From the NCBI RefSeq assembly GCF_021502675.1, contig NZ_JAKFHA010000031.1, positions 5,429-69,428 on the forward strand: 64,000 nt of DNA, written 5' to 3'. Positions 1 through 64,000 of the stretch are shown piece by piece. The notes under the pieces were generated by a model that did not search any database, had not been told where the DNA came from, and saw only the letters and a list, made by a program, of their open reading frames with translations. This DNA is from Yinghuangia soli. Lineage in GTDB: Bacteria; Actinomycetota; Actinomycetes; Streptomycetales; Streptomycetaceae. Position numbers and translations under genes: made by a program. Every line of letters begins with the position of its first letter. Position 1 is the first letter of the stretch.

Positions 1-98
1 TCGGCGCCCCACCAACACAAACCCCCCGGGGCGGGGGGGGGGCCCCCCCCCACCCCCCCCCCCCCCCCGCGGCCGGGACAAGAGCCGGTTTCGGCGGG
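1..98. repeat. homopolymer G/C tracts
   Basis: A non-coding stretch with a run of ten G (33-42) followed by nine C, one A and sixteen C (53-68). Such long runs are prone to length errors in sequencing and to slippage in vivo. No gene is visible here. A 17-C run of the same sort recurs at 40907. Confidence 0.8.
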
Positions 99-130
99 CC
101 TTCGGAGGGCCTCGAAGGTCCCCCCGAAGG
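99..130 (-). terminator. possible terminator of the peptide-export operon
   Basis: CCTTCGG at 99-105 pairs with CCGAAGG at 124-130, extended inward by GGG/CCC after one mismatch, with a 10-nt loop. It lies about 110 bp beyond the last gene of the leftward operon. There is no T-run, so this is a weak call. Confidence 0.35.
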
Positions 131-170
131 GCCTTCGCGGGACCGAGGCCGGGGCGTGCTCGGAGCTGCG

Positions 171-210
171 CGGGACTGCGCGGGACTGCGCGGGACTGCG
201 CGGGACTGCG
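171..210. repeat. tandem 10-bp repeat, four copies
   Basis: Four exact copies of cgggactgcg (171-180, 181-190, 191-200, 201-210) lie just downstream of the S26 peptidase stop codon. They are not part of any convincing reading frame. Confidence 0.9.
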
Positions 211-243
211 TTCAGGGGTGTTCGTAGCCGTGCCGGACTGCCG

Positions 244-747
244 TCAGCGGGTGCTCGGAGCCGGCTCCGCGTCGTCGCCGTCCGCCTCGGCGGCGGCCGC
301 GGCGGCACGGAGCCGGAAGAGGACCGTCCCGATGAGCTTGTCCTGCGGGCAGTAGCCCCACTGCTTGGAATCCCGCGAACCGGGCCGCTCGCCGAGCAGG
401 ATCAGCATGCCCGGCGGCACATGAGTCCCCGGGCAGCGCGTCGCCCAGGCCGGCACCGGATCCCCGGGGACCGCGACGATGCGCTTGACGTACCAGGAGT
501 CGGGAGAGCTGTCCGCCGGGGTCTTCCAGCCGAGTTCGCGGTCGGGGGCGACGACCACGGCCACCCGCCCTGCCGCGATCCGGCGGCGGCCGCGCAGCAT
601 GAGCAGCCGGTCGCCCGGCATCAGCACCGGCGACATGCTGTAGCCGCGTACGGTCACCGCGACCAGGCGGCCGCGGGCCAGCCCCAGGAGCGCCGCCAGG
701 ACGAGCAGGACGGCCAGGACACCCAGAAGTGCGGTCGCGATGCTCAT
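244..747 (-). CDS. S26 family signal peptidase (peptide maturation)
   Basis: A 167-residue membrane serine protease of the signal peptidase I family. An N-terminal hydrophobic segment (about 3-24) is followed by the catalytic Ser37 in the box GYSMSP and the general base Lys88 in YVKRIVAVPGD, so the Ser-Lys dyad is present. The ATG start overlaps the stop of the upstream ABC transporter gene as ATGA, which fixes the start and implies coupled translation. It is the last gene of the operon that begins at 4718. Because the operon encodes a small precursor with an AxA site, the likely substrate is that peptide rather than general Sec cargo. That substrate is inferred; the protease family is clear. 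Confidence 0.88.
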   Translation of the reverse strand: MSIATALLGVLAVLLVLAALLGLARGRLVAVTVRGYSMSPVLMPGDRLLMLRGRRRIAAGRVAVVVAPDRELGWKTPADSSPDSWYVKRIVAVPGDPVPAWATRCPGTHVPPGMLILLGERPGSRDSKQWGYCPQDKLIGTVLFRLRAAAAAAEADGDDAEPAPSTR

Positions 748-2672
748 CGGACGGCCTCCTCGTACCCCTCGGACTGCGCGTAGCCCTCCGCCTGCAGGCG
801 GAACAACTCGGCATAGGACCCGCCCGCGGCCATCAGTTCGTCGTGCGTGCCGGACTCCCGGACGACCCCGTCCGCGATGACGACGATGCTGTCCGCGGCG
901 CGCACGCTGTTGAGCCGGTGCGAGACCAGGATGCTCGTCGCACCGCGGCGCAACTCGGCGAGCCGGTCGTGGACGTGGCGCTCGGCCACGGCGTCCAGAC
1001 CCGTGCTCGGCTCGTCCAGGATCATCAGGTCGCGCCCGGACCGCATCAGCGCCCGGGCGAGCGCGACGCGCTGCCACTGGCCGCCGGACAGCTGGACGCC
1101 CGAACCCCCGGGATCGTCGGGGTCGTCGAGGTCGTCCGGGAAGAACATCCGGCTCAGCATGGTGTCGTAGCCGCGCGGCAGGCCCGCCAGCACGTCGTGC
1201 ACGTCCGCATCGGCCGCGGCGGCGCGGATACGCTCATGGTCGTCGAACGCGTCCAGGTCGCCCAGGCCGATGTTCTCCGCGGCGGACAGGTCGTACTCCA
1301 TCGGGTCCTGGAACACCACGCTGATGCGCTGCCGCAGCTCGTCGGCGGGGATGTCGCGCAGGTCCACGCCGTCCCAGGTGATGCTGCCGCGCTGCGGGTC
1401 GTACAGCCGGCACACCAGTTTCACCAGCGTGCTCTTGCCCGCCCCGTTCAGGCCCACGACCGCCAGGCTGCCGCCGTGCGGGACGGCCAGGTCGACGCCG
1501 CGCAGGATCCACGGCCCGTCCTCGGAGTACCGGAACCACACGTCCCGCAGCTCCAGTCCGCGCGCCAGCGGCGGCGGGGCCACCGGCGCGGCCGGGGCCG
1601 GCAGGTCGTCCCGGACCTGCGTCACGTGCACGTAGTGGCCGAACATCAGGGCCGTCTGGTGCCCCTGCGCGATGCACCCGACCAGCGCCGCCAGCGCCGC
1701 CTGCATCCCGGCGAGCGCCGCCACCAGCAGCGACACGTCGCCCGCACTAAGCGCACCGGACGCGGCCTTGTGCACGGCCCAGACCAGCGCACCGGTCGAC
1801 ACGAGGGCGCCCAGCACCGCCAGGCCCGTCTCGTACACCGCGAGCCGCCGGTCGAGCTGCTCCTCCTGCCGGTTGATGCCGTCGAGGTCGCTGCGCATGC
1901 GCCGGGCGAAGTAGCCGCCCAGGCCGTACAGCCGGATCTCCTTCGCGGCCTGGGGATCGGTCAGGATCCCGCGGTAGAAGATCTGCCGCCGCGCCAGGCT
2001 GCTGGTCCGCCAGAACATGTCGGCGCGGTGGCGGCTGTTGGCCAACTGCGCGAACAGCGCCGGGACGGCCGCGGCGACCAGGATCCCGGTCAGCACCGGG
2101 CTGATCAGCAGCAGACTGCCCAGGAACCCGGCCAGCGTCAGCACGTTCTGCGCGCACTGCAGGACTGCGCCGACCAGCCGCTCGGCGCCCTGCGCGCTCT
2201 GGATGCCGAGCTGCACGCGGTTCTGGAACGCGGGCTGTTCGAGCTTCGACAGGCCGCTGAGCCGGTTCACCGCGGTGAGCAGCTCGGTCTGCGCCTGCGT
2301 CGAGGTGGCCCGGCGGATGCGGCCGTCGGCGTACGCGGAGACGGCCGCGCTCGCCGCCAGCAGCACGGTCAGCAGGCCGATGCCGGCCGCGGCCCAGGTC
2401 AGGTCCGCGGTACGGAACCCGCCGTCGGCGAGGTTGTCGACCACGTACTTGAGCAGCCAGGACGCCGCGACCGGGGCGATGCCCGCGATCAGCACGGTCG
2501 CGATGCGGACGGCGAGCGCGCCCGGGCAGGCGCGTACCGTCAGGGCCAGCGCGGCGGTGAGGCCGCGGGCGAACTCCTTTGTGCGGTCCGCGAGTTTCAC
2601 TTTGCCCGTGCCACGCCCGTCAGTGCCGCGCCCGCCGGTGCCGCGGCGGCTCGTGCCGCGTCCTGTGCTCAT
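744..2672 (-). CDS. ABC exporter, fused membrane and ATPase domains
   Basis: A 642-residue half-transporter of the exporter type. The membrane domain (about 40-340) precedes the ATPase domain, which has Walker A GLNGAGKST, signature LSGGQWQRVALARAL and Walker B LMILDEPSTGLD. There is no C39 peptidase domain in front, consistent with a separate protease encoded by the next gene. The first 22 residues are a low-complexity RGT/Gly repeat encoded by an approximately 15-bp DNA repeat. An internal GTG near 2603 is an alternative start, but the ATGA overlap with the preceding redoxin gene favours 2672. It probably exports the 59-residue cysteine-rich peptide of the same operon. Confidence 0.9.
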   Translation of the reverse strand: MSTGRGTSRRGTGGRGTDGRGTGKVKLADRTKEFARGLTAALALTVRACPGALAVRIATVLIAGIAPVAASWLLKYVVDNLADGGFRTADLTWAAAGIGLLTVLLAASAAVSAYADGRIRRATSTQAQTELLTAVNRLSGLSKLEQPAFQNRVQLGIQSAQGAERLVGAVLQCAQNVLTLAGFLGSLLLISPVLTGILVAAAVPALFAQLANSRHRADMFWRTSSLARRQIFYRGILTDPQAAKEIRLYGLGGYFARRMRSDLDGINRQEEQLDRRLAVYETGLAVLGALVSTGALVWAVHKAASGALSAGDVSLLVAALAGMQAALAALVGCIAQGHQTALMFGHYVHVTQVRDDLPAPAAPVAPPPLARGLELRDVWFRYSEDGPWILRGVDLAVPHGGSLAVVGLNGAGKSTLVKLVCRLYDPQRGSITWDGVDLRDIPADELRQRISVVFQDPMEYDLSAAENIGLGDLDAFDDHERIRAAAADADVHDVLAGLPRGYDTMLSRMFFPDDLDDPDDPGGSGVQLSGGQWQRVALARALMRSGRDLMILDEPSTGLDAVAERHVHDRLAELRRGATSILVSHRLNSVRAADSIVVIADGVVRESGTHDELMAAGGSYAELFRLQAEGYAQSEGYEEAVR

Positions 2673-3232
2673 ACGGTGAGCAGGTTCAGGGCGGGCAGCG
2701 AGCCCTGGCCGATGCCCGTCTCGGTGATGGTCCCGTCCGCGCGGACGAGCACGAAGCTGGGGTGGTAGCGGACCCCGAACGCGGTCGCCACGGGACCGCC
2801 GGACGGCTCGACGGCGGTCAGCCCGGTGAGCGGCGTGACCGCTTCCAGGAGCGGGCCGGCCTCGTCCTCGGCCCCGTTGACGATGGCGACCAGGCGCGCT
2901 CCGGACGGGGTGTTCGCCGCGGCCCAGCGCTCGATCTCCGGGAGGCTGTCGCGCGTCGGACCGCACGCGGGGCGCAGGAAGCAGATGAGTGCGGGCTGCC
3001 CGTCGAGCGCCGACTCGGTGGCCTCGCCTTCGGGCGTGTGCAGTGTGAAGGCGGGCAGTCGCTCGCCCTCCGCGACGGCGAGGGTCGGCTCGTCCTCGGC
3101 GGGGACCGCGTTGCGGGGCCGCGGCGGAGCGGTGATCACGGCCTGCCAGGCCTTGACCACCTTGGTGGTGAGCAGGGCGTTGACGAGGGTGGCGGCGACC
3201 ATGAGGGCGAGGCCGGCGACGGCGTAGGTCAC
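2669..3232 (-). CDS. TlpA/MauD-like redoxin with CGPT active site
   Basis: A 187-residue membrane-anchored thioredoxin-fold protein. One N-terminal membrane segment (about 4-22) leads into a redoxin domain. The active-site position reads CGPT (90-93), so the resolving cysteine of CxxC is replaced by Thr. A second cysteine, Cys84, sits five residues earlier (CFLRPAC). The cis-Pro loop is present (YHPSFVLV). A one-cysteine redoxin cannot run a normal CxxC cycle, so it may trap mixed disulfides, act as an isomerase, or use Cys84. It lies 15 bp after the mauE-like gene and overlaps the ABC gene by 4 bp. MauD of the methylamine dehydrogenase system is the nearest characterised analogue I can name. 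Confidence 0.82.
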   Translation of the reverse strand: MTYAVAGLALMVAATLVNALLTTKVVKAWQAVITAPPRPRNAVPAEDEPTLAVAEGERLPAFTLHTPEGEATESALDGQPALICFLRPACGPTRDSLPEIERWAAANTPSGARLVAIVNGAEDEAGPLLEAVTPLTGLTAVEPSGGPVATAFGVRYHPSFVLVRADGTITETGIGQGSLPALNLLTV

Positions 3233-3247
3233 TTCGGGGGCGTCCTT

Positions 3248-3781
3248 TCAGCGTCGGCCGGCACGGGCCGAGAAGAAGAAGGCGAGGTCGTCGGTGAAGA
3301 CCGCGAGCGCGGTCAGGTAGGCGGCAGCGCCGACCGCGAGCGCGACCGCGGGCGCCTCGAGGGACGTGGACGTCCCGTCGGCCAGGGCGACCGCGCCGCC
3401 GACCGCGGCCAGCGCGGTGAGCGCCACGTTGCGGGCCACATGCCACGGGCCCATCGGCACCGAGGTCCGGCTGCCGAAGCACGCGCAGCCGACCGAGCTG
3501 CCGCGGCGCATGGTGGCCACCGCGACGGCGGTGAACGCGGCGCACAGCACCGCTGCCAGGGCCAGGCCGAGGCCCACCGTCCAAGGGAGGAGCAGGAGGA
3601 CGGCGGCGAGGAGTTCGGCGGCCGGCACCAGGACGGCGAGTGCGGGGCGCGCGGCGGCGGGCAGGAACGGGAAGTCGCGCAGCGCCTCGGCGAATTGGTC
3701 GCGGTCGCGAAGCTTGGCGACGCCGGCCACGGCCAGCACGCAGATCAGCGTCAGGCGGCAGATGAGCAGCAGGTCGGACAA
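3248..3781 (-). CDS. MauE/DoxX-type membrane redox protein
   Basis: A 177-residue protein with about four membrane segments and the motif CACFG (Cys99, Cys101), typical of MauE-like redox proteins that work with thioredoxin-fold partners in periplasmic or extracytoplasmic disulfide chemistry. A longer frame begins at an ATG at 3877, but that would place the start in the loop of a 14-bp hairpin and add a proline-rich tail. The TTG at 3781 has GGAG five bases upstream and gives the normal family length. Its role here is probably passing electrons out of disulfides formed in the peptide. The family call is firm; the start is moderately sure. Confidence 0.85.
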   Translation of the reverse strand: MSDLLLICRLTLICVLAVAGVAKLRDRDQFAEALRDFPFLPAAARPALAVLVPAAELLAAVLLLLPWTVGLGLALAAVLCAAFTAVAVATMRRGSSVGCACFGSRTSVPMGPWHVARNVALTALAAVGGAVALADGTSTSLEAPAVALAVGAAAYLTALAVFTDDLAFFFSARAGRR

Positions 3782-3861
3782 CGTGACTCCGGGGAATCGG
3801 CACGGGAGCGGCGCGGGGGGAGGGAGAGGAGCAGGCGACGGGGCACGGCACGGGGGAAGGA

Positions 3862-3891
3862 ACGGGGCGGGCCGCAAGCGGCCCGCCCCGT
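3862..3891 (-). terminator. hairpin between peptide gene and mauE-like gene
   Basis: A perfect 14-bp stem (3862-3875 with 3878-3891, core cggggcgggccgc) lies 5 bp after the peptide stop codon. With no T-run it probably works as an attenuator or mRNA 3'-end stabiliser. It would let the precursor be made in excess over the export and redox proteins, an arrangement common in peptide operons. Confidence 0.75.
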
Positions 3892-3896
3892 GTGTG

Positions 3897-4076
3897 TCAG
3901 CAGTAGCTCCAGCTACCGCACGACACCGTGCAGCGGGGAGTGTCGCAACAACGGCGGCACCGCTGGCCGCTGGTGCTCCACTCGGTCCAGCAGTCCGGCG
4001 GGCAGCCTGCCTCGGCGTCGGCCTTGGGCAGAATGCGTTCGATCATGCGGCTGGCACCGGCCTTGAGCGTGCGCAT
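3897..4076 (-). CDS. cysteine-rich secreted peptide precursor (59 aa)
   Basis: Start ATG at 4076 follows a strong AGAGGAG site. Residues 1-23 form a charged amphipathic leader without the hydrophobic core of a Sec signal, ending in A-E-A (21-23). Residues 24-59 are a cysteine-rich core with eight Cys at 25, 29, 40, 43, 44, 49, 53 and 59, three Trp and a C-terminal SWSYC. Eight Cys could form four disulfides. Flanking genes encode two redoxins, a MauE-like protein, an ABC exporter and an S26 protease. The inferred path is export by the ABC protein, cleavage after Ala23, and folding by the redox proteins. I do not recognise a described peptide family; a miniature relative of MauA-like disulfide-rich subunits is one alternative. 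Confidence 0.85.
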   Translation of the reverse strand: MRTLKAGASRMIERILPKADAEAGCPPDCWTEWSTSGQRCRRCCDTPRCTVSCGSWSYC

Positions 4077-4094
4077 GGTTCTCCTCTCGAAGTG

Positions 4095-4115
4095 GGTCGA
4101 CGGGTCGCGTCGACC
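4095..4115 (-). promoter_or_regulatory. hairpin in leader of peptide gene
   Basis: GGTCGAC (4095-4101) pairs with GTCGACC (4109-4115) around a 7-nt loop, between the first redoxin gene and the peptide start. Together with the hairpin after the peptide gene it brackets the peptide coding segment, suggesting processing or stabilisation of that mRNA piece. Confidence 0.55.
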
Positions 4116-4181
4116 GGTGAGACGAACTGTGCGATTTCCTTCTTTCCTCGGTGCGGCCGCGGATGGCGGACGCACCGGGGT

Positions 4182-4718
4182 TCAGTGGGCCGCCGGTGCG
4201 GGGCGGCGGCGTTCGGCGGCGGGGCGGTCCGGGATCACGCCGCGCCGGTAGGAAAGGATCGTGGGGTAGCCGGGCACGCGCAGCGCCTGGAAGAGCGGCT
4301 GGGCCTCGGGCGCGGGGACGATCTCGTCCGCGGGGCCGACGAGTTTGCCGATCAGCGTGCTCTCGCCGGTGTCCTCGCCCATCACCAGGGCCATGACCTT
4401 GCCTCCGGACTCCCGTGTGCGGTCGGCGCGTTCGGCGAATTCCGGGATCCTGTCGGCACAGGACGGGCAGTCGTGCGAGAAGACGCCAAGCAGCAGCTCG
4501 CCGGAGCGGTAGTCGTTGCGGGTCAGGGTCCGGCCGCTGAGCGCGGTGACGGTGAACTCCGGCAGCTTGTCGCCCGGTTGCGGGCCCTGTGCGGCGAAGT
4601 CCTCGCGCCGCCGCACGGCCTCCAGCTCCTGCCAGCGGCGCAGGATGACCAGGAGCAGTCCGAGGTTCAGCAGGGCGATGGTCCCGACGAGAACCAAACA
4701 GGCAATGACGTAAGGCAA
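4182..4718 (-). CDS. TlpA/MauD-like redoxin with CPSC active site
   Basis: A 178-residue membrane-anchored thiol-disulfide protein and first gene of the operon. The TTG start at 4718 has AGGGGGT about seven bases upstream. A membrane segment (about 4-26) precedes a redoxin domain with an intact C84-P-S-C87 and a cis-Pro loop GYPTILSY. A longer frame to 4895 adds a poorly supported tail. It differs from the second redoxin of the operon, which has only one active-site cysteine, so the two may divide oxidation and isomerisation. The substrate is presumably the eight-cysteine peptide encoded immediately downstream. Confidence 0.82.
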   Translation of the reverse strand: MPYVIACLVLVGTIALLNLGLLLVILRRWQELEAVRRREDFAAQGPQPGDKLPEFTVTALSGRTLTRNDYRSGELLLGVFSHDCPSCADRIPEFAERADRTRESGGKVMALVMGEDTGESTLIGKLVGPADEIVPAPEAQPLFQALRVPGYPTILSYRRGVIPDRPAAERRRPAPAAH

Positions 4719-4900
4719 GTTCGACCCCCTGGGACGGATGCACAGGGAGCCAGTGTGGATCTGCCGCAGAACGCGGACTATCCAGAATGCGAGACGATTG
4801 GCCATCCAAATCGTTCGGGACCGCGCGGACGGGATTGCCTGCGGGGATCGTTCACGATGATCCGGAAGTTCGTGGAATCTGCGGATCGATGCCATGAAGT

Positions 4901-4970
4901 CCCTTGTAACAAGGGGAGTTGGTGATCTTGAGAAGCAAGATCATTGTATCGCAAGGGAGTTGCTGACCTG
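4901..4970. promoter_or_regulatory. palindromes and direct repeat in operon control region
   Basis: This region is AT-richer than its surroundings, between the peptide operon and the araC-type gene. CCCTTGT/ACAAGGG form a palindrome with a 1-bp centre (4901-4915). TGATCTTG and CAAGATCA form an 8-bp-arm palindrome with a 5-bp spacer (4923-4943). The stretch 4904-4930 is partly repeated at 4944-4970, sharing TTGTA and an (A)AGGG(G)AGTTG block. These look like operators. The rest of 4719-5214 shows no gene. Confidence 0.6.
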
Positions 4971-5214
4971 CTGCTTGTTTTCGCAGGCAATCGGTTGGGC
5001 AGGATCCGCCATTGGCGCGCACGTGCAGCTCGGTGCTCATGGGTGCCGGGATGCCGAGGCGGGGTCCCGGTGGCGACCGGAATGGCAGCGATTCCACCAA
5101 GGACTGTTCTGATATCGGACAGTAGGGTCCGGAAAGTGAACGGCCGGCGACCGGGACGACTGACGGGGAGCCCGGAGCGTGTGCGACGCCACCGGTGCCG
5201 GTGTGGCTTCGCAC

Positions 5215-5283
5215 GGCCTTCGCATCGCCTTGGCATCGCGTTCGCATTGCCTGCGCATGGCCTTCGTATGGCCGCGCTGGCAT
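5215..5283. repeat. degenerate 11-bp tandem repeats upstream of araC-type gene
   Basis: Five consecutive 11-bp units ending in cat or tat (ggccttcgcat, cgccttggcat, cgcgttcgcat, tgcctgcgcat, ggccttcgtat) are followed by a 14-bp unit to 5283. One unit is about one helical turn, so every copy faces the same side of the DNA. It sits 10 bp before the proposed start codon. Confidence 0.8.
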
Positions 5284-5292
5284 CATCGCGGG

Positions 5293-6369
5293 ATGCGTTC
5301 AACCGGTGCGGCACCCGGATCGGGCGGCGGGGGCGCGGGGCCGGTCGCCGAAGTGACCACCAGCATCGTTCCCGAGGCGGAGCGGTTCGGCTGGTGGACC
5401 GACATGGTCGCGGACCAGGTCATGCCGGTGTCCGTCCGCAGCCCGCACGCCGCGGTGTTCCGCGGCCGCGCGGCCGTCGTGGACACCCCGCGCGCCCAGG
5501 TCGCGGCGTTCGGCTTCTCGCCCATGACGGCCCGCCGGTCGGCGGTGCAGATCCGCCGCCACGACCCCGAGTGCTACTTCCTGGTCCTGGTACGCGACAC
5601 CCCCATCCGGCTCGAACAAGCGCGCAGCACCGCCTTCCTGGAGGCCGGCGACCTGGCGCTCTTCTCCACCTCGCAGCCCCTGGACTGCGACTTCCTCGAC
5701 GCCGGCCGGCAGACCCGGCTCACGCTGATCCGGCTGCCCCGCCACGCCCTCCCGCTGGACGGCGACCGCGCCGACCGCCTGCTCGCCCGGCCGATCAGCG
5801 GCCGCACCGGCGCCGCACGGCTGCTCGGCGGCTACCTCACCGGACTGCCCGACGCGGCGCGCACCTCGGACCCGGGCACCCTCGAACGGCTAGGCGACAT
5901 CGGCGTGGACCTGGCCGCGACGGTGCTCGCCGCGCAGCTGGGCGACGACACGGCAGTGCCGGGCGCGACGCGGAAGGCCGTGCTGCTGGCCCGCGTCCGG
6001 GCGTTCATCGAACGCCACCTCGGCGAGCCCGGGCTGAACCCCGCGGCGATCGCCGCGCACCACCACATCTCGGTCCGTGCGCTGCACGAACTCTTCCGCG
6101 GGGAGCCGGAGTCCGTGGCCGCGTCCATCCGTACCCGGCGGCTGGCGCGCTGCCGCGCGGACCTCACCGACAGCGCACTGCGGGACCGCACGATCGCCGA
6201 GATCGCGGCCCGGTGGGCACTGCGCCCGGGGGACTTCAGCAGGGCGTTCCGAAGCGTGTACGGGATGACACCGGGAGAGCTGCGCGCCGTCCAGGGCCTG
6301 CAGGTTCTGCCGGGCGGCGGGGGAGGAGCCGGCGGTTCGGGCGGCGCGGCTGCGTACCGCGGGCACTGA
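5293..6369 (+). CDS. AraC-family transcriptional regulator
   Basis: A 358-residue regulator. The N-terminal part (about 25-200) looks like the sensing domain of AraC_binding_2-type regulators, and the C-terminal 100 residues carry the two helix-turn-helices of AraC, including IAEIAARWALRPGDFSRAFR and the ending YGMTPGELR. A Gly/Ala-rich tail closes the protein. The ATG at 5293 is chosen because the upstream extension runs through the 11-bp repeats; its ribosome site is weak. It is divergent from the cysteine-rich peptide operon and is the natural candidate to control it, though that is inference from position. Confidence 0.85.
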   Translation: MRSTGAAPGSGGGGAGPVAEVTTSIVPEAERFGWWTDMVADQVMPVSVRSPHAAVFRGRAAVVDTPRAQVAAFGFSPMTARRSAVQIRRHDPECYFLVLVRDTPIRLEQARSTAFLEAGDLALFSTSQPLDCDFLDAGRQTRLTLIRLPRHALPLDGDRADRLLARPISGRTGAARLLGGYLTGLPDAARTSDPGTLERLGDIGVDLAATVLAAQLGDDTAVPGATRKAVLLARVRAFIERHLGEPGLNPAAIAAHHHISVRALHELFRGEPESVAASIRTRRLARCRADLTDSALRDRTIAEIAARWALRPGDFSRAFRSVYGMTPGELRAVQGLQVLPGGGGGAGGSGGAAAYRGH

Positions 6370-6458
6370 GCGAGACGTACCGGGACCCTGCCGACGCCGC
6401 GAGGGGCAGCCGGGTCCCGGCTGCCCCTCGGATCTCCTCCGGCAGGGGGTGGCGTCTG

Positions 6459-7469
6459 TCAGGTCACCCGGCGGCGGATCCACCAGGCGCAGAACCCGGT
6501 CAGGGCCAGGGCGAGGCCGAGATAGAGCCCGGTCTCGGCCCATTGAAGGGACCAGAAGTTGCCGGCGGGCTGGTAGGTCACCTGCTGCTGGTAGCCCAAG
6601 GCGCCGAGGTCGGCGACGCAGCGGTCGACCTGCTGCAGGGTCGGCGGGCCCGCCTCGGTGCGCAGGCAGTCGGCGAAGGACGACGGCACGGCGGCCGGCT
6701 GACCGGCGGCGTCCAGCGTCTGCTGGGAGGTGACCCAGGCCCCTGGCACGTCTTCGAGGTGCGCGACGATCTGCTTGGCGCCGTCCTGGATGCTGATGGG
6801 GGCGCCGTCGGGCGCGATCGGCACGGTCGTCCGGTCCGCGGCGGCCAGGTGGGGCCGGATCCATATCGGCACGGCGATCTGGACGGCGGCGTACAGGGCG
6901 AGGGTGGCGGCCATCGCCGGCAGGGTGCGTCGGATGACCAGACCGAGCGCGACGCCCAGGACGAAGGCGAAAGCGGCGTGGGCCATGGGGACGACACCCC
7001 GTGCGGCGAAGGCCACGGGGTCGAGCCGCGCGAAGTATGTGTCCGTCGCGCCACCGCCGTCGACGGCCCGGTCGATGGGGCTGCTCCACCAGCTCACCGC
7101 GAGGCTGGTCAGTCCGGCAGCGGTCATGGCCGCCACCGCACCGACGCCCAGCTTCACCGCCAGCCAGCGCGTGCGGGTGACGCCCTGGTTCCACGCAAGG
7201 CAGTTGGTGCCCGTCTCCAGTTCACGGGAGATCAGCGGTGCGCCCCAGAACATCCCGATGACCGCCGGCACGGCGAGCACGACCAGCAGCCCGGTGTAGT
7301 AGAGGGTCTGGTCCGAACTGGAGACCTGGTCCACCAGGCTGCTGCCGGCCGTCCGGTAGAGGTCGGCCAGGTGCGGGCCGGTGACCGCCAAGAGGGCGGC
7401 GAGGGCGGCCACCGCGGCGGACATCACGGCGGCCTGGGTGCGGAACTGACGCCAGGTCAGCCAGATCAT
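6459..7469 (-). CDS. ABC transporter permease (YtrA-linked type)
   Basis: A 336-residue membrane protein with six or so hydrophobic segments, beginning with MIWLTWRQFRTQ, typical of actinobacterial ABC-2-like permeases. A large extracytoplasmic loop (about 200-300) holds two Cys. The start overlaps the stop of the ATPase gene as ATGA. It forms the transport unit of the GntR-ATPase-permease operon. The substrate cannot be read from sequence; related operons respond to cell-envelope stress. Confidence 0.85.
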   Translation of the reverse strand: MIWLTWRQFRTQAAVMSAAVAALAALLAVTGPHLADLYRTAGSSLVDQVSSSDQTLYYTGLLVVLAVPAVIGMFWGAPLISRELETGTNCLAWNQGVTRTRWLAVKLGVGAVAAMTAAGLTSLAVSWWSSPIDRAVDGGGATDTYFARLDPVAFAARGVVPMAHAAFAFVLGVALGLVIRRTLPAMAATLALYAAVQIAVPIWIRPHLAAADRTTVPIAPDGAPISIQDGAKQIVAHLEDVPGAWVTSQQTLDAAGQPAAVPSSFADCLRTEAGPPTLQQVDRCVADLGALGYQQQVTYQPAGNFWSLQWAETGLYLGLALALTGFCAWWIRRRVT

Positions 7470-8362
7470 CGGACTACCTCCAGTGCCGGCCGGGTGTCAC
7501 GTACTGCGTCGGCGGGCCGGGCCATGTAGGCCAGCACGATGTCTTCCAGGCCGAGCGGGTCGACGGTCCAGGACGGATCGTGGACCGCGGTGTCGGTGCG
7601 CACCACGAGCGTGGTCTGCCGGTCGGTGTGGCTGGCGGTGATGACGTGCTGACCGGCCGGGAGGGCATCCATGTCCCGGCGCGGTCCGGTGAGCCGGTAG
7701 TGGCCGGCGACCAGGTCGTCGATGTCACCGGCAACCTGTACTTGGGAGTCGACCACGACGATGACGTAGTCGCAGGTTCGCTCCACGTCCGAGACCAGGT
7801 GGGAGGAGAGCACGATGCTCAGTTCGTGCTCGGCGACGGCCTCCATCAAGTCCTGCATGAACTCCCGTCGGGCGAGCGGGTCCAGGGCCGCGACCGGCTC
7901 GTCCAGGATGAGCAGCTCCGGGCGCTTGGCGATGCCCAGAGTGAGAGCGAGCTGCGCGCGCTGGCCGCCGGACAGCTTGCCGGCGCGCTGCTTCGGGTCC
8001 AGGCCGAGGCGACGGATCCGGTCGCGCGCTTCGGCGTCGTCCCATCCCGGGCTGAGGCGCTTGCCGAAATCGAGGTGGTCGGCGACGCTCAGCGCGGCGT
8101 AGACCGGGGTGTCCTGGGCGACGAAGCCCACCTTCGCCAGTTGTTCCACACCCGCAGCAGGACGACCACCGCACACCTCGATGGTGCCGGCCGTGGGGGT
8201 CAGCATGCCGCAGGCCAGTTTCAACAAGGTCGACTTGCCGGCGCCATTGGGGCCGACCAGGCCCACCACCCGGCCGGCGGGGACCTCGAGGTCGCAGTTC
8301 TGCAGCGCCCAGCGCTTCTTGTACCTCTTGCCCAGGCCACGGGCTCGCAAGACGGCGCTCAC
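7466..8362 (-). CDS. ABC transporter ATP-binding protein
   Basis: A 298-residue ATPase with Walker A GPNGAGKST near residue 40, signature LSGGQRAQLALTLGIA and Walker B LLILDEPVAALDP. It overlaps both neighbours by 4 bp, so the three genes are translationally coupled. It energises the permease encoded next and is regulated by the YtrA-type repressor encoded just before it. Confidence 0.92.
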   Translation of the reverse strand: MSAVLRARGLGKRYKKRWALQNCDLEVPAGRVVGLVGPNGAGKSTLLKLACGMLTPTAGTIEVCGGRPAAGVEQLAKVGFVAQDTPVYAALSVADHLDFGKRLSPGWDDAEARDRIRRLGLDPKQRAGKLSGGQRAQLALTLGIAKRPELLILDEPVAALDPLARREFMQDLMEAVAEHELSIVLSSHLVSDVERTCDYVIVVVDSQVQVAGDIDDLVAGHYRLTGPRRDMDALPAGQHVITASHTDRQTTLVVRTDTAVHDPSWTVDPLGLEDIVLAYMARPADAVRDTRPALEVVR

Positions 8363-8763
8363 GCCACGTCCTCTCCGGCAGTGCTGCGAAACGTGCTCAC
8401 GAACAGCGCCTCGATGCTCTCGTCGTCGAGACCGGCCAGGCGGGCCTTGGCCAGCCAGCGCCGCAGGTCCTTACGCAGCGGTCCCTGCGCGGCGAGCGTG
8501 TCGTCGGCCAGCGTCCGGGTCACGAATGTCCCGACACCGGGACGGGCGGCCACCAGGCCGTCGTGCTCCAGTTCCCGGTACGCCTTGAGCACCGTGTTCG
8601 GGTTGACCGCCATCTGCCGCGCCACGTCCTTGACCGTCGGCAGCCGGTCTCCCTCCCTGAGGAGACCCAGGCGCAGTGCATGCCGAACCTGCTGGACCAA
8701 CTGCTGGTACGGGGACAGGCCGGACCGGCTGTTCAGGTGGAACTCAATCACCGGTTCCTCCAT
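8359..8763 (-). CDS. GntR-family regulator, YtrA subfamily
   Basis: A 134-residue regulator with a GntR winged helix (about 13-80, with VKDVARQMAVNPNTVLKAYR) and a short alpha-helical tail, the layout of YtrA-type repressors, which lack a large effector domain. It heads the operon with an ABC ATPase and permease and most likely represses it. The start codon is only about 10 nt from the expected transcription start, so the message may be nearly leaderless. Confidence 0.9.
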   Translation of the reverse strand: MEEPVIEFHLNSRSGLSPYQQLVQQVRHALRLGLLREGDRLPTVKDVARQMAVNPNTVLKAYRELEHDGLVAARPGVGTFVTRTLADDTLAAQGPLRKDLRRWLAKARLAGLDDESIEALFVSTFRSTAGEDVA

Positions 8764-8792
8764 TTATCTAGTTGCCTAGCACTATAGTCCTC
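8764..8792 (-). promoter_or_regulatory. promoter/operator of the YtrA-type operon
   Basis: On the minus strand TATAGT (8786-8781) is a good -10 box 17 nt before the ATG. Overlapping it are CTAG (8768-8771), CTAG (8776-8779) and CTATAG (8782-8787), likely parts of the repressor site. The region is clearly AT-rich against its surroundings. Confidence 0.6.
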
Positions 8793-9044
8793 TACGTCGA
8801 TCATTCCGCAAGGCGCGTCGACCGCGACCGCGTGCACGCCGACACTGCGAGCGGCGCGAGGGCGTCCCGTCCGAAGCTCGAGCGCGGCAGGCAACTGCTG
8901 CGCGCAGGCGACGCGTTGAAGGTCGCCCTGCTCGGCCGGCTCTCCCGTGCGGTGCTGCACCTGGTGGCCCTCGGCGCCGATCTGCGCGGGCGTTCCCCGG
9001 TGTTCGAGTCGGGGCGGCAGGGCCTCGTGCTGCGCTCGCGCTGA
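8790..9044 (+). pseudogene. serine recombinase (resolvase) remnant
   Basis: The frame encodes a segment matching the middle of Tn3-type resolvases: DRVHADTASGARASRPKLER, then LLRAGDALKV and a degenerate GRLSRAVLHLVALGADLRGR. In intact proteins these parts follow the N-terminal catalytic Ser motif and precede the helical DNA-binding end. Both ends are missing here and the conserved LDRLGRS is changed to LGRLSRA. It is a decayed trace of a mobile element in the space between two operons. Confidence 0.7.
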
Positions 9045-9640
9045 GTGCGCAGGGTTCTTGCGCGGATTGCGGATGACGCGTCGGGGGATGGCCCGCACAG
9101 TGGAAGCCGCACCGACGGGGAGGAATCGATGCGGTTGCACGTGGCGGGCCGCCTACTGGCCGTCGGACGGCCCGCCACGGCGTCCGCCGCTGGGCCGAAC
9201 GGGTGACCTGGCAGCGAAGTACCGGAAAGCACACACCAGTTCGACGTAGCGTGCGGGGACCTGCGTATCGAAGGGATGTCGCGGGCCATCTGCATTTAGT
9301 AACAGGCCCTTACTGCGTACAATCTCGGCGACCCCCAAAAAACCTCACCAGCAAGAAGAGAGGGAAAAGACGCAGTTGGTCGTGTCGGTCGGCGTCCCTG
9401 GCATGGGTATGCGGCAAGGGGGCGGGCGGGGGAGTCGGAGGTGTGGGAGTGCTTCTGGGCGTCGGGCGCGTACGGAGGCCGGCGTGCGGTGGGTCGGCTA
9501 AGACAGCGGGATGTTCCGGGGCGGCGCGTGAGGGCGGGCCGGTGGCCGGGAAGGCACCGATTCGGCTCGGCGGGGCTGGCGGAGAGGGGCATGCGGAGTC
9601 GGGCCACCGGCAGGACTGCGTGGATGCGGCGTGCGGAGCG
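9045..9640. other. no recognisable gene
   Basis: Long frames exist on both strands because of GC content, but they are Pro/Arg/Ala-rich, lack motifs and have no ribosome sites. A short AT-richer patch at 9290-9360 could hold a promoter; nothing firmer is visible. Confidence 0.6.
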
Positions 9641-10070
9641 GGGTGCGCGGACTTGTCGTGAGAGAGCGGCGAGTGCGGCGGCATGCGCGGGCCGCGGTGT
9701 GGGTTCGCGTCCCGCGGAGCGGTGTACGAGCGCTGCCATCGGCGTCCCTTCGGCACCGATGTACAGCAGTGGCGGGGTGCGGACCTGTGGCGGGTGCGTC
9801 GCGTGGGTGCGCGGTGCGCGGCGAGGCGGGCAGTTCGGTCCGGACTCGCGTGCCGTGAGGCGCGTGAGGGCGTGGCGTGTGGGCGGTGGCGTGGGCCTGC
9901 GTTCCGTGGGGCGGTATATGGGCGTTGCCGCTGACGTCTCGTAGGCCTCACGCACAGCTGGTGATTGGGGCGTGCGGAGTTGTCGTGAGAGCGGCGAGTG
10001 GGCGTACGGCGCCACAGGGCGGTGTGCGGGCGCTGCCCTTGGCGTTCATCGGTATCGATGCGTAGGTGCG
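9641..10070. repeat. degenerate intergenic repeat family
   Basis: A roughly 100-bp unit recurs. Copy 1 (about 9641-9770) and copy 3 (about 9966-10070) share a cggacttgtcgtgagag-like block, then gcggcgagtg, then a gcggtgt(a/g)cg(a/g)gcgctgcc block and a tcgg(c/t)a(c/t)cgatg end. Copy 2 (about 9895-9945) keeps only the second half. The fill between blocks differs, so these are diverged copies. They do not follow a reading frame. Confidence 0.65.
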
Positions 10071-10239
10071 AGCGGTGGGGGCAGACGGCGCCGGGTGGTG
10101 GGGTGCGTCCATGCGTGGCGTGTGTGTTGTCGTCGGTCGGTTTTCCGGGCGTGTGGATGTGGGCCTCGGCCTGACCCCTTGCGGGGCCCGTACCGCCTGG
10201 AGGCCTGACCGGACGCGGGGTGCCGCCCCCCGCGATACG

Positions 10240-10271
10240 GGGTGCCGCCCCTTTGTCCGGGGGCGGCACCC
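10240..10271 (-). terminator. terminator of the DUF5984 gene
   Basis: A perfect 12-bp stem, gggtgccgcccc (10240-10251) with ggggcggcaccc (10260-10271), and an 8-nt loop, 30 bp after the stop codon of the leftward gene. A further copy of ggtgccgcccc just left (about 10219-10230) could form an alternative stem. Confidence 0.75.
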
Positions 10272-10300
10272 TGTCTTTGTGTGCGCGGCGGTGTCGGCGG

Positions 10301-10978
10301 TCAGGCGAACTCGGTGCGAGCCAGGGCGCGTTCGAGCCAGGTCGCGCGGTCGGCGTGTTCGCGGCGCAGGGCTGCCAGGTCGATGTGGATGCCGGGTGGC
10401 AGGCCCGCGGTCTCCAGGGTGCGGATCCGTGCGTCCATGGCGGTGAAGAGGTTGTCGTGCAGGTCGGCCACGGCGGCGAGGAAGTCGGCGGTGGGGATGG
10501 TGGTGCGGCCGGCGGGTGGGGCGGTGAACCGGACGTCGGGGTCGTCGGGCGGGTTCTCCCAGGCGAGGGTGACGGTGTCGGCGGCGGTGGTGCGCGTACG
10601 CCGCAGGCGCAGGCGGGGTGCGACGCGGAGGTATCCGAGGTCGAGGGTGTGGCTGCTGCCGGTCGTACCGGAGGCGTCGGGGGCGAGGAGGTCGGGGAGC
10701 AGGTAGAGGAGGTCTTCCCAGAGTCGGACCACGAAGTAGTCGACGTAGTGGTCGAACGGGTCGGGGGCCGGCTCGGGCGGCTGGTCTCGTGCCGGGTCGG
10801 CAGGTTCGGGGTCGGCAGGTTCGGGGCCGGGGCTCGGGGGCGGTGCGTAGCGGAGGAGTTCGTGGCCGGCGGCGTCGATGCAGTACCAGCCGTCGGTGAG
10901 GGCGAACCAGTGGAGGGTCCCGTCGCCCCAGGGGCGGACGTCGTCGAGGGGGCGCAGGCCGAAGCGGAAGCCGATCAT
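10301..10978 (-). CDS. DUF5984 family protein
   Basis: A 225-residue soluble protein. Its start, with FRFGLRPLDDVRPWGDG followed by LHWFALTDGWYCI and HELLRY, matches the pattern I associate with DUF5984. A proline- and glutamate-rich insert (about 50-75, with the repeated PEPADP) separates this from the rest. The function is unknown. It is divergent from the SufR-like regulator at 11069 with about 90 bp between, so the two may share control. Confidence 0.72.
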   Translation of the reverse strand: MIGFRFGLRPLDDVRPWGDGTLHWFALTDGWYCIDAAGHELLRYAPPPSPGPEPADPEPADPARDQPPEPAPDPFDHYVDYFVVRLWEDLLYLLPDLLAPDASGTTGSSHTLDLGYLRVAPRLRLRRTRTTAADTVTLAWENPPDDPDVRFTAPPAGRTTIPTADFLAAVADLHDNLFTAMDARIRTLETAGLPPGIHIDLAALRREHADRATWLERALARTEFA

Positions 10979-11068
10979 CGGGGGAGTCTGGCAGCTGGCA
11001 GCGGGGGTGTCTCCGGGGTTTGCGGTGGGGAAACGGGCTGGCGGCGGGGGGCGGCCTAGACTCCGAGA

Positions 11069-11917
11069 GTGGACGTGAACAAGCGGGACGATGCGCACGG
11101 AAATGCGCAGGATGATGCGCTCGACGCCCTCGCGGTGCTGGCGGATCCGGTGCGGCGTGCGCTGTTCCGGTATGTGGCGGCGGCGGGGCATGACGTGGGC
11201 CGTGCGGAGGCTGCGGATGCGGTGGGCGTGCAGCGGACGCTGGCGGCGCATCATCTGGACAAGCTTGCCGAAGTAGGGCTGGTGGATGTGGCGTTCGCGC
11301 GTCCGGCCGGGCGTTCGGGGCCGGGGGCGGGGCGGCCGGCGAAGTACTACCGGGCGTCTGCGGGGGAGGTGGCGGTGTCGGTTCCGCGGCGTGAGTACGA
11401 CGCGGCGGGGCTGGTGCTGGCGGATGCGCTCGAGCGGTTGCGGGCGGACGATGCGGTGGCGGCGTCGGGGCGGGCCGAAGGGCGGGCTGCGGGGCGGGCG
11501 TTCCGGGCTCCGGAGGGGGTGCGGGAGTCGGTCGCGGAGCAGCGGGAGCGGTTGGCGGCGGCGTTGCGGGCCCGGGGGTACGAGCCGGTGGTCGAGTCGG
11601 GTGTTTCGGGGGCGGACGAGTCCGGGGCCGATGCGTCCGGGAGCGAGGCATCCGGGGCGGGCGAGTCGGCTGCGGGCGGGTCCGGGCCGGGGGATGGCGG
11701 GGGCGGGGTGGTGCGGTTGCGGAATTGCCCGTTCCATCGGTTGGCGGAGCAGTTCCCGCCGTTGGTGTGCGGGATGAATCTGGCGTTGTTGGAGGGGTTG
11801 GTCGAGGGGGTGGGGGCGTCGGCGTGGCGGCCGCGGATCGGGTCGGGTGCGGACGGGTGCTGTGTGGTGCTGGAGGTGCGGGAGGGGGCCGAAGCTTCTA
11901 AAAACAATGATGATTGA
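11069..11917 (+). CDS. winged-helix regulator, SufR-like with Cys cluster
   Basis: A 282-residue ArsR/DeoR-like regulator. The N-terminal winged helix (about 15-95) contains VLADPVRRALFRYV and a recognition helix around VQRTLAAHHLDKL. The C-terminal half has NCPFH, then VCGMN 16 residues further, and GCCV near the end. This Cys/His set resembles the Fe-S cluster ligands of SufR-type repressors. A low-complexity Ser/Gly/Ala stretch (about 175-215) separates the halves. The GTG at 11069 is the likely start. It precedes a DUF3291 gene by 24 bp, probably as one transcript. Cluster binding is inferred. Confidence 0.78.
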   Translation: MDVNKRDDAHGNAQDDALDALAVLADPVRRALFRYVAAAGHDVGRAEAADAVGVQRTLAAHHLDKLAEVGLVDVAFARPAGRSGPGAGRPAKYYRASAGEVAVSVPRREYDAAGLVLADALERLRADDAVAASGRAEGRAAGRAFRAPEGVRESVAEQRERLAAALRARGYEPVVESGVSGADESGADASGSEASGAGESAAGGSGPGDGGGGVVRLRNCPFHRLAEQFPPLVCGMNLALLEGLVEGVGASAWRPRIGSGADGCCVVLEVREGAEASKNNDD

Positions 11918-11941
11918 CATAGAGGCTCGTGAGGTGGTGAC

Positions 11942-12490
11942 ATGGCTGCCATGCCGAACACACCTGCCCCGGCGCGCACTGCGTCGACCGATTCCGTGTC
12001 CCCTGCCGTGTCCCCTGCCGCCGGTTCCTCGTCCGCGTACCAGCTCGCGCAGCTCAACGTCGCGCAGCTGCGGGCGCCCATCGACTCTCCGCAGCTCGCC
12101 GATTTCGTGGCCGGGCTGCACAAGATCAACCAGCTTGCCGAGGCGTCGCCCGGTTTCGTGTGGCGGCTGATCGGCGACGAGGCGAACCCAGATGCGACGT
12201 ACGAGCCGGCCGTGTTCGCCGCCGACGTGCTGGTGAACCTGTCGGTCTGGGCGGACATCGACACGCTCTGGGACTTCGCGTACCGCGGTCCGCATCTGGA
12301 CTACCTGCGGCGCCGCGGCGAGTGGTTCGGCGACATCGGGGAGCGCTCGCAGGTCATGTGGTGGGTCCCGGCCGGGCACCGGCCGACGGAGCAGGAGGGC
12401 GCGGAGCGCCTGGAACTGCTCCGCCGGAACGGCCCGAGCCCGGAGGCCTTCACCTTCCGGCAGCGCCATCCGGCGCCGGACGCCGGGTAG
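11942..12490 (+). CDS. DUF3291 domain protein
   Basis: A 182-residue protein. After an Ala/Ser/Pro-rich start, the region from YQLAQLNVAQLRAPIDSP to VMWWVPAGHRPT follows the DUF3291 pattern, with the typical LVNLSVWADIDTLWDFAYR core. This fold is related to dimeric alpha-beta barrel monooxygenases, but no activity is established. It follows the SufR-like regulator and its 3' end overlaps the convergent MFS gene by 41 bp. Confidence 0.85.
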   Translation: MAAMPNTPAPARTASTDSVSPAVSPAAGSSSAYQLAQLNVAQLRAPIDSPQLADFVAGLHKINQLAEASPGFVWRLIGDEANPDATYEPAVFAADVLVNLSVWADIDTLWDFAYRGPHLDYLRRRGEWFGDIGERSQVMWWVPAGHRPTEQEGAERLELLRRNGPSPEAFTFRQRHPAPDAG

Positions 12491-14015
12491 CGGGCGGTTC
12501 GTTCTCCGGGGGCCGGCCCGCCTGCGCCCGGTCCGACGCGGGCCGCATCGCCGCGGTGACGAGGACGGCGAGGGCGGCGAGGACGGCCGCGCAGACGAGT
12601 CCGGTGGCGCGCATGCCTGCGGTGCAGGCGTCGTGTGCGGCGTTCAGCAGGCGGGCGGCCTCGTCGGCGGGCAGGTCGCGGCTTGCGGCGGCTGCGGCCG
12701 CGGGCGATTCCGAGGAGCCGTCCGTGCGTTCCCGGTAGATGGCGGCGGCGAGTGTGCCGAGCAGGGCGAACCCGAGGGATCCGCCGATGTAGTTGCCGGT
12801 CTCGGAGACGGCGGCCGCCGAGCCGGCGCGCTCCGGGGGCACGGACCCGACGACGAGGCCGGTCCCGAGGGCGAAGAGAGGTCCGGTGCCGAGGGCGAGG
12901 ACGGTCGCCGCGGTGACGATCAGCAGCAAATCGGCTGTTCCCCGGGCGGTTCCGGTGGCGGCCAGGAGGAGGCCGCCGGCCGCGGACAGGGCGAGCCCGC
13001 CGGCGATTGCGGTGGCGGGCGGCATGCGGCGGGCCAGTGCGGGGGCGGCCAGGGTGCCGGCCGCGACGCCCAGGCCTACGGGGGCGAAGAGGAGTGCTGT
13101 CGCGGCCGGGGTGCGGCCGTGGACGTTCTGCAGGTACTGGGTGACGAGCAGGCCGGTGCCGGCGAGGGCGATGCCGGCGCCCACCAGGGCGGCGAGGACG
13201 GCGGCGGACGGGCGGTCCCGGAGCAGCCGCAGGTCCAGCAGCGGTGTGCGGGCGCGGAGTTGGCGGCGGGCGAAAATGCCGCCCAGGACTGCGCCGGCGG
13301 CCAGGGCGAGTGCCGGGACGAGGAACTGCCGGGGGGTGTCCGCGGTGGTGCCGTGGACGGCGGCCTGTTTGATGCCGTGGACGGTCAGGAGGACGGCGGC
13401 GAGGGACAGGGCGACGTCGGGCAGGCCGAGGGCGGCGGTGCGGTCGCCGCGGGATGCGGGGAGCAGGACCGGTCCGGCGGCCAGGAGGACGGCCATGGCG
13501 GGGACGGCGGCGAGGAAGACGGCGCCCCACCAGAAGTGCTGCAGGAGGATTCCGGCGACGACGGGTCCGAGTGCGCCGCCGGTGAACTGGCAGGCGGCCC
13601 ACAGGGCGACGGCTTTGCCGCGCTTCCGCGGGTCGGGGAACATCTCGATGATCAGGCCGAGGGTGGCGGGGGCGAGTGTCGCGCCGGCGATGCCGAGGAG
13701 TGCGCGGACGGCGATCAGGCTGCCGGGGTCGGTCGTGAAGGCGGCCGCGACCGAGAGGGCGGCGAAGGCCGCGGCGCCGGCGAGGAGCAGGCGGCGGCGT
13801 CCGATGCGGTCGCCGAGTGTGCCCATGGCGACGACGGTGCCGGCCACCATGAAGCCGTAGCTGTCGCTGATCCACAGCTGTTCGACGGCGGTGGCGCCGA
13901 GGTCGGTGCCGAGCCGGGGGAGCGCGAGGAGCAGGGCGGTGGTGTCCATCGCGACGATGAACGTGGGCAGCATGAGGACGGCGAGTCCCGGCCAGGCGGG
14001 CCGGCGGGTGTGCAT
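12450..14015 (-). CDS. MFS drug/proton antiporter, DHA2 (14-TM) type
   Basis: A 521-residue transporter with about 14 membrane segments. The start PTFIVAMDTTALLLALP and the loop motif GTLGDRIGRRRLLLAG are typical of EmrB/QacA-type exporters. It presumably pumps out hydrophobic toxic compounds or a metabolite. No dedicated regulator is adjacent; the nearest genes are DUF3291 (convergent) and the DGPF protein (divergent). Confidence 0.9.
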   Translation of the reverse strand: MHTRRPAWPGLAVLMLPTFIVAMDTTALLLALPRLGTDLGATAVEQLWISDSYGFMVAGTVVAMGTLGDRIGRRRLLLAGAAAFAALSVAAAFTTDPGSLIAVRALLGIAGATLAPATLGLIIEMFPDPRKRGKAVALWAACQFTGGALGPVVAGILLQHFWWGAVFLAAVPAMAVLLAAGPVLLPASRGDRTAALGLPDVALSLAAVLLTVHGIKQAAVHGTTADTPRQFLVPALALAAGAVLGGIFARRQLRARTPLLDLRLLRDRPSAAVLAALVGAGIALAGTGLLVTQYLQNVHGRTPAATALLFAPVGLGVAAGTLAAPALARRMPPATAIAGGLALSAAGGLLLAATGTARGTADLLLIVTAATVLALGTGPLFALGTGLVVGSVPPERAGSAAAVSETGNYIGGSLGFALLGTLAAAIYRERTDGSSESPAAAAAASRDLPADEAARLLNAAHDACTAGMRATGLVCAAVLAALAVLVTAAMRPASDRAQAGRPPENEPPATRRPAPDGAAGR

Positions 14016-14253
14016 GGCGAGGGCTCCTCGGGGTGTCCGGGTGCGCCGGGGCGTGGCCGCCGTCCGGTGCGCGGTGTCGCTGTTTCACCGGGTGGTCGGA
14101 GCGGGCGGCGGGTTCTTGACGCGGATGCCGGGGGGCCGGGGCGGAATTTCGTGCGGGTTTTTCGGCGGGGGATGTCAAGACGGCGGGTTCGGCTCCGACT
14201 TCCCCGGTGAAGGGCCCGGCCGGGTCCTTCCGGAGCGCGAAGAGGAGTGCGTC

Positions 14254-14625
14254 ATGAAGTTCCTGGTGGGCCTGCACATCAACCCGGTGGTGCTGGAGGC
14301 GTTGACGGACGAGGAGAAGGCGGCGATCGGCGCGGGGCACGGGGCGTTCATCGAGGCGCTGAAGGAGTCGGGGGAGCTGATCACCACGTTGGCGCTGGTG
14401 GATCCGTCGCAGGCGTGTGTGGTGTCGGTGCGCGAGGGCGGGCCGGTGGTGACGGACGGGCCGTTCCTGGAGGCGAAGGAGTTCCTGGGCGGGTTCTACC
14501 TGGTCGACTGCGAGGACAAGGAGCGCGCGGTCGCGCTGGCAGCGCGGATTCCGGACGCGGGGATCGCGGGCCTGGGGGTGGAGGTGCGCCAGGTGATGTT
14601 CTCCGACGGGCCGTTGGAGGCGTGA
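14254..14625 (+). CDS. YCII-related DGPF-domain protein
   Basis: A 123-residue protein of the YCII fold containing the signature VTDGPFLEAKEFLGGF. GAGGAG lies ahead of the ATG. DGPF proteins are regularly encoded next to ECF42 sigma factors, as here, where the sigma gene starts 25 bp downstream. It is thought to belong to that sigma factor's regulon; its molecular role is unsettled. Confidence 0.9.
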   Translation: MKFLVGLHINPVVLEALTDEEKAAIGAGHGAFIEALKESGELITTLALVDPSQACVVSVREGGPVVTDGPFLEAKEFLGGFYLVDCEDKERAVALAARIPDAGIAGLGVEVRQVMFSDGPLEA

Positions 14626-14650
14626 TCCGGGGCGGCGCCGGGGGCGGGAT

Positions 14651-15934
14651 GTGCCGGTGCGCGTGAAGGGGGCGGGGCCGCTTGCCGGTCCGGTGCGGTT
14701 GTCCGCGTCTGCCGAGGGCCTGTTGCGCGAGCTTGCGCCGCAGGTCCTCGGCGGGTTGGTGCGGCGGTACGGGCAGTTCGAGGGGTGCCAGGACGCGGTG
14801 CAGGAGGCCGTGCTGGCGGCTGCGGTGCGGTGGCCCGCGGAGGGTGTGCCGGGCAATCCGCGGGGTTGGCTGGCGACAGTGGCGGCGCGGCGGCTGGTGG
14901 ACGAGATGCGCAGCGACCGGGCGCGCCGGGTGCGGGAGTCGGCGGTGGCGGCGGAGGCGGCGGCGGAGGCCGCGGGTGCGGATGTGCGGGTGCCGGGGGA
15001 CTGCGACGACACGTTGGTGCTGCTGTTTCTGTGCTGCCATCCGGTGCTGTCGGCGGCGTCGCGGACCGCGTTGACGCTGCGTGCGGTGGGCGGGTTGACG
15101 ACGGCGGAGATCGCGCGGGCGTTCCTGGTGCCGGAGGGGACGATGGCGGCGCGGATCAGCCGGGCGAAGCAGCGGATCAGGGCGGCGGGGAGTACGTTCG
15201 CGCTGCCGGAGGGTGCGGACCGGGAGGAGCGTCTGCGGGTGGTCCTGCAGGTGCTGTACCTGGTGTTCAACGAGGGGTACACGGCGTCGTCGGGCGGTGC
15301 GTTGCATCGTGCGGATCTGGCGGGTGAGGCGATTCGGCTGACGCGGATGGTGCATGCGCAGCTGCCGGAGGACGGGGAGGTGTGCGGGCTGCTGGCGCTG
15401 ATGCTGCTGACGCATGCGCGGCGCGGGGTGCGGACGTGTGCGGCGGGGGAGTTGGTGCCGTTGGCGGAGCAGGACCGGTCGCGGTGGGACCGGGGGATGG
15501 TGGCGGAGGGGATGGCGTTGGCGAAGGCGGCGTTGGCGGCGCCGGCGTTGGGGCCGTACCAGGTGCAGGCGGCGATTGCGGCGACGCATGCGGACGCGGC
15601 GACGGCGGCGGAGACGGACTGGGTGCAGGTGCACGGGCTGTACCTGGTGCTGGAGCGGATCGCGCCGAATCCGGTGGTGACGTTGAACCGTGCGGTGGCG
15701 CTGGCCGAGGTGGAGGGGCCGGCGGCGGGGTTGGCGTTGCTGGCGGGGTTGGACGGGGACGGGCGGTTGGCGGGGCATCACCGGCTGGCTGCGGTGCGGG
15801 CGCATCTGCTGGAGCGGTCGGGGGAGCCGGGGGCGGCGTACGGGTGGTACCGGGAGGCGGCTCGGGGGACGGCGAGTGTGGCGGAGCAGCGGTATCTGCT
15901 GGGGCGGGCGTCGCGGGTGCGGCCGGGGCCGTAG
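14651..15934 (+). CDS. ECF42-type RNA polymerase sigma factor
   Basis: A 427-residue sigma factor. Region 2 (about 25-100, with QDAVQEAVLAAAVRWP) and region 4 (about 130-185, with LTTAEIARAFLVPEGTMAAR) are followed by a 230-residue C-terminal extension rich in helical repeats. That long extension, used in place of an anti-sigma factor for control, defines ECF42. The pairing with a DGPF gene supports the call. Start GTG 14651 follows GGGCGGGAT. Confidence 0.9.
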   Translation: MPVRVKGAGPLAGPVRLSASAEGLLRELAPQVLGGLVRRYGQFEGCQDAVQEAVLAAAVRWPAEGVPGNPRGWLATVAARRLVDEMRSDRARRVRESAVAAEAAAEAAGADVRVPGDCDDTLVLLFLCCHPVLSAASRTALTLRAVGGLTTAEIARAFLVPEGTMAARISRAKQRIRAAGSTFALPEGADREERLRVVLQVLYLVFNEGYTASSGGALHRADLAGEAIRLTRMVHAQLPEDGEVCGLLALMLLTHARRGVRTCAAGELVPLAEQDRSRWDRGMVAEGMALAKAALAAPALGPYQVQAAIAATHADAATAAETDWVQVHGLYLVLERIAPNPVVTLNRAVALAEVEGPAAGLALLAGLDGDGRLAGHHRLAAVRAHLLERSGEPGAAYGWYREAARGTASVAEQRYLLGRASRVRPGP

Positions 15935-16010
15935 GGCGGGTGGCCGGCACGGCGGGTGCGTGCAGTGTGTCGTGGTGGGGTCCGGGTGGGCTGGGTCGTG
16001 TCTCCCCGAA

Positions 16011-16036
16011 TTTATAAATGAACGGCCATTTATAAA
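16011..16036. promoter_or_regulatory. TetR operator, perfect inverted repeat
   Basis: TTTATAAAT (16011-16019) and ATTTATAAA (16028-16036) are exact reverse complements with an 8-bp spacer, in otherwise GC-rich DNA 33 bp before the tetR start. This is a typical TetR-family operator and would give autoregulation plus control of the coupled downstream gene. Confidence 0.85.
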
Positions 16037-16068
16037 CGTGCTAGGGTCGGTTCCGAAGGGAGGAGCCC

Positions 16069-16650
16069 ATGCCGCGACCACGTACCACCAGCGATGCCGA
16101 CATCCTCGCCGCCACGGGGCGGGCCATCGGTGCGCACGGGCCCGGGAGGCTGACCCTGGCGCATGTGGGTGCCGAGGCGGGGGTCTCGCCGGCGACGCTG
16201 TCGCAGCGTTTCGGGTCCAAGCGGGGCCTGCTGCTGGCGTTCGCCGCGGATGCGGCCGCGCAGGCCGCCGGCCCGTACCTGCGGGCACGGGCGGCGTACG
16301 ACTCGCCGTTGGCGGCGCTGTACGCCGTCGCCGCGGAGAACGCCGGGCACATGTCCACGCCCGAGGAGATGGCGAACCACCTCGGGATGCTGCAACTGGA
16401 CCTGGCGGACCCGGAGTTCCGCGTGCATGCCGCCGCGCACACGCGTGCGGTGGACGCGGCGCTTCAGGAGCTGCTCGCCGACGCCGTCGCGCAGGGCGAG
16501 CTGCCGTCCGGCACGGATGTACGGCGGCTGGCGCGCGCGGTGCGGATCACCACGGACGGGTCGCTGCTGGGCTGGGCTCTCACCGGCGACGGCGATCCCG
16601 CCGCCCTGCTCCGCGGCGACCTCGACCACCTGCTCGGGAGGAACACATGA
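16069..16650 (+). CDS. TetR-family repressor
   Basis: A 193-residue regulator. The N-terminal helix-turn-helix (about 10-57) holds LTLAHVGAEAGVSPATLSQR, and the rest is the helical ligand-binding domain. GGGAGGAG precedes the ATG. It ends in an ATGA overlap with the dihydrofolate reductase-like gene, so repressor and target are one operon, behind a perfect palindromic operator. Confidence 0.92.
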   Translation: MPRPRTTSDADILAATGRAIGAHGPGRLTLAHVGAEAGVSPATLSQRFGSKRGLLLAFAADAAAQAAGPYLRARAAYDSPLAALYAVAAENAGHMSTPEEMANHLGMLQLDLADPEFRVHAAAHTRAVDAALQELLADAVAQGELPSGTDVRRLARAVRITTDGSLLGWALTGDGDPAALLRGDLDHLLGRNT

Positions 16651-17177
16651 CTTTCAGTGCCACGGTTTTCATCGGGACCAGCCTGGACGGGTACATCGCC
16701 CGCCCGGACGACGACATCGAGTGGTTGACCTCGCGCGGCGAGAAGGCCGGCGACATGGGGTTCTTCGCGTTCCTCGACACGGTCGACGCGGTGGTGCTGG
16801 GCCGCAACACGTACGAGACGGCGGTCGGCTTCGGTGCGGAGAACTGGCCGTACGGCGACCGGCATGTGGCGGTGCTGAGCACCACGCTCGCGGAGGACGC
16901 CGACCCGCGGGTGACCGTGTACCGCAGCCTGGACGCGCTGATCGCGGACCTGGACGGGCGCGGCTTCGCGCATGTGTACCCGGACGGCGGGCGGCTGATC
17001 CAGAGCTTCGTGCGGGCGGGCCGGGTCGACGCGTTCGTCATCAGCGTCGCGCCGGTCCTGATCGGGGCCGGGCACCGGCTGTTCGGGGAGCTGGCCGCGG
17101 ATGTGCCGCTGCGTCTGGAGTCGGCGGCGGATGCCGGCGGCGGGTTCGCGCAGTTGCGCTACTCCGTGGCGAAGTAG
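16647..17177 (+). CDS. dihydrofolate reductase-like (RibD_C fold) protein
   Basis: A 176-residue protein of the dihydrofolate reductase family with the typical start FIGTSLDGYIARPDDDIEWL and the nucleotide-binding loop VVLGRNTYE. Such stand-alone proteins are common in actinobacteria and are generally NADPH-dependent reductases of unknown substrate. The DGGRLIQSF and VLIGAGHRLF elements are intact. It is translationally coupled to the TetR gene, so its substrate may be the repressor's ligand. Confidence 0.88.
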   Translation: MTFSATVFIGTSLDGYIARPDDDIEWLTSRGEKAGDMGFFAFLDTVDAVVLGRNTYETAVGFGAENWPYGDRHVAVLSTTLAEDADPRVTVYRSLDALIADLDGRGFAHVYPDGGRLIQSFVRAGRVDAFVISVAPVLIGAGHRLFGELAADVPLRLESAADAGGGFAQLRYSVAK

Positions 17178-17319
17178 CGGCGAAGTAGTGGCGAAGCAGC
17201 GGGCCGCGGCGGCGGGTCCGGTGAACCGTTTCTTTACGGGGAACTGACGGGGCGGGGAGGAGAGTTGTCGGCGTCGGCGCGCCGGGAATCCAACCCCTTC
17301 CGGTGCCCTGCGTCCTACA

Positions 17320-17366
17320 CGCCGGTGGGCGCGTACCGAGGAAGTCCCGGTACGCGCCCACCGGCG
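17320..17366. terminator. bidirectional terminator
   Basis: A perfect 19-bp stem (17320-17338 with 17348-17366) and a 9-nt loop lie between the convergent reductase-like gene and gatD. Symmetry and position suggest that it stops both transcripts. Confidence 0.85.
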
Positions 17367-17409
17367 CTTCGCGCTGTGCTGCTCCTGTGCTGCTGTGCTG
17401 CTTCCGGGG

Positions 17410-18144
17410 TCAGCTCGCGGCGGCGCGGACGGCCTTGAGGCGTTCGGCGCGGAGCTGTTCGTGCCAGCGGTCCTCGAGCGGGGTCAGCGGGACGCCGGTG
17501 GCCCAGGTGAGGAGCAGGTCGGCGAGTCCGGGGTTGCGGGACATGACCGGACCGTGCAGGTACGTGCCGATGACCCGGCCCGCGTAGGCGCCCTCGCTGC
17601 CGTCGTCGGTGCCGTTGCCGAAGCCTGCGGTGACCCGGGCAAGCGGTTTGACGCCGGGGCCGAGGTGGGTGACGCCCTGGTGGTTCTCGAACCCGGACAG
17701 CGGCGGGAGGCCGAGCACGGGGTCGACGTCCGCGAGGACCTCGCCGACGCAGCGGCGGCCGACCGGCCCGCGACCGGACTTGACGTCGAGGAGTCCGAGG
17801 CCGGGCTCGACGCGGTCGAGGTCGTCGACGAACTCGTGGCCGATGATCTGGTACCCGGCGCAGACCGCGAGGAGGGTTGCGCCGCGGGCGACGGCCTGGC
17901 CGAGGCCGGGGTCGCGGCGCAGGCGCTCGGCGGCGAGGCGCTGCGGGCGGTCTTCGCCGCCGCCGATGAGGTAGATGTCGCCGGAGGTGGGGACGGGCTG
18001 GTCGGAGCGGACGTCGATGCGTTCGACGTCGATGCCGCGGAGCCGGGCCCGGCGTTCGACGATGAGGGCGTTGCCCTGGTCGCCGTAGGTGCTGAGGAGG
18101 TCGGGGTAGATCCAGACAAGCCGCAGTTTGCTCATGCCGATCAT
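17410..18144 (-). CDS. gatD: GatD, lipid II glutamine amidotransferase subunit
   Basis: A 244-residue class I glutamine amidotransferase. The nucleophile Cys lies in TLLAVCAGYQIIG and the catalytic His in YLHGPVMSRNP. GatD releases ammonia from glutamine for MurT, which amidates D-glutamate of lipid II in peptidoglycan synthesis. The ATG at 18144 overlaps the murT stop as ATGA; a second ATG at 18135 is in frame and close to the conserved start MSKLRLVWIYPD. Confidence 0.93.
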   Translation of the reverse strand: MIGMSKLRLVWIYPDLLSTYGDQGNALIVERRARLRGIDVERIDVRSDQPVPTSGDIYLIGGGEDRPQRLAAERLRRDPGLGQAVARGATLLAVCAGYQIIGHEFVDDLDRVEPGLGLLDVKSGRGPVGRRCVGEVLADVDPVLGLPPLSGFENHQGVTHLGPGVKPLARVTAGFGNGTDDGSEGAYAGRVIGTYLHGPVMSRNPGLADLLLTWATGVPLTPLEDRWHEQLRAERLKAVRAAAS

Positions 18145-19424
18145 GCCTGCGCCTCCTTGATGGTGCGGCGCAGCTGCTGGAACGCCGTGTAGTTGGCGAT
18201 GACTTCGATCTGTCCGGGCGGGCAGGCGGCGACCGCGCCGGCGAGGTCGTCGTGGACGGAGAACTCGAGGCCGGCGACGTCGAGGCGGACGGCCAGGTCG
18301 AGGCGGCGCTGGCCGAGGACGAACAGGGGGCGGCCGGCGAGCCTGGTGAAGTCGACGTCCCAGAGCCAGGAGGTGTCCTTGCCGTCCGCGTCGAGGGCGT
18401 TGACGGAGAGGAACACCGGGGCGGGTGCGGGGTCGATGAGGGAGAAGGTCTCCAGCCAGCCGGCGGGGTTCTTGGCGAGGAGCAGGCGCAGGTTGCGGCC
18501 GCGGTAGGAGACGACGTCGTAGCGGCCGGCGACCGCGGTGACGTTCTTCATGCGGGCGAGCGCGGACGCGGTGTCGACGCCGAAGACGGAGGCGACAGCT
18601 GCGGCGGTGGTGGCGTTGGCGCGGTTGGCGCGGCCGGGGAGCTGCAGGTCGAGGGGCCAGACCTGGCCGTCCGGGTCGACCATTTCCTCGCCGACGAGGG
18701 ACCAGGTGACCTGGGGGCGGCGGAAGTCGCAGTCGCTGCAGTACCAGTCGTCGCCGGGGCGGTGCATGACGCCGCCGCACGAGGGGCAGGACCAGGAGTC
18801 CTCCTGCCACATCTGGCCGGCCGCGACCCAGACGACATCCTTGGCGGACGAAGCGGCCCAGACGACCAGGGGGTCGTCGGCGTTGGCGACGAGGACGGCT
18901 TCGGTGCCGCGGAGTCCTTCGCGCCACTTCTCGGCGAGCATGCGGGTCTCGGCGGCCCGGTCGAGCTGGTCGCGGGAGAGGTTGAGCAGGACGATCGCGA
19001 TGGGGTCGGCGTCGCGGGCGACACCGGAGAGGTACTTCTCGTCGACCTCGATGACGCCGAACCGGGCGTCGCCTGCGCCGGCGAGGGCGGAGGTGATGCC
19101 GGCGGGCATGTTGGCGCCCAGGGCGTTGGAGACCACGGGTCCTGCGGCGCGCAGGGCTTCGGCCACCAGTCGGGTGGTGGTGGTCTTGCCGTTGGTGCCC
19201 GACACCAGGACCACCTGGAGGTGGTCGGCCAGTTGGGCCAGCAGATCGGGGGCGATACGCAGCGCGATCTTCCCGCCGATCACCGAACCGCTGCCCTTGC
19301 CTGCGCGGCGCGAGATCGCCGCGGTCACGCGGCTCGCGGTCACCGCCAGTTTGGCCCGCGGCGGCAGCGCCTCGGGACCGCGCGCGGGCCCGGCGCCCTG
19401 GCCCGGTACGGGGGTTCCTGTCAT
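18141..19424 (-). CDS. murT: MurT, lipid II isoglutaminyl synthase subunit
   Basis: A 427-residue Mur-ligase-like protein. The ATP loop VLVSGTNGKTTTTRL is near residue 75, and a four-cysteine zinc ribbon (CPSCGG and CSDCDF, about 205-230) is the insertion typical of MurT. Together with GatD it converts D-Glu to D-isoGln in lipid II at the membrane. The ATG follows GGAGGA about 10 bases upstream. It is first of the two-gene operon. Confidence 0.93.
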   Translation of the reverse strand: MTGTPVPGQGAGPARGPEALPPRAKLAVTASRVTAAISRRAGKGSGSVIGGKIALRIAPDLLAQLADHLQVVLVSGTNGKTTTTRLVAEALRAAGPVVSNALGANMPAGITSALAGAGDARFGVIEVDEKYLSGVARDADPIAIVLLNLSRDQLDRAAETRMLAEKWREGLRGTEAVLVANADDPLVVWAASSAKDVVWVAAGQMWQEDSWSCPSCGGVMHRPGDDWYCSDCDFRRPQVTWSLVGEEMVDPDGQVWPLDLQLPGRANRANATTAAAVASVFGVDTASALARMKNVTAVAGRYDVVSYRGRNLRLLLAKNPAGWLETFSLIDPAPAPVFLSVNALDADGKDTSWLWDVDFTRLAGRPLFVLGQRRLDLAVRLDVAGLEFSVHDDLAGAVAACPPGQIEVIANYTAFQQLRRTIKEAQA

Positions 19425-19529
19425 CGGTTGCGTTTCCTCCACCGGTCTCGCCGTGCCGCCGCGCGACCAGGCCGGCGGCCGTTCTCCTCGGAAACCCCCG
19501 CTGGTCGGGGGTCTGCGTGCATGTGCGGT

Positions 19530-20760
19530 CAGCCTATCGAGATCGGCCCCCCGCGGTGCGGAGGGCGCTCGGCGCGCGGACGCGGGGTCGGAGCACGTAC
19601 GGGGTGAATGCGGCGGAGAGGGCGAGACGGGACGGCGGGAGGGAACGGCGGGAGGGACGCGCACACCGAAGCCGCCGCTGCCCGAGACCGGCCTGCGCCG
19701 GGGCGTTGCTGCGCGGCGGAGGTGCGGGGGCGGCGTGGCGCTCGGGGTGGCCCCGCGGAAGGGGTGGTGGCTGTCGCGGCCCCGGAGACAGAGGGCCCGG
19801 CTCGGAAACGGCTTGCGCCTGAGTGCCGCGGTGGGTGGGCGGACGGGATGGCGGGCCGACAGGGTCGAGATCGGCTCGCGGCCCGACGGTCGCTGCGCTC
19901 GGTGCGCAGCGAGGTGGGGGCGAGGTGGGGGCGAGGTGGGGGGCACGGACGAGGCGAGGCGGCGTTCCGGGGCGTGGCGCTCGGGGCGGCTCCGCGGACG
20001 CGGTCGGCGGCGCGGGCGGTCTCGAAGCGCTCGGCGAGGTACGCGAATGCCACGGCGACGGGGACGGATTCGTCGGCGTCGGATGCCTGGGACGCCTCGG
20101 CGGTCCAGGGCGTTGCGTTGCCTGGACGGGGACCGTGAAGCGGACGGCTTCGGGGGCGTGCACGGGGGCCTCCACATGGTGGCGCGGCGTGGGGCCGTCG
20201 AGGCCGGTCCGAGGCGCAGCGGCGGCCGGCGAGCCGCGCGCGGGTCTGTCGGCGAACGCGCGGACGGAGCCGAGGGTGTCTCCAGAGGGGTGAGGTGACT
20301 GTCGCGGCTCCGGAGGTCGAGGGCCTCGGCTCCGAGACGGCTTGCGCCTGAGTGACGCGGCGGGTGGGCGGAGGGCGTGGTGGGGCCGAGAGGCGGCGTG
20401 CCGGGGCGTGGTGCTCGGGGGCGGCTCCGCGGAGGCGCGTCCGCATGCGGGTGCGGGAGGCGGGCTCGGCTGAAGGCGGCGCGGCGTGGTGGTCGTCGAG
20501 GCCGGTCCGCGGGGCAGTCGCGGGCGGGCTGCCCGGGTGCGCGGCCTGATGGCGGCGTGGACGAAGCCAGGGGTGCCGCAGGAAGGGTGGGGTGACGGTC
20601 GCCGGTCGCCGGTGCGCGGGCACCGGCTCCGGATTGGCGTGCGCCTGGGGGCTGTGGCGGTCGGGGCCACCGGTGACAGCGCGCGGCACGGGGAGGCGCG
20701 GCAGGGGTGGCCATCGAGGGCGGCCGGCGGTGGGCGTCGGCCTCACGGTGTGCGGGGGGC
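19530..20760. repeat. zone of degenerate dispersed repeats
   Basis: This stretch upstream of murT has no convincing gene. A block with ctgtcgcggc(c/t)ccggag, gagggc and then cggcttgcgcctgagtg occurs at about 19771-19825 and again at about 20299-20355, with a weaker third copy near 20591-20650. A second block, cgttccggggcgtggcgctc followed by a ggcggctccgcgg-like end, occurs near 19970 and again in changed form near 20400. Frames on the minus strand show the same peptide phrases in different reading frames, which points to DNA-level repeats. Confidence 0.6.
19996..20183 (-). pseudogene. partial broken copy of the gene at 21822-22718
   Basis: The DNA from ggacgcggtcggcggcgcgg to ggcctccac closely follows 22511-22718, the first ~200 bp of the hypothetical gene downstream. 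One frame still reads AYLAERFETARAADRVRGA against AHLAERFETARAADRVRIA in the intact copy. An internal segment of about 30 bp is missing and indels break the frame. The copy ends abruptly on both sides in repeat DNA. Confidence 0.75.
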
Positions 20761-21132
20761 GGGGGCGGGGTGCCGGGGAAACGCCGGTCCGTGACGGCCC
20801 CGCTCCGCTCGGCGGGAGCCCAGCCGTCGAGTGTGGCTCGCGGGTGCGCGCCCGATGCACGGGGCAGGAGGCGGGTGGGGAGCGCCTGAGGAGCGCTGCG
20901 GACGGGGTGCGTGGCGGCTTGCAGGGTGGGGTGGGCGGGACGCTGGGAAGCGCCGCTTCATCGTCTCCGTTCCGCTCGGCGGGTGGGCGTCCTGCCTGGG
21001 GAGCGAGGCGGGAGTGCGTTGACGCTGTGGGACACCGTGGAGTTCGTGCGTGCGTCGCCTGTGTTGCCGATGCCGGATCTGCCGGGCGTGCCCGATTGAG
21101 GAGGCCGGCGCGCTGGGTGCGCCGGCTGTCGG

Positions 21133-21684
21133 TCAGGGGGTTTCGGGGGTGTCGTCGGCGCCGCCCAGGGCGACTGCCACGGCGGTGTCGGCTACGGCGA
21201 GGGCGCCGAGGAGGACCATCCAGGCTTTTTCGCGGCGGTCGAGGGCGCGCCAGCGGCCTATGGTGCCGGCGCCGTCGGAGACATCCGCGGCTACTTGGAG
21301 CCAGGCCCATTCGGCGCCGTGGCCTCGGTCGAGGGCGCGCCACCAGCCGGTGGCGACGACGGTGTCGCGGATGCCGAGCCCGCGGGAGAGGGCGGAGGCG
21401 TCGCCGACGCCTGCGGGGCGGGCCGGGAGGAGGCGGCCGGCAGCCTGCGGGGCGACGGCTTGGGCGACGCCGACGGCTATGCGTCCGGCGGCCAGGACGC
21501 GCGCTGCGCCGAGAGCCCCGCGGGCGACGGCGGCGCGGCGGCGTGCCCGGTTGCTGCGGGCTGCGGCGCCGACGAGGGCGGCGGAGCTTGCCACCGACAC
21601 GGCGATTGCGGCTGCCGGATGCGGTGTTCTCGGTGCCGGCGCGCGCGTGTCCGCTGCGGCGCTCCTGGTCGACCCGCCCCCCAT
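21133..21684 (-). CDS. small membrane protein, unknown function
   Basis: A 183-residue protein with two or three hydrophobic stretches (about 24-43, 60-78 and 157-175). The middle, LSRGLGIRDTVVATGWW and WLQVAADVSDG, recalls the R-x-x-G-x-R-D pattern of DUF4267-like small membrane proteins, but I am not sure of that. AGGAGG lies just before the ATG, which makes the start reliable. It is the last gene of a leftward group. Confidence 0.65.
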   Translation of the reverse strand: MGGGSTRSAAADTRAPAPRTPHPAAAIAVSVASSAALVGAAARSNRARRRAAVARGALGAARVLAAGRIAVGVAQAVAPQAAGRLLPARPAGVGDASALSRGLGIRDTVVATGWWRALDRGHGAEWAWLQVAADVSDGAGTIGRWRALDRREKAWMVLLGALAVADTAVAVALGGADDTPETP

Positions 21685-21821
21685 GGTCCTCCTGCCTTTC
21701 CGGCCCCGTCCCCGTGTTGCCTGCTGCTGTCCGATGCGTTTGCGCTTCGTCAGCGCCCACTGTGCCCAACGGGGGGCCTGCGGCGCATCCGGATTCCGTG
21801 CGCGGTACGAGCGGTCTCTGT

Positions 21822-22718
21822 CTACCGGAGGTGCCGGCCGGTCGCGTCGCCTTCAGGGACGACATCGGGGGCCGGTTCGGTTGCCGTGCGGCGTGCGGGG
21901 GTGCGGTGGCGGGCGGACTCGGTGGTGACGGCGTCGATGCAGGCGTGGAGTTCGTCGGCGCGGGTGTGGAAGTCGGCGGCGCGGAAGATGTCCGTGTCGC
22001 GGGTGAGCCGGTCGACGTCGGCGTCGAGTTCCAGGGCGAGTTCGTACAGGCCGTGGTGGTTCGCGCCGGTGCGGGCGGTGGCGGCGAGTTCCTCGTGCAT
22101 GCGGTCGCGGGCGAGGTCGAGGGCCTCGCAGCGGACGGCCATGCGGTCGACGGCGAGGCGCATGGTCTCCAGGGCGTGGGTGTACTGGCGTACCGCGGCG
22201 GCGACCTGGTCGCGGAATTCGCGGGCGACGCGGCGCATGTCGTCGTAGGTGGTGCGCATGTGGCGGAGTTCGCCGAGGGTCCAGGTGTCCCAGTCCTCGC
22301 CTTCGCCCGCGAGGTCGCCGCGGGCGGCTTCGGCGGTGTGGGCGGCGACGCTTTCGAGGCCGGTGACGATCTCGTCGACGGTCTCGTGCGGGACGCGGAT
22401 GCCGGCGGCGCGGTCGGGCAGGGCGCGGAAGCCGGTGCCCAGGGCGAGCAGGTCGCGGACGGTGTCGCGGAGTTCGAGGCGGGCGGCCTGCAGTTCGAGG
22501 CGGGCGATGCGGACGCGGTCGGCGGCGCGGGCGGTCTCGAAGCGCTCGGCGAGGTGCGCGAATGCCTGGGCGGGGACGGGTGCGTCGGCCTCGGAGGCTC
22601 CGGAGGCCCCGGAGGACTCGGAGGCCGCTTCGGATGCCTCGGCGGTCCGGGCCGGCGGCGTTGCCTGGGCGGGGACGGTGAAGCGGACGGGTTCGGGGGC
22701 GTGCACGGGGGCCTCCAC
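21822..22718 (-). CDS. helical protein of unknown function
   Basis: A 298-residue mostly alpha-helical protein with no membrane segment. The first 50 residues are Ala/Ser/Glu-rich. From FAHLAERFETARAADRVR onward, long amphipathic helices suggest coiled coils, with a Trp-containing turn EDWDTWTLGELRHMRTTYDD in the middle. The start is uncertain: GTG at 22718 is the first usable codon after the PAP2-kinase gene and has a poor ribosome site. A broken copy of its first 200 bp lies at 19996. Confidence 0.6.
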   Translation of the reverse strand: MEAPVHAPEPVRFTVPAQATPPARTAEASEAASESSGASGASEADAPVPAQAFAHLAERFETARAADRVRIARLELQAARLELRDTVRDLLALGTGFRALPDRAAGIRVPHETVDEIVTGLESVAAHTAEAARGDLAGEGEDWDTWTLGELRHMRTTYDDMRRVAREFRDQVAAAVRQYTHALETMRLAVDRMAVRCEALDLARDRMHEELAATARTGANHHGLYELALELDADVDRLTRDTDIFRAADFHTRADELHACIDAVTTESARHRTPARRTATEPAPDVVPEGDATGRHLR

Positions 22719-22747
22719 GGTGGTGGTGCGGCGGGGCGGGAGGTCGC

Positions 22748-24700
22748 TCAGGCGCGGCGGGCGCCGAGGGGGCGGTACACGACCAGGCGGCGGCCCTTGG
22801 CGATGCGGAGCTGGGACGCGCCGGGGCGGACTTCGCCGTCCACGGCCAGGGGGGCGCCGGCCTGGATCTCGGTGAGGCGCATGGCGCGGGCGGTGGACGC
22901 CTCGTACACGCGGGAGCGGCCCAGGGTGCCGGACAGGACGGCGGCGACGAGGCGGATGCGGGCGGCAGGGCGGGCGGCGTCGACCAGGCGTACGTCGAGG
23001 AGTCCGTCGTGCAGGTTGGGGCGGTAGGCGGGGGCGAACCCGGGAGGCGCGTAGGCGCCGTTGCCGAGGAACAGCAGCCATACGGAGCGGGCGCGGCCGT
23101 TGACGCGCAGCTTGACGGGCCGGGCTTCCTTGAGGACGGCGACGAGGCCGACGAGCATGGCGGGCCACTTCCCGATGCGGCCTTCCATGGCCTCGCGGGC
23201 GCGGACCAGGTCGGGGTAGACGCCGAGGGAGAAGGTGTTGAGGAAGACCTCGGGTTCGGTCTCGCTGAGGGGCCCGAAGTCGTGCGTGCGGTCGCGGGCG
23301 ATCTCGGCCACGTCCACGAGGACGGCTTCACCGGCACGGACGGCGCGGGCGGTGTCCTCCAGGCGCTGGAGTCCGAGGTCGCCGGCGAAGTGGTTGAGCG
23401 TGCCGGCCGGGAAGACGGCCAGCGGGACGCCGAATTCGAGGGCCACCTTGGCGGCGGCGTTGATCGTGCCGTCGCCGCCCGCGACGCCGAGGACGACGCC
23501 TTCGGCCGCGGCCTGGCGCAGCATGGCGACGAGGTCGGAGCCGTCGGCGGCATCGGACCCGGCGCCGGATTCGGATTCTGCGCCGGATCCTGCGCCGGTT
23601 CCGGGGGCCGAGCCGTTCGCGGCGGCGGCCTTCGCGGCGGTGGCGCGGGCGTCGTCGCGGGTGCCGGGTTCGCGGTACGGGGCCGCATCGTCGCCGGGGC
23701 CGCCGCCGTTGCCGTTGCCGTCGGGGGTGTCGCTGTCGGCGGGGACGCGTTCCCACACGGTGGCGAGCGGCAGGAGTTCGCGGAGCCGGGGGGCGACTTC
23801 GCCGTCCGGGCCGGCCGAGGCGTTGACGACGACGACCAGGCCCTCGCCGCCGGACAGGGCCGGAACGACGATGCGCGGCTGCGGTGCGAACGCGGCCTGG
23901 ACCGGGCGCCGCGGCCACCAGCGCAGGGTGACCGCTGCCGAGGCGACGCCCAGTGCGGCCCCGGCGAGAACATCGCCGGGGTAGTGGACGCCGGTGTACA
24001 CCCGGGAGAACGCCACGCCGGAGGCGAGCACGCCCGCGGCAGCGCCGAGCGAGCGGGACTCGAGGGCGACGCCGGTCGCGAACGCGGCGGCGGAGGCGGC
24101 GTGCCCGGACGGGAAGGACGTGGTCCACGGCTGGCGCGGCAGGCGGCGCACGTGGGGGACCAGGTCGAGGACCGGGCGGGGGCGCTGCGTCCAGTTCTTG
24201 AGGAGGACGTTGGTGACCGTGGAGGCGATCGCGACCGAGCCGATGCCGCGGAGCGCGGCGCGGCGTCCGGAGCGTCCGCCGGACAGGGCCATGGAGCCGG
24301 CCGCGACCATCCACAGGTGCGAGCGGTTCGCGGAGCGGGACAAGGCGGGCAGGGCGCGGTTGGCCCAGGGGACGTGGTGCGAGGCGACCCACGCGAACGC
24401 GGCCTGGTCGGCGGCGTGGATGCGGCCCAGCAGGCCGGGGCGCACCCCCGGGCCCGAAGGGGCGGCGCCGGCCTTGCTGGCCACGCCGAGGGCGCCCGCG
24501 ACGCCGGCGGCGAGCCCGCCGACGGATCCGCCGACCGTGCCGGCCAGGGAATGCCCCATGCTGCTGCCCGCGGACGTCCCGGCGGGGCCGGCCGGCCCGC
24601 TCACCAGTCCGGCCAACAGGCCGCGCCCGCGGCCGGGGAACAGGACGGAGACGCCCTGCCGACCAGCCGGTCCTGCTGCCGCACGCCGTACCGAACCCAC
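22748..24700 (-). CDS. PAP2 phosphatase - diacylglycerol kinase fusion
   Basis: A 650-residue two-domain protein. The PAP2 domain (about 95-265) has all three phosphatase motifs: KNWTQRPRP, PSGH and SRVYTGVHYPGD. A Gly/Ser/Ala-rich linker (about 310-385) leads to a lipid kinase domain with GGDGTINAAA and FPAGTLNHFA, the ATP-binding boxes of DAGK/sphingosine-kinase-like proteins. One chain could thus remove and add phosphate on lipids at the membrane. The GTG at 24700 is the furthest start and weakly supported; the protein may begin later. Confidence 0.88.
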   Translation of the reverse strand: MGSVRRAAAGPAGRQGVSVLFPGRGRGLLAGLVSGPAGPAGTSAGSSMGHSLAGTVGGSVGGLAAGVAGALGVASKAGAAPSGPGVRPGLLGRIHAADQAAFAWVASHHVPWANRALPALSRSANRSHLWMVAAGSMALSGGRSGRRAALRGIGSVAIASTVTNVLLKNWTQRPRPVLDLVPHVRRLPRQPWTTSFPSGHAASAAAFATGVALESRSLGAAAGVLASGVAFSRVYTGVHYPGDVLAGAALGVASAAVTLRWWPRRPVQAAFAPQPRIVVPALSGGEGLVVVVNASAGPDGEVAPRLRELLPLATVWERVPADSDTPDGNGNGGGPGDDAAPYREPGTRDDARATAAKAAAANGSAPGTGAGSGAESESGAGSDAADGSDLVAMLRQAAAEGVVLGVAGGDGTINAAAKVALEFGVPLAVFPAGTLNHFAGDLGLQRLEDTARAVRAGEAVLVDVAEIARDRTHDFGPLSETEPEVFLNTFSLGVYPDLVRAREAMEGRIGKWPAMLVGLVAVLKEARPVKLRVNGRARSVWLLFLGNGAYAPPGFAPAYRPNLHDGLLDVRLVDAARPAARIRLVAAVLSGTLGRSRVYEASTARAMRLTEIQAGAPLAVDGEVRPGASQLRIAKGRRLVVYRPLGARRA

Positions 24701-24909
24701 TACTGCACCCGACCTCGACTCGGCCGCCGCCCCGGGGGTTCCGGGGACCGCGGCGGCTTACTTGCCCTGCCTGACCCTGCCTGACTCTGACGTACCTGCT
24801 GCGCTTGCTGCACGCGTCGTGCCGGCCGCACGCGTGGTGCTGCCGGCTGCGCCGCGCGGGCCGGACGGGTGCGCTGCACCTGCCCGGACCGTACCCGCGG
24901 CGCGGCCCG

Positions 24910-26007
24910 TCACCGGGCGAGCGCCCCGGACAGCCGCTCCAGCTCCTCCCGGTACTCGATCACCTGCGCCCACGGCCCGGGCCAGCCGCCCATGCCGTGC
25001 ACGGCCCCGGCGAACGCCCCGGCCAGTGCCGCGATCGAGTCCGAGTCGCCGGACGTCGCCGCGGCCCGGGCGATCGCGTCGACCGGCTCGTCCGGGTACA
25101 GCAGGAAGCACAGCAGCCCGGTGGCCAGCGCCTCCTCGGCGATCCAGCCCTCTCCCGTGGCGTTGCACGGGTCGCTGCGCCGGTCCGGCACGAGCAGCGC
25201 CGCGTCCAGCCGGGCCAGCACCTCAAGGCACTCTTCCCAGCCGCGCGCGATGAAGTCCTCCGGAGTGGTCCCGAACGGGCCGCGCCACAGCCGGTCGCCC
25301 AGCCAGTCGCCGTGGTAGACGCGGCGCTGCCCTTCGGCGTGCGCGCGCAGGTACGCCGGGAGGTCCTTCGGGGCGACCCCGGCGGCCATCGCATGGACGG
25401 CCGCCGCGGTGAGGTCGGAGGCGGCCAGCGCGGTGGGGTGGCCGTGCGTGAGCGCAGCCTGCAGCTGCGCCGCGGCGCAGCGGTCCGCCTCGCCGAGGCC
25501 GTGCTGCAGCGCGACGGGGGTGACCCGCATGTTCGCGCCGCAGCCTTTGGAGCCGCGGACGGTCGCGTAGTCCCAGTGCACGCCCTCGGCGAGGGCCGCG
25601 CAGGCCCGCATGCAGGTGTTGCCGGGCGCGCGGTTGTTGTCGGGGGAGTCCCACCACGCCAGGAACCGGCCGCGGAGGCGGGGGGTGAGGCGCTCGGGGG
25701 TCAGCGCGTGGCCGTCCTCGAGCGCGGAACCGAGGGCGTCGGCGACCGCGAGGGCCATCTGGGTGTCGTCGGTGACCATGGCGACGCCGCCGCGCAGGTC
25801 GAGTTCGCGCGGGCCGGGCAGATCGTGGCGGCGCATGATCTCCGCATAGCCCAGGAATTCGGTGGGCGCGCCGAGCGCGTCGCCGTATGCCAGCCCGAAC
25901 ATCGACCCTGCCACGTGGTCGTACGCCACCCGCAACCCCTTGGTGTCCGCGGGGCGTCCGCCCCGATTGCCCTGCGCGGCAGCGTAACGCCCGGGACGTG
26001 GGAGCAC
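24910..26007 (-). CDS. ADP-ribosylglycohydrolase family protein
   Basis: A 365-residue ARH-type hydrolase. The metal-binding motifs are visible: GLAYGDALGAPTEF near the start, VTDDTQMALAVADAL, and TSGDSDSIAALAGAFAGA near the end. Two Mg ions bound by these Asp residues drive removal of ADP-ribose from proteins or small molecules in this family. GTG at 25929, just before YDHVAGSMFG, is an equally good start and would drop an unmatched 26-residue tail. Confidence 0.88.
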   Translation of the reverse strand: MLPRPGRYAAAQGNRGGRPADTKGLRVAYDHVAGSMFGLAYGDALGAPTEFLGYAEIMRRHDLPGPRELDLRGGVAMVTDDTQMALAVADALGSALEDGHALTPERLTPRLRGRFLAWWDSPDNNRAPGNTCMRACAALAEGVHWDYATVRGSKGCGANMRVTPVALQHGLGEADRCAAAQLQAALTHGHPTALAASDLTAAAVHAMAAGVAPKDLPAYLRAHAEGQRRVYHGDWLGDRLWRGPFGTTPEDFIARGWEECLEVLARLDAALLVPDRRSDPCNATGEGWIAEEALATGLLCFLLYPDEPVDAIARAAATSGDSDSIAALAGAFAGAVHGMGGWPGPWAQVIEYREELERLSGALAR

Positions 26008-26060
26008 GCGGAGACGTGCGTCGGCGGTGGGCCGGACGGAGGCGGTTCCGGGCCGCCGTG

Positions 26061-26093
26061 GGACCGGTTCAGGACCGTTTCAGGACCGGTCCG
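26061..26093. repeat. 11-bp tandem repeat, three copies
   Basis: ggaccggttca, ggaccgtttca and ggaccggtccg follow each other exactly. The outer ends also form a GGACCGG/CCGGTCC palindrome. It lies in the 300-bp space between the ADP-ribosylglycohydrolase (leftward) and VOC (rightward) genes. Confidence 0.8.
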
Positions 26094-26237
26094 TGGCCGT
26101 GTCAGGGCAGGTCTTGGGGTGGCCGCCTGGGGTGTTCTCCGGTGCGCGGGGCGGCGGGTGGGGGCGGGGCGCGGGGTCGGCGGGGTCCTTGCGGCGGGTC
26201 TGCGAGGTGCGGCGCGGCGCGCGGGGGACGGGCCGGT

Positions 26238-26270
26238 GATGTGCGGCTGATGTGCGGGCGATGTGCGGGC
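26238..26270. repeat. 11-bp tandem repeat before the VOC gene
   Basis: gatgtgcggct, gatgtgcgggc and gatgtgcgggc, then a partial gatgc, end 39 bp before the VOC start codon. The AT-rich gcataac follows directly and may be part of the promoter. Confidence 0.8.
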
Positions 26271-26308
26271 GATGCATAACCGGGCGCCGGGCGGGCGATG
26301 AGTCGGGC

Positions 26309-26698
26309 ATGGACGTCCTGAGCAGCCGCATCCTGCTGCGGCCCACCGATCTCGAACGTACGCGCGCTTTCTACCGCGACGTCCTCGGACTCGCGGTGTA
26401 CCGCGAGTTCGGCACCGATCCGCACCGGGGCACGGTGTTCTTCCTGGGCGGCGGCTACCTGGAGGTGTCGGCCGGCTCGGACACGCCGCCGACGCCCGCC
26501 ACGCAGCTGTGGATCCAGGTCCGCGACCTGCCCGCCGCGCACAAGCAACTCGCCGAACGCGGCGCCGAGATCGTCCGGGAGCCGCGGCGCGAACCGTGGG
26601 GCCTGGACGAGATGTGGATCGCCGACCCGGACGGCCTGCGCATCTGCGTGGTGGAGGTCCCGGAGGACCACCCGATCCGCTACCGCCCGGGCATGTGA
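26309..26698 (+). CDS. VOC-family (glyoxalase/dioxygenase fold) protein
   Basis: A 129-residue protein with the paired beta-alpha-beta units of the VOC fold: RPTDLERTRAFYRDVLGL at the front and WIADPDGLRICVVEV at the end. The metal ligand positions are only partly clear, so whether it is an enzyme or a binding (resistance) protein is open. It is a single gene behind an 11-bp repeat array. Confidence 0.85.
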   Translation: MDVLSSRILLRPTDLERTRAFYRDVLGLAVYREFGTDPHRGTVFFLGGGYLEVSAGSDTPPTPATQLWIQVRDLPAAHKQLAERGAEIVREPRREPWGLDEMWIADPDGLRICVVEVPEDHPIRYRPGM

Positions 26699-26813
26699 CG
26701 ACGCGGCACCCGCCCGCGCCCCGCTCTGTGCTGCTCCGTGACGGCGTGCGGCGTTGCGGGCGGGGGCCGGTACGAGCTGCTCCCCGGTGCCTGCGGTGTC
26801 GGCTCCCTGACGG

Positions 26814-27449
26814 ATGATCAGGGCCATGGTCGCGACGGGTGCTGCGTACGGGTGGTTCGACGAGTTGTTTCCCGACCTCGCCGAGGCGTACTGCATCACG
26901 CTCGTCGAAGGGATCGCTCCCGAGGAGCTGGTGCGGCGGCTCGGCGGCGCAGACGGGACGGCGTCGACGGAATGGACCGAGTCGACCGGGGTGTCGGGCC
27001 TCGCCGACGCCGCGTTCGCGCTGCTGGAGGAGTCGGGCGACCGGGAGCAGCTGCTCGCCATGACCCGGGTGGGGGCGTGGACCCTGCTGATCGAGCCGAA
27101 CGGCTACCTGGGTGTCTCCGAGGACCGGGCCTTGCCGGCCTCGGTCGGGACGCGCTGGGTCTCGCACTTCGTGAACATCAACGGCGTCGACAGCTTTGTG
27201 TGGGCTGAAGACGGCGGCCTGCGGCTGGCGTTCGAGCCGACGTTCTGCGAGTCGCGGTGGGGCAGCGATCCGGACGGCAGCCTCGACGCGATGCGCGCGG
27301 CGGGCTTCGACTTCGCGCCCGACCCGCCGGACGACTACGCGCCCGGCCTGGCGTGCTTCGCACTCGCGGAGCACCTCACCGGTGTGGTGCTGACGGAGGA
27401 CCTGCTCCGCGACGGGGCGTTCCGCTGCGGGCGGGCGCCGATCCGCTGA
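26814..27449 (+). CDS. DUF6461 family protein
   Basis: A 211-residue soluble protein. The stretch WTLLIEPNGYLGVSED and the following SVGTRWVSHFVNINGVDSF match what I know as DUF6461, a common actinobacterial family without known function. The ATG at 26826, four codons in, is an alternative start. It stands alone downstream of the VOC gene. Confidence 0.78.
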   Translation: MIRAMVATGAAYGWFDELFPDLAEAYCITLVEGIAPEELVRRLGGADGTASTEWTESTGVSGLADAAFALLEESGDREQLLAMTRVGAWTLLIEPNGYLGVSEDRALPASVGTRWVSHFVNINGVDSFVWAEDGGLRLAFEPTFCESRWGSDPDGSLDAMRAAGFDFAPDPPDDYAPGLACFALAEHLTGVVLTEDLLRDGAFRCGRAPIR

Positions 27450-27593
27450 CCGTCCGCGCGCCGTTCCAGCCGGGCCTGCCGCCTCGGGGGTGGTGACGAC
27501 ATGGAGAGGCGGCGCGGCCCTGGTGGGGCGGCGCCGCCTTCGTGCGGGGCGGGGATGCGCGTGCCGAGACGCGCGCGTTCGGGTCGGTCGGCG

Positions 27594-28172
27594 TCAGCGG
27601 GCGGTGCGGAGCGCGGAGCGGCCGGAGGCGGAGACCAGGGAGCCGATCGCGATGCCGATGGCGAGGTAGACCGCGGCGCTGCCGATCTTGGCGGAGAGTT
27701 CCGCGTCGGTGGTGAACGGCAGCAGCACCATCACCGCGGTCGCCAGGCCGACGATCCAGGTGAAGAAGCGGCCGGGCTGCGGGGCGGCGAGCAGCAGGAT
27801 GTGCATGAGGAGCGTGGCGGCCAGCGCCGCGCCTGCGGCTCCTATGGCGAGTGCGCCGGTCGAGGCGTCGCCGAAGGCGCCTTCGCCTTCCGGGGCGAAC
27901 ACCGCGACGTCGAGCACGCCGCGGACGAGGAGCACCGCGACGACCGCGGTCAGGGCGGCGACGACTGCGGCCATCGCGCCGCCCATCCACAGCCGCCCGG
28001 CGTCGACTTTCGAGCGCGGCGGGGGCGGCGATTGGGGCTGGGGTTGCTGCGGCGCGTACGGCCCGGGCTGGGTGCCGGGGGGTGCTGCGGGCTGCCGGGT
28101 GGTGGGCTGGGGCAGGTCGGGGCGCGCGTACGGGGAGGACGGGTTGCGGCGCGGGTCGTCGGATCCGTACAT
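27594..28172 (-). CDS. DUF6069-like membrane protein
   Basis: A 192-residue protein. A cytoplasmic Pro/Gln-rich N-terminus (about 1-55, with PQQPQPQSPPPP) is followed by four membrane segments (about 62-85, 105-127, 135-155 and 165-183). The membrane part fits the small four-helix DUF6069 type. GAAGGGAAG precedes the ATG. The function is unknown. It is divergent from the lipoprotein at 28501. Confidence 0.72.
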   Translation of the reverse strand: MYGSDDPRRNPSSPYARPDLPQPTTRQPAAPPGTQPGPYAPQQPQPQSPPPPRSKVDAGRLWMGGAMAAVVAALTAVVAVLLVRGVLDVAVFAPEGEGAFGDASTGALAIGAAGAALAATLLMHILLLAAPQPGRFFTWIVGLATAVMVLLPFTTDAELSAKIGSAAVYLAIGIAIGSLVSASGRSALRTAR

Positions 28173-28500
28173 GGTGCTTCCCTTCGGAACCGGGGCGTGG
28201 ACTTCGCACCCCTGTACCCGGAAAGCCCGGCGGCACGCCCGGTAAAGCACCGTTCCGTCCGGTTTCGGTGCGGGCGGGGGCCCGGCCGTGGTGGTGCCGG
28301 GCAGAGCGGGCTGCGGGTGCGGCAGCCGAGTGCGGCCCCGGGGCTGCGGCCGGCGGGCAGTGGGTTTCGGGCCGCGCGGAGGGGCCGGGCGCGGCGCGAG
28401 GCGTGTCCGGTGGCCGGTGCGGTTGTCCGGTGCGGAGCGTGCGCGGGTGTTGACGGCGTGCCGCGCAGTCGCCAGCCTGGCTGGTGATGCGGGGGTGGAT
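28173..28500. other. divergent intergenic region, nothing definite
   Basis: This stretch separates the DUF6069-like gene from the lipoprotein gene and must hold both promoters, but I cannot pick out convincing -10/-35 boxes or operators. The frames running through it belong to GC bias. Confidence 0.5.
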
Positions 28501-29817
28501 ATGCGCCGAAATCCCTTGGTCCTGCTGATGGTTGCCGCGACGCTGGCGGTGTCGGGCTGCTCCGGCGCGTGGTCGTCGGGGCAGGACGAGCCCAGTACGC
28601 CGCCGACCGCGGAGCAGCGTTCCGGCGGGGTGCCGGACGGGAGCGGCGGGCCGGGCGGCGGGGCCGGGACGGCCGGCGCGCTGCCGGACTTCGATCCGCC
28701 CGGGGAGTTCGATCCGCGGCCGTTCAAGGTCACCGGTGCCGGGTACGCGGGCCGGGCGCGGACGCATCTGGTGTCCGGCGGCAGCCTGTTCCTCACCTCG
28801 GGGCAGTCCTGCACGGTGTACGAGTACGACCTGGCGACCGGCCGGAAGCTGAGCGAGCGCCGGGAGCTGTCGTCGCGCGCGCCGCGGGCGGCGACCGGCG
28901 TGGACGTGGTGGCGGTGCTGGCCGAGACGCGGCGCGGCCCGGTGGCGCTGTGCGCGTACCCGCGGGTCGAACCGGGGCGGGCGCAGGTGCGGATCGACGG
29001 GCTGCCGTTGCGCGGCGGTGCGCTGTGGACCGCGGACATCGACGATCCGGGCGGCGTGCACTACCGGCTGGAGTGGGCGCCGTCGACGTCGCAGTACCAG
29101 GCGCTGGTGATGCTCTCGCGCGAGACGGCGGTCGTGGACGCGGAGTCGGGGCGCGTGATGTGGTCGCTGCGCGGCAGCCGGGTGTTCGTCGCGGGCAGCG
29201 TGGTGGCGTGGACGGAGAACGGCCTGCTGCGGGGGCGCGACGCAGTGACGGGCGCGGCGGTGTGGGAGCACACGCGGGTGCAGATGGTGGGCAGCGAGTA
29301 CTTCCCGATCGGCGGGGTGCTGGTCGCGGTGGGGCAGGACACGACCGATCCGGAGGCGCGGCGCGACGACCGGTCCGGCAGCGGGTTCGTGCACTACATG
29401 ACGGACCTGCGTACCGGGGAGGTGGTGGCGATGGTGCCGGTGCCGAGGTCCGGTCCGCTGGTGTCCACGACGCTGCAGTGCGTGGGGGACGAGCGGGTCG
29501 TGGCGTGCTCGGTGACCGGGTTCGCGTACGGGGTGGACGTGGCGACGCACCGGGTGCTGTGGCAGCTGGACGCACTGCGGTCCGAGGTGGTGCCGGAACT
29601 GGTCGGGGCGCGGGACGGGGTGCTGTACGCGTGGGTGCCGGGGCGTCCGCTGGTGGTCCTCGACGCGCTGACCGGTGCCGAGCTGGTGACGGACACGCGG
29701 GCGCGGCCGGCGTGGGCGTTCGCGGCGTTCCGGGACTTCCAGGTCGGCGCGGGGTACGCGGTGGCGTGCGCGCCGGCGTCGGGGGCGGGGTGCGAGATCT
29801 TCCGGGCCACCGGGTGA
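28501..29817 (+). CDS. lipoprotein with PQQ-like beta-propeller
   Basis: A 438-residue lipoprotein. A short signal with lipobox LAVSGC places the acylated Cys near residue 20. A Pro/Gly-rich spacer leads to repeating beta-strand units such as VVDAESGRVMWSLRGSR, GRDAVTGAAVWEHT and YGVDVATHRVLWQLDALR, typical of PQQ-like propeller blades. It presumably binds partners at the outer face of the membrane; no catalytic site is visible. Confidence 0.85.
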   Translation: MRRNPLVLLMVAATLAVSGCSGAWSSGQDEPSTPPTAEQRSGGVPDGSGGPGGGAGTAGALPDFDPPGEFDPRPFKVTGAGYAGRARTHLVSGGSLFLTSGQSCTVYEYDLATGRKLSERRELSSRAPRAATGVDVVAVLAETRRGPVALCAYPRVEPGRAQVRIDGLPLRGGALWTADIDDPGGVHYRLEWAPSTSQYQALVMLSRETAVVDAESGRVMWSLRGSRVFVAGSVVAWTENGLLRGRDAVTGAAVWEHTRVQMVGSEYFPIGGVLVAVGQDTTDPEARRDDRSGSGFVHYMTDLRTGEVVAMVPVPRSGPLVSTTLQCVGDERVVACSVTGFAYGVDVATHRVLWQLDALRSEVVPELVGARDGVLYAWVPGRPLVVLDALTGAELVTDTRARPAWAFAAFRDFQVGAGYAVACAPASGAGCEIFRATG

Positions 29818-29902
29818 CCCGGGCGGCCGAAGCGGCTCGTGTGGGCGGGCCGTTCGGGCGGGTCGGAACCCCGGGCGTTCGTGTCGTTCGGCGGGGCGCC
29901 GC

Positions 29903-30562
29903 TCAGACGTGTTCCATGACGATGACGGCGCTGGTGCCCGGTTCGAGGGCGCGGAAGATGTGGAGGGCGTCGCCGGGGTAGGTGACGTAGTCGCCCGGGC
30001 CGAGTTCGACGGGGTGGTCGACGGGGCCGACGAGGGCGCGCCCGGTGCCGAGGACGACGTGTTCGACGGTGCCGGGCATGTGGGGCTGGGAGGTGCGGGG
30101 CTCGCCGGGCTGCGCGGCGATGCGGTAGACGTCGCGGCGGGCGTGCGGCGGGCAGGACGCGAGCAGGGTGGCGGCGTACGCGGCGTGCTCGGAGTACATG
30201 ACGGGGCCTTCGCCGGCCCGGATGACGCGGACGTCGGGCTTGGGCGGGTCGACGAGGCGGCTGAACGGCACGTCGAGGGCGACGCCGAGGGCCCACAGGA
30301 TCTCGACGCTGGGGTTCCCGGAGCCGGACTCCAGCTGGGACAGCGTGGACTTGGCGATCCCGGCGCGGCGGGCGAGCGCGGTGAGGGACAGGCCGGAGCG
30401 CTCGCGTTCGCGGCGTACCGACATGGCGATCAGCGCGACGACGTCGGGAGCCTGCGGGCGGGCGCCCGCACCGGAATCGGGAGCGGAGCCGGAGGACGCA
30501 GGGGAGGAAGCGGGCGCGCCGAGGTCGGCGGGGGCGTCGTCGGCGTCCATGTCGGCTTCCAT
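29903..30562 (-). CDS. XRE-family regulator with C-terminal cupin
   Basis: A 219-residue regulator. An acidic, disordered start (about 1-45) is followed by an XRE helix-turn-helix (about 47-100) containing LSLTALARRAGIAKSTLSQL and a cupin domain (about 135-219) with the LGPGDYVTYPGDALHIF element. Cupin-XRE regulators often sense small metabolites such as amino acids. It is divergent from azlCD; three GTTCG-N6-CGAAC palindromes lie in between and are probably its sites. The start is uncertain, with several Met/Val codons in the acidic part. Confidence 0.88.
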   Translation of the reverse strand: MEADMDADDAPADLGAPASSPASSGSAPDSGAGARPQAPDVVALIAMSVRRERERSGLSLTALARRAGIAKSTLSQLESGSGNPSVEILWALGVALDVPFSRLVDPPKPDVRVIRAGEGPVMYSEHAAYAATLLASCPPHARRDVYRIAAQPGEPRTSQPHMPGTVEHVVLGTGRALVGPVDHPVELGPGDYVTYPGDALHIFRALEPGTSAVIVMEHV

Positions 30563-30661
30563 GTCCACGTCCGGTTCCGGGTAGGTCGGCAGGGCTGTCG
30601 CGGGGTCGGTGCGCAGCGTGGTCAAGAGTAGAGGCGGGGGCGCGGTCCGGGGCGCAGGGGT

Positions 30662-30677
30662 GTTCGGTGTGGCGAAC
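30662..30677. promoter_or_regulatory. palindrome site 1, GTTCG-N6-CGAAC
   Basis: gttcg, six bases gtgtgg, cgaac. This is the outermost of three sites with identical arms and spacing, nearest to the XRE gene start. Confidence 0.8.
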
Positions 30678-30762
30678 GCCGTGCCGGGCAGTGCCGGGTC
30701 CGGAGGGCGGACTACTTTCGCGGGGGTGCGTTCCCCCATGCGTTCGCTCCAGAAGTCGAAGT

Positions 30763-30778
30763 GTTCGCCTTGACGAAC
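30763..30778. promoter_or_regulatory. palindrome site 2, GTTCG-N6-CGAAC
   Basis: The strongest copy: arms extend to GTGTTCG and CGAACAC (30761-30780) around ccttga. It sits 27-46 bp before the azlC start, where a regulator would block or recruit RNA polymerase. Confidence 0.85.
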
Positions 30779-30806
30779 ACCGGGCGATGCGTTCATTCTA
30801 CGGGAC

Positions 30807-31715
30807 ATGCGTTCGATATGGCGAACAGTCCCGCCCGACACCCTCCGCGACATCGCCCTGGTCTGCGTCGCCGACGCCGTCGTCGGCGCCTCGTTCGGCG
30901 CGATAGCCGTGGCCGGCGGACTCGAGTGGTGGGTCCCCGTGCTCATGTCCGTCGTGGTCTTCGCCGGCGGCTCGCAGTTCGCCGCGATCGGTGTCGTCCT
31001 CTCCGGCGGCAGCCCCGCCGCGGCCGTCGCCACCGGGCTCATCCTCAACGCCCGGCTCCTGCCCTTCGGCTTCACCGTCGCCGACACCCTCGGCCGCCGC
31101 TGGTGGACCCGCGCCCTCGGCGCCCACCTCACCACCGACGAAGGCGTCGCCTTCACCATGCGCTTCACCGACCCCGCCCGCCGCCGTGCCGCGTTCTGGG
31201 TCTGCGGGGTCGGCCTGTTCGCCGCCTGGAACGCCGCGGTCGTGGCCGGCGCCGCGGCGGGCAGCGCCATCGGCGACACCGACGCGCTCGGCCTGGACGC
31301 CGCGTTCCCCGCCGTCCTGCTCGCCCTGATCTGGCCGACGCTGGCCGCCGAACGCACTACCCGCAACGCCGCCTTGGTGGGCGCCGCGGTCGCCGTCGCC
31401 GCGGCCCCGTTCCTGCCCGCGGGCGTGCCCGTGCTGCTGGCCCTCGCCGGACTCGGCGTCGCCGCGTTCGACCGGGAGAAGCGCCCGGACGACACGGCGA
31501 AGGGCAGCGGAACGAAGGACAGCCAAACGCCCGCCGCGGACAGCGCCGCGCCCGAGACCGGGGGCTCCCCGCCCGGCGCGGCCCCCGAGCAGGGCCACAC
31601 CTCCGGCCGACCGGAGCACACCGAGGACGACGAGAACACCGACTACGCCGAGGGTGTCGGGGGCGCCGGCAACTGGTGCACCGCCGCGGCGGACCCCCAG
31701 GAGGTCGGACGATGA
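30807..31715 (+). CDS. azlC: AzlC-type branched-chain amino acid exporter, large subunit
   Basis: A 302-residue membrane protein. About seven membrane segments span residues 15-225, with the AzlC signature ASFGAIAVAGGLEWWVPVLM and VFAGGSQFAAIG. With AzlD it exports branched-chain amino acids or analogues. An unusual polar, acidic tail of about 75 residues (Gly/Glu/Asp/Thr-rich) follows the last helix. The stop overlaps azlD as ATGA. The first codons contain one of the three palindromic sites. Confidence 0.9.
   Translation: MRSIWRTVPPDTLRDIALVCVADAVVGASFGAIAVAGGLEWWVPVLMSVVVFAGGSQFAAIGVVLSGGSPAAAVATGLILNARLLPFGFTVADTLGRRWWTRALGAHLTTDEGVAFTMRFTDPARRRAAFWVCGVGLFAAWNAAVVAGAAAGSAIGDTDALGLDAAFPAVLLALIWPTLAAERTTRNAALVGAAVAVAAAPFLPAGVPVLLALAGLGVAAFDREKRPDDTAKGSGTKDSQTPAADSAAPETGGSPPGAAPEQGHTSGRPEHTEDDENTDYAEGVGGAGNWCTAAADPQEVGR
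30811..30826. promoter_or_regulatory. palindrome site 3 inside azlC start
   Basis: gttcg, atatgg, cgaac, located in codons 2-7 of azlC. It has the same arms and spacing as sites 1 and 2; a regulator bound here would act as a roadblock. Confidence 0.78.
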
Positions 31716-32023
31716 TGCCGCTGATCGCCATAGCCGCCCTCGCCGCCGGCACGTTCGCCATGCGCCTGGCCGGCCCCGCGCTCCACGGCCGCGTCGAGAT
31801 CCCGCAGCGCGTCCAGCAACTGCTCGCGGTCGCCGCCACCATCCTGCTCACGGCGCTGGTCGCCTCGGCCGCGTTCACCCAGGGCCACGGCTTCGCGGGC
31901 TGGGCCCGCCCGGCAGGCGTCGCGGTCGCCGCGCTGCTCGTCGTCCGCAAGGCGCCGTTCCCGGTCATCGTCGTCGCCGCGGCCGCCACCACGGCACTGC
32001 TGCGCCTGGCGGGGGTGTCCTGA
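31712..32023 (+). CDS. azlD: AzlD-type exporter, small subunit
   Basis: A 103-residue protein with three to four membrane segments and the typical AzlD middle LAVAATILLTALVASAAF. It starts in an ATGA overlap with azlC, so both are made in fixed ratio. It completes the AzlCD exporter controlled by the divergent cupin-XRE regulator. Confidence 0.88.
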   Translation: MMPLIAIAALAAGTFAMRLAGPALHGRVEIPQRVQQLLAVAATILLTALVASAAFTQGHGFAGWARPAGVAVAALLVVRKAPFPVIVVAAAATTALLRLAGVS

Positions 32024-32123
32024 CCCGAACGCGCCGCGCCGGCGGGGGATGCGGAGGCCGGCCCCTCACCGGCTCCCTGGCTGCCCCCACCAGGGGCCAC
32101 CCTCCGGGTTCTGCCGTCGGCGC

Positions 32124-34244
32124 TCAGCCATCGCGGAGCTTGTCGCTGCCGTCCTCGATGAGCCGGCCGGCCGCGTCGAACGCAAGCATGTGGGCGTACC
32201 GGGAGTTCGTGGTCGCGATCGTGAACCGGCGCACACCCGGTGTCCGCTCGTCGAGCACGGGCAGGAGGCGCCCGTCCCCCGGCAAGGTCGCGAACTCCGG
32301 GGCAGGCCCGATCTCCGCGGGAAGCAGCGGGACCTCGATCGCCTCGGTGCCCTCGACCGGCACGTAGACCACCCGGGCGACGTCGGTGCCGACGAACCCG
32401 TCGATGATCTCGTAGGGGTGGCCGGCCGGGTGGCTGGGCGGCGGGGCCGCCGCCCAGGTGAAGTTCAGCTGGATGCCGCCGTTGCGCTCACCGACCGGGC
32501 TCCGGCACAGCGCGTGCGTCGGCTCCGGAGGACGCGGCGGGAACACCATCTCGTCGACCGGAACGCCCGGTGCGTCGTAGCCCATGAACCCGCACGGCCC
32601 GCTGTCGGCCGAGAACCACGGCTCGGACGCCGTCTCCGCAGTCAGCACCCGCGTCTGCACCGTCTCGTCCCGCGACAGCGCCAACAGCCCTGCTGCACCC
32701 ACCGCCGCGACCAGTGCCATCGCCATCCACGCCCGCGGCAGCGCCACCAGCCGGAACCCCGGCGCCACGCGCACCTGCATCGGCACCCGGACCCGCCACA
32801 GCCCGGCCGTCGCGCCCGCGCACACCGCGACCGCCGCCATGCCGCGCAGGTTGTCGTGCACGAACCCGCCCAGCGGATCCGGCAGCGCCCACGACACCCA
32901 CCCGCCCGCGGTGAACGTCATCACCGCCAGCAGCGCCGCCCCGCCCGCGATCCGCCACCGCCCCGTGCCGGCCACCAGGAGCAGCCCGGCGAGCACCGTC
33001 CACACCTGGTGGTGCGTCCACGACACCGGCGACGCCGCCACCGACGCGCAGCCCACCACCACACCGGCCCGCGCCACCTCGCCGCGCCGTTGCAGCTCGC
33101 GCGCGGCCAGGAACGCCACCGCGCACACCGCCGCCGACAGCACCAGCCAGGCCGCGGACCGCTCGGCGGTCGGCAGCGACGTGCGGATCAGCGCCCCGTT
33201 CACGGACTGGTTGCCGGTCGCGGCCAGGTTCCCGATCCGGCTCGTCGCGAAGATCGCCTCGGTCCAGAAGTCCACCGACGCCGACGGCCACACCGCCCAC
33301 ACCCCGCCCGTGCAGGCCGCGAACACCGCACCGGCGCGCACCGCGGCCTTCCGCTGCCCGGTCACCCACAGGTACGGCACGAAGATCAGCGGCGTCAGCT
33401 TCACCGCCGCCGCAATCCCCACCAGCGCACCGCGCGCCCACTTCGGCGTCAGCTCCAGCGCGTCCATGAACGCCAGCAGCGCCACGAACACGCTGACCTG
33501 GCCCAGCCGGATGTTCGACTGCAGCGGCGCCGACCACACCAGCACCGCCGCGCCCGCCAACGTCAGACACGCGAACCGCCGCCGCCCCGCCACCCCCTGA
33601 CGTGCCGTCAGCGCCGCGGCGAGGACCAGCACCGCAGCCAGCGTCGCCGCCGTCCACACCACCCGCGCGGCCGCCTCCGACATCCAGCCCAGCGGCCAGA
33701 ACACCAGCAGTGCGAACGGGGGATAGGTGAACGGGTCGCCGTTCTGCGCGGTGTAGGTGTAGAGCGGCTCGCCGTCGCGGACCCAGCGCACCGCCTCGAA
33801 GTACACGTGCAGGTCGGCCTGCCGATCCCAGGACGGACGGGCGAACGCCATCCGCACCACGGCCGCGGCCGCCGCGGCGAACAGCAGCGCGCACGCCGCC
33901 ACGGCACCCGTCCGCGCCCACGACGGCCAACCTCGGCCCAGGTGAAGGAGGCCGTACGGCGCGGCGACGGGGGAGGTGCCGGGGTGCTCGGACTGCTCTG
34001 CTTGCTCGGGCTGCCTGGACTGGTCCGATCCCGCTGAACCCCCCGGTCTCCCCGCTTGCTCGGACCGCCCGGATTCCTCCGGTCGCCCGGATCGCTCGGA
34101 CTGCCCTGTCGACTCTGGCGATTGCTCTGCCGGCGGCGCCGCGTCGCCTCCCGCAGCGGCGGAAGCAGCGGTGATGTGCACATCGGCGCGGGCGCCGTCA
34201 TCGTCCGGTGCGGAACCGGTCCCCCGTATGACCATGATCGACAT
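32124..34244 (-). CDS. GT87-like (DUF2029) membrane glycosyltransferase
   Basis: A 706-residue protein. A disordered N-terminus rich in Ser, Glu and Gln (about 1-105) precedes roughly eleven membrane segments. The loop after the first helix has RQADLHVYFEAVRWVRDG and PFTYPPFALLVFWPLGW, which resemble the DUF2029/GT87 polyprenol-phosphate-mannose-dependent mannosyltransferases. A C-terminal soluble domain (about 560-706) follows. The substrate would be a cell-surface glycan or lipid. The start could also be ATG 34235. Confidence 0.8.
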   Translation of the reverse strand: MSIMVIRGTGSAPDDDGARADVHITAASAAAGGDAAPPAEQSPESTGQSERSGRPEESGRSEQAGRPGGSAGSDQSRQPEQAEQSEHPGTSPVAAPYGLLHLGRGWPSWARTGAVAACALLFAAAAAAVVRMAFARPSWDRQADLHVYFEAVRWVRDGEPLYTYTAQNGDPFTYPPFALLVFWPLGWMSEAAARVVWTAATLAAVLVLAAALTARQGVAGRRRFACLTLAGAAVLVWSAPLQSNIRLGQVSVFVALLAFMDALELTPKWARGALVGIAAAVKLTPLIFVPYLWVTGQRKAAVRAGAVFAACTGGVWAVWPSASVDFWTEAIFATSRIGNLAATGNQSVNGALIRTSLPTAERSAAWLVLSAAVCAVAFLAARELQRRGEVARAGVVVGCASVAASPVSWTHHQVWTVLAGLLLVAGTGRWRIAGGAALLAVMTFTAGGWVSWALPDPLGGFVHDNLRGMAAVAVCAGATAGLWRVRVPMQVRVAPGFRLVALPRAWMAMALVAAVGAAGLLALSRDETVQTRVLTAETASEPWFSADSGPCGFMGYDAPGVPVDEMVFPPRPPEPTHALCRSPVGERNGGIQLNFTWAAAPPPSHPAGHPYEIIDGFVGTDVARVVYVPVEGTEAIEVPLLPAEIGPAPEFATLPGDGRLLPVLDERTPGVRRFTIATTNSRYAHMLAFDAAGRLIEDGSDKLRDG

Positions 34245-34471
34245 CCTGCCGCGGCCTCCGCCGCGGCGGAGGCGATTCGCCGGACTGCGCCGCTGCGCCG
34301 CGCTTCCCGCCCCTTGTGGGCGGACCCGCGGACGAGACCCGCGAAGGGGAGCCGCGAAGGGGACGGGGGTGCGGAACTGCAGGGGGCGGGGGCGCAGGGG
34401 GATCGGAGGGATCGCACCAACCGCGGGGGCTGCGGAGGGAGAGGGAGCAGGGCGGGCGGCAGGGAGGGACC

Positions 34472-34539
34472 GGGGCGGGCGGCCACGGACCGGGGTGTGG
34501 CGGCTGGGGCGGGCGGCCACGGACCAGGGTGTGGCGGCT
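34472..34539. repeat. 34-bp direct repeat, two adjacent copies
   Basis: 34472-34505 and 34506-34539 agree at 33 of 34 positions (core gcggccacggac). The second copy runs up to the stop codon of the YczE-like gene. The remaining 34245-34471 shows no gene. Confidence 0.85.
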
Positions 34540-35366
34540 CAGGCCGCTGCGCCCTCCGGCTCCGGCGACTTGGACCGGCTTGGCGCACCGAGCCCGTCGG
34601 CGGTGCCGCCTGCGCCGTCCGCCGGAGCGTTCGCCGAGGCGTCGGTCGGGGCTGCAGTGGCGCCTCCGGCCCCGCCGGCCCCGCCGGCCGCGCCGACATC
34701 AGCGACCCCGGCGGTCGTGCCGACCCCGGCGGCCCGGGTGCCGGCCTCGTCGCCCCCGGCGACCGCAGCCTTCGCGGCGCGTTCCGGAACGGTGAACAGC
34801 GGCAGGAAGACCTGCACCAGCGGCCCGATGCCCAGCGCGTACACGACCGTGCCGATGCCGACCGAGCCGCCCAGTGCGAAGCCCACCGCCAGGACCGCGA
34901 CCTCGATGCCGGTCCGGACCAGGCGCACCGACCTGCCGGTACGCCGCACCAGGCCGGTCATCAGGCCGTCCCGCGGGCCCGGGCCGAGCCGCGCGCCGAT
35001 GTACGCGCCGCCCGCCACCGCGTTCAGCACCACCGACGCCAGCATGAACACGACCTGCCAGGCGAGGCCTTCGGCTTCGGGGAGGACTCGGAGCGAGGCG
35101 TCCACGGCGACGCCGATCACCACGACGTTCGAGACCGTGCCCAGGCCCGGCATCTGCCGCAGCGGCCACCACAGCAGCAGCACCGCCGCACCGACCACCG
35201 CCGTCACCATGCCGAAGCTGAGCGGCGTACGCTCCTGCAGGCCCTGGTGGAACACGTCCCACGGATCCAGCCCCAGCCCGGCGCGCAGCATCAGCGCCAT
35301 GCTGAACCCGTACAGTGCCAGACCGGCGTAGAGCTGCACCAAGCGTCGTGTCCAGTACCAGTCCAC
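34539..35366 (-). CDS. yczE: YczE-type membrane protein
   Basis: A 275-residue protein with five membrane segments in the first 200 residues, including LYGFSMALMLRAGLGLDPWD and the GPGPRDGLMTGL loop characteristic of the YczE/YyaS/YitT family. The GTG at 35366 has GGAGG nine bases upstream. The last 70 residues are a Gly/Ala-rich low-complexity tail, unusual for the family. It is divergent from a MocR-type regulator of the YczR kind, a conserved pairing in bacteria. The transported substrate is unknown. Confidence 0.88.
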   Translation of the reverse strand: MDWYWTRRLVQLYAGLALYGFSMALMLRAGLGLDPWDVFHQGLQERTPLSFGMVTAVVGAAVLLLWWPLRQMPGLGTVSNVVVIGVAVDASLRVLPEAEGLAWQVVFMLASVVLNAVAGGAYIGARLGPGPRDGLMTGLVRRTGRSVRLVRTGIEVAVLAVGFALGGSVGIGTVVYALGIGPLVQVFLPLFTVPERAAKAAVAGGDEAGTRAAGVGTTAGVADVGAAGGAGGAGGATAAPTDASANAPADGAGGTADGLGAPSRSKSPEPEGAAA

Positions 35367-35407
35367 CGGTCCCGTCCTCCCCACGAAGAGGCTCCCCAAA
35401 AAGAGCC

Positions 35408-35433
35408 ACTGGTGCGAGAATGCCGACAACTGG
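35408..35433. promoter_or_regulatory. direct repeat, likely MocR/YczR site
   Basis: ACTGG occurs at 35408-35412 and 35429-35433, start to start 21 bp (two helical turns), in a 100-bp divergent promoter region. MocR regulators typically bind direct repeats at whole-turn spacing. Confidence 0.5.
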
Positions 35434-35470
35434 ATTCCTGATCCACGGCCAATCACACAGGAGTGGACTG

Positions 35471-36970
35471 ATGACTGTTCAGCACCTCACCGTCAGCAGC
35501 ACCCGCCTGGCCGACCTGCTCAACCCCTGGCAGCACCCCGTGGGCGCCGCCGCCGGACCGCACACCCCCGCGTACAAGGCCCTCGCCGACCGCATCCGCG
35601 CCCTCGTCCTGGACGGCCGCGTCCCGCTCACCGCCCGGCTGCCCGCCGAGCGCGGACTCGCCGACCGGCTCGGCGTCTCCCGCACCACCGTCGCCGCCGC
35701 CTACGACATCCTGCGCACCGACGGCTACCTCGTCTCCCGCCGCGGCTCCGGCTCCTGGACCGCGCTGCCCACCCACCGGCCCGAACTCCCCAGCCGCGCC
35801 CTCGTGCCGACCAGCATCACCGGCACCATCGACCTCGGCGTCGCCGCCCTCCCCGGCCCGGGCCGCGCCCTGCACCGCGCCGTCGCCGACGCCGCCGAGG
35901 CCCTGCCCGCCTACACCGCCTCGCACGGCTACCACCCCGCCGGGCTGCCCATCCTGCGCGAGACCATCGCCGACCGCTACACCCGCCGCGGCGCCCCCAC
36001 CACCCCCGACCAGATCATCGTCACCAGCGGCGCGCTGTCCGCCTGGGTCCTGATCCTGCGCACCCTCATCCACGCCGGGGACCGCGTCGCCGTCGAATCC
36101 CCCACCTACGCCAACGCCCTCGAATCCGTCCGCGCCGAAGGCGGCCGCCCCGTCTCCGTGCCCATGGCCGAGCACGGCTGGGACCTGCCCGCCTGGCACG
36201 ACGCCCTGCGCGCCGCGAACCCGCGCCTGGCCTACCTGATCCCGGACTTCCAGAACCCCACCGGGCATCTCGCGGACACCGCCACCCGCCGCGAGCTCAT
36301 CGACCTGGCCCGCGCCACCGGCACCACCCTGGTCGTCGACGAGACCTGCGCCGACCTCGCCCTGGACACCCCGCCCCCGCCGCACCCCGACCACCCCGCA
36401 CCGGTCTGCGCGCACGACCGCAACGGCACCGTGATCACCATGGGGTCCGCGTCCAAGTCGTTCTGGGGCGGCCTGCGCATCGGCTGGATCCGCGGCACCC
36501 CCGACCTGGTCCGGCGCCTCGCCACGGCCCGCGCCGGACTCGACGTCGCCGCCCCGGTCCTCGACCAGCTCGTCCTCCACCACCTGATCGCCGACCACGC
36601 CGACGCCATACTCGCCGAACGCCTCCCCGCCATGCGCGCCGCCCGCGACTCCCTCGCCGGCATGCTCCGCACCCACCTGCCCGACTGGACGTTCGCGATC
36701 CCGCCCGGCGGCCTGTCGCTGTGGGCGCACACCGACACGCTCTCCACCACCGTCCTGGCCGAGGCCGCCGCCCGGCACGGCCTGCGCCTGGCGCCCGGCA
36801 CCCTGTTCAGCACCACCGGCGCCTTCGAACGGCACGTACGCCTGCCCTACACGCTCGACGAGCCCACCCTCGCCGAGGCCGTACGCCGCCTCACCCTCGC
36901 CGCCGCCGAGACCGGGCGCGCCCGCCCCGACGCGGGCCTGTCCACCGCGTTCGCCGGCTGCGTGGCCTGA
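35471..36970 (+). CDS. yczR: MocR-family regulator, YczR type
   Basis: A 499-residue fusion of a GntR winged helix (about 35-100, with RGLADRLGVSRTTVAAAYD) and a fold-type I aminotransferase domain (about 130-480). The PLP-binding lysine lies in SASKSFWGGLRIGW. Such proteins use the aminotransferase domain as a sensor of PLP or an amino compound. It is divergent from yczE, which it should control. The ATG at 35471 follows GGAG. Confidence 0.9.
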   Translation: MTVQHLTVSSTRLADLLNPWQHPVGAAAGPHTPAYKALADRIRALVLDGRVPLTARLPAERGLADRLGVSRTTVAAAYDILRTDGYLVSRRGSGSWTALPTHRPELPSRALVPTSITGTIDLGVAALPGPGRALHRAVADAAEALPAYTASHGYHPAGLPILRETIADRYTRRGAPTTPDQIIVTSGALSAWVLILRTLIHAGDRVAVESPTYANALESVRAEGGRPVSVPMAEHGWDLPAWHDALRAANPRLAYLIPDFQNPTGHLADTATRRELIDLARATGTTLVVDETCADLALDTPPPPHPDHPAPVCAHDRNGTVITMGSASKSFWGGLRIGWIRGTPDLVRRLATARAGLDVAAPVLDQLVLHHLIADHADAILAERLPAMRAARDSLAGMLRTHLPDWTFAIPPGGLSLWAHTDTLSTTVLAEAAARHGLRLAPGTLFSTTGAFERHVRLPYTLDEPTLAEAVRRLTLAAAETGRARPDAGLSTAFAGCVA

Positions 36971-37120
36971 CCCGGGCGGCTGCCGGGATCCGCCTCCGGA
37001 TCCCGGCGAAGGCCGGAGACGACCCGCCCGACCGTGCGAGCGGCCACGGGGTTGTGACGGACGCGCCTCGGGGGTCACGATGGTGAGGCGGGGCAAATCA
37101 CCACTAAACGGGTGAAAACC

Positions 37121-37519
37121 ATGTCCGAACACCCAGACAGCGCCCTGGTCCGTCGCGGCTACGCAGCGTTCAGCGCCGGCGACATGGAAACGCTCGCCGG
37201 CCTTATGACCGCGGACTGCGTGCACCATGTCCCGGGGTCCCACCCCCTCTCGGGGCACTTCAAGGGCCGCGACAACGTCCTCGGCACGTACTACGCGGGG
37301 ATGGCCGAACAGACCGACGGCACCATGACGGTCGACCTGGAGCGCGTGATGGCCGACGGACGCGGCCACGTCATTTCCGTGCACCGCATCCGGGCCCAAC
37401 GCCAGGGGCGCACCATCGACGAGAACGGCGCGCTGTTCTTCACCATCGTCGGCGGCAAGATCAGCGACATCGACGAGTGCGTCGCCGACATCGATGCGAG
37501 CGACGCGTTCTGGTCCTGA
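37121..37519 (+). CDS. SnoaL/NTF2-like small protein
   Basis: A 132-residue single-domain protein of the cone-shaped NTF2/SnoaL fold: a first helix pair with LVRRGYAAFSAGDMETL, the VPGSHPLSGHFKGRD loop, and closing strands ending IDECVADIDASDAFWS. Members are isomerases, hydrolases or binding proteins; no function can be assigned. GTG 37112 is an alternative start. Confidence 0.82.
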   Translation: MSEHPDSALVRRGYAAFSAGDMETLAGLMTADCVHHVPGSHPLSGHFKGRDNVLGTYYAGMAEQTDGTMTVDLERVMADGRGHVISVHRIRAQRQGRTIDENGALFFTIVGGKISDIDECVADIDASDAFWS

Positions 37520-39078
37520 GCCCTCCGCCCGCCTCGCCTCGCCGCGCGAGCGGGCCGTGGCGGCCGGATACCCGGGGGAAGCGTCCGGACGGCCGGGCGT
37601 TGACGCCCGGGGCCGGACAGCACCGGGGACCGGCACAGCCAGGGCGGGCCGAGACGGCGGCGCGGCCAAAGGACGGGGCCAGGGGACGGGCCGTCGAGTC
37701 GCGCCCGAACGGGTGGACATTACGCCGACCGGCGGGCTATCCGCCGGTCCGCACCCGGTCGGCACCGCCCGCCGCACCCCGCCCTGACCAGCGCAGACAC
37801 CACAACGGCCCAGGTCAACGCAGTGTTGACACCCTGCCCGCCCGGGCCGCTACGTTCGCTCACGTCCACCGCAGGACGACCGACCGGGACAACCTCCCCG
37901 GGAACCGCGCTCGCTACCGGGCCCGGTGGCCCACGGCCACCCCCCGCCAGACCCGGCCCCGCACGCGCGCACCCCGGACAGCCGCCACCGGCGGACGCGT
38001 CCGGCAGGGCAGCACCCGTGCGCCTGCCCGCGCCGACCGCGAGGACCGCCCCGGCGGACGGTGCGACCCGGGTGGGACCCGGCCGCCCAGTAGACAACGG
38101 CCCCCGCGACCCGCAGCCAGCCGGACCGGGGGCCGGCCCGAAGGGCGACCGGGCCCCACCCGCCGCACCCGACACGCACACCGGCCTGATCCGACCCGAC
38201 CGGCTTCCGTGCACACCCCCGTTCCGCGTTCCCCGTTCCCCGGTACGTGCGGACATGCCGCGCGCAGCCGCCTGGACCGCCGGAGAACCGAGGGGTCGGC
38301 GCCCGGAGCACCAGCCCCGGCCTCCGCCCCGGAACCGCCGTACCTCCCAGGCCAGGTGCGCCACGCGCGGTATGGCCACCATGGGGGAGCCGACGCCTCC
38401 TCGCCGACCACGGCCGGTCCCGCCCGGCACTCCTGCGCGCACTTCACCACGCGCGCAGGCGACCGGCCGCCGACGGCCCAACTGCCGCCGCCCCGACCGC
38501 AGCCGGCCGGGAAGCGTCCGCCCCCGTCGCCCCCGTCGCCCCCGTCGCCCCCGTCGCCCCGGTCGGCCCGCTCGGCCCGCTCCCAGCGCGCGGCCGGGCC
38601 CAGGGGCTCGACGTGCCGGGACCCGCTGTCGCGGACCGCGCCGCGGTGTCCGATGCGGTGCACGCGGTGGGTTCCGCCGGCCACCGTGGCGTGCGGGGCG
38701 CCGGACGCCGGTTCGGGAGCGGCCGCGTCCCCCCACCTGCCCGGCCCCGCGGCCGCCGCGCGCCCCCACCTGCCGCTGCGCACCCGACCGGCACGGCACC
38801 TGGCACCGCACCCGGCCCAACGTCCGCCCCAGGCGCGAAACCACACGGCGACCCGGCACGTTGTACTGTCACAGCCGTACACGCGGCATGCCGGCCGGGG
38901 GACCAGCCTCCCCGGGGCGGCAGCGCAGGCACCACACGCACGACCAGGCCGACCACCACCGAGCGCGACGCGCACAGCGGGCACCACGCGGAAGACGACG
39001 AGGACGACACAACGTGACCTATGCACGGGGGTCCACGCGCTCCGGATGGCCGGCGGCAGACCCCATCGAGGAGACGAT
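37520..39078. other. 1.5-kb region with no convincing gene
   Basis: Long frames on both strands are Arg/Pro/Gly-rich, without motifs or ribosome sites, and look like GC-bias artefacts. It includes a (cccccgtcg)4 tandem array at 38521-38556. The AT-richer piece at 38870-38900 (gttgtactgtcacagccgtacac) may hold a promoter for the mannosyltransferase gene. Confidence 0.55.
38521..38556. repeat. 9-bp tandem repeat, four copies
   Basis: cccccgtcg repeats four times without change and is followed by variants (gtcggcccg, ctcggcccg). It is in non-coding DNA upstream of the mannosyltransferase gene. Confidence 0.85.
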
Positions 39079-40038
39079 GTGAGCGCCCCCCACGAGCAGA
39101 CGACCTTCAGCGACCTCGGCAAGGTGCTCGTCATCATCCCGACCTACAACGAGTCGGAGAACATCGAGGGCATCGTCGGCCGGGTCCGCGCCGCCACCCC
39201 CGGCGTCGACATCCTCGTCGCGGACGACAACAGCCCCGACGGCACCGGCGCCCTCGCCGACAAGCTCGCCGCCGCCGACCCGCACGTCCAGGTCCTGCAC
39301 CGCAAGGGCAAGGAAGGCCTCGGCGCCGCCTACCTGGCCGGCTTCCACTGGGGCATCGACCGCGGCTACGACATCCTCGTCGAGATGGACGCCGACGGCT
39401 CCCACCAGCCCGAGCAGCTCCCGCGCCTCCTGGAGGCCGTCCGCGACGCCGACCTCGTCCTCGGCTCCCGCTGGGTCCCCGGCGGCGGCATCGTCAACTG
39501 GCCCGCGTCCCGCAAGTTCCTCTCCCGCGGCGGCAGCACCTACTCGCGCATCATGCTCGGCCTCGACCTCCGCGACATCACCGGCGGCTTCCGCGCCTTC
39601 CGCAAGGAGACCCTGCTGGGCATCGACATGGACTCGGTCGCCTCCCAGGGCTACTGCTTCCAGGTCGACCTCGCCTGGCGCGCCGCCCGCCGCGGCTACC
39701 GCATCGTCGAGGTCCCCATCACCTTCATCGAACGCGAACGCGGCAACAGCAAGATGAGCCGCACCATCGTCGCCGAGGCCCTGTGGCGGGTCACCGCGTG
39801 GGGCGCCGGCCGCCAGGTCGACCGCCTGCGCCGCACCACCCCCGACGAACCCCGCAAGGGCGACACCCCGACCGGCACCCCGAGCACCGCGGCGGCCCCG
39901 AGCACCCCGGCGGCCGGCACGGCGAGTGGTACCGGGGCCACCGCCGCGGCCGACACGCCCTTCGCGGCGCCCTCGGGCCCCGCGAAGGACGGCGGCAAGA
40001 GCACCGCAGCCGGGAGCGGGAACACTCCGGACGCCTGA
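39079..40038 (+). CDS. ppm1: polyprenol-phosphate mannose synthase
   Basis: A 319-residue GT2 enzyme. The nucleotide-sugar site is seen in IIPTYNESENIEGIVGRV and the metal-binding VEMDADGSHQPEQL; the typical end ERERGNSKMSRTIVAEALWR is present. It transfers mannose from GDP-Man to polyprenyl phosphate at the membrane, supplying GT-C mannosyltransferases, for example the GT87-like protein at 32124. A Thr/Ala/Pro-rich tail of about 70 residues is added. GTG 39079 follows GAGGAG. Confidence 0.92.
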   Translation: MSAPHEQTTFSDLGKVLVIIPTYNESENIEGIVGRVRAATPGVDILVADDNSPDGTGALADKLAAADPHVQVLHRKGKEGLGAAYLAGFHWGIDRGYDILVEMDADGSHQPEQLPRLLEAVRDADLVLGSRWVPGGGIVNWPASRKFLSRGGSTYSRIMLGLDLRDITGGFRAFRKETLLGIDMDSVASQGYCFQVDLAWRAARRGYRIVEVPITFIERERGNSKMSRTIVAEALWRVTAWGAGRQVDRLRRTTPDEPRKGDTPTGTPSTAAAPSTPAAGTASGTGATAAADTPFAAPSGPAKDGGKSTAAGSGNTPDA

Positions 40039-40242
40039 AGCGTCTAACCAGCAGGAGACCAACGCGTACGCCGCGGCCCGGGCACCCGCCGTCCGGGCCG
40101 CCGGGCCGCGGACGCACGCAGGCCTCCCGCCCGCACCAGCACCGCACCCGGCAGCCCCCGCCAACGGGACCCGCCCCGGGCGCACCCCCGGACCGGCACG
40201 CCCCGCGTACCGCCCGCCCGGGACCGGAAGGAGACCCACGCC

Positions 40243-40821
40243 ATGCGCCGCGCCGCGATCCTGCTGCCCCTGGTCGCCGTGCCCATCCTGGAGATCTACC
40301 TGATCAGCCGGGTCGGCACCGCCATCGGCGCGGGCAACACCGTCCTCCTCCTGCTGGCCGGCGTCATCGCCGGCGCCCTGGTCATCCGCTACGAAGGCCG
40401 CCGCGCGCTGCGCCGCCTGCAGAACGCGATGACCGAGAACGCCGGACCGCACGACACCGTCGCCGCAGTCCCCGGCCCCGCGACCAACCGCGCCGCGGCC
40501 GACGCCGGGCTCGCCATCGCCGGCGGCGTGCTGCTGATCATCCCGGGCTTCATCTCCGACGCACTCGGCCTGCTGTGCATCCTGCCGTTCACCCGACCCC
40601 TGGTCCGGCGCCTCATCGGCGGCGCGGTCGGCAGCCAGGTCGCCAAGCGCACCCGCTTCGGCGCCGCGGTCGGCGAGGCCCGCCGCATGCAGGACCAGAT
40701 GCGCATGCACCAGCCCGACGGCAAGGTCGTCCAGGGCGAGGTCATCACCCCCGACGGCGCCCACATCTGGCAGCCCGGCGACAACACCCCCGAACCCGGC
40801 CCCGGCCGCCTCACCGGCTGA
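40243..40821 (+). CDS. fxsA: FxsA family membrane protein
   Basis: A 192-residue protein with four membrane segments in the first 125 residues; the start LLPLVAVPILEIYLISRVG and the loop GGVLLIIPGFISDALGL are diagnostic of FxsA. In E. coli FxsA affects phage exclusion; its role here is unknown. It commonly sits behind the mannose synthase gene in streptomycetes. A cytosolic tail has several Gln/Met residues. Confidence 0.9.
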   Translation: MRRAAILLPLVAVPILEIYLISRVGTAIGAGNTVLLLLAGVIAGALVIRYEGRRALRRLQNAMTENAGPHDTVAAVPGPATNRAAADAGLAIAGGVLLIIPGFISDALGLLCILPFTRPLVRRLIGGAVGSQVAKRTRFGAAVGEARRMQDQMRMHQPDGKVVQGEVITPDGAHIWQPGDNTPEPGPGRLTG

Positions 40822-40847
40822 CCGCCGGCCCCACGGACACCCACGAA

Positions 40848-40880
40848 GGCCCGGCACCGCCCCAGCGGCGGTGCCGGGCC
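40848..40880 (+). terminator. terminator after fxsA
   Basis: A perfect 14-bp stem (ggcccggcaccgcc, 40848-40861, with 40867-40880) and a 5-nt loop lie 27 bp after the fxsA stop. Confidence 0.82.
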
Positions 40881-40906
40881 GTCGCCGGTCCCTCCACCCA
40901 CGTCGA

Positions 40907-40923
40907 CCCCCCCCCCCCCCCCC
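40907..40923. repeat. 17-C homopolymer
   Basis: A run of 17 C followed by further C-rich DNA to about 40936. Length in the assembly should be treated with caution. Confidence 0.9.
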
Positions 40924-41076
40924 GCCCCCCCACCCCGGCCCCGCATCCCGACCACGCCCCGCAGCGTCGAGGCTTCCCGACATCCCCAGGGCTGCTGACG
41001 TCCCCCCTGTGGTCGAAAAGGGCAGCGGGGGGTGATTCCCGCCGGTCGAGGACCACGCCGCACCCTGCCGAAGCTC

Positions 41077-41096
41077 TGTACATACTCGTATGTACA
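41077..41096. promoter_or_regulatory. TetR operator, 20-bp palindrome
   Basis: TGTACATAC (41077-41085), TC, GTATGTACA (41088-41096): perfect 9-bp arms. It ends 8 bp before the proposed GTG start, so repressor binding would cover the promoter of its own gene. Confidence 0.88.
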
Positions 41097-41104
41097 CTCG
41101 CCAT

Positions 41105-41680
41105 GTGAACAGCGAGGAGCGGCTCATCGAGAGCACACGCGAACTGCTCTGGGAGCGCGGCTACATCGGGACCAGCCCCACCGCGATCCAGCACCGCGCC
41201 AAGGCCGGCCAGGGCAGCATGTACCACCACTTCACGGGCAAGTCGGACCTGGCGCTCGCCGCGATCCGGCGTACCGCCGACGAGATGCGGGCCAAGGCCG
41301 AGGAGCAGTTCGCCGCCCCCGGGACCGCCATGGAACGCGTTACCGCGTACCTGCGCCGGGAGCGCGACGTCCTCAAGGGCTGCCCCATCGGACGCCTCAC
41401 CCAGGACCCGGACGTGATGGCCGACCCGGCGCTGCGGGCACCGGTCGACGAGACCCTGGCCTGGGTCCGCGCGCGCCTCGCCGAGGTCCTGGCCGAGGGG
41501 CGCGAACGCGGCGAACTGGACGCCGGACTGGACCCGCAGGAAACCGCCGCGACGATCGCCGCGATCCTGCAGGGCGGCTACGTCCTCGCCCGTGCCGCCG
41601 ATTCCGTGGAGCCGTTCGACCAGGCCGTCACCGGGGTCCTGGGCCTCCTGACCGCGTGCGTTCCCGCCCCCCGCACGTAG
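41105..41680 (+). CDS. TetR-family repressor (LmrA/YxaF-like)
   Basis: A 191-residue regulator with a helix-turn-helix in ERGYIGTSPTAIQHRAKAGQ and SMYHHFTGKSDL, as in LmrA/YxaF-type TetR proteins. The frame extends to an ATG at 41090, but that lies inside the 20-bp operator; GTG 41105 is preferred and the message may be leaderless. The DUF4865 gene 81 bp downstream is the probable target. Confidence 0.9.
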   Translation: MNSEERLIESTRELLWERGYIGTSPTAIQHRAKAGQGSMYHHFTGKSDLALAAIRRTADEMRAKAEEQFAAPGTAMERVTAYLRRERDVLKGCPIGRLTQDPDVMADPALRAPVDETLAWVRARLAEVLAEGRERGELDAGLDPQETAATIAAILQGGYVLARAADSVEPFDQAVTGVLGLLTACVPAPRT

Positions 41681-41761
41681 CGAACGCCCTCCGTCACCGA
41701 GGCCGAGTACTCCACCAGGCCGCACACCCCTCGACGTCCGCCAAGAAGGGCACCGTCCTCC

Positions 41762-42376
41762 GTGTACGCCAAGCAGTACGAACTCACCCTGCCTGCCGAC
41801 TACGACATGGCGATCATCCGCAAGCAGGTGGCCGACGGCGGCCACGCCCTCGACGACCGCGCCGGACTGGCCCTGAAGGCCTACCTCGTCCGCGAACGCG
41901 GCGTCGCAGGCTCGCCGGTCAACCAGTACGCCCCGTTCTACCTGTGGAACGACACCGGCGAGGTGGCCCGCTTCCTGATCGGCGGCGGCGGATTCCAGAA
42001 CATCATCCGGGACTTCGGCCGCCCGGCCGTCCACCACTGGACCGGTGTCGCCTGCCACGCCGGCCCCGCCCGCACGGCACCTCCCCGGGCAGCCTCGCGC
42101 CGCCTCGTCCCCCTGCCGCAGGACACGGACCCGGACGCCACCGGGCTGGGCCTCTCGGCCCTGATCGACCAGGAGGCGGAGCAACTGCGGCAGCTGTCCC
42201 GCCTCGAAGGCGTCCACACCGCCGCACTGGCCGTCGACCCCCACCACTGGACGCTGCTGCGCCTCATCCTGTGGGCCGACACCTCCGGGCCGGACGAAGA
42301 CGCCACCGAACACTACGAGGTACTGCACCTGTCCGCTCCCGGCGCGGGGGACCTCCCCGACGGCCGGACCTGGTGA
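41762..42376 (+). CDS. DUF4865 family protein
   Basis: A 204-residue protein with the DUF4865 start MYAKQYELTLPADYDMAIIR and the core SPVNQYAPFYLWNDTGEVARF. Related to ligand-binding or monooxygenase-like ABM folds; function unknown. It lies behind the TetR gene and is likely induced when that repressor is released. GTG start. Confidence 0.85.
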   Translation: MYAKQYELTLPADYDMAIIRKQVADGGHALDDRAGLALKAYLVRERGVAGSPVNQYAPFYLWNDTGEVARFLIGGGGFQNIIRDFGRPAVHHWTGVACHAGPARTAPPRAASRRLVPLPQDTDPDATGLGLSALIDQEAEQLRQLSRLEGVHTAALAVDPHHWTLLRLILWADTSGPDEDATEHYEVLHLSAPGAGDLPDGRTW

Positions 42377-42480
42377 CGCCGGCCCGCTCCGCAGCAGACG
42401 CGCAGGCCGGGCCACGACTCGACACGAGACGCGGGCCTCACCCAGCAGGTCTGCGCCAAGGCCGGTGAACGGGAGTTGCG

Positions 42481-42708
42481 GTGGTCTTCGAGTATCCGCC
42501 CATGGACGATGCCGCCTTCTGGGCGCAGTGGCCGAAATCGTGGGTGGGCACCGAACGCGACGTGCGTACGGTCTCGGCGGCGATGTCGCAGGAGACCAAG
42601 GACGGGTTCCGGTACGACGCGATCCCGTGGCACCACTGCCGACTGCTGATCCCCGTCCTGGACGACTTGGACAACGAGGTCAGGTCCGCGGCCGTGCGCC
42701 GGACCTGA
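42481..42708 (+). CDS. small hypothetical protein
   Basis: A 75-residue acidic protein, GTG start with GGGAG eight bases upstream. It contains FWAQWPKSWVGTERDVRTVS and ends VLDDLDNEVRSAAVRRT, with no membrane segment. Composition is unlike the random GC frames around it, so it is probably real. No family recognised. Confidence 0.55.
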   Translation: MVFEYPPMDDAAFWAQWPKSWVGTERDVRTVSAAMSQETKDGFRYDAIPWHHCRLLIPVLDDLDNEVRSAAVRRT

Positions 42709-42751
42709 CCGGCGGGGCCGTGTCCGTGCGCCGACCGTTGCCCGTCCCCGT

Positions 42752-42955
42752 TCAGGCGACCGGGCCCAGGGCGATGCCCGCGTCGCGGAGCAGGGCGGCG
42801 AGGCGGAGCATGACCGCGTGCGTTCGGGTGCGCGGGCCCGGCCAGGACTGGGACAGGATGTGCGCGCGTTCCGCCGCCCGCCACCGGTCCGACGTGGGGC
42901 CCGCGGCGCGGGCGGCGGCCATCTCGGCGGTGTAGGCGGCGCGAAGCGTGTCGGG
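42752..42955 (-). CDS. DUF3703-like protein, short
   Basis: A 67-residue protein with the DUF3703 hallmark ERAHILSQSWPGPRTRTHAVML. Family members I know are about 110 residues long; here the C-terminal third is missing, so it may be truncated. DUF3703 genes usually accompany CmtR-type metal regulators and CDF transporters, as here. A GTG at 42994 would add 13 residues but lies inside the putative operator. Confidence 0.7.
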   Translation of the reverse strand, partial: PDTLRAAYTAEMAAARAAGPTSDRWRAAERAHILSQSWPGPRTRTHAVMLRLAALLRDAGIALGPVA

Positions 42956-42984
42956 CATGACGGGCACGGCGAGACCCTCGAAAC

Positions 42985-43010
42985 TTGAGTTCACTGTTTC
43001 ATGGATTCAA
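42985..43010. promoter_or_regulatory. imperfect dyad, likely metal-regulator operator
   Basis: ttgagttcac (42985-42994), tgtttc, atggattcaa (43001-43010): seven of ten arm positions pair. It is AT-rich and placed between the DUF3703-like gene and the CmtR-type gene, where an ArsR-family operator is expected. Confidence 0.6.
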
Positions 43011-43032
43011 GAATACGTGTACCGTCGTGGCC

Positions 43033-43374
43033 ATGCCGCATCTCGCCGCCACCACCGACATCGACGTCCTCACCCGGTTCGGACGCGCCCTCGCCGACCC
43101 GATCCGCTGCCGCATCCTCCTCGCGCTGCGCGAAGCCCCGGCGCATCCGGCCGATTTGGCCGACGCACTCGGCATCTCCCGGACCCGCCTGTCGAACCAC
43201 CTGGCGTGCCTGCGCGACTGCGGCCTGGTCGTCGCCGTCCCCGTCGGGCGGCGCACTCGCTACGAGCTCGCCGACGCCCGCCTTGGCACCGCACTGGACA
43301 CCCTGCGCGCCACCGTCCTCGCAGTCGAAGCCGACCCGACCTGCCCCGACACGGACGACAAGGGCTGCTGCTGA
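43033..43374 (+). CDS. cmtR: CmtR-type ArsR metal-sensing repressor
   Basis: A 113-residue ArsR-family repressor. The recognition helix region reads LSNHLACLRDCGLV, putting Cys59 and Cys63 where M. tuberculosis CmtR has Cys57 and Cys61; Cys104 in ADPTC matches its third ligand Cys102. CmtR senses Cd(II)/Pb(II). Two more Cys end the protein (GCC). The stop codon overlaps the transporter start (TGATG), so the repressor and exporter are coupled. Confidence 0.9.
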   Translation: MPHLAATTDIDVLTRFGRALADPIRCRILLALREAPAHPADLADALGISRTRLSNHLACLRDCGLVVAVPVGRRTRYELADARLGTALDTLRATVLAVEADPTCPDTDDKGCC

Positions 43375-44084
43375 TGACCGCCCCGGTATCCCTGCCGCTG
43401 GGCCCGAGCCCGGTCCGCCGTGAGGCGCTGGCCCGCCGGATACGGCTGCTGGTGGGTTTCACCATCGCGTACAACGTCGTCGAGGCCGTGGTCGCGCTGA
43501 CCGCCGGGACGATCGCGTCGTCGACCGCGCTGGTCGGCTTCGGGCTGGACTCCGTGATCGAGGTCTCCTCCGCCGCTGCGGTCGCCTGGCAGTTCTCCGC
43601 CCGCGACCACTACGTGCGCGAGGCCCGCGAGCAGCGCACCCTGCGGATCATCGCCGTCTCGTTCTTCGTGCTCGCCGCGTACGTCGCCGTCGACGCCGCC
43701 CGGACACTGGCCGGGTCCGGCGAGGCGGACCGGTCGATCACCGGCATCGCGCTCGCCGCGCTGTCACTCGCGGTGATGCCGTTCCTGTCCGCCGCACAAC
43801 GCAAGGCCGGCCGCGAACTCGGCTCCGCCAGCGCGGTCGCCGACTCCAAGCAAACCCTTCTGTGCACCTACCTGTCCGCCGTCCTTCTCGTCGGCCTGGT
43901 TCTCAATGCGACCCTCGGCTGGACCTGGGCCGACCCCATCGCCGCCCTGGTCATCGCCGCCATCGCCATCAAGGAAGGCGCCAACGCCTGGCGCGGCGAA
44001 GCCTGCTGCGCGCCCGCAACCACCCCCGCCGGCAAGGCCGGCAGCGACGTCTGTGGATGCCCGGCGGGCTGCACCTGCTGCTGA
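43374..44084 (+). CDS. CDF-like cation transporter with Cys-rich tail
   Basis: A 236-residue membrane protein with about five membrane segments. It resembles short CDF-type transporters lacking the usual long cytosolic domain: GFGLDSVIEVSSAAAVAWQF carries the metal-site Asp, and SASAVADSKQTLLCTYLS the second. The C-terminal 28 residues have seven Cys (pairs CC, CGC, CTCC), presumably a soft-metal chaperone tail matching the thiolate ligands of the CmtR-type sensor. Confidence 0.88.
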   Translation: MTAPVSLPLGPSPVRREALARRIRLLVGFTIAYNVVEAVVALTAGTIASSTALVGFGLDSVIEVSSAAAVAWQFSARDHYVREAREQRTLRIIAVSFFVLAAYVAVDAARTLAGSGEADRSITGIALAALSLAVMPFLSAAQRKAGRELGSASAVADSKQTLLCTYLSAVLLVGLVLNATLGWTWADPIAALVIAAIAIKEGANAWRGEACCAPATTPAGKAGSDVCGCPAGCTCC

Positions 44085-44294
44085 CCTACCGAAGCATCGG
44101 GCGGGATGGAAGCAGGCGGGCCTTCCTGCTTTCGACAGGCCGAACCTGGTTGTAGCGGTGACGCGGTCAACCCGTTCCCGCCCTATCAGGCTGTCCCGGC
44201 TGGTTCGTTGCGGCACGGGTCTGCGCGCAGCGGCAGTAGTCGGTACCGGTGTCGCGGCCGGCCCGGCCAACCCGTGGCGAGCGGCAAGGGGGCC

Positions 44295-44882
44295 TCAGGG
44301 GCGGACGTCGATCCGGCACAGGCCGTGGGGGCGGTGGGTGAAACCCAGGTGGGGGGCGAAGGTGCGGACGGCCTGGGCTAGTTCGCGGAGCTTGCGGGGC
44401 GGGCCGTGCCATAACTGCGAGGTATGGACGACCGGAGCTCCGGCGGCGGCGTCGATACGCTCCTCGAACCTGGCCTGACAGGAGCCCGGGGCGACAGCCG
44501 TCAGCCGCACGGGCGGGTTCGCGTCGCGCCAGGCCTGGGTCGCGACCACGCCCACGCGGTGGTCCCCGCTGTCGGCCGGGTGGCAGACGAACGCCTCGAC
44601 CTCCGACCACGGGATCACTCTCGGGGGCGTGCCCTGGGGTACTGGGAAGGTGACGCCGTACGCATCCAGAGCCAGGACGACGTGGCTTCGGCACTCGTCA
44701 CGGACCATCAGGAAGGCGGCGCCGACGCCGAGTCCGCCGAACAGCACCAGCCACCACTTCCCGTCGACCACACCTGCGACCACGGCCACGGCGGCGAACG
44801 CCAGGACCCCCGCGGTGCGTGCCAGGGGGCGGAGCGTCCACGTCGTGCGCAGTTCGTATAAGGGCGGGGCAGCGGATGCCAA
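44295..44882 (-). CDS. membrane protein with PH-like domain
   Basis: A 195-residue protein, TTG start at 44882 with GGAGG five bases ahead. Two membrane segments (about 22-60) are followed by a soluble part containing ALDAYGVTFPVPQGTPPRVI and PWSEVEAFVCH, a pattern of bacterial PH-like domains. A longer frame upstream is Arg/Pro-rich and unlikely. Function unknown. Confidence 0.6.
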   Translation of the reverse strand: MASAAPPLYELRTTWTLRPLARTAGVLAFAAVAVVAGVVDGKWWLVLFGGLGVGAAFLMVRDECRSHVVLALDAYGVTFPVPQGTPPRVIPWSEVEAFVCHPADSGDHRVGVVATQAWRDANPPVRLTAVAPGSCQARFEERIDAAAGAPVVHTSQLWHGPPRKLRELAQAVRTFAPHLGFTHRPHGLCRIDVRP

Positions 44883-45471
44883 CGCGCCTCCACGGGGAGT
44901 CCGGACGCAACGCTCCCGAGGACGCGGGAGGCGATCATCCGGTTGCCGCGGCCTCGGCGCGGCGCGTGGACGCGGTGCGCCGGAGTGGCGGTCCGGCCGG
45001 GCGCGCCTGCCTGCGCCCCCCGGTGTGCGGCGTCCGAGCCGGGCGGCGACCTCCGTGGACGTCGGTCGGCGGTGTCTGCGGCTTCCCGGGCTTGGCATGT
45101 CCTCGTACCTGGTGGCGTGGGCGGCGTCCAGGCCTGCGGTCCCGTTCGCGGTGTCCCGGTGAGATTAGGCCGGTTCCGGTGTCCGCGGAGCGCGGCGCGC
45201 CGTGCGCTATGCGGCGGCGGCGGACTAATCGGCGCCCGGGATCTTGCATCGGCGGTCGGCGGTGGGCGACGGTGTGCCTCGGGCCCGCGACCCCGTCCCA
45301 CGGCCGCGCCGGGACGCTGGATTCTGCGGTACGTACACGGCCCTCGGGCCGGCGTTGCGGCGAGGGTGCGGCCCCGCCAAGATCATCTCCGGCGCGGCCC
45401 GACACCCGCCGCGAGCCCGTCCCCTTGCTCCCGGACTCCGGTCCGACCTCAGCCGAAAGGTTTCTGCGCCC
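44883..45471. other. 589-bp divergent intergenic region, no gene seen
   Basis: No frame here has a plausible composition or ribosome site. Promoters of the two flanking PH-like protein genes must lie inside, but none stands out. Confidence 0.5.
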
Positions 45472-45942
45472 ATGCTGCCCGAGACCCGTATCCCGCACTC
45501 GCCGAGCCAGGCCCGTACGTGGCTGCTCACGACGCTGGCCGCTGCCGCCGTACTGCCGCCCGCCGTATGGTTGTTCGACGCCGAGGCGCGCATGTACGTG
45601 ATCGCCCCGCTCGCGCTGCTCTCGGTGTTCTACTTCTGCCGACCGCGCGTCGTGCTCACCGACCATGCGTTCACCGCAAAGGGATTCGTACGGGTCTCGG
45701 TGCCTTGGGACCGGATACGCGAGGTGTCCGTACGCCGGAACAAGCACAGCCGCACCCTCGTGCTCGTCGGGACGGACGGCAAGGAGCACAAGGTCCCGCT
45801 GCCGGCGGACGGCCCGGGGCTCGCCGACCCCGAGTTCGACGCCAAGGTCCGGGCCATCACCGGCTACTGGGAGGCCCGGCGCGGCTGGTCCGACGCCGCC
45901 CCGGAGCCGGGTGCGCCGACCGCGGAGACGGCCCGGGACTGA
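45472..45942 (+). CDS. PH-like domain membrane protein
   Basis: A 156-residue protein. Two membrane segments (about 15-60) precede a small domain with VVLTDHAFTAKGFVRVSVPW and DRIREVSVRRNKHSRTLVLVG, the layout of bacterial PH (bPH) membrane proteins. It faces the PH-like protein at 44295 in divergent orientation. No function known. Confidence 0.75.
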   Translation: MLPETRIPHSPSQARTWLLTTLAAAAVLPPAVWLFDAEARMYVIAPLALLSVFYFCRPRVVLTDHAFTAKGFVRVSVPWDRIREVSVRRNKHSRTLVLVGTDGKEHKVPLPADGPGLADPEFDAKVRAITGYWEARRGWSDAAPEPGAPTAETARD

Positions 45943-46103
45943 TCCCGGCACCGCGCCCGGCACAACGGCACCGCCCCTACGACGGCGCCTGCGGGGCAGC
46001 CCCGCACGACACGGCCCCGCCCCTGTCCTCGCAGCCGGTCGGCGCGCCTGCGGCGCGGACGTCGGAGCGGGCGCGAAGAGCGCACATGCGCAGGGCGCAA
46101 AAA

Positions 46104-46147
46104 GGTCCCGGCCCCGGCGGATCGGGTGATCCGCCGGGGCCGGGACC
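46104..46147 (-). terminator. rho-independent terminator of rbpA
   Basis: A perfect 20-bp stem (46104-46123 with 46128-46147) and a 4-nt loop. On the minus strand five T follow the stem. It lies 25 bp after the rbpA stop. Confidence 0.92.
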
Positions 46148-46172
46148 TGTGTCGGGGGCTTGCCGCCCGGGT

Positions 46173-46547
46173 TCAGGCGGACTTGCGGTTGTCGCGCGGG
46201 TCGTGGTGCAGGTCGATGCCACCGGACCGGAGCACGGCCAGACGCTCGGCGAGGACCTCCTCCAACTCCTCGCGGGTGCGCCGCTCCATCAGCATGTCCC
46301 AGTGCGTGCGCGCCGGCTTGTTCTTCTTCTCCTCCGGCAGAGCGCCGTCCACCTGCTGCGCGACCAGGCCGCAGCTGCGGCACTCCCACACCGGGGGGAT
46401 CTCCGCCTCGACGGAGAACGGCATCTCGAACCGGTGGCCTCGGGGGCACGCGTACTCGACGGTCCGACGCGGGGCCAGGTCGATTCCACGGTCGGTCTCG
46501 TAGCTGGTGGCGCCGAGGCGCGTGCCGCGGAGAGCTCGCTCACTCAT
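46173..46547 (-). CDS. rbpA: RbpA, RNA polymerase-binding protein
   Basis: A 124-residue actinobacterial RNA polymerase factor that stabilises the sigma-HrdB/SigA holoenzyme and open complex. Zinc ligands Cys34, His38, Cys56 and Cys59 are in place, and the C-terminal helix with HWDMLMERRTREELEEVL is the sigma-binding part. AGGAGG precedes the ATG. An exact sigma-R-type promoter lies about 65 bp upstream, linking it to thiol stress. Confidence 0.95.
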   Translation of the reverse strand: MSERALRGTRLGATSYETDRGIDLAPRRTVEYACPRGHRFEMPFSVEAEIPPVWECRSCGLVAQQVDGALPEEKKNKPARTHWDMLMERRTREELEEVLAERLAVLRSGGIDLHHDPRDNRKSA

Positions 46548-46610
46548 GAAATCGTGCCTCCTGGGCTTGAAGTCCACTTCGGCAGCCGAAGCTGCCTCGT
46601 TCGATCGATC

Positions 46611-46636
46611 AACGTGCGGCAGGCCCTGAAGATTCC
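46611..46636 (-). promoter_or_regulatory. sigma-R-type promoter of rbpA
   Basis: On the minus strand GGAAT (46636-46632) and GTT (46613-46611) are separated by exactly 18 bases, the consensus for the thiol-stress sigma factor SigR. Transcription would start near 46604 and give a leader of about 57 nt. Confidence 0.85.
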
Positions 46637-46978
46637 CGGTGTTTCCGGGCGACGCGCTCTCCCGGGCACTGCATCGCCCGGGTAACTACCCGCATTCGGG
46701 CTTTTCATCACATCTTGGATACGCGCGCGGACCATCACGCGGTCAAACCGGTCAGAACCGGCGGCACATCGACCTACCTGAAGTCTACATTTCGGTCAAA
46801 AACGAAAGCCGGATGACGCACGCCACATGCGCGCACCGGACAGGACGCCCCCGCGGCAGCCTGCGCACCGCGATCCCGCGGCACCCGGACACCCCCGGAG
46901 CAGACCCCGAGCAGCCCCGCCGCCATCCGCAGCGGGCCACCCGGTCGGCCGCAGCCCGGCCGCAAACCGCGCGCGCCG
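46637..46978. other. intergenic region, possible second rbpA promoter
   Basis: AT-richer at 46690-46800. On the minus strand TTGACC near 46746 followed by a TATCC-like box near 46720 could be a housekeeping promoter; spacing is loose. No gene is visible. Confidence 0.35.
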
Positions 46979-49900
46979 TCAGCCGTGGTCGGCCAGCTCG
47001 GCCCAGACCACCTTCCCCGCATCCGTGGGCCGCACGCCCCAGTCCGCGGCCAGCGCCGCCACGATCATCAGCCCTCGATGCCGCTCGTCGCCCTCGCCCG
47101 CCGACAGCCGCCGCGGCAGCCGCCCGTCGTGGTCCGCCACCTGCACCACCAGCCGTCCCGGACGATGCCGCAGGCGCAACTCCATCGGCGTACGCGCATG
47201 CTCCACCGCATTCGCCACCAACTCCGTCGCCACCGAGCACGCCCCGTCCACCAGCGCCCCCAGCCGCCACCCCAGCAGCACCGACCGCACGAACTCCCGC
47301 GCCTCGCGTGCCGCCCGCGGCGTCGGCGGCAGCTCCAGAGCCGCCGCCCGCTCGCGCCCCGCCTGCGCCCGGACCAGCAGCAGCGCCACATCGTCGTGCT
47401 CGCGCCCGGTCAGCATCCCGCCCAGCAGCCGGTCGCACGTGTCCTGCACCCCGTCCGGGTTCAGCGCCACCCCGCCCATCGCCGCCGTGAACAGGTGCAG
47501 CCGCTCGGTCAGCGACACATCGTGCCGCTCCACCAGCCCGTCCGTGTACAGCAGCAGCCGGTCCGACGCCCCGAACACCACCTCGGCGTCCTCGAACATC
47601 GTCCCGTCCACCCCCAGCGGCACCCCCAGGTCGTCGTCGAGCAGACGCACCTCGCCCGACGCCGAGATCAGCGCCGGCGGCAGATGCCCCGCATTCGACC
47701 AGCGGATCGAATCGTGCCCCGGGTCGTACACCGCGTACACGCACGTCGTGATCTGGTCCTCCCCGCCCATCCCGCCCATCAGCCGGTTCAGATGCCGCAT
47801 CACCTGCGCCGGCGGCAGATCCATCACCGCATACGCCCGCACCGCCGTCCGCAGCTGCCCCATCACCGCCGCAGCCGCCAGCCCGCGGCCCATCACGTCA
47901 CCGATCACCAGCGCGACCCGCCCCGCCGACAACGGGATCACGTCGAACCAGTCACCCCCGACCTGGCTGCCGCGCGCCCCCGGCAGATACCGGCACGCGA
48001 TCTCCAGCGTGTCGATGTCCGGCAACTCCGGCGGCAGCAGCGACCGCTGCAACCGCACCGCCGTGTCCCGCACACTCCGGTACAACCGCGCATTCTCGAT
48101 CGCCGCCGCAGCCTGCGCCGCGATCCCCAGCGCCAGCTGCTCGTCCCGCTCGGTGAAGATGTCCGGCTTCGAATGCGCGAACGCGAACGACCCCAGCGCC
48201 TCCCCGTCCCGGTTCACCACCGGCACGCACAGATAGCTGCGCACCGGGAGCGCCGCCGGATCCTCCGCCACCGGTGCCTGATGCCACCGCCCCGGATGCT
48301 CCGCCACATCCCCGCACCGCACCACGTCCGACGCCAGATGCGCACCCGTCAGCCGCACCGCCGGATCCGGCAGCAGCGGATGCGCCGTACCCCCGCGCAC
48401 CGCCGCCGCATGGCTGATGTCCTCGCCGATCTCGCCCGGCCCGTCGGTGTCCGCGTCCCGGTACAGCAGCAGCCCGTGCTCCGCCGCGATCACCGTCGTC
48501 GCCGCATCCGTCGCCACCTGCACCAACTGGTCCAGATCCAGCTCGCGCGTCAACTGCTGCCCCACGTTGTAGAGCACCTCGACGATGTGCGTCTCCTGCT
48601 CCAGCCGGCGCTGCTTGAGCCGCAGCTGCTCCGCCTGGGTGCGCACCCGCCCCCGGTACGTCTCCACCGTCCGGGCCTGCTCGACCGTGGTGTCCTCGGT
48701 CGCCGCGAGCAGCTGCTCCAGTGCATCCAGGCGCGCCGCGGTCAACTGCCCGTTCCGGGGCGTCGGGACGGGCGTCGCCGGGGCCGGCAGCAGCGCCAGC
48801 CGGGTCGCCGCGGTCAACCCGCGCAGCAGCTCGGCGGCCGCGGGCGGGATGTGGAAACCGGTGAACAGCAGCACCGCGAACAACTCGCCGTCCGGCAGCG
48901 TCCCCGCGAACCCCAGCACCGTGCGGATGCCGTGGTGCACCGCCAACTGGTCCGGGATGTGCGCGATCGCATGCCGCTCCGGCTCCGCATCCGGATCGAA
49001 CGCGGCCCCCGCCCCCGTGACCGCCACCCCGGTCGCGCCGGTCACGCCGGTGACCATGGCCCCGGCCGGGTCCGCGGCGAGCGCCGCCACCGCGGCAGCG
49101 GCCGCGACCGACGCGAACGGACCGGACCCGGGCGGGTCCGGCACCAGCAGCCCGGCAGGCTCGGGAAGGACCGGCAGCACCGGAACACCCGGCACAGCAC
49201 CCGGTACCGCCCCCGGTACGCCACCGGCTCCGAAAGACGAGCCGGCCCCGGCAGCACCGGGCGGGGACGCCGGCGAAGGCGACGCGGGCGGTACGGGAGG
49301 AGCGGGCACGGTGCCGGTCGGCGCGTCCGTACCGGCGGTCTCCGCCGCGGTGCCGCCGATACCGGTGAGACCGGCAAGCCCCGTGGCCCCGGTGGCCCCG
49401 GTCGCCTCGGCCACCGCGAAGGGCGCCGAGGGGGCGACGGCCGCCGGCGCACCGGACCGGGAACCGCCCGCGGACTCCCCGGACGCCGGTGCGGAGTCGG
49501 GGAGAGGCACCGGAAGTTCGGGCTCCTGGCCGGCATGCGGGTCGGCATGCGGGCCAGGGCGCGGGCCGGGCCCGTCGTCCTGCCCGCCGCCCTCCTCGTC
49601 CCCGGAGCCGGGAGGACCGGGCGCCGGCGACTCGATCACCCCGAGGTCCCGCAGCACCGCCTCCAGCGCCGGGTGCAGCGGAGCGGGCGAACCCGCGCCC
49701 TCGCCGGACAGCGTGAGCAGCTCCATGTGCCCGGGGTGGCCCGGAGCCGGGATGAAGTCGCCGTCCCCGGACAGCAGTTCGAGGACCCGCCCGGGGACCC
49801 CGCTGCCGCCCACGGTGCGCGCCGTGGCGTACACCCGCACGAGCGACACCTGCGCGGTGCCGGTTCCGGGGTCGGCGAAAGTCCCGCGCAGGTGGCGGGC

Positions 49901-50008
49901 GAGCGCGAACGCAGCGTCGGACGCGGTCTCCGCGGAAGCGGTCGCCTGACGCAGATCGGACCCGCAGACGACGAGGTCGCTGGGGGTGAGGTTCGCGAGG
50001 TCGAACAC
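46979..50008 (-). CDS. SpoIIE-type PP2C phosphatase with GAF and kinase-like ATPase
   Basis: A 1009-residue signalling protein. An N-terminal sensory region (about 1-125) is followed by a long low-complexity Gly/Pro/Ala/Thr stretch (about 130-340), a second small domain, a coiled coil (about 430-500), a GAF domain (about 505-640), a PP2C/SpoIIE phosphatase (about 655-850; GDWFDVIPL, GDVMGRGLAAA, TDGLVERHD) and a HATPase domain (about 875-1009; ATELVANAVEHA). This pairs phosphatase and anti-sigma-type kinase modules in one chain, as in partner-switching regulators. Confidence 0.9.
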   Translation of the reverse strand: MFDLANLTPSDLVVCGSDLRQATASAETASDAAFALARHLRGTFADPGTGTAQVSLVRVYATARTVGGSGVPGRVLELLSGDGDFIPAPGHPGHMELLTLSGEGAGSPAPLHPALEAVLRDLGVIESPAPGPPGSGDEEGGGQDDGPGPRPGPHADPHAGQEPELPVPLPDSAPASGESAGGSRSGAPAAVAPSAPFAVAEATGATGATGLAGLTGIGGTAAETAGTDAPTGTVPAPPVPPASPSPASPPGAAGAGSSFGAGGVPGAVPGAVPGVPVLPVLPEPAGLLVPDPPGSGPFASVAAAAAVAALAADPAGAMVTGVTGATGVAVTGAGAAFDPDAEPERHAIAHIPDQLAVHHGIRTVLGFAGTLPDGELFAVLLFTGFHIPPAAAELLRGLTAATRLALLPAPATPVPTPRNGQLTAARLDALEQLLAATEDTTVEQARTVETYRGRVRTQAEQLRLKQRRLEQETHIVEVLYNVGQQLTRELDLDQLVQVATDAATTVIAAEHGLLLYRDADTDGPGEIGEDISHAAAVRGGTAHPLLPDPAVRLTGAHLASDVVRCGDVAEHPGRWHQAPVAEDPAALPVRSYLCVPVVNRDGEALGSFAFAHSKPDIFTERDEQLALGIAAQAAAAIENARLYRSVRDTAVRLQRSLLPPELPDIDTLEIACRYLPGARGSQVGGDWFDVIPLSAGRVALVIGDVMGRGLAAAAVMGQLRTAVRAYAVMDLPPAQVMRHLNRLMGGMGGEDQITTCVYAVYDPGHDSIRWSNAGHLPPALISASGEVRLLDDDLGVPLGVDGTMFEDAEVVFGASDRLLLYTDGLVERHDVSLTERLHLFTAAMGGVALNPDGVQDTCDRLLGGMLTGREHDDVALLLVRAQAGRERAAALELPPTPRAAREAREFVRSVLLGWRLGALVDGACSVATELVANAVEHARTPMELRLRHRPGRLVVQVADHDGRLPRRLSAGEGDERHRGLMIVAALAADWGVRPTDAGKVVWAELADHG

Positions 50009-50210
50009 GGGCGTCCACGTCCTCGGTGCCGTCCGGCCGGTGTCTCGGAGCGTCCATCATGGCGCGGCCGACCCCATGGTGCGGGCGGTTTGGCGTATTC
50101 ATGCCCGGTTGGGGTAGCGGAATCGCCCGATGTCGGCCGTACGAGTGAACGCTCCGGCACCCGAAGCGGATTGCGGCAGGGGCCGACACGGGGCGGCACG
50201 GGCCGATACG

Positions 50211-50258
50211 AAAAGGCCCGGGCCCCGGCGATCGTGGTGATCGTCCGGGGCCCGGGCC
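50211..50258 (-). terminator. terminator of the ATPase gene
   Basis: GGCCCGGGCCCCGG (50215-50228) pairs with CCGGGGCCCGGGCC (50245-50258), with an inner gatc/gatc pair. On the minus strand four T follow. It is 65 bp beyond the ATPase stop. The remaining 50009-50210 shows no gene. Confidence 0.85.
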
Positions 50259-50322
50259 CGCAACCCCCGCCGCGGCGGAGGCTCCACTCCAGCGACTGCT
50301 CCAGTAGCTGGTCCGGTAACCG

Positions 50323-51936
50323 CTACAGCGACTTCACCAGCGACGGCACCGACCCGCCCGACGCGCTGCCCGGGCCCGAGCCCTCCGCAAGGCCGCCCGC
50401 GGCCGGCAGCAGGTCCAGGATCCGCCGCCGGTCGGCGTCCGGCGTGTCGTCCTCGAGCGGGTCGGGCGTGTACGGCGTCTGCAGCCGGATCACCGCGCCC
50501 GCCCCGAACCGCGCGTACCCGCGGCCGGCCGGCATCGCCTCGCCGCCCGCGATGCCCGGCGCCGCACCGAGCGCCGCGTACAGCTGCGCCTCGTCCATGC
50601 CGCCGAGCACGATCCGGGTGTGCGTCTCGCCGAGCAGCCCCGGGTGCAGCCGGTCCAGCTGCGCGGGCCGCGCGGTGGCGACCACGCTGATGTGCGTGGT
50701 GCGGCCCAGGCGCAGCGGCAGGTCCAAGAGTTCGAACAGGTCGCCGGCCGCGCCGCCGCCGAGTTCGGCCGGTTCGTCCAGCAGCACCCACAGCGGGCGG
50801 CGGGCGTCCTCGGGCACCGGCAGGCCGGCGGCCTTGGCGTCCGCGATGGCCGCCGCGCGGCGGGCCGCCTCGCCGCGCAGCCAGGTCAGCGTCTCGCGGA
50901 CCTGCTCGGCGGTGGTGTCCACGCGCAGCACCCCGGGCCGCCCGGCCAGGTACGCGAAGTCCCCGGAGCCGGTGGCGTCGACCGCGATGACGTCGCCGTC
51001 GCGCAGCGCCTGCAGCGCGACGGTACGCAGCAGCGTGGTCTTGCCGGCCGCGGGGCCGGCGACGGCGAGGAGGTGCGGCGCGTTGGTGCGGGTGCCGGTA
51101 CGCCAGATCACCGGCGGCAGCTGGCACACCGCGGCCGGGTCGGCCGGGTCCAGGGCGACGGGGATGAGCCGGTTGGTGGAGGTGGCGTCGGTGAAGCCGA
51201 GGACGATCTCGCACGGCGCGGTCACGTAGTGCTGGGCCGGGACAGGGCCGGGCAGCGGGGCGAGCGCGGCGACGGTGAGCTTGTTGTTCTCGGTGTCCCA
51301 CTCGTACAGGTACTCGCGGGAGCGCCCGGCCTTGGCCTCGACGACGCGCTCGATGCGGGCCCGGGCGTCGGGGTCGTCGTCGGTGAAGTAGGGGGAGTAG
51401 CGCAGTTCGAGGCGGGTAAGGCGGTCGCCGTCGAACTCGTGGTGCTCGAACGCCTTCTTGTAGTCGCCGCCGGGGGTGAACAGGGCGGCCGGGTCGTGGT
51501 CGTCGGCGAGGTGCGGGACGAGGCCGTTGTAGACGGCCTGCAGGCGGCCGTCGCCGGGCGGCGGGCCCGGGGGCGGCGGCGGGGTGCGGTCGCGGCCCAT
51601 CCAGGCGGCGCCGGCCATGATGCCGCCGAGGGCGAGCAGCGGCCCGAACGGCAGGAAGTAGAGCAGCACCACGGTCAGTGCGGCGCCGACCGCGGCGGCC
51701 TTGCGCTTGTCCGCGGGAGCGTCCTTCCACCAGGCGCGGGCCCAGGCGACCTCGCGGCGCAGACCGCGGCCGAGGTGGATGAGCGGTGCGAACATGTCGC
51801 GGGCGTGGTGGCGGATGCGGCCGAACTGGGCGCGTCCGCCGGACAGTCCGGCACGGGTGGCGGAGATGCCGCTGCGGGTGGCGGCGGCCAGGCGGCGGGA
51901 CAGGGCGGGTGCGGTGGGCGGCAGGGGGGACGGCAC
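50323..51936 (-). CDS. FtsK/TraB-like membrane-linked ATPase
   Basis: A 537-residue protein. GTG 51936 with AGGAG seven bases ahead. One or two membrane segments (about 70-105) precede a P-loop ATPase domain with AVAGPAAGKTTLL and Walker B PLWVLLDEPAELGGG, in the style of FtsK/SpoIIIE- or TraB-like motors. The later part has ISVVATARPAQLDRL, a sensor-like segment common in such pumps. It probably moves DNA or protein across or along the membrane. It is linked to a 64-residue membrane protein upstream. Confidence 0.8.
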   Translation of the reverse strand: MPSPLPPTAPALSRRLAAATRSGISATRAGLSGGRAQFGRIRHHARDMFAPLIHLGRGLRREVAWARAWWKDAPADKRKAAAVGAALTVVLLYFLPFGPLLALGGIMAGAAWMGRDRTPPPPPGPPPGDGRLQAVYNGLVPHLADDHDPAALFTPGGDYKKAFEHHEFDGDRLTRLELRYSPYFTDDDPDARARIERVVEAKAGRSREYLYEWDTENNKLTVAALAPLPGPVPAQHYVTAPCEIVLGFTDATSTNRLIPVALDPADPAAVCQLPPVIWRTGTRTNAPHLLAVAGPAAGKTTLLRTVALQALRDGDVIAVDATGSGDFAYLAGRPGVLRVDTTAEQVRETLTWLRGEAARRAAAIADAKAAGLPVPEDARRPLWVLLDEPAELGGGAAGDLFELLDLPLRLGRTTHISVVATARPAQLDRLHPGLLGETHTRIVLGGMDEAQLYAALGAAPGIAGGEAMPAGRGYARFGAGAVIRLQTPYTPDPLEDDTPDADRRRILDLLPAAGGLAEGSGPGSASGGSVPSLVKSL

Positions 51937-51990
51937 GAGAGCTCCTGGGGCGGCAGGGCAGCGGGGCGGCGGACGGTTCGTTCGGACGCC

Positions 51991-52028
51991 GGCGCGCACT
52001 CGGCGGTGCTGCCGAGGGGGTGCGCGCC
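51991..52028 (-). terminator. bulged hairpin between membrane-protein and ATPase genes
   Basis: GGCGCGCA (51991-51998) pairs with TGCGCGCC (52021-52028), and CTCGGC (51999-52004) with GCCGAG (52011-52016); four G bulge out. It lies between two co-oriented genes and may reduce read-through into the ATPase gene. Confidence 0.55.
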
Positions 52029-52209
52029 GGGGGACAGGCGCGGGAACGGCGGTGCCGGCCCGGCGTACGCGCACGGCCCCGGCTCGGTGAGGAGTCGGGG
52101 CCGGTGGCGGTCCGGGCCAGCCACGGCCGCGGGGGACCGGGGCCGGGGACGGGTGTCGGCGCCCGGGCTTCCGCGCGGAGACGCTGACGGGACGGGGACG
52201 GGACGGGGC

Positions 52210-52404
52210 CTAGAAGTTGAGGCCGCCCAGCAGGCTGGCCAGGCTGTTGCCGCTGGCCTTGATGTGCGGGGCGATCGCGGTGCTGGCCAGGTAGAAGCCG
52301 AAGAGTGCGCAGACCAGGGCGTGGGAGATCTTCATTCCGTCCTTGCGGAAGAAGAGGAAGGCGATGACGCCGAGGAGCAGGACTCCGGAGATGGACAGGA
52401 CCAC
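52210..52404 (-). CDS. small two-helix membrane protein
   Basis: A 64-residue protein with GTG start and CAGGAG six bases ahead. Two membrane segments (about 2-20 and 27-45) are followed by a short tail SGNSLASLLGGLNF. The same arrangement, a tiny membrane protein before an FtsK-like ATPase, recurs in streptomycetes as far as I recall. It may be a membrane anchor or pore partner of that ATPase. Confidence 0.78.
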   Translation of the reverse strand: MVLSISGVLLLGVIAFLFFRKDGMKISHALVCALFGFYLASTAIAPHIKASGNSLASLLGGLNF

Positions 52405-52510
52405 GGTTACTCCTGAGGGCGGTGCACGAGGGGACGTGCACGTGGTGCGGTGGGACGACGGCGGTCGCACGACGCCGGAACTCACAGAAAGTGTTCTCAT
52501 CGTCACCAGA

Positions 52511-52570
52511 GGTGAATCGTATGGGAAGCGGCAAATAGGTGAGTTTGCGGCTTATCCCATGAAATTCACC
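52511..52570. promoter_or_regulatory. long imperfect inverted repeat in divergent promoter region
   Basis: ggtgaat-N3-atggga (52511-52526) reappears in reverse as tcccat-N3-attcacc (52555-52570); inside, gcggcaaa faces tttgcggc. The dyad spans 60 bp of AT-rich DNA between the small membrane gene and the flavodoxin-like gene. Confidence 0.7.
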
Positions 52571-52723
52571 CGCGTGGCCGCGCCCGCTCGCGCTCTAGGG
52601 TGATCACCGGTACGACATCGGAAGGCGACGCACCCGACCGGCCCCGCGCCGGTCCGCCGCGTCGCCGACCCACCGGCTCGCCGATCTGCCGACTTGCCGA
52701 CCTACGGACAGGAGCACGAACGC

Positions 52724-53182
52724 GTGGCGGTCCTCTTGGTGGTGCACCACACCCCGTCCCCGAACCTCGCCGAACTCCTCGACGCGGCCCTGACCGGCGC
52801 CCGCGACCCGGACATCACCGGCGTCGAGGTCCGCGTCCGCCCGGCCCTGGTCTGCGCACCCGCCGAGGCCCTGGAGGCCGACGCGTTCCTCCTCGGCACC
52901 CCCGCGAACATCGGCTACATGTCCGGCGCCCTCAAGCACTGGTTCGACCAGCTGCTCTACCTCGACTCCGGCTCCCTGACCCGCAAGCCGTACGGCCTGT
53001 ACGTACACGGCGGCAGCGACACCGCCGGCGCGGTGCGCTCCGTCGAGGGCGCGGCCGCCGTCATGAACCTGCGCCGCATCCGCCCCGCGGTCGAGGTCAC
53101 CGGAGCGATCACCCGCCCAGCCCGCGAGGCCTGCACCGACCTCGGCGCCCTGGTCGCCGCCGAACTCATGGACGACGCCTAG
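52724..53182 (+). CDS. flavodoxin-like NAD(P)H oxidoreductase
   Basis: A 152-residue flavodoxin-fold protein. The flavin phosphate loop is near VVHHTPSPNLAELLDAAL, and the LLGTPANIGYMSGALKHWFD segment is typical of NAD(P)H:quinone/flavin reductase-like proteins. GTG 52724 has AGGAG ahead. It probably uses FMN to reduce small acceptors. Confidence 0.88.
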   Translation: MAVLLVVHHTPSPNLAELLDAALTGARDPDITGVEVRVRPALVCAPAEALEADAFLLGTPANIGYMSGALKHWFDQLLYLDSGSLTRKPYGLYVHGGSDTAGAVRSVEGAAAVMNLRRIRPAVEVTGAITRPAREACTDLGALVAAELMDDA

Positions 53183-53379
53183 CCGTTGTCCGCCGGCCGC
53201 CCTGGGGCTGCCCGCCGGACGGCCGGCCGAGGCCGTGTACCGGCCGCCACCGGCCCAACCAAACGGCTTGTGGATCTCCCTCGCATCCCGCCGCCCCGGG
53301 AACCCGAACCCGCCCCTCCGCATCGGAGACCTTGAACCGGTCCGCGCACCAGCGGACCGCAACCGAGCGAAGGGACACC

Positions 53380-54189
53380 ATGGCGGCCACGGGGAACACC
53401 GCATCGGCACCGCAGACGCATACGCATACCAGGCACCCGCAGCGACGGAAGCCGGCCCGCAGGCGCATCGCCGCCGCAGCCGCGACCGCCGCCGCACTCG
53501 CGCTCACGACCACTGCCTGCGGCTCCGGCAAGAAAGGCGGCCTGTTCGAGGACAAGGTCACCAGCGGCCCCGGCACCGGCGGCGGAAGCGGCGGCGCCAA
53601 CGGCAAGAAGGGCGCCCTCGAAGACCTCCTCGTCAAGCAGGCCGACCTGCCCGCCGAACTCAACCTCGCGGCCGGCACCATCTCCGTCCTCAACGGCCGC
53701 AACTGGCAGCCCAGCACCGAGATCGAAGCCCGCGACCCGCGCTGCCAGCCCCTCTTCGACATGATCGACCCCGACCACGCCACCACCCGCCCCACCGCCG
53801 CCGCATCGGTCTACATCGCCGGACGCCTCTACCCGATGTCCGCGAACATCCAGGAGTACCCGGCCGGCACCACCCCGCAGCTCCTCGCCTCCATCGCCGA
53901 CGCGGTCACCCCCTGCCGCACCACCGAGGCACGCATCGGCGGCGGCCCCTGGACCAAGGTCGAGACCCTCGACAACATGCTCCCCACCGTCGGCGACGGC
54001 GCCGCCGGCTACCAGCTCCGCTGGGGCGACAAGGGCAAACGCACCTACGCCACCGTCAGCGTCGTCCGCGTCGGCGACCGCCTCGTCACCACCCTCGCCC
54101 AGGACGCCGACTCCACCGAAGACCGCGGCCCCCAGCCGGACTTCGGACTCCTGCGCGCCCAGGTCAAGAAACTCACCGGCCGCGACTGA
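53380..54189 (+). CDS. secreted lipoprotein, unknown function
   Basis: A 269-residue lipoprotein. An unusually long N-region (His/Thr/Arg-rich) leads to a hydrophobic segment (about 28-42) and lipobox LTTTAC. A Gly/Ser linker precedes a folded domain (about 80-269) with two Cys (DPRCQPL and VTPCRTT) that could form a disulfide. It resembles the extracytoplasmic sensor-type lipoproteins of actinobacteria, but I cannot name the family. Confidence 0.75.
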   Translation: MAATGNTASAPQTHTHTRHPQRRKPARRRIAAAAATAAALALTTTACGSGKKGGLFEDKVTSGPGTGGGSGGANGKKGALEDLLVKQADLPAELNLAAGTISVLNGRNWQPSTEIEARDPRCQPLFDMIDPDHATTRPTAAASVYIAGRLYPMSANIQEYPAGTTPQLLASIADAVTPCRTTEARIGGGPWTKVETLDNMLPTVGDGAAGYQLRWGDKGKRTYATVSVVRVGDRLVTTLAQDADSTEDRGPQPDFGLLRAQVKKLTGRD

Positions 54190-54300
54190 CCGCAGCAACT
54201 GACCTGGAGTCCCTGGCCTCAGCCTCTGGCCGAAGGGCCCACAGGCCGCGGCCCGGTACGCCGACACCAGCCCCCGGCTACCGGGCCGCACCCACGCCCG

Positions 54301-54362
54301 CACCCGTCAACACCCGTCAACACCCGCCGTACGTCGGTCCCGTCCCGTCCCGTCCCGTCCGG
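54301..54362. repeat. short tandem repeats upstream of yoaK-like gene
   Basis: acccgtca repeats near 54303-54325 and gtccc repeats four to five times at about 54339-54360. The rest of 54190-54534 has no recognisable gene. Confidence 0.75.
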
Positions 54363-54534
54363 TTCCGTCTTCCCGACCGGGCCGCGCCGATGACCCGGGT
54401 GCACCGGGAGCGGGGGACCCGCACACGAGTCCGCGCGCCGGCGTCACCTCACCAGGCGCCGCCGACCCGGAGAACCTCATGGCCGGCCCGGCCCCGGGTG
54501 TCGCAAACCGCCGCACACCACCCACACCGCCACA

Positions 54535-55332
54535 ATGGCAGCCGTGACGCCCGACCCCGGCACCCCGCCCGGTCCGCGACCCGCCGGCCCGCCCACCCCC
54601 GCGCCGCCGCACACCGGACCGTCACCCGACGCCCCCTACCGCACCGCCACCCGCCGCGACCACACCCTGCTGCTCACCCTGGCCGCCCTCTCCGGGGCCG
54701 TCGACGCCTTCGCCGTCCTGTGCCTGGGCCACGTCTTCGCCGGCGTCATGACCGCCAACATCGTCTTCATCGGCGCCGCCACCCTCAGCGGCGACACCGC
54801 CACCACCGTCCACGCCGCCGCGGCCCTCGCCGGATTCGCCACCGGCGCCGCCCTGGCCGCCCGGACCACGCCCCACCACACCGCGCCCGCCCTGCTCGGC
54901 ACCGAAATGGCCATCCTCGCCGCGCCCGTCGCCGCCTGGACCCTCACCGGCGGGCACCCGCCCGCCCCGGCCGTGTGGACCGCCCTCGCCGCTCTCGCCA
55001 TGGGCATCCAGGCCGCCGCATGGGGGACACCCTCCACCTACTTCACCGGCACCCTCGTCGGCCTCGCCCGCACCGCCGGCCTGCTCCGCCGCCCCACCAC
55101 CGACGAACAATGGGCCCTCGGCCGCCTCGCCGCCCTCGCCACCGGCGCCGCCGCCGTCGGCCTCCTCCAGCACCACACCCCGCGCCACGCAGGACTGGCC
55201 CCGCTCATCCTCGTCCTGGCCGCCACCGCACTCGCCGCCCGCACCCGCCGCACCGAGCAGGACAAGCAGACCGACCAGACCGACCAGACCGACCAGGCTA
55301 GGCAGGGTAGGCAGGGCGAGCAGACCGGCTGA
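54535..55332 (+). CDS. YoaK family (DUF1275) membrane protein
   Basis: A 265-residue protein. A Pro-rich N-tail is followed by six membrane segments with the DUF1275 motifs ALSGAVDAFAVLCLGHVFAG and TANIVFIG, and the GIQAAAWGTPSTYFTGTLV loop. The C-terminal 25 residues are a Gln/Thr/Asp repeat (TDQTDQTDQ) from a 9-bp DNA repeat. Function unknown. GTG 54544 is an alternative start. Confidence 0.88.
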   Translation: MAAVTPDPGTPPGPRPAGPPTPAPPHTGPSPDAPYRTATRRDHTLLLTLAALSGAVDAFAVLCLGHVFAGVMTANIVFIGAATLSGDTATTVHAAAALAGFATGAALAARTTPHHTAPALLGTEMAILAAPVAAWTLTGGHPPAPAVWTALAALAMGIQAAAWGTPSTYFTGTLVGLARTAGLLRRPTTDEQWALGRLAALATGAAAVGLLQHHTPRHAGLAPLILVLAATALAARTRRTEQDKQTDQTDQTDQARQGRQGEQTG

Positions 55333-55335
55333 ACA

Positions 55336-56229
55336 TCACTGCTGCGCCGCGCACTTCGCCCGCGCCCACACCATGTACGCCGGAATCCGGTCCGTCACGA
55401 TCCCGTCGACCCCCGCCGCGGACAGCGCCTCCCACGACTCCGGATCGTCCGCCACCCACGCGTACACCTTCAGCCCCGCCCCATGCCATGCCGCCACCCG
55501 CGCCGGATCCACCTGGCCCTTCGCGACATTGAAGAACGATCCGAACCGCGCCGCCGCCTCCGGCGGCACGTACTCACCCGTCGTCAGGCCCACCGGCGCA
55601 CCCGGCTGCGCCGCCCGCACCGCCTCCAGCGCCGCGGGCAGGAACGAATGCACCACATACGACGCCCGCGACTCCGCCAGCATCGCCACCAGCACCCGGG
55701 CCTGCTCCGGCGTCGGCACCGTCTTCAACTCCACCAGCGCCTGCGCACCACTGCGCGCCGCCATCCCCAGCACCGCGTCCAACCGCGGAATCCGCTGCCC
55801 CCGCCCCGCGTCCAACGCCCCCACCTCGGCCGCCGTCAGGGCATCCACCCGCCCGCGCGCGCCCGTCGTCCGGTCCACCGTCGGATCGTGGATCACCACC
55901 GGCACACCGTCCCGCGTCCAGTGCACGTCCAGCTCGATCGCCGGAGCACCCGCACCCACCGCCCGCGCGAACGCCGCCAGCGTGTTCTCCGGTTCGTCGA
56001 AACTCGCCCCCCGGTGCGCGGCACCCGACGGGACACGGCACGGCCGAGACGGCATCATCGCCGGCCCCGGAGTCACCCGCTCAGGAGAAGGCGCCGCCAC
56101 CGGCGGCTGCCCCGAGAACGGCCCCGCCGACGGAGGCGAATCAGCGTTCCGCTCGCACGCCGAGGAGACACCCGCCGCCATCACGACCGAACCGACAACC
56201 GCTACCCAACGTATTCGGCGACGCGTCAT
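55336..56229 (-). CDS. glycerophosphodiester phosphodiesterase lipoprotein
   Basis: A 297-residue secreted enzyme. Signal with lipobox GVSSAC near residue 24. The GDPD core starts with AAHRGASFDEPENTLAAF and ELDVHWTRDGVPVVIHD, holding the catalytic His pair and metal ligands, and closes with GLKVYAWVADDPESWEAL. It hydrolyses glycerophosphodiesters outside the membrane to glycerol-3-phosphate and an alcohol. It is convergent with the YoaK-type gene, 3 bp apart. Confidence 0.92.
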   Translation of the reverse strand: MTRRRIRWVAVVGSVVMAAGVSSACERNADSPPSAGPFSGQPPVAAPSPERVTPGPAMMPSRPCRVPSGAAHRGASFDEPENTLAAFARAVGAGAPAIELDVHWTRDGVPVVIHDPTVDRTTGARGRVDALTAAEVGALDAGRGQRIPRLDAVLGMAARSGAQALVELKTVPTPEQARVLVAMLAESRASYVVHSFLPAALEAVRAAQPGAPVGLTTGEYVPPEAAARFGSFFNVAKGQVDPARVAAWHGAGLKVYAWVADDPESWEALSAAGVDGIVTDRIPAYMVWARAKCAAQQ

Positions 56230-56443
56230 GCCGGGATGTTATCGGCCCGTGACCTCTACCGACACACCCGCCCGACACGACCCACCCCGCACCGCCACCT
56301 CCTCCGCCACCCCGCCCGCGACACACCCCCGGAACCCCGCCGACCAGCACCCGACCAGCACCCGACCAGCACCGACACGACAAACCGAACCAGCACGCCG
56401 CACCCCGCACACACCACCACCGCACCGACGCGCACACGGCCGC

Positions 56444-57790
56444 TCACACCGCGGCGGCCCCGCCCCCGCCCGCCACCCGCGCCCACCGCGGCGGAGCCGC
56501 CAGCGCCGCCCGCACCGCCGCCGGAGTCGGCCTCCCCACCGACTCCGGAACCTCCTCCACCGGCACCCCGAACACCTGCGCCCACACCCGGCGCCACCCC
56601 AACCGCCGCGCCGTACGCGCCGACGCCCGCCGCTCCGCCGACACCGCCCGCCGCGCCACCTCCGCACGCGCCGCCCCCGCATCCGCCAACCACACCGGAC
56701 GCGACCTCAGCAACTCCTCCACATACGCCGCCGCCCACCGCCCGCTCCGCGGACGCAACGCCGCCACCAACTCCACGTCCAACCCGAACAACTCCGCCAC
56801 CGCATCGTCCGACAACCGCGCCACCGCCCGCGCAGCGTCCCGCAACACCGCATCGGCACGCTCCCGCGCCAACTGCCACGCCCGCTCCTGCTCCCGCCCC
56901 CACATCGCAGAAACCCGCGCCAACTCCTGATCCCCCCGCAACAGCAGCAGCCACCCCGGCGGAACCTGCGCCAACTCCTCCAACGTCTCCCGCGCGATAT
57001 AGCCGTGCAACGCCGGAATATGCTCCGCCACCCGCAACGCCGGAACACCCAGCCGCGCCGCCACCTCCACCGGCTTCGCCAACGCCGGCAACGCCCGCAA
57101 CGCCGGCCCCGCAGCCTCGTCCGCCAACTGCGCCAACTCCGCCGGCCGCAACCGCGCCTGCAGCACCAACTCGGCCAGCGCCTGCGCCCGCGAATCGTCC
57201 CGGAACCGCCGCAACCGCGGCACGATCCGCCCGAACGCCGCCCCCAACGCCACCGCCCACAACACCGTCTCGACCGGGTCACCCGACGCACCCGGCCGCC
57301 GCGTCGCCAGCAACTGCCGCGCATTCCGCGCCCGTTCACGGTTGTGCGCCCGCGTCCGCGCCGCCTTCACAGCCGCCTGCGACCGCGCCACCGCAGCAGC
57401 CGCAGCCCGCAACTCGATATCCGCCACCACATGCGGCAGCAGCGCATCCACATCCGCCGTGCGGTAGTAGCACACCTCCAGGTCCCGGCCGTCCCGCCGC
57501 AACCACTGCCGCTCCACCACCGGCAACTCCGCCGTACGCGCCACCCGCAGGAACCGCTCCCGGCTGATGTGCAGCCGCACCGCCGCCTGCCGCGCGCTCA
57601 ACGGCTCCTCACGATGCAGCGCATCCAGGAAACGCCGCTGGTCCGCGGCCGCCCGCGCCACGCAGTCCGCATCGAACGTGCCGTCCTCGTGCTGGTCGAG
57701 CAGACCCGCCCGCGCAGCGAGCCGAACCTGCCGGGGGACCAGACCCAAAGCCTGACCGACCCGCGCGGCACCCATCCCTCGTCGGGTCAC
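56444..57790 (-). CDS. large helical protein with HTH-like start, unknown
   Basis: A 448-residue, Ala/Arg-rich helical protein without membrane segments. Residues about 7-35 (GAARVGQALGLVPRQVRLAA) and 55-85 (SARQAAVRLHISRERFLRVA) look like two helix-turn-helices, followed by RDLEVCYYRTADVDALLPH as in MerR- or excisionase-like DNA binders. The rest is long helices. GTG 57790 with GGGAAGGGG ahead is preferred over ATG 57775. Function unknown. Confidence 0.65.
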   Translation of the reverse strand: MTRRGMGAARVGQALGLVPRQVRLAARAGLLDQHEDGTFDADCVARAAADQRRFLDALHREEPLSARQAAVRLHISRERFLRVARTAELPVVERQWLRRDGRDLEVCYYRTADVDALLPHVVADIELRAAAAAVARSQAAVKAARTRAHNRERARNARQLLATRRPGASGDPVETVLWAVALGAAFGRIVPRLRRFRDDSRAQALAELVLQARLRPAELAQLADEAAGPALRALPALAKPVEVAARLGVPALRVAEHIPALHGYIARETLEELAQVPPGWLLLLRGDQELARVSAMWGREQERAWQLARERADAVLRDAARAVARLSDDAVAELFGLDVELVAALRPRSGRWAAAYVEELLRSRPVWLADAGAARAEVARRAVSAERRASARTARRLGWRRVWAQVFGVPVEEVPESVGRPTPAAVRAALAAPPRWARVAGGGGAAAV

Positions 57791-57966
57791 GGCCGGCCCC
57801 TTCCCTCGGGTGACACCGATCGGGCCGACGATAGAACGGGGAGCACCTCCGGGGTAGGCGAAGGCGGGAAATCCGCCCGAAAGTGCCAGCCGCCCCCACC
57901 AGTCCGGCTTGTCCAGATACCCACCCACCCCGAAACCGGGTACGCTCCCCGCCCCTCACCCGCGCC

Positions 57967-58803
57967 TCACTTACCGCAGCACACCGGCACGCCCGCCGCG
58001 TCGTACATCTCCACCCGCGGCCGCGCCTCACCCTCCGACCGCGGAAGCGCCACCGCGAAGTACACGGCGAAGCTGCCGTCCTCCGGCGCGGGAGCCGCGA
58101 TCAGATCCGCACCGGACAACACGGTCACCGTCCCGTCCGCCGCGGTCACCACCACCTTCGCCACCTCGCCCGGGATGCGGCCTTGCACCAGCCAGCCCCG
58201 CACGGCCGACTGCCCGGCCCGCGCCTCGAACGGAGTCGCGCCGAACGTCCCCAGGTACAGCCTCTTCCAGGCAGGACGCCCGGGGTCGATGCTGCTGGTC
58301 TCGCCCACCAAGGAGCCGGAGCCGTCGTCATACCGCACCGTGAGCCGCACGACCGTCGCCTCCGCACCGAGCGGGGCCGCTGGCCACTGCGCGGCTACTT
58401 CGGCCGCCGGGACGACCGCAAGCGTGCGCACCAACTCCCACGCCACCCCGTCGAACACGCCCTGCGCCAGCGTCGTCGAACCGAGCACCCCGCCCGGCAC
58501 CTCGGAACGCCCGGACCCCACCGCGCTCGGCACCTCCGACCGCCCCGGCCCCACCCGGTCCGCATCCCCGCCCGCCGCACCGAACACTGCCGCCGCCCCC
58601 ACCGCACCCGCGGCAAGCACCGACACCGCAGACACGGCCGACACGACCGCCACCCGCCGCCGCGCCCGGAGCCGCCGGCCGCCGCGCACGATCCCCTCCA
58701 GCGGAACCGGCCCCGGCCGCACCTCGTCCGCCGCCTCGCCGAGCCCGTACGCCAATCCGCTCCCCGCCACCGGGGAGTACTCCAGGTCGTGCGATGCCAT
58801 CAC
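57967..58803 (-). CDS. membrane protein partnered with SigE-type sigma factor
   Basis: A 278-residue protein. A cytoplasmic N-part (about 1-48) is followed by one membrane segment (about 50-72) and a large outer domain ending in VPVCCGK. This is the layout of anti-sigma factors or sensors, though no clear zinc motif is seen in the N-part. It overlaps the sigma factor gene by 4 bp (ATGA), so it is probably its regulator. Confidence 0.72.
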   Translation of the reverse strand: MMASHDLEYSPVAGSGLAYGLGEAADEVRPGPVPLEGIVRGGRRLRARRRVAVVSAVSAVSVLAAGAVGAAAVFGAAGGDADRVGPGRSEVPSAVGSGRSEVPGGVLGSTTLAQGVFDGVAWELVRTLAVVPAAEVAAQWPAAPLGAEATVVRLTVRYDDGSGSLVGETSSIDPGRPAWKRLYLGTFGATPFEARAGQSAVRGWLVQGRIPGEVAKVVVTAADGTVTVLSGADLIAAPAPEDGSFAVYFAVALPRSEGEARPRVEMYDAAGVPVCCGK

Positions 58804-59354
58804 TGTCCTCCTGGGAAAGCCGCAGAGATCCGCGGCACCGGCGGAACCGCCGGCGCCGGCGCGAGATCGCGCACCACGGGATGGGACCGCAACTTCGCCA
58901 GCCCCTTGGACGCCTGGCTCTTCACCGTCCCCACCGAGCAGCCCACCGCCGCCGCGACGTCCTGCTCGGACAAGTCGGACCAGTAGCGCAGCACTATCAC
59001 CGCCCGCTGCCGCGCCGGGAGTTCCGCCAGCGCACCCAGCAGCGCATGCCGCGTCTCCAGACCCGCATGCGCATCCGGCGCCGCCACCTCCGGCACCGCA
59101 TCGGTCAGCCGCTCGCCGACCCGCCGCTTCCGGAACCGCCGCGCATTGCAGCGCACCAGGATGCGGTGCACATACGCGTCCCGGTTCTCACTGCGCGCCA
59201 CGCGATGCCAACCCGCGTACGCCTGCTCCAACGCCGTCTGCGCCAGGTCCTCCGCATGGTGCCGGTCCCCGGTGAGCAAGTACGCGATCCGCACCAACCG
59301 CTCCCAGCGGGCCGCGGCGTACTCCCGGAACTCGGCTTCATCGACCGTGTCCAA
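58800..59354 (-). CDS. SigE-family ECF sigma factor
   Basis: A 184-residue sigma factor. Region 2 has RIAYLLTGDRHHAEDLAQTA and region 4 has YWSDLSEQDVAAAVGCSVGT followed by VKSQASKGLAKLR. This fits the SigE-family (actinobacterial ECF) type. The TTG start at 59354 has GAGGAGG seven bases ahead. It is coupled to the membrane protein gene that follows. Confidence 0.9.
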   Translation of the reverse strand: MDTVDEAEFREYAAARWERLVRIAYLLTGDRHHAEDLAQTALEQAYAGWHRVARSENRDAYVHRILVRCNARRFRKRRVGERLTDAVPEVAAPDAHAGLETRHALLGALAELPARQRAVIVLRYWSDLSEQDVAAAVGCSVGTVKSQASKGLAKLRSHPVVRDLAPAPAVPPVPRISAAFPGGQ

Positions 59355-59464
59355 CGAACACCTCCTCGCCCGGTAGTGGACGCAACCCGCCGAACAGGTT
59401 GCCCCGGCAGGCCAGGTGCCCGGACGGCGCAGGCGTTCCAGTCAGTCCCGGGCCAGTCCCCGGG

Positions 59465-60157
59465 TCAGTCCCCGGCGGGGGAGAGCGACTCGCGCAGCGC
59501 CAGCGCCAGGCGGTCCACGGCCGCATCGCCGTCCACGGGCGCCGTACCGGTGAGCGTGCCGGCCAGCGCCTGCACGAGCACCGCGGCGGTGGCCAGGCGC
59601 GCGTCCTCGCGGTCGTCGCCCGCGACCCTGCCGATCACCGCGTCGCGCACCGCCACCGAGATATCCAGCGCACCGAACCGCTCCGGGAACGACAGCGCCA
59701 TCAGGCACACGCCCACGTTCGCCGACAGGATCGACTGCACCGCCAACTCCGGCGGCGTACGCAGCCGTCCGGCATCCCGGCAGCGCTCCACCGCGGCCAG
59801 CAGCAGCGCCTGCGCCTCCGCGATGCCCTGCGGACGGCTGTCGCCCGCGGGCGTGAACATCAGCCGGTACAGGTGCGGGTTGCCCAGCGCGAACGCGACG
59901 TGGCTGTCCCACGCGGTGCGCAGGTCGGCCACCGGGTCGTCGGTGAGCGGGTTGCGGCGCTTGTTGGCGAGGAAGCGCGCGAAGCCGACGTCGGCGACCG
60001 CGGTGAGCAGGCCCTGCTTGTCGCCGAACTGGCGGTAGATCTCCGGCATGCCGACGCGGGCGCGGTCGCAGATCGCGCGCGTGGAGATCGCCAGGGCGTC
60101 CTTGGTGGCGAGGAGTTCCGCGGTGGCGTCCAGGATGCGTTCACGTGCCGTCGACAT
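59465..60157 (-). CDS. TetR-family repressor
   Basis: A 230-residue regulator with helix-turn-helix in AISTRAICDRARVGMPEIYR and QFGDKQGLLTAV. The C-terminal part is the usual ligand-binding bundle. It is divergent from the MBL-fold lipoprotein gene; two matching 14-bp boxes in opposite orientation lie between and are probably its sites. Confidence 0.9.
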   Translation of the reverse strand: MSTARERILDATAELLATKDALAISTRAICDRARVGMPEIYRQFGDKQGLLTAVADVGFARFLANKRRNPLTDDPVADLRTAWDSHVAFALGNPHLYRLMFTPAGDSRPQGIAEAQALLLAAVERCRDAGRLRTPPELAVQSILSANVGVCLMALSFPERFGALDISVAVRDAVIGRVAGDDREDARLATAAVLVQALAGTLTGTAPVDGDAAVDRLALALRESLSPAGD

Positions 60158-60169
60158 GCCGCCCACGAT

Positions 60170-60183
60170 AGCAGCGTTAACAC
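60170..60183 (-). promoter_or_regulatory. TetR box near repressor start
   Basis: Minus strand GTGTTAACGCTGCT, matching the box at 60252 at 12 of 14 positions. It is 12 bp before the repressor start codon. Confidence 0.65.
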
Positions 60184-60251
60184 GCTTGACCTGCGCTGAT
60201 CCGGCTTCGGCGGGGGAGCGAAGGTCGATGTGTAAGCGACGATCACGACGC

Positions 60252-60270
60252 GTGTTAGCGTTGCTCACAC
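60252..60270 (+). promoter_or_regulatory. TetR box near MBL gene
   Basis: GTGTTAGC, GTT, GCTCACAC: a near-palindrome with seven of eight arm pairs. It starts with the same 14-bp box as on the minus strand at 60183-60170. Confidence 0.7.
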
Positions 60271-60337
60271 CTCGGGGCCGGGACACCGCTCCGGGGCGAT
60301 CCGACACGCCCGAAACCGCACGAGAGCTGGTACGCCC

Positions 60338-61294
60338 ATGAAGCGCCCGACGTTCCGCCTCGCCGCCACAGCCGCCCTCGCCGCCACCGCAAGCGCCGCC
60401 CTGCTCACCGGCTGCGGGGGAGACGCCGACGCCGACGAACCCGCAGCGCAGAACACCCCGGCCGCTGGCAGCACCGGAACCCCCGGAGCGAACACCGACC
60501 CGGCCACCCCCGCCGCAGCCTTCACCGTCACCCACATAGGCGGCCCCACCACGCTCCTCGAAGTCGCCGGCGCCCGCATCCTCATCGACCCGACCTTCGA
60601 CCAGCCGAAGAAGTACCCCAGCGGCCTGGAGAAGACCCAGGCACCCGCCTACGGCCCCGACAAACTCGGCCGCATCGACGCCGTCCTGCTGTCCCACGAC
60701 CAGCACGACGACAACCTCGACGACTCCGGGCGCGAACTCCTCAAGACCGCACCCCTCGTCCTCTCCACCCCCGGCGCCCACCAGCGCCTCGGCGACCACG
60801 TCACCGCCCTGGCCAGCTGGACCTCCACCGACCTCAAGACCGCCCGCGGCACCATCAAGATCACCGCCGTACCCGCCCTGCACGGCCCCGACGGCGTCGA
60901 CCGCGGCGCCGACGGCGAGGTCACCGGCTTCGTCCTCAGCGGCCCCGGCGTCCCCACCACCTACATCTCCGGCGACAACGCCTCCGCCACCGTCGCCAAG
61001 CAGGTGGGGGACCGCATCAAGTCCGAGATCGGCCCCATCGACACCGCCGTCCTCTTCGCCGGCGCCGCCCGCACCCCCGCAATCCTCGACAACGCCCCGC
61101 TCACCCTCACCTCCAAGGACGCCGCCCGCGTCGCCAAGGACCTCGTACCCCGCAAGGTCGTCGCCGTCCACACCGACAGCTGGAACATCTACTCCGAGGA
61201 CATGGCCTCCCTCGTCAAGGCCTTCGAAGACCAGGGCATCGCCGCCAAGCTCGTCGACATCAAGCCCGACGGCACCGCCAAGAACCTCGCCTGA
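60338..61294 (+). CDS. MBL-fold metallo-hydrolase lipoprotein
   Basis: A 318-residue secreted lipoprotein with lipobox LLTGC at about residue 25. After a Thr/Ala/Pro spacer comes a UlaG-like metallo-beta-lactamase fold: VTHIGGPTTLLEV and the metal motif SHDQHDDNLDDSG (instead of HxHxDH). YISGDNASA and VAVHTDSWNIYSED supply later ligands. It is divergent from a TetR gene that probably controls it. Confidence 0.88.
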   Translation: MKRPTFRLAATAALAATASAALLTGCGGDADADEPAAQNTPAAGSTGTPGANTDPATPAAAFTVTHIGGPTTLLEVAGARILIDPTFDQPKKYPSGLEKTQAPAYGPDKLGRIDAVLLSHDQHDDNLDDSGRELLKTAPLVLSTPGAHQRLGDHVTALASWTSTDLKTARGTIKITAVPALHGPDGVDRGADGEVTGFVLSGPGVPTTYISGDNASATVAKQVGDRIKSEIGPIDTAVLFAGAARTPAILDNAPLTLTSKDAARVAKDLVPRKVVAVHTDSWNIYSEDMASLVKAFEDQGIAAKLVDIKPDGTAKNLA

Positions 61295-61567
61295 TCACAC
61301 TGGCCGAAGGGCCGAAGGGCCGAAGACCGGCAGAGCGGCAGGTAGGAGGACCGGACCGGGCCGCCGGGGGAGACCCCCAACAACCGACCCGCCACACGAA
61401 TCCCCCCGTACACCCGCACCCCGCATGCAGCGTGCCCACCGGCACGCCCCGCGCCGTGTGGTCCCCGGAGCGACCCTCCGGGGACCACGCGCGCCCCGAA
61501 CCCCCATGGCATGCCCCGGGCAGGTGGAGTCGCGTCCGCCATCCGCGCCGCCGCTAACCTCCCGACC

Positions 61568-61933
61568 ATGCATCTCCGAGCCCTCGGCTACTGGCGGTCG
61601 GACACCAACGACCGCCTGCCGCACCCCGCGAACCTCGTCGACACCACCTGGGACGGGAACGAACGCGCTCTCGTCGTCGACTACCTGGACGACGGCCGGA
61701 CCGGCCGACGCTTCATGGGCGTCTCGCTCTGCCGCATCTGCGGCGCCCACAACGGCGGCGACGAGAAGACCGACGGTGTGTACGTCTGGCCCAGCGGGCT
61801 CGCCCACTACGTCGAGCACCACGGCGTGCGCCTGCCAAAGGAGTTCGTCGAGCACGCCATCCGCCAAAGCGAGGAACTGGAGGCATCGACCGTGGACCGC
61901 ACGTGGTGGGCCGAGCAGACTGCCGGAGCCTGA
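61568..61933 (+). CDS. hypothetical protein with CxxC motif
   Basis: A 121-residue soluble protein. LCRICGAHNGGDEKTDGVYV holds a CxxC and is followed by WPSGLAHYVEHHGVRLPKEF, with three His; a zinc site is possible. I have no family name. ATG 61568 is chosen over the longer frame because the upstream part is Ala/Arg-biased. Confidence 0.7.
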   Translation: MHLRALGYWRSDTNDRLPHPANLVDTTWDGNERALVVDYLDDGRTGRRFMGVSLCRICGAHNGGDEKTDGVYVWPSGLAHYVEHHGVRLPKEFVEHAIRQSEELEASTVDRTWWAEQTAGA

Positions 61934-62004
61934 CCGGCTGCCGACACGGGGGAGAGGCGCAGGCGAACCAGAGATGTCGTACCTGTGCCCTACCCTCCCC
62001 GCCC

Positions 62005-62831
62005 ATGGCAGACGACCGGCTCGACCTCGAGTTCGACTACGCCCGGCGCGGACCGTTCACGGCCCTCGACGCCATGCAGATCCGCCTCACCGCCCACCTG
62101 CCCGACGACCCCGTCGGCATCTGCACCGCCGCCCAGGGCCTGGTCATCCAGCCCGCCGACGCCGCCGCGCAGGGGATCCCCGAAGCCCGTATCGCCGAGA
62201 AGGACATCCGCCCGGCCGCCGACCTGGTCGCTGCACTGACCGCACTCGACCCGTCCCCGCTGCACCTGGCCCGCACGCCCGACAAGCGCGTGGTCGGCAC
62301 GTGCCGCCATTTCGCCACGCTCGCCTGCGCCTTCCTGCGCGCCCGAGGGATCCCGGCCCGGGCCCGCTGCGGCTTCGGCATGTACTTCCTCGAGGACCAC
62401 GGCGTCGACCACTGGATCACCGAATACCGGGACACCGAGAGCGGCCGCTGGGTACGCGTCGACACCGAGCACCTGGGGACGGCGTACATCCCGCGCCCGG
62501 ACGACCTCGCCGCGGACGAGTACCTCACCGGCGGTGAAGCCTGGATCCAGTACCGCAGGGGACTCGCCGACGGTCACCGGTTCGGCGTAGCCGGCACCGC
62601 ACACGCCTGGGGGCCGGCGAGATCAGCGGCAACGCCATCCGGGACCTCGCCGCACTGTGCAAGCGCGAGATGCTGCCGTGGGACGAGTGGGGCCGGATGA
62701 CCGAGGCGTACGACGGCGCCACGGGGGAGGACTACGACCGGCTCGTCGACAGCCTCGCCGAGGCCTGTGTGAAAGACGCCCCGGAGAGGCTGGCGGCAAT
62801 GTTCGCCCGAGAGGAGTTCACGGTCGGCTGA
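62005..62831 (+). pseudogene. transglutaminase-like protein, frameshifted
   Basis: The first 200 residues form a transglutaminase-like fold: GTCRHFATLACAFLRARGIP has the catalytic Cys, HGVDHWITEYRD the His and WVRVDTEH the Asp. After VAGTAHAWG the frame leaves homology at a G5 run (62609-62613); adding one G restores an open C-terminal frame (reading GEISGNAIRDLAALCKRE and ending EEFTVG) to the TGA at 62829. It is a one-base deletion, by mutation or sequencing error. Confidence 0.8.
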
Positions 62832-62862
62832 AAGAGCGTTTTGTCCTGGGAATTTCGTTCTG
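62829..62862. repeat. direct repeat copy 1
   Basis: TGAAAGAGCGTTTTGTCC, then TGGGAATTTCGTTCTG, starting at the stop of the transglutaminase-like gene. It matches 63805-63836 with a few changes. It could be the end of an insertion element. Confidence 0.7.
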
Positions 62863-62867
62863 ATCTC

Positions 62868-63482
62868 CTACGAACGCCGCATTGCTTCCTCCGCCGCGGC
62901 GGCCACCCGTCGGGCCACGTCTGCGAGCACCTCGGGGTCGGGCTTGTGCCAGTCGGCGAATCGACCCCTGATGGCCTTGTCGAGGAGTGGCCTGCGGCGC
63001 TTCGGGGGGACACCCTGGTGGGCGAGGAACCATTCGAGGACCAATGTGCCGTGCGCGTGCCACCCCTCGAAGGCTTCCGTGCGCTCCACGACGTCCGTCA
63101 CGAGAACTGTCACCGCGTGTTCCCATGCCGCCAAGCGGTCTCTCGGCGGACCGGCGGGCGGCGCCAACGCATCAAAGCGTGATGCGAGGGCTTCCAGCCA
63201 GGTCCGCCACTCCGTCAGGGCGGCTTCGACCAACTCCGCATGTCTCATCCCGCCGCGAGGGTGAGCCCAGCAACACCAGATCGTCACGGGCCCACCACTG
63301 TTGTTGCGAGTCCAGGTCCAGCCACCGGCCCACGGCCCAAAGCGAGCGACCAGGACCTTCGTAAGTCGGTCCGTAGGCACTCCGGCGACGACACTCGCGA
63401 CAGTGCCCGGGTCGAACGGATGACGGCCAGGGTCAACGTCGTCCCACGCAAGCGGGTAATGCATGGGGCTCGTGTTGCTCAT
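62868..63482 (-). CDS. hypothetical protein
   Basis: A 204-residue protein, ATG 63482 (alternative 63464), mostly helical with many Trp: WDDVDPGRHPFDPGTVASV, ARFGPWAGGWTWTRNNSGG, and HGTLVLEWFLAHQGVPPK. No membrane segment and no family recognised. It lies between two copies of an end-like repeat and next to an IS remnant, in what looks like accessory DNA. Confidence 0.65.
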   Translation of the reverse strand: MSNTSPMHYPLAWDDVDPGRHPFDPGTVASVVAGVPTDRLTKVLVARFGPWAGGWTWTRNNSGGPVTIWCCWAHPRGGMRHAELVEAALTEWRTWLEALASRFDALAPPAGPPRDRLAAWEHAVTVLVTDVVERTEAFEGWHAHGTLVLEWFLAHQGVPPKRRRPLLDKAIRGRFADWHKPDPEVLADVARRVAAAAEEAMRRS

Positions 63483-63579
63483 ACCAAAAGTATGGCGCCG
63501 GCAATCGGCGAACTGCGCAGGCCCACAGGCGAGATCCGCTGCACGAACTGTCGTGTCAGCGTTCGAGGTCCGACCACTC

Positions 63580-63803
63580 CGTGAGTGGTCAGGTTCCGCG
63601 CCAGTTCCGCGAGCTGAACCATCGCTTCGGAGCGGTGTGGGTGGGACTCGTAGTCGCGGGCAAGGGGGCGGTGGCGCATGAGCCAGCCGAGGGCGCGTTC
63701 GACGATCCAGCGCCAGGCGATGACCTTGAACCCGCGTGTGTGGTCGTCGGGTCGCGTCGGACGACGTGGACGTCGATGCCGAGATCGGCAGCATGTTCGA
63801 CCT
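63580..63803 (-). mobile_element. IS5-family transposase remnant (C-terminal part)
   Basis: The minus strand encodes the well-known end of IS5-type transposases: GFKVIAWRWIVERALGWL and MRHRPLARDYESHPHRSEAM, then MVQLAELARNLT. Upstream, LGIDVHVVRRDP is in another frame, so at least one frameshift is present, and the front of the gene is gone. It ends abruptly at the repeat at 63805. The left side runs into GACCACTC/GAGTGGTC (63572-63590), a small hairpin perhaps marking the IS end. Confidence 0.82.
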
Positions 63804-63804
63804 T

Positions 63805-63836
63805 TGAAAGAGCGTTTCGTCCCTGGATTTCCGTCT
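63805..63836. repeat. direct repeat copy 2
   Basis: TGAAAGAGCGTTTCGTCC, then CTGGATTTCCGTCTG, in the same direction as copy 1 at 62829. It begins exactly where transposase similarity stops. Confidence 0.7.
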
Positions 63837-63875
63837 GGTCGTAGGAAGGCCGAGGAAGCTGATCCGCTGGGCGGT

Positions 63876-64000
63876 TCAGTGGGACGGCATGCCCCCGTGC
63901 GGGCTGTTGACCACCAGCGGCACCGACCCTTCGACGAGATACCAGTGCCCGGGGAAGTAGTCGATGTGGAGATGGCCGCCGTTTTCGTCGCCGGCCATGG
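63876..64000 (-). CDS. C-terminal end of a gene entering from the right
   Basis: A frame open to the window edge, or starting at the ATG ending at 63999, ends at the TGA at 63876-63878. It encodes a peptide with HLHIDYFPGHWYLVEGSVPL and ends SPHGGMPSH. It looks like a real protein end, but no family can be named. Confidence 0.5.
   Translation of the reverse strand, partial: MAGDENGGHLHIDYFPGHWYLVEGSVPLVVNSPHGGMPSH

What the first reader, a model, noticed from the sequence alone, without database searches (positions are those of the whole stretch)
244..4718. Candidate undescribed disulfide-rich peptide system
Seen: six co-directional genes with 4-bp overlaps or short gaps encode an eight-Cys 59-residue peptide, a CPSC redoxin, a CGPT redoxin, a MauE-like protein with CACFG, an ABC exporter without a C39 domain and an S26 protease. 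Known: MauE/MauD support disulfide formation in methylamine dehydrogenase; S26 enzymes cut after AxA. Inferred: a dedicated oxidise-export-cleave line for one secreted peptide (bacteriocin, signal or redox cofactor protein). No RiPP modifying enzyme is present, so the chemistry may be disulfides only.
Basis: partly seen in the sequence, partly recalled or inferred. Interest (0 to 1): 0.93.

Follow-up and report, generated by a model that had tools for sequence, protein, structure and literature searches.

The report
Actinomycete disulfide-rich peptide export cassette
A soil actinomycete carries a compact gene set that appears to make, oxidise, trim and export a small eight-cysteine peptide, and relatives of this set with ever-changing cysteine-rich peptides turn up in many actinomycetes, which points to a large and almost unstudied family of disulfide-bonded peptides.

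Summary
Confirmed. All six genes are at the stated place and in the stated order. The peptide (59 aa, 8 Cys) matches no Pfam or NCBIfam family, but belongs to a large family with a shared leader (…DR(L/M)…P…AxA) and a hypervariable core. Searching with MauE instead of the peptide, 52 of 61 unseen high-scoring MauE loci carry such a gene; the same profile finds it in 0 of 20 lower-scoring loci. Cys number is even in 95 of 96 distinct peptides (61 of 61 outside the training set), so disulfide pairing is well supported. In the window's subfamily dN/dS is 0.08 for the leader, 0.78 for non-Cys core positions, 0 for Cys. The genome also holds an orphan second peptide, and a genome-unique hairpin follows the peptide gene.

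'Undescribed' is too strong: decRiPPter (2020) listed three mauE + Cys-rich candidate families in silico. And charge patterns put the redoxins and the S26 protease on the cytoplasmic face, opposite to the four housekeeping signal peptidases of the same genome, so oxidation and cutting may precede or accompany export. Antimicrobial function is inferred (SARP regulators, plasmids, patchiness, hypervariability), not shown.

The parts
4182..4718 (-). Redoxin 1 (TlpA/AhpC-TSA type), N-terminal membrane segment, CPSC site
   Evidence: Pfam AhpC-TSA 3.3e-8; CP[SA]C in 11 of 11 window-type cassettes
3897..4076 (-). Precursor peptide, 59 aa: 23-aa leader ending AEA, 36-aa core with 8 Cys
   Evidence: A3 alignment of 35 peptides: invariant M1, P17, A21, A23, C44; no library family
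3863..3890 (-). GC-rich stem-loop between the peptide gene and mauE (candidate differential expression element)
   Evidence: fold z = -3.07 for the surrounding 66 nt; same hairpin in 11 of 11 window-type cassettes; one place in the genome with up to 2 mismatches; position
3248..3781 (-). MauE/DoxX-type membrane protein with CACFG
   Evidence: Pfam MauE 1.1e-31; CxCFG in 53 of 56 relatives; CxCFG loop net positive
2669..3232 (-). Redoxin 2, membrane segment, single-cysteine CGPT site
   Evidence: AhpC-TSA 2.2e-5, below curated cut-off; CGP[TS] in 11 of 11 window-type cassettes
744..2672 (-). ABC exporter (membrane + ATPase), no C39 peptidase domain found
   Evidence: ABC_tran 1.6e-28, ABC_membrane 5.7e-5 (under cut-off); no C39 model among matches up to E 1
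244..747 (-). S26 signal-peptidase-like protease, Ser (SMSP) and Lys (VKR) present
   Evidence: Pfam 1.9e-17, TIGR02227 above cut-off; Ser/Lys motif in 52 of 52 relatives
5179..6369 (+). AraC-family regulator ORF, divergent neighbour (possible local regulator; not shared by the other window-type loci)
   Evidence: Pfam AraC_binding_2 1.2e-13, HTH_18 5.9e-11; not among ORFs shared by 3 or more other window-type loci

Best explanation
A dedicated production cassette for a disulfide-bonded peptide of about 36 residues, one of a large, fast-diversifying actinomycete family. Steps: the ribosome makes a precursor with a conserved leader and a Cys-rich core (shown at sequence level). MauE and the CxxC redoxin, with the one-cysteine second redoxin as a likely shuffling partner, pair all cysteines (pairing well supported by parity; enzyme roles inferred). 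The S26 protease cuts after AxA and the C39-less ABC exporter moves the peptide out; the two genes overlap by 4 bp here and together would replace the C39-ABC fusion of classical bacteriocin exporters (inferred). Charge patterns put redoxin and protease active sites on the inner face, so oxidation and cutting probably happen at the membrane's cytoplasmic side, before or during export (inferred, about 55%). The hairpin after the peptide gene likely gives more peptide than machinery (inferred). The product most likely serves in competition (bacteriocin or other toxin-like peptide, about 55%) rather than signalling (about 20%). The confidence below is for the cassette making an exported, cut, disulfide-bonded peptide, whichever side the enzymes face and whatever the target.
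For: Cassette beside the peptide in 10 of 11 family loci fetched; at least two cassette genes in 24 of 25 class loci fetched. From the MauE side: peptide in 12 of 14 and 40 of 47 unseen loci; leader profile 0 of 20 in lower-scoring MauE loci. Cys even in 95 of 96, in 61 of 61 not used to train the profile, and in 42 of 43 dissimilar cores, p = 5e-12 against one half; leader Cys 0 of 819 residues in A3. dN/dS leader 0.08, non-Cys core 0.78, Cys 0 in 12 window-type genes. AxA within residues 12-32 in 93 of 96; S26 Ser/Lys 52 of 52. Leaders do not look like Sec signals: highest 10-residue hydropathy mean 0.17-1.48 in 35. Topology: redoxins with a membrane segment have more K/R after than before it in 101 of 101; cassette S26 in 72 of 78, the reverse in four of four housekeeping S26. 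Orphan paralogue; tandem copies; SARP-type regulator beside 8 of 11 window-type cassettes; plasmid-borne copies.
Against: No expression, mass or activity data. No conserved immunity gene among ORFs of 80 aa or more in the 11 window-type loci (smaller genes would be missed), unusual for a bacteriocin. 9 of 61 unseen MauE loci gave no peptide: some at contig ends, some with MauE alone, but L136, L137, L212, L214 and L227 have ABC and still no peptide found. L043 has 7 Cys; four peptides have only 4. The net-positive MauE loop does not discriminate: 7 of 9 non-cassette MauE controls also have it. MauE/MauD are thought to serve an enzyme outside the cytoplasm (recalled), which sits badly with inner-face topology. 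The topology estimate rests on a simple hydropathy scan and nearest-start choice, which lowers the count before the segment.
Confidence: 0.72

Rival explanations
1. Same cassette, conventional order: reduced precursor is exported first; redoxins, MauE and S26 act outside the membrane. (This is a variant of the best explanation, so the odds overlap.)
For: MauE/MauD are thought to serve an extracytoplasmic enzyme, S26 enzymes normally face outward, AxA is the usual S26 site (all recalled); PMC7794033 reports MauE as speculated to form disulfides. Control MauE proteins share the positive loop (7 of 9), so that sign alone does not show inner-face action.
Against: Charge flanks point inward for redoxins 101 of 101 and S26 72 of 78, against four of four housekeeping S26 of the same genome; 15 of 93 cassette S26 fall under the membrane-segment threshold, some only just.
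Confidence: 0.4
2. The product is a secreted signal or developmental peptide rather than a weapon.
For: No conserved immunity gene of 80 aa or more found; a regulator gene sits beside 8 of 11 window-type cassettes and beside the window's.
Against: Core hypervariable, non-Cys dN/dS 0.78, and no receptor-type gene conserved beside it; up to six MauE matches in one genome; plasmid carriage.
Confidence: 0.2
3. A metal-binding peptide (metallothionein or copper-trap type, like HvfX-associated bufferins).
For: MauE weakly resembles HvfX (E 0.0014, 18.9 bits against a cut-off of 80); Cys-rich product.
Against: Cys parity 95 of 96 fits pairing, not thiolate ligation; CxxC redoxins and a CxCFG protein are part of the set; HvfX cut-off not met.
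Confidence: 0.07
4. Chance neighbourhood: an unrelated small ORF beside ordinary redox and export genes.
For: The window is GC-rich (0.743 in bases 1-4000) and full of spurious frames.
Against: Leader, AxA and gene set recur in loci found from the MauE side; constrained leader and Cys.
Confidence: 0.01

Closest known systems
decRiPPter mauE candidate families (Kloosterman et al. 2020, PMC7794033; passages and section 7 read, S2 Table not read)
   Same: mauE (in one family also mauD) beside a predicted precursor of at least 8 Cys in Streptomyces, suggested as RiPP-like
   Different: There a list of in-silico candidates; leader motif, Cys parity, S26/ABC anatomy, topology and spread beyond Streptomyces are not in the parts read; whether the precursors are the same family was not tested
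Class II bacteriocins with disulfide helpers and C39-ABC exporters (pediocin, sublancin type; recalled)
   Same: Ribosomal, disulfide-bonded, ABC-exported, dedicated thiol oxidoreductase
   Different: Here AxA leader, no double-Gly, no C39 domain found, separate S26, MauE added
MauE/MauD of methylamine dehydrogenase maturation (recalled; role called speculative for MauE and unclear for MauD in PMC7794033)
   Same: MauE family plus a TlpA-like redoxin, disulfide substrate
   Different: Substrate is a small peptide with ABC export; no methylamine dehydrogenase gene among the six
NiSOD maturation protease SodX (recalled; TIGR02754 weak match)
   Same: S26-like protease with a private substrate, cytoplasmic cutting (recalled)
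   Different: Score below that family's cut-off (37.6 against 63.25)
QhpC cross-linking and export (recalled)
   Same: Modify inside, export by ABC, remove leader
   Different: Radical-SAM thioethers and a subtilisin-like protease there; neither among the six genes here

Membership tests
decRiPPter mauE + Cys-rich precursor candidates | mauE homologue next to a predicted precursor with at least 8 Cys | tested here: met
   MauE 1.1e-31 and 8-Cys peptide gene 115 bp apart
decRiPPter mauE + Cys-rich precursor candidates | precursor homologous to theirs | not tested
Class II bacteriocin with C39-ABC exporter | C39 peptidase domain on the ABC protein | tested here: not met
   no C39 model among Pfam matches up to E 1 for the window protein
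Class II bacteriocin with C39-ABC exporter | double-glycine leader | tested here: not met
   window leader ends ...ADAEA; AxA in 93 of 96 relatives
RiPP (leader/core precursor with modification) | conserved leader, variable core | tested here: met
   mean pairwise identity 0.475 leader, 0.337 core, 0.194 core without shared Cys, 35 peptides; dN/dS
RiPP (leader/core precursor with modification) | enzymatic modification of the core | not testable with these tools
   disulfides inferred from Cys parity only
HvfX/bufferin copper RiPP | HvfX family score above cut-off | tested here: not met
   18.9 bits against 80
Methylamine dehydrogenase gene set | MADH light chain (PF02975) in the genome | tested here: inconclusive
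   no match, but none of the 14 control genomes rang either
NiSOD maturation protease | TIGR02754 above cut-off | tested here: not met
   37.6 bits against 63.25
Type I signal peptidase (S26) | TIGR02227 above cut-off, Ser/Lys motif | tested here: met
   57.1 against 47; motifs
Type I signal peptidase (S26) | outward-facing catalytic domain | tested here: inconclusive
   charge pattern is the reverse of four housekeeping S26 of the genome; prediction only
Laterosporulin/defensin-like bacteriocin fold | shared fold | tested here: inconclusive
   Foldseek E 3.8, VIA Z 2.0, rmsd 3.5 over 37 residues, tied with unrelated folds

The most novel reading that the evidence does not exclude
A peptide line that folds and trims on the inside: MauE, CxxC redoxins and an inverted or membrane-less S26 protease all face the cytoplasm, oxidise a fully paired Cys core there, cut at AxA, and hand the folded peptide to a C39-less ABC exporter. 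This would be a disulfide-only RiPP class made by oxidative folding at the cytoplasmic face, with a signal peptidase doing the job of a C39 domain.
Probability: 0.4. Interest if true: 0.82.

Novelty: new variant of a known kind. Interest (0 to 1): 0.64.

Why it matters
The cassette gives a searchable signature (leader profile + MauE + S26 + C39-less ABC) for a family of disulfide-rich peptides whose MauE type occurs in 43 of 297 genomes of the window's family, including a cassette on plasmid pSCL4 of the laboratory species Streptomyces clavuligerus (that record is from the plasmid collection, not one of the 297). It opens a store of naturally varied, compact cystine scaffolds, and makes it directly testable whether bacteria can run oxidative folding and signal-peptidase cutting on the cytoplasmic side of the membrane.

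Tried and rejected
Peptide against Pfam and NCBIfam, alone and as 35 relatives: a few weak matches (best E-values 0.02 to 0.08, each to one or two members) to unrelated families, taken as chance. Structure of the window peptide (12-row alignment, mean pLDDT 73.4, pTM 0.45): core about 90 pLDDT, three strands, leader low; no significant PDB match (best E 1.6, Z up to 2.3; laterosporulin listed at Z 2.0, tied with unrelated rows). Phage collection: no MauE match at E 1e-5. Phylum-wide peptide search at E <= 1e-4 found only two known genomes of 296, so no spread outside the class is shown. PF02975 search uninformative because no control genome rang. Metal-binding and chance readings set aside as given under rivals. 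Of the 26 genomes, 15 with weak matches were not fetched then; at least one of these (G174) later proved real (L215), the rest are unknown. L044 and L090, which were fetched, had no cassette. Literature: ten searches of open PMC papers gave one relevant paper (PMC7794033); other hits were seen as listings only; most subscription papers are not in that library.
Full report
What is there. The window is G000:C25:5429-69428 of a 9.7 Mb genome. Its genus-mate G001 has a contig of the same length (271,399) carrying the same kind of peptide as a record of Yinghuangia seranimata, so the window is taken to be from Yinghuangia. The peptide reads MRTLKAGASRMIERILPKADAEA|GCPPDCWTEWSTSGQRCRRCCDTPRCTVSCGSWSYC; the bar is the inferred cut.

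It is a family. A DNA search of the own genome found a second peptide with the same leader, alone on contig C1 (L004 7854-8039, 61 aa, 8 Cys, 53% identical), which the cassette could serve in trans (inference). A two-row profile over 394 family genomes hit 26 at E <= 0.01. I fetched 11 places in 10 of the other 25 genomes: 10 carry peptide + MauE + ABC + S26, one (L044) has nothing. The weak matches in 15 genomes were not fetched then; one of them (G174) later proved real. A 14-row profile over 394 class genomes hit 21 genomes with 29 matches at E <= 1e-3. Four matches were known; the 25 others were fetched, and 24 carry at least two cassette genes; L090 has none. Three of the 24 (L078, L079, L082) have MauE and ABC but no S26 found and a leader without AxA. 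A 35-row profile over 296 phylum genomes found only two known genomes at E <= 1e-4.

Test from the other side. To avoid circularity I searched with MauE. In 246 class genomes: 53 matches in 35 genomes. Of the 29 matches at 128 bits or more, 15 were already known through the peptide; of the other 14, 12 have a leader-profile peptide (not L136, L137). In 297 family genomes: 56 matches in 43 genomes at E <= 1e-30. Nine were known; of 47 unseen, 40 have a peptide, 42 ABC, 43 S26, 44 a redoxin. The seven without a peptide are L194, L212, L214, L217, L220, L223 and L227: L194 and L217 show MauE alone, L223 is a 5.3-kb contig, but L212, L214 and L227 have the full machinery. Of the 24 matches under 128 bits, four lie in loci already listed (L078, L079, L082, L134); the other 20 loci (L140-L159) gave no leader-profile match at the same 12-bit threshold. 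A pattern check later showed that one of these 20, L144, has the L078 type of peptide, which the profile does not see, and L142 has two other Cys-rich frames. Loci from related genomes are not independent of each other.

Cysteines are paired. Among 96 distinct peptides the Cys number is even in 95 (4, 6, 8 or 10; the exception is L043 with 7). The profile was built on 35 of these, 34 even; the other 61 are even in 61 of 61. Keeping only peptides under 45% identical from residue 21 on, 42 of 43 are even (p = 5e-12 against one half). The L078-type peptides, L090 and the L142 frames were left out of that count. In A3 no Cys lies in the leaders (0 of 819 residues). AxA lies within residues 12-32 in 93 of 96. 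In the window's subfamily (12 genes) pooled dN/dS is 0.08 for the leader, 0.78 for non-Cys core positions and 0 for Cys. This is what a shared recognition leader with a diversifying disulfide core would show. AlphaFold gives the core about 90 pLDDT as three strands with no significant match in the PDB.

Machinery. S26 Ser and Lys motifs are present in 52 of 52, MauE CxCFG in 53 of 56 (not matched in L041, L042, L093). Most cassettes outside the window's type show one CxxC redoxin. The window type has two: CP[SA]C upstream of the peptide and, next to MauE, a one-cysteine CGP[TS] form (11 of 11 each), possibly a division of labour between oxidation and shuffling (inference). A stem-loop of 11 or more pairs follows the last peptide gene in 11 of 11 window-type cassettes; in the tandem case (L037) it is absent between the two copies. 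With up to two mismatches it occurs at one place in the genome. It is placed to favour peptide over machinery transcripts (inference).

Which side of the membrane. Hydropathy and charge were examined. Of 106 redoxins, 101 have an N-terminal membrane segment; K/R after it exceed K/R before it in 101 of 101. Of 93 S26 proteins, 78 reach the segment threshold and 72 of these have more K/R after than before (2 fewer, 4 equal); 15 fall short, some only just. In four housekeeping S26 proteins of this genome, stretches picked by hand have 4-10 K/R before the segment and 0-1 after. The MauE loop with CxCFG is net positive in 95 of 95 cassette proteins, but also in 7 of 9 non-cassette controls, so it does not discriminate. 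By the positive-inside rule the redoxins and S26 face the cytoplasm. The caveats are a simple scan, nearest-start choice (which lowers the before-count; for the window and the annotated plasmid redoxins the starts also show no K or R before the segment) and contrary precedent for MauE/MauD (recalled). I give inner-face action about 55%.

Function. In 8 of 11 window-type cassettes a divergent gene homologous to the one annotated AfsR/SARP in L168 lies next to the cassette; SARPs commonly control antibiotic clusters (recalled). The window itself has an AraC regulator there instead. ABC homologues occur in 30 plasmid-collection records, 16 of them S. clavuligerus and some of chromosome size. I opened four of the 30, all with the cassette: Streptomyces NBC_01727, S. 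clavuligerus pSCL4 with two tandem peptides, a 111-kb S. atratus plasmid and NBC_00053. The peptide genes there are annotated 'hypothetical protein'. Patchy occurrence, several MauE matches in one genome, tandem and orphan copies and hypervariable cores fit a weapon better than a signal. The lack of a conserved immunity gene (only ORFs of 80 aa or more compared) argues for caution, or for targets unlike the producer.

Prior work. Ten searches found one paper on point, PMC7794033 (passages and section 7 read): among its 42 candidate families three have mauE, one also mauD, with precursors of at least 8 Cys, in three named Streptomyces; no experiment on them is reported in what I read. The finding is therefore not the first notice of mauE beside Cys-rich precursors. 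The leader/AxA rule, Cys parity, S26/ABC anatomy, hairpin, topology and spread over other actinomycete families were not in those sections.

Verdict. Real, conserved and, as far as the searches show, little studied: a new variant of the known kind 'exported disulfide-bonded ribosomal peptide with dedicated helpers'.

Noticed in passing
L078:7536-7805, L079:7749-7898, L082:7483-7632, L144: Relatives in another family (f19) keep a window-like core (CPPDC...RRxCC..PDC...C..W....C) and MauE + ABC, but have a different leader without AxA and no S26 found; L078, L079 and L082 have an extra ABC-type ORF: same kind of core, apparently different processing.
   Followed up: partly
L142:9839-10507: Two tandem Cys-rich frames (82 and 83 aa, MNELFAF.../MEKLFAF..., 6 Cys each) near MauE and ABC, with an unrelated leader: perhaps another MauE-served peptide family.
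   Followed up: no
L004:7854-8039: Orphan second peptide gene of the same genome with no export or redox genes of the cassette beside it, between ORFs that read like XRE-type and LysR-type regulators (by eye).
   Followed up: partly
L133:6453-7027; L129:5431-10385; L037:9169-9575: Multiple copies: three tandem peptides (L133), two peptides and two S26 genes (L129), two tandem peptides with the hairpin only after the second (L037).
   Followed up: partly
L083:2952-3248: A 99-aa relative with a long Gly/Pro-rich C-terminal stretch within the core.
   Followed up: no
window 1-60 and L003 about 5420: A short run of N lies just before the window start and the first bases are a G/C homopolymer-rich tract, so the contig may be weakly joined just downstream of the S26 gene.
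   Followed up: no
L136, L137, L212, L214, L227: High-scoring MauE loci with ABC (and S26 and/or a redoxin) but no recognised Cys-rich peptide.
   Followed up: partly
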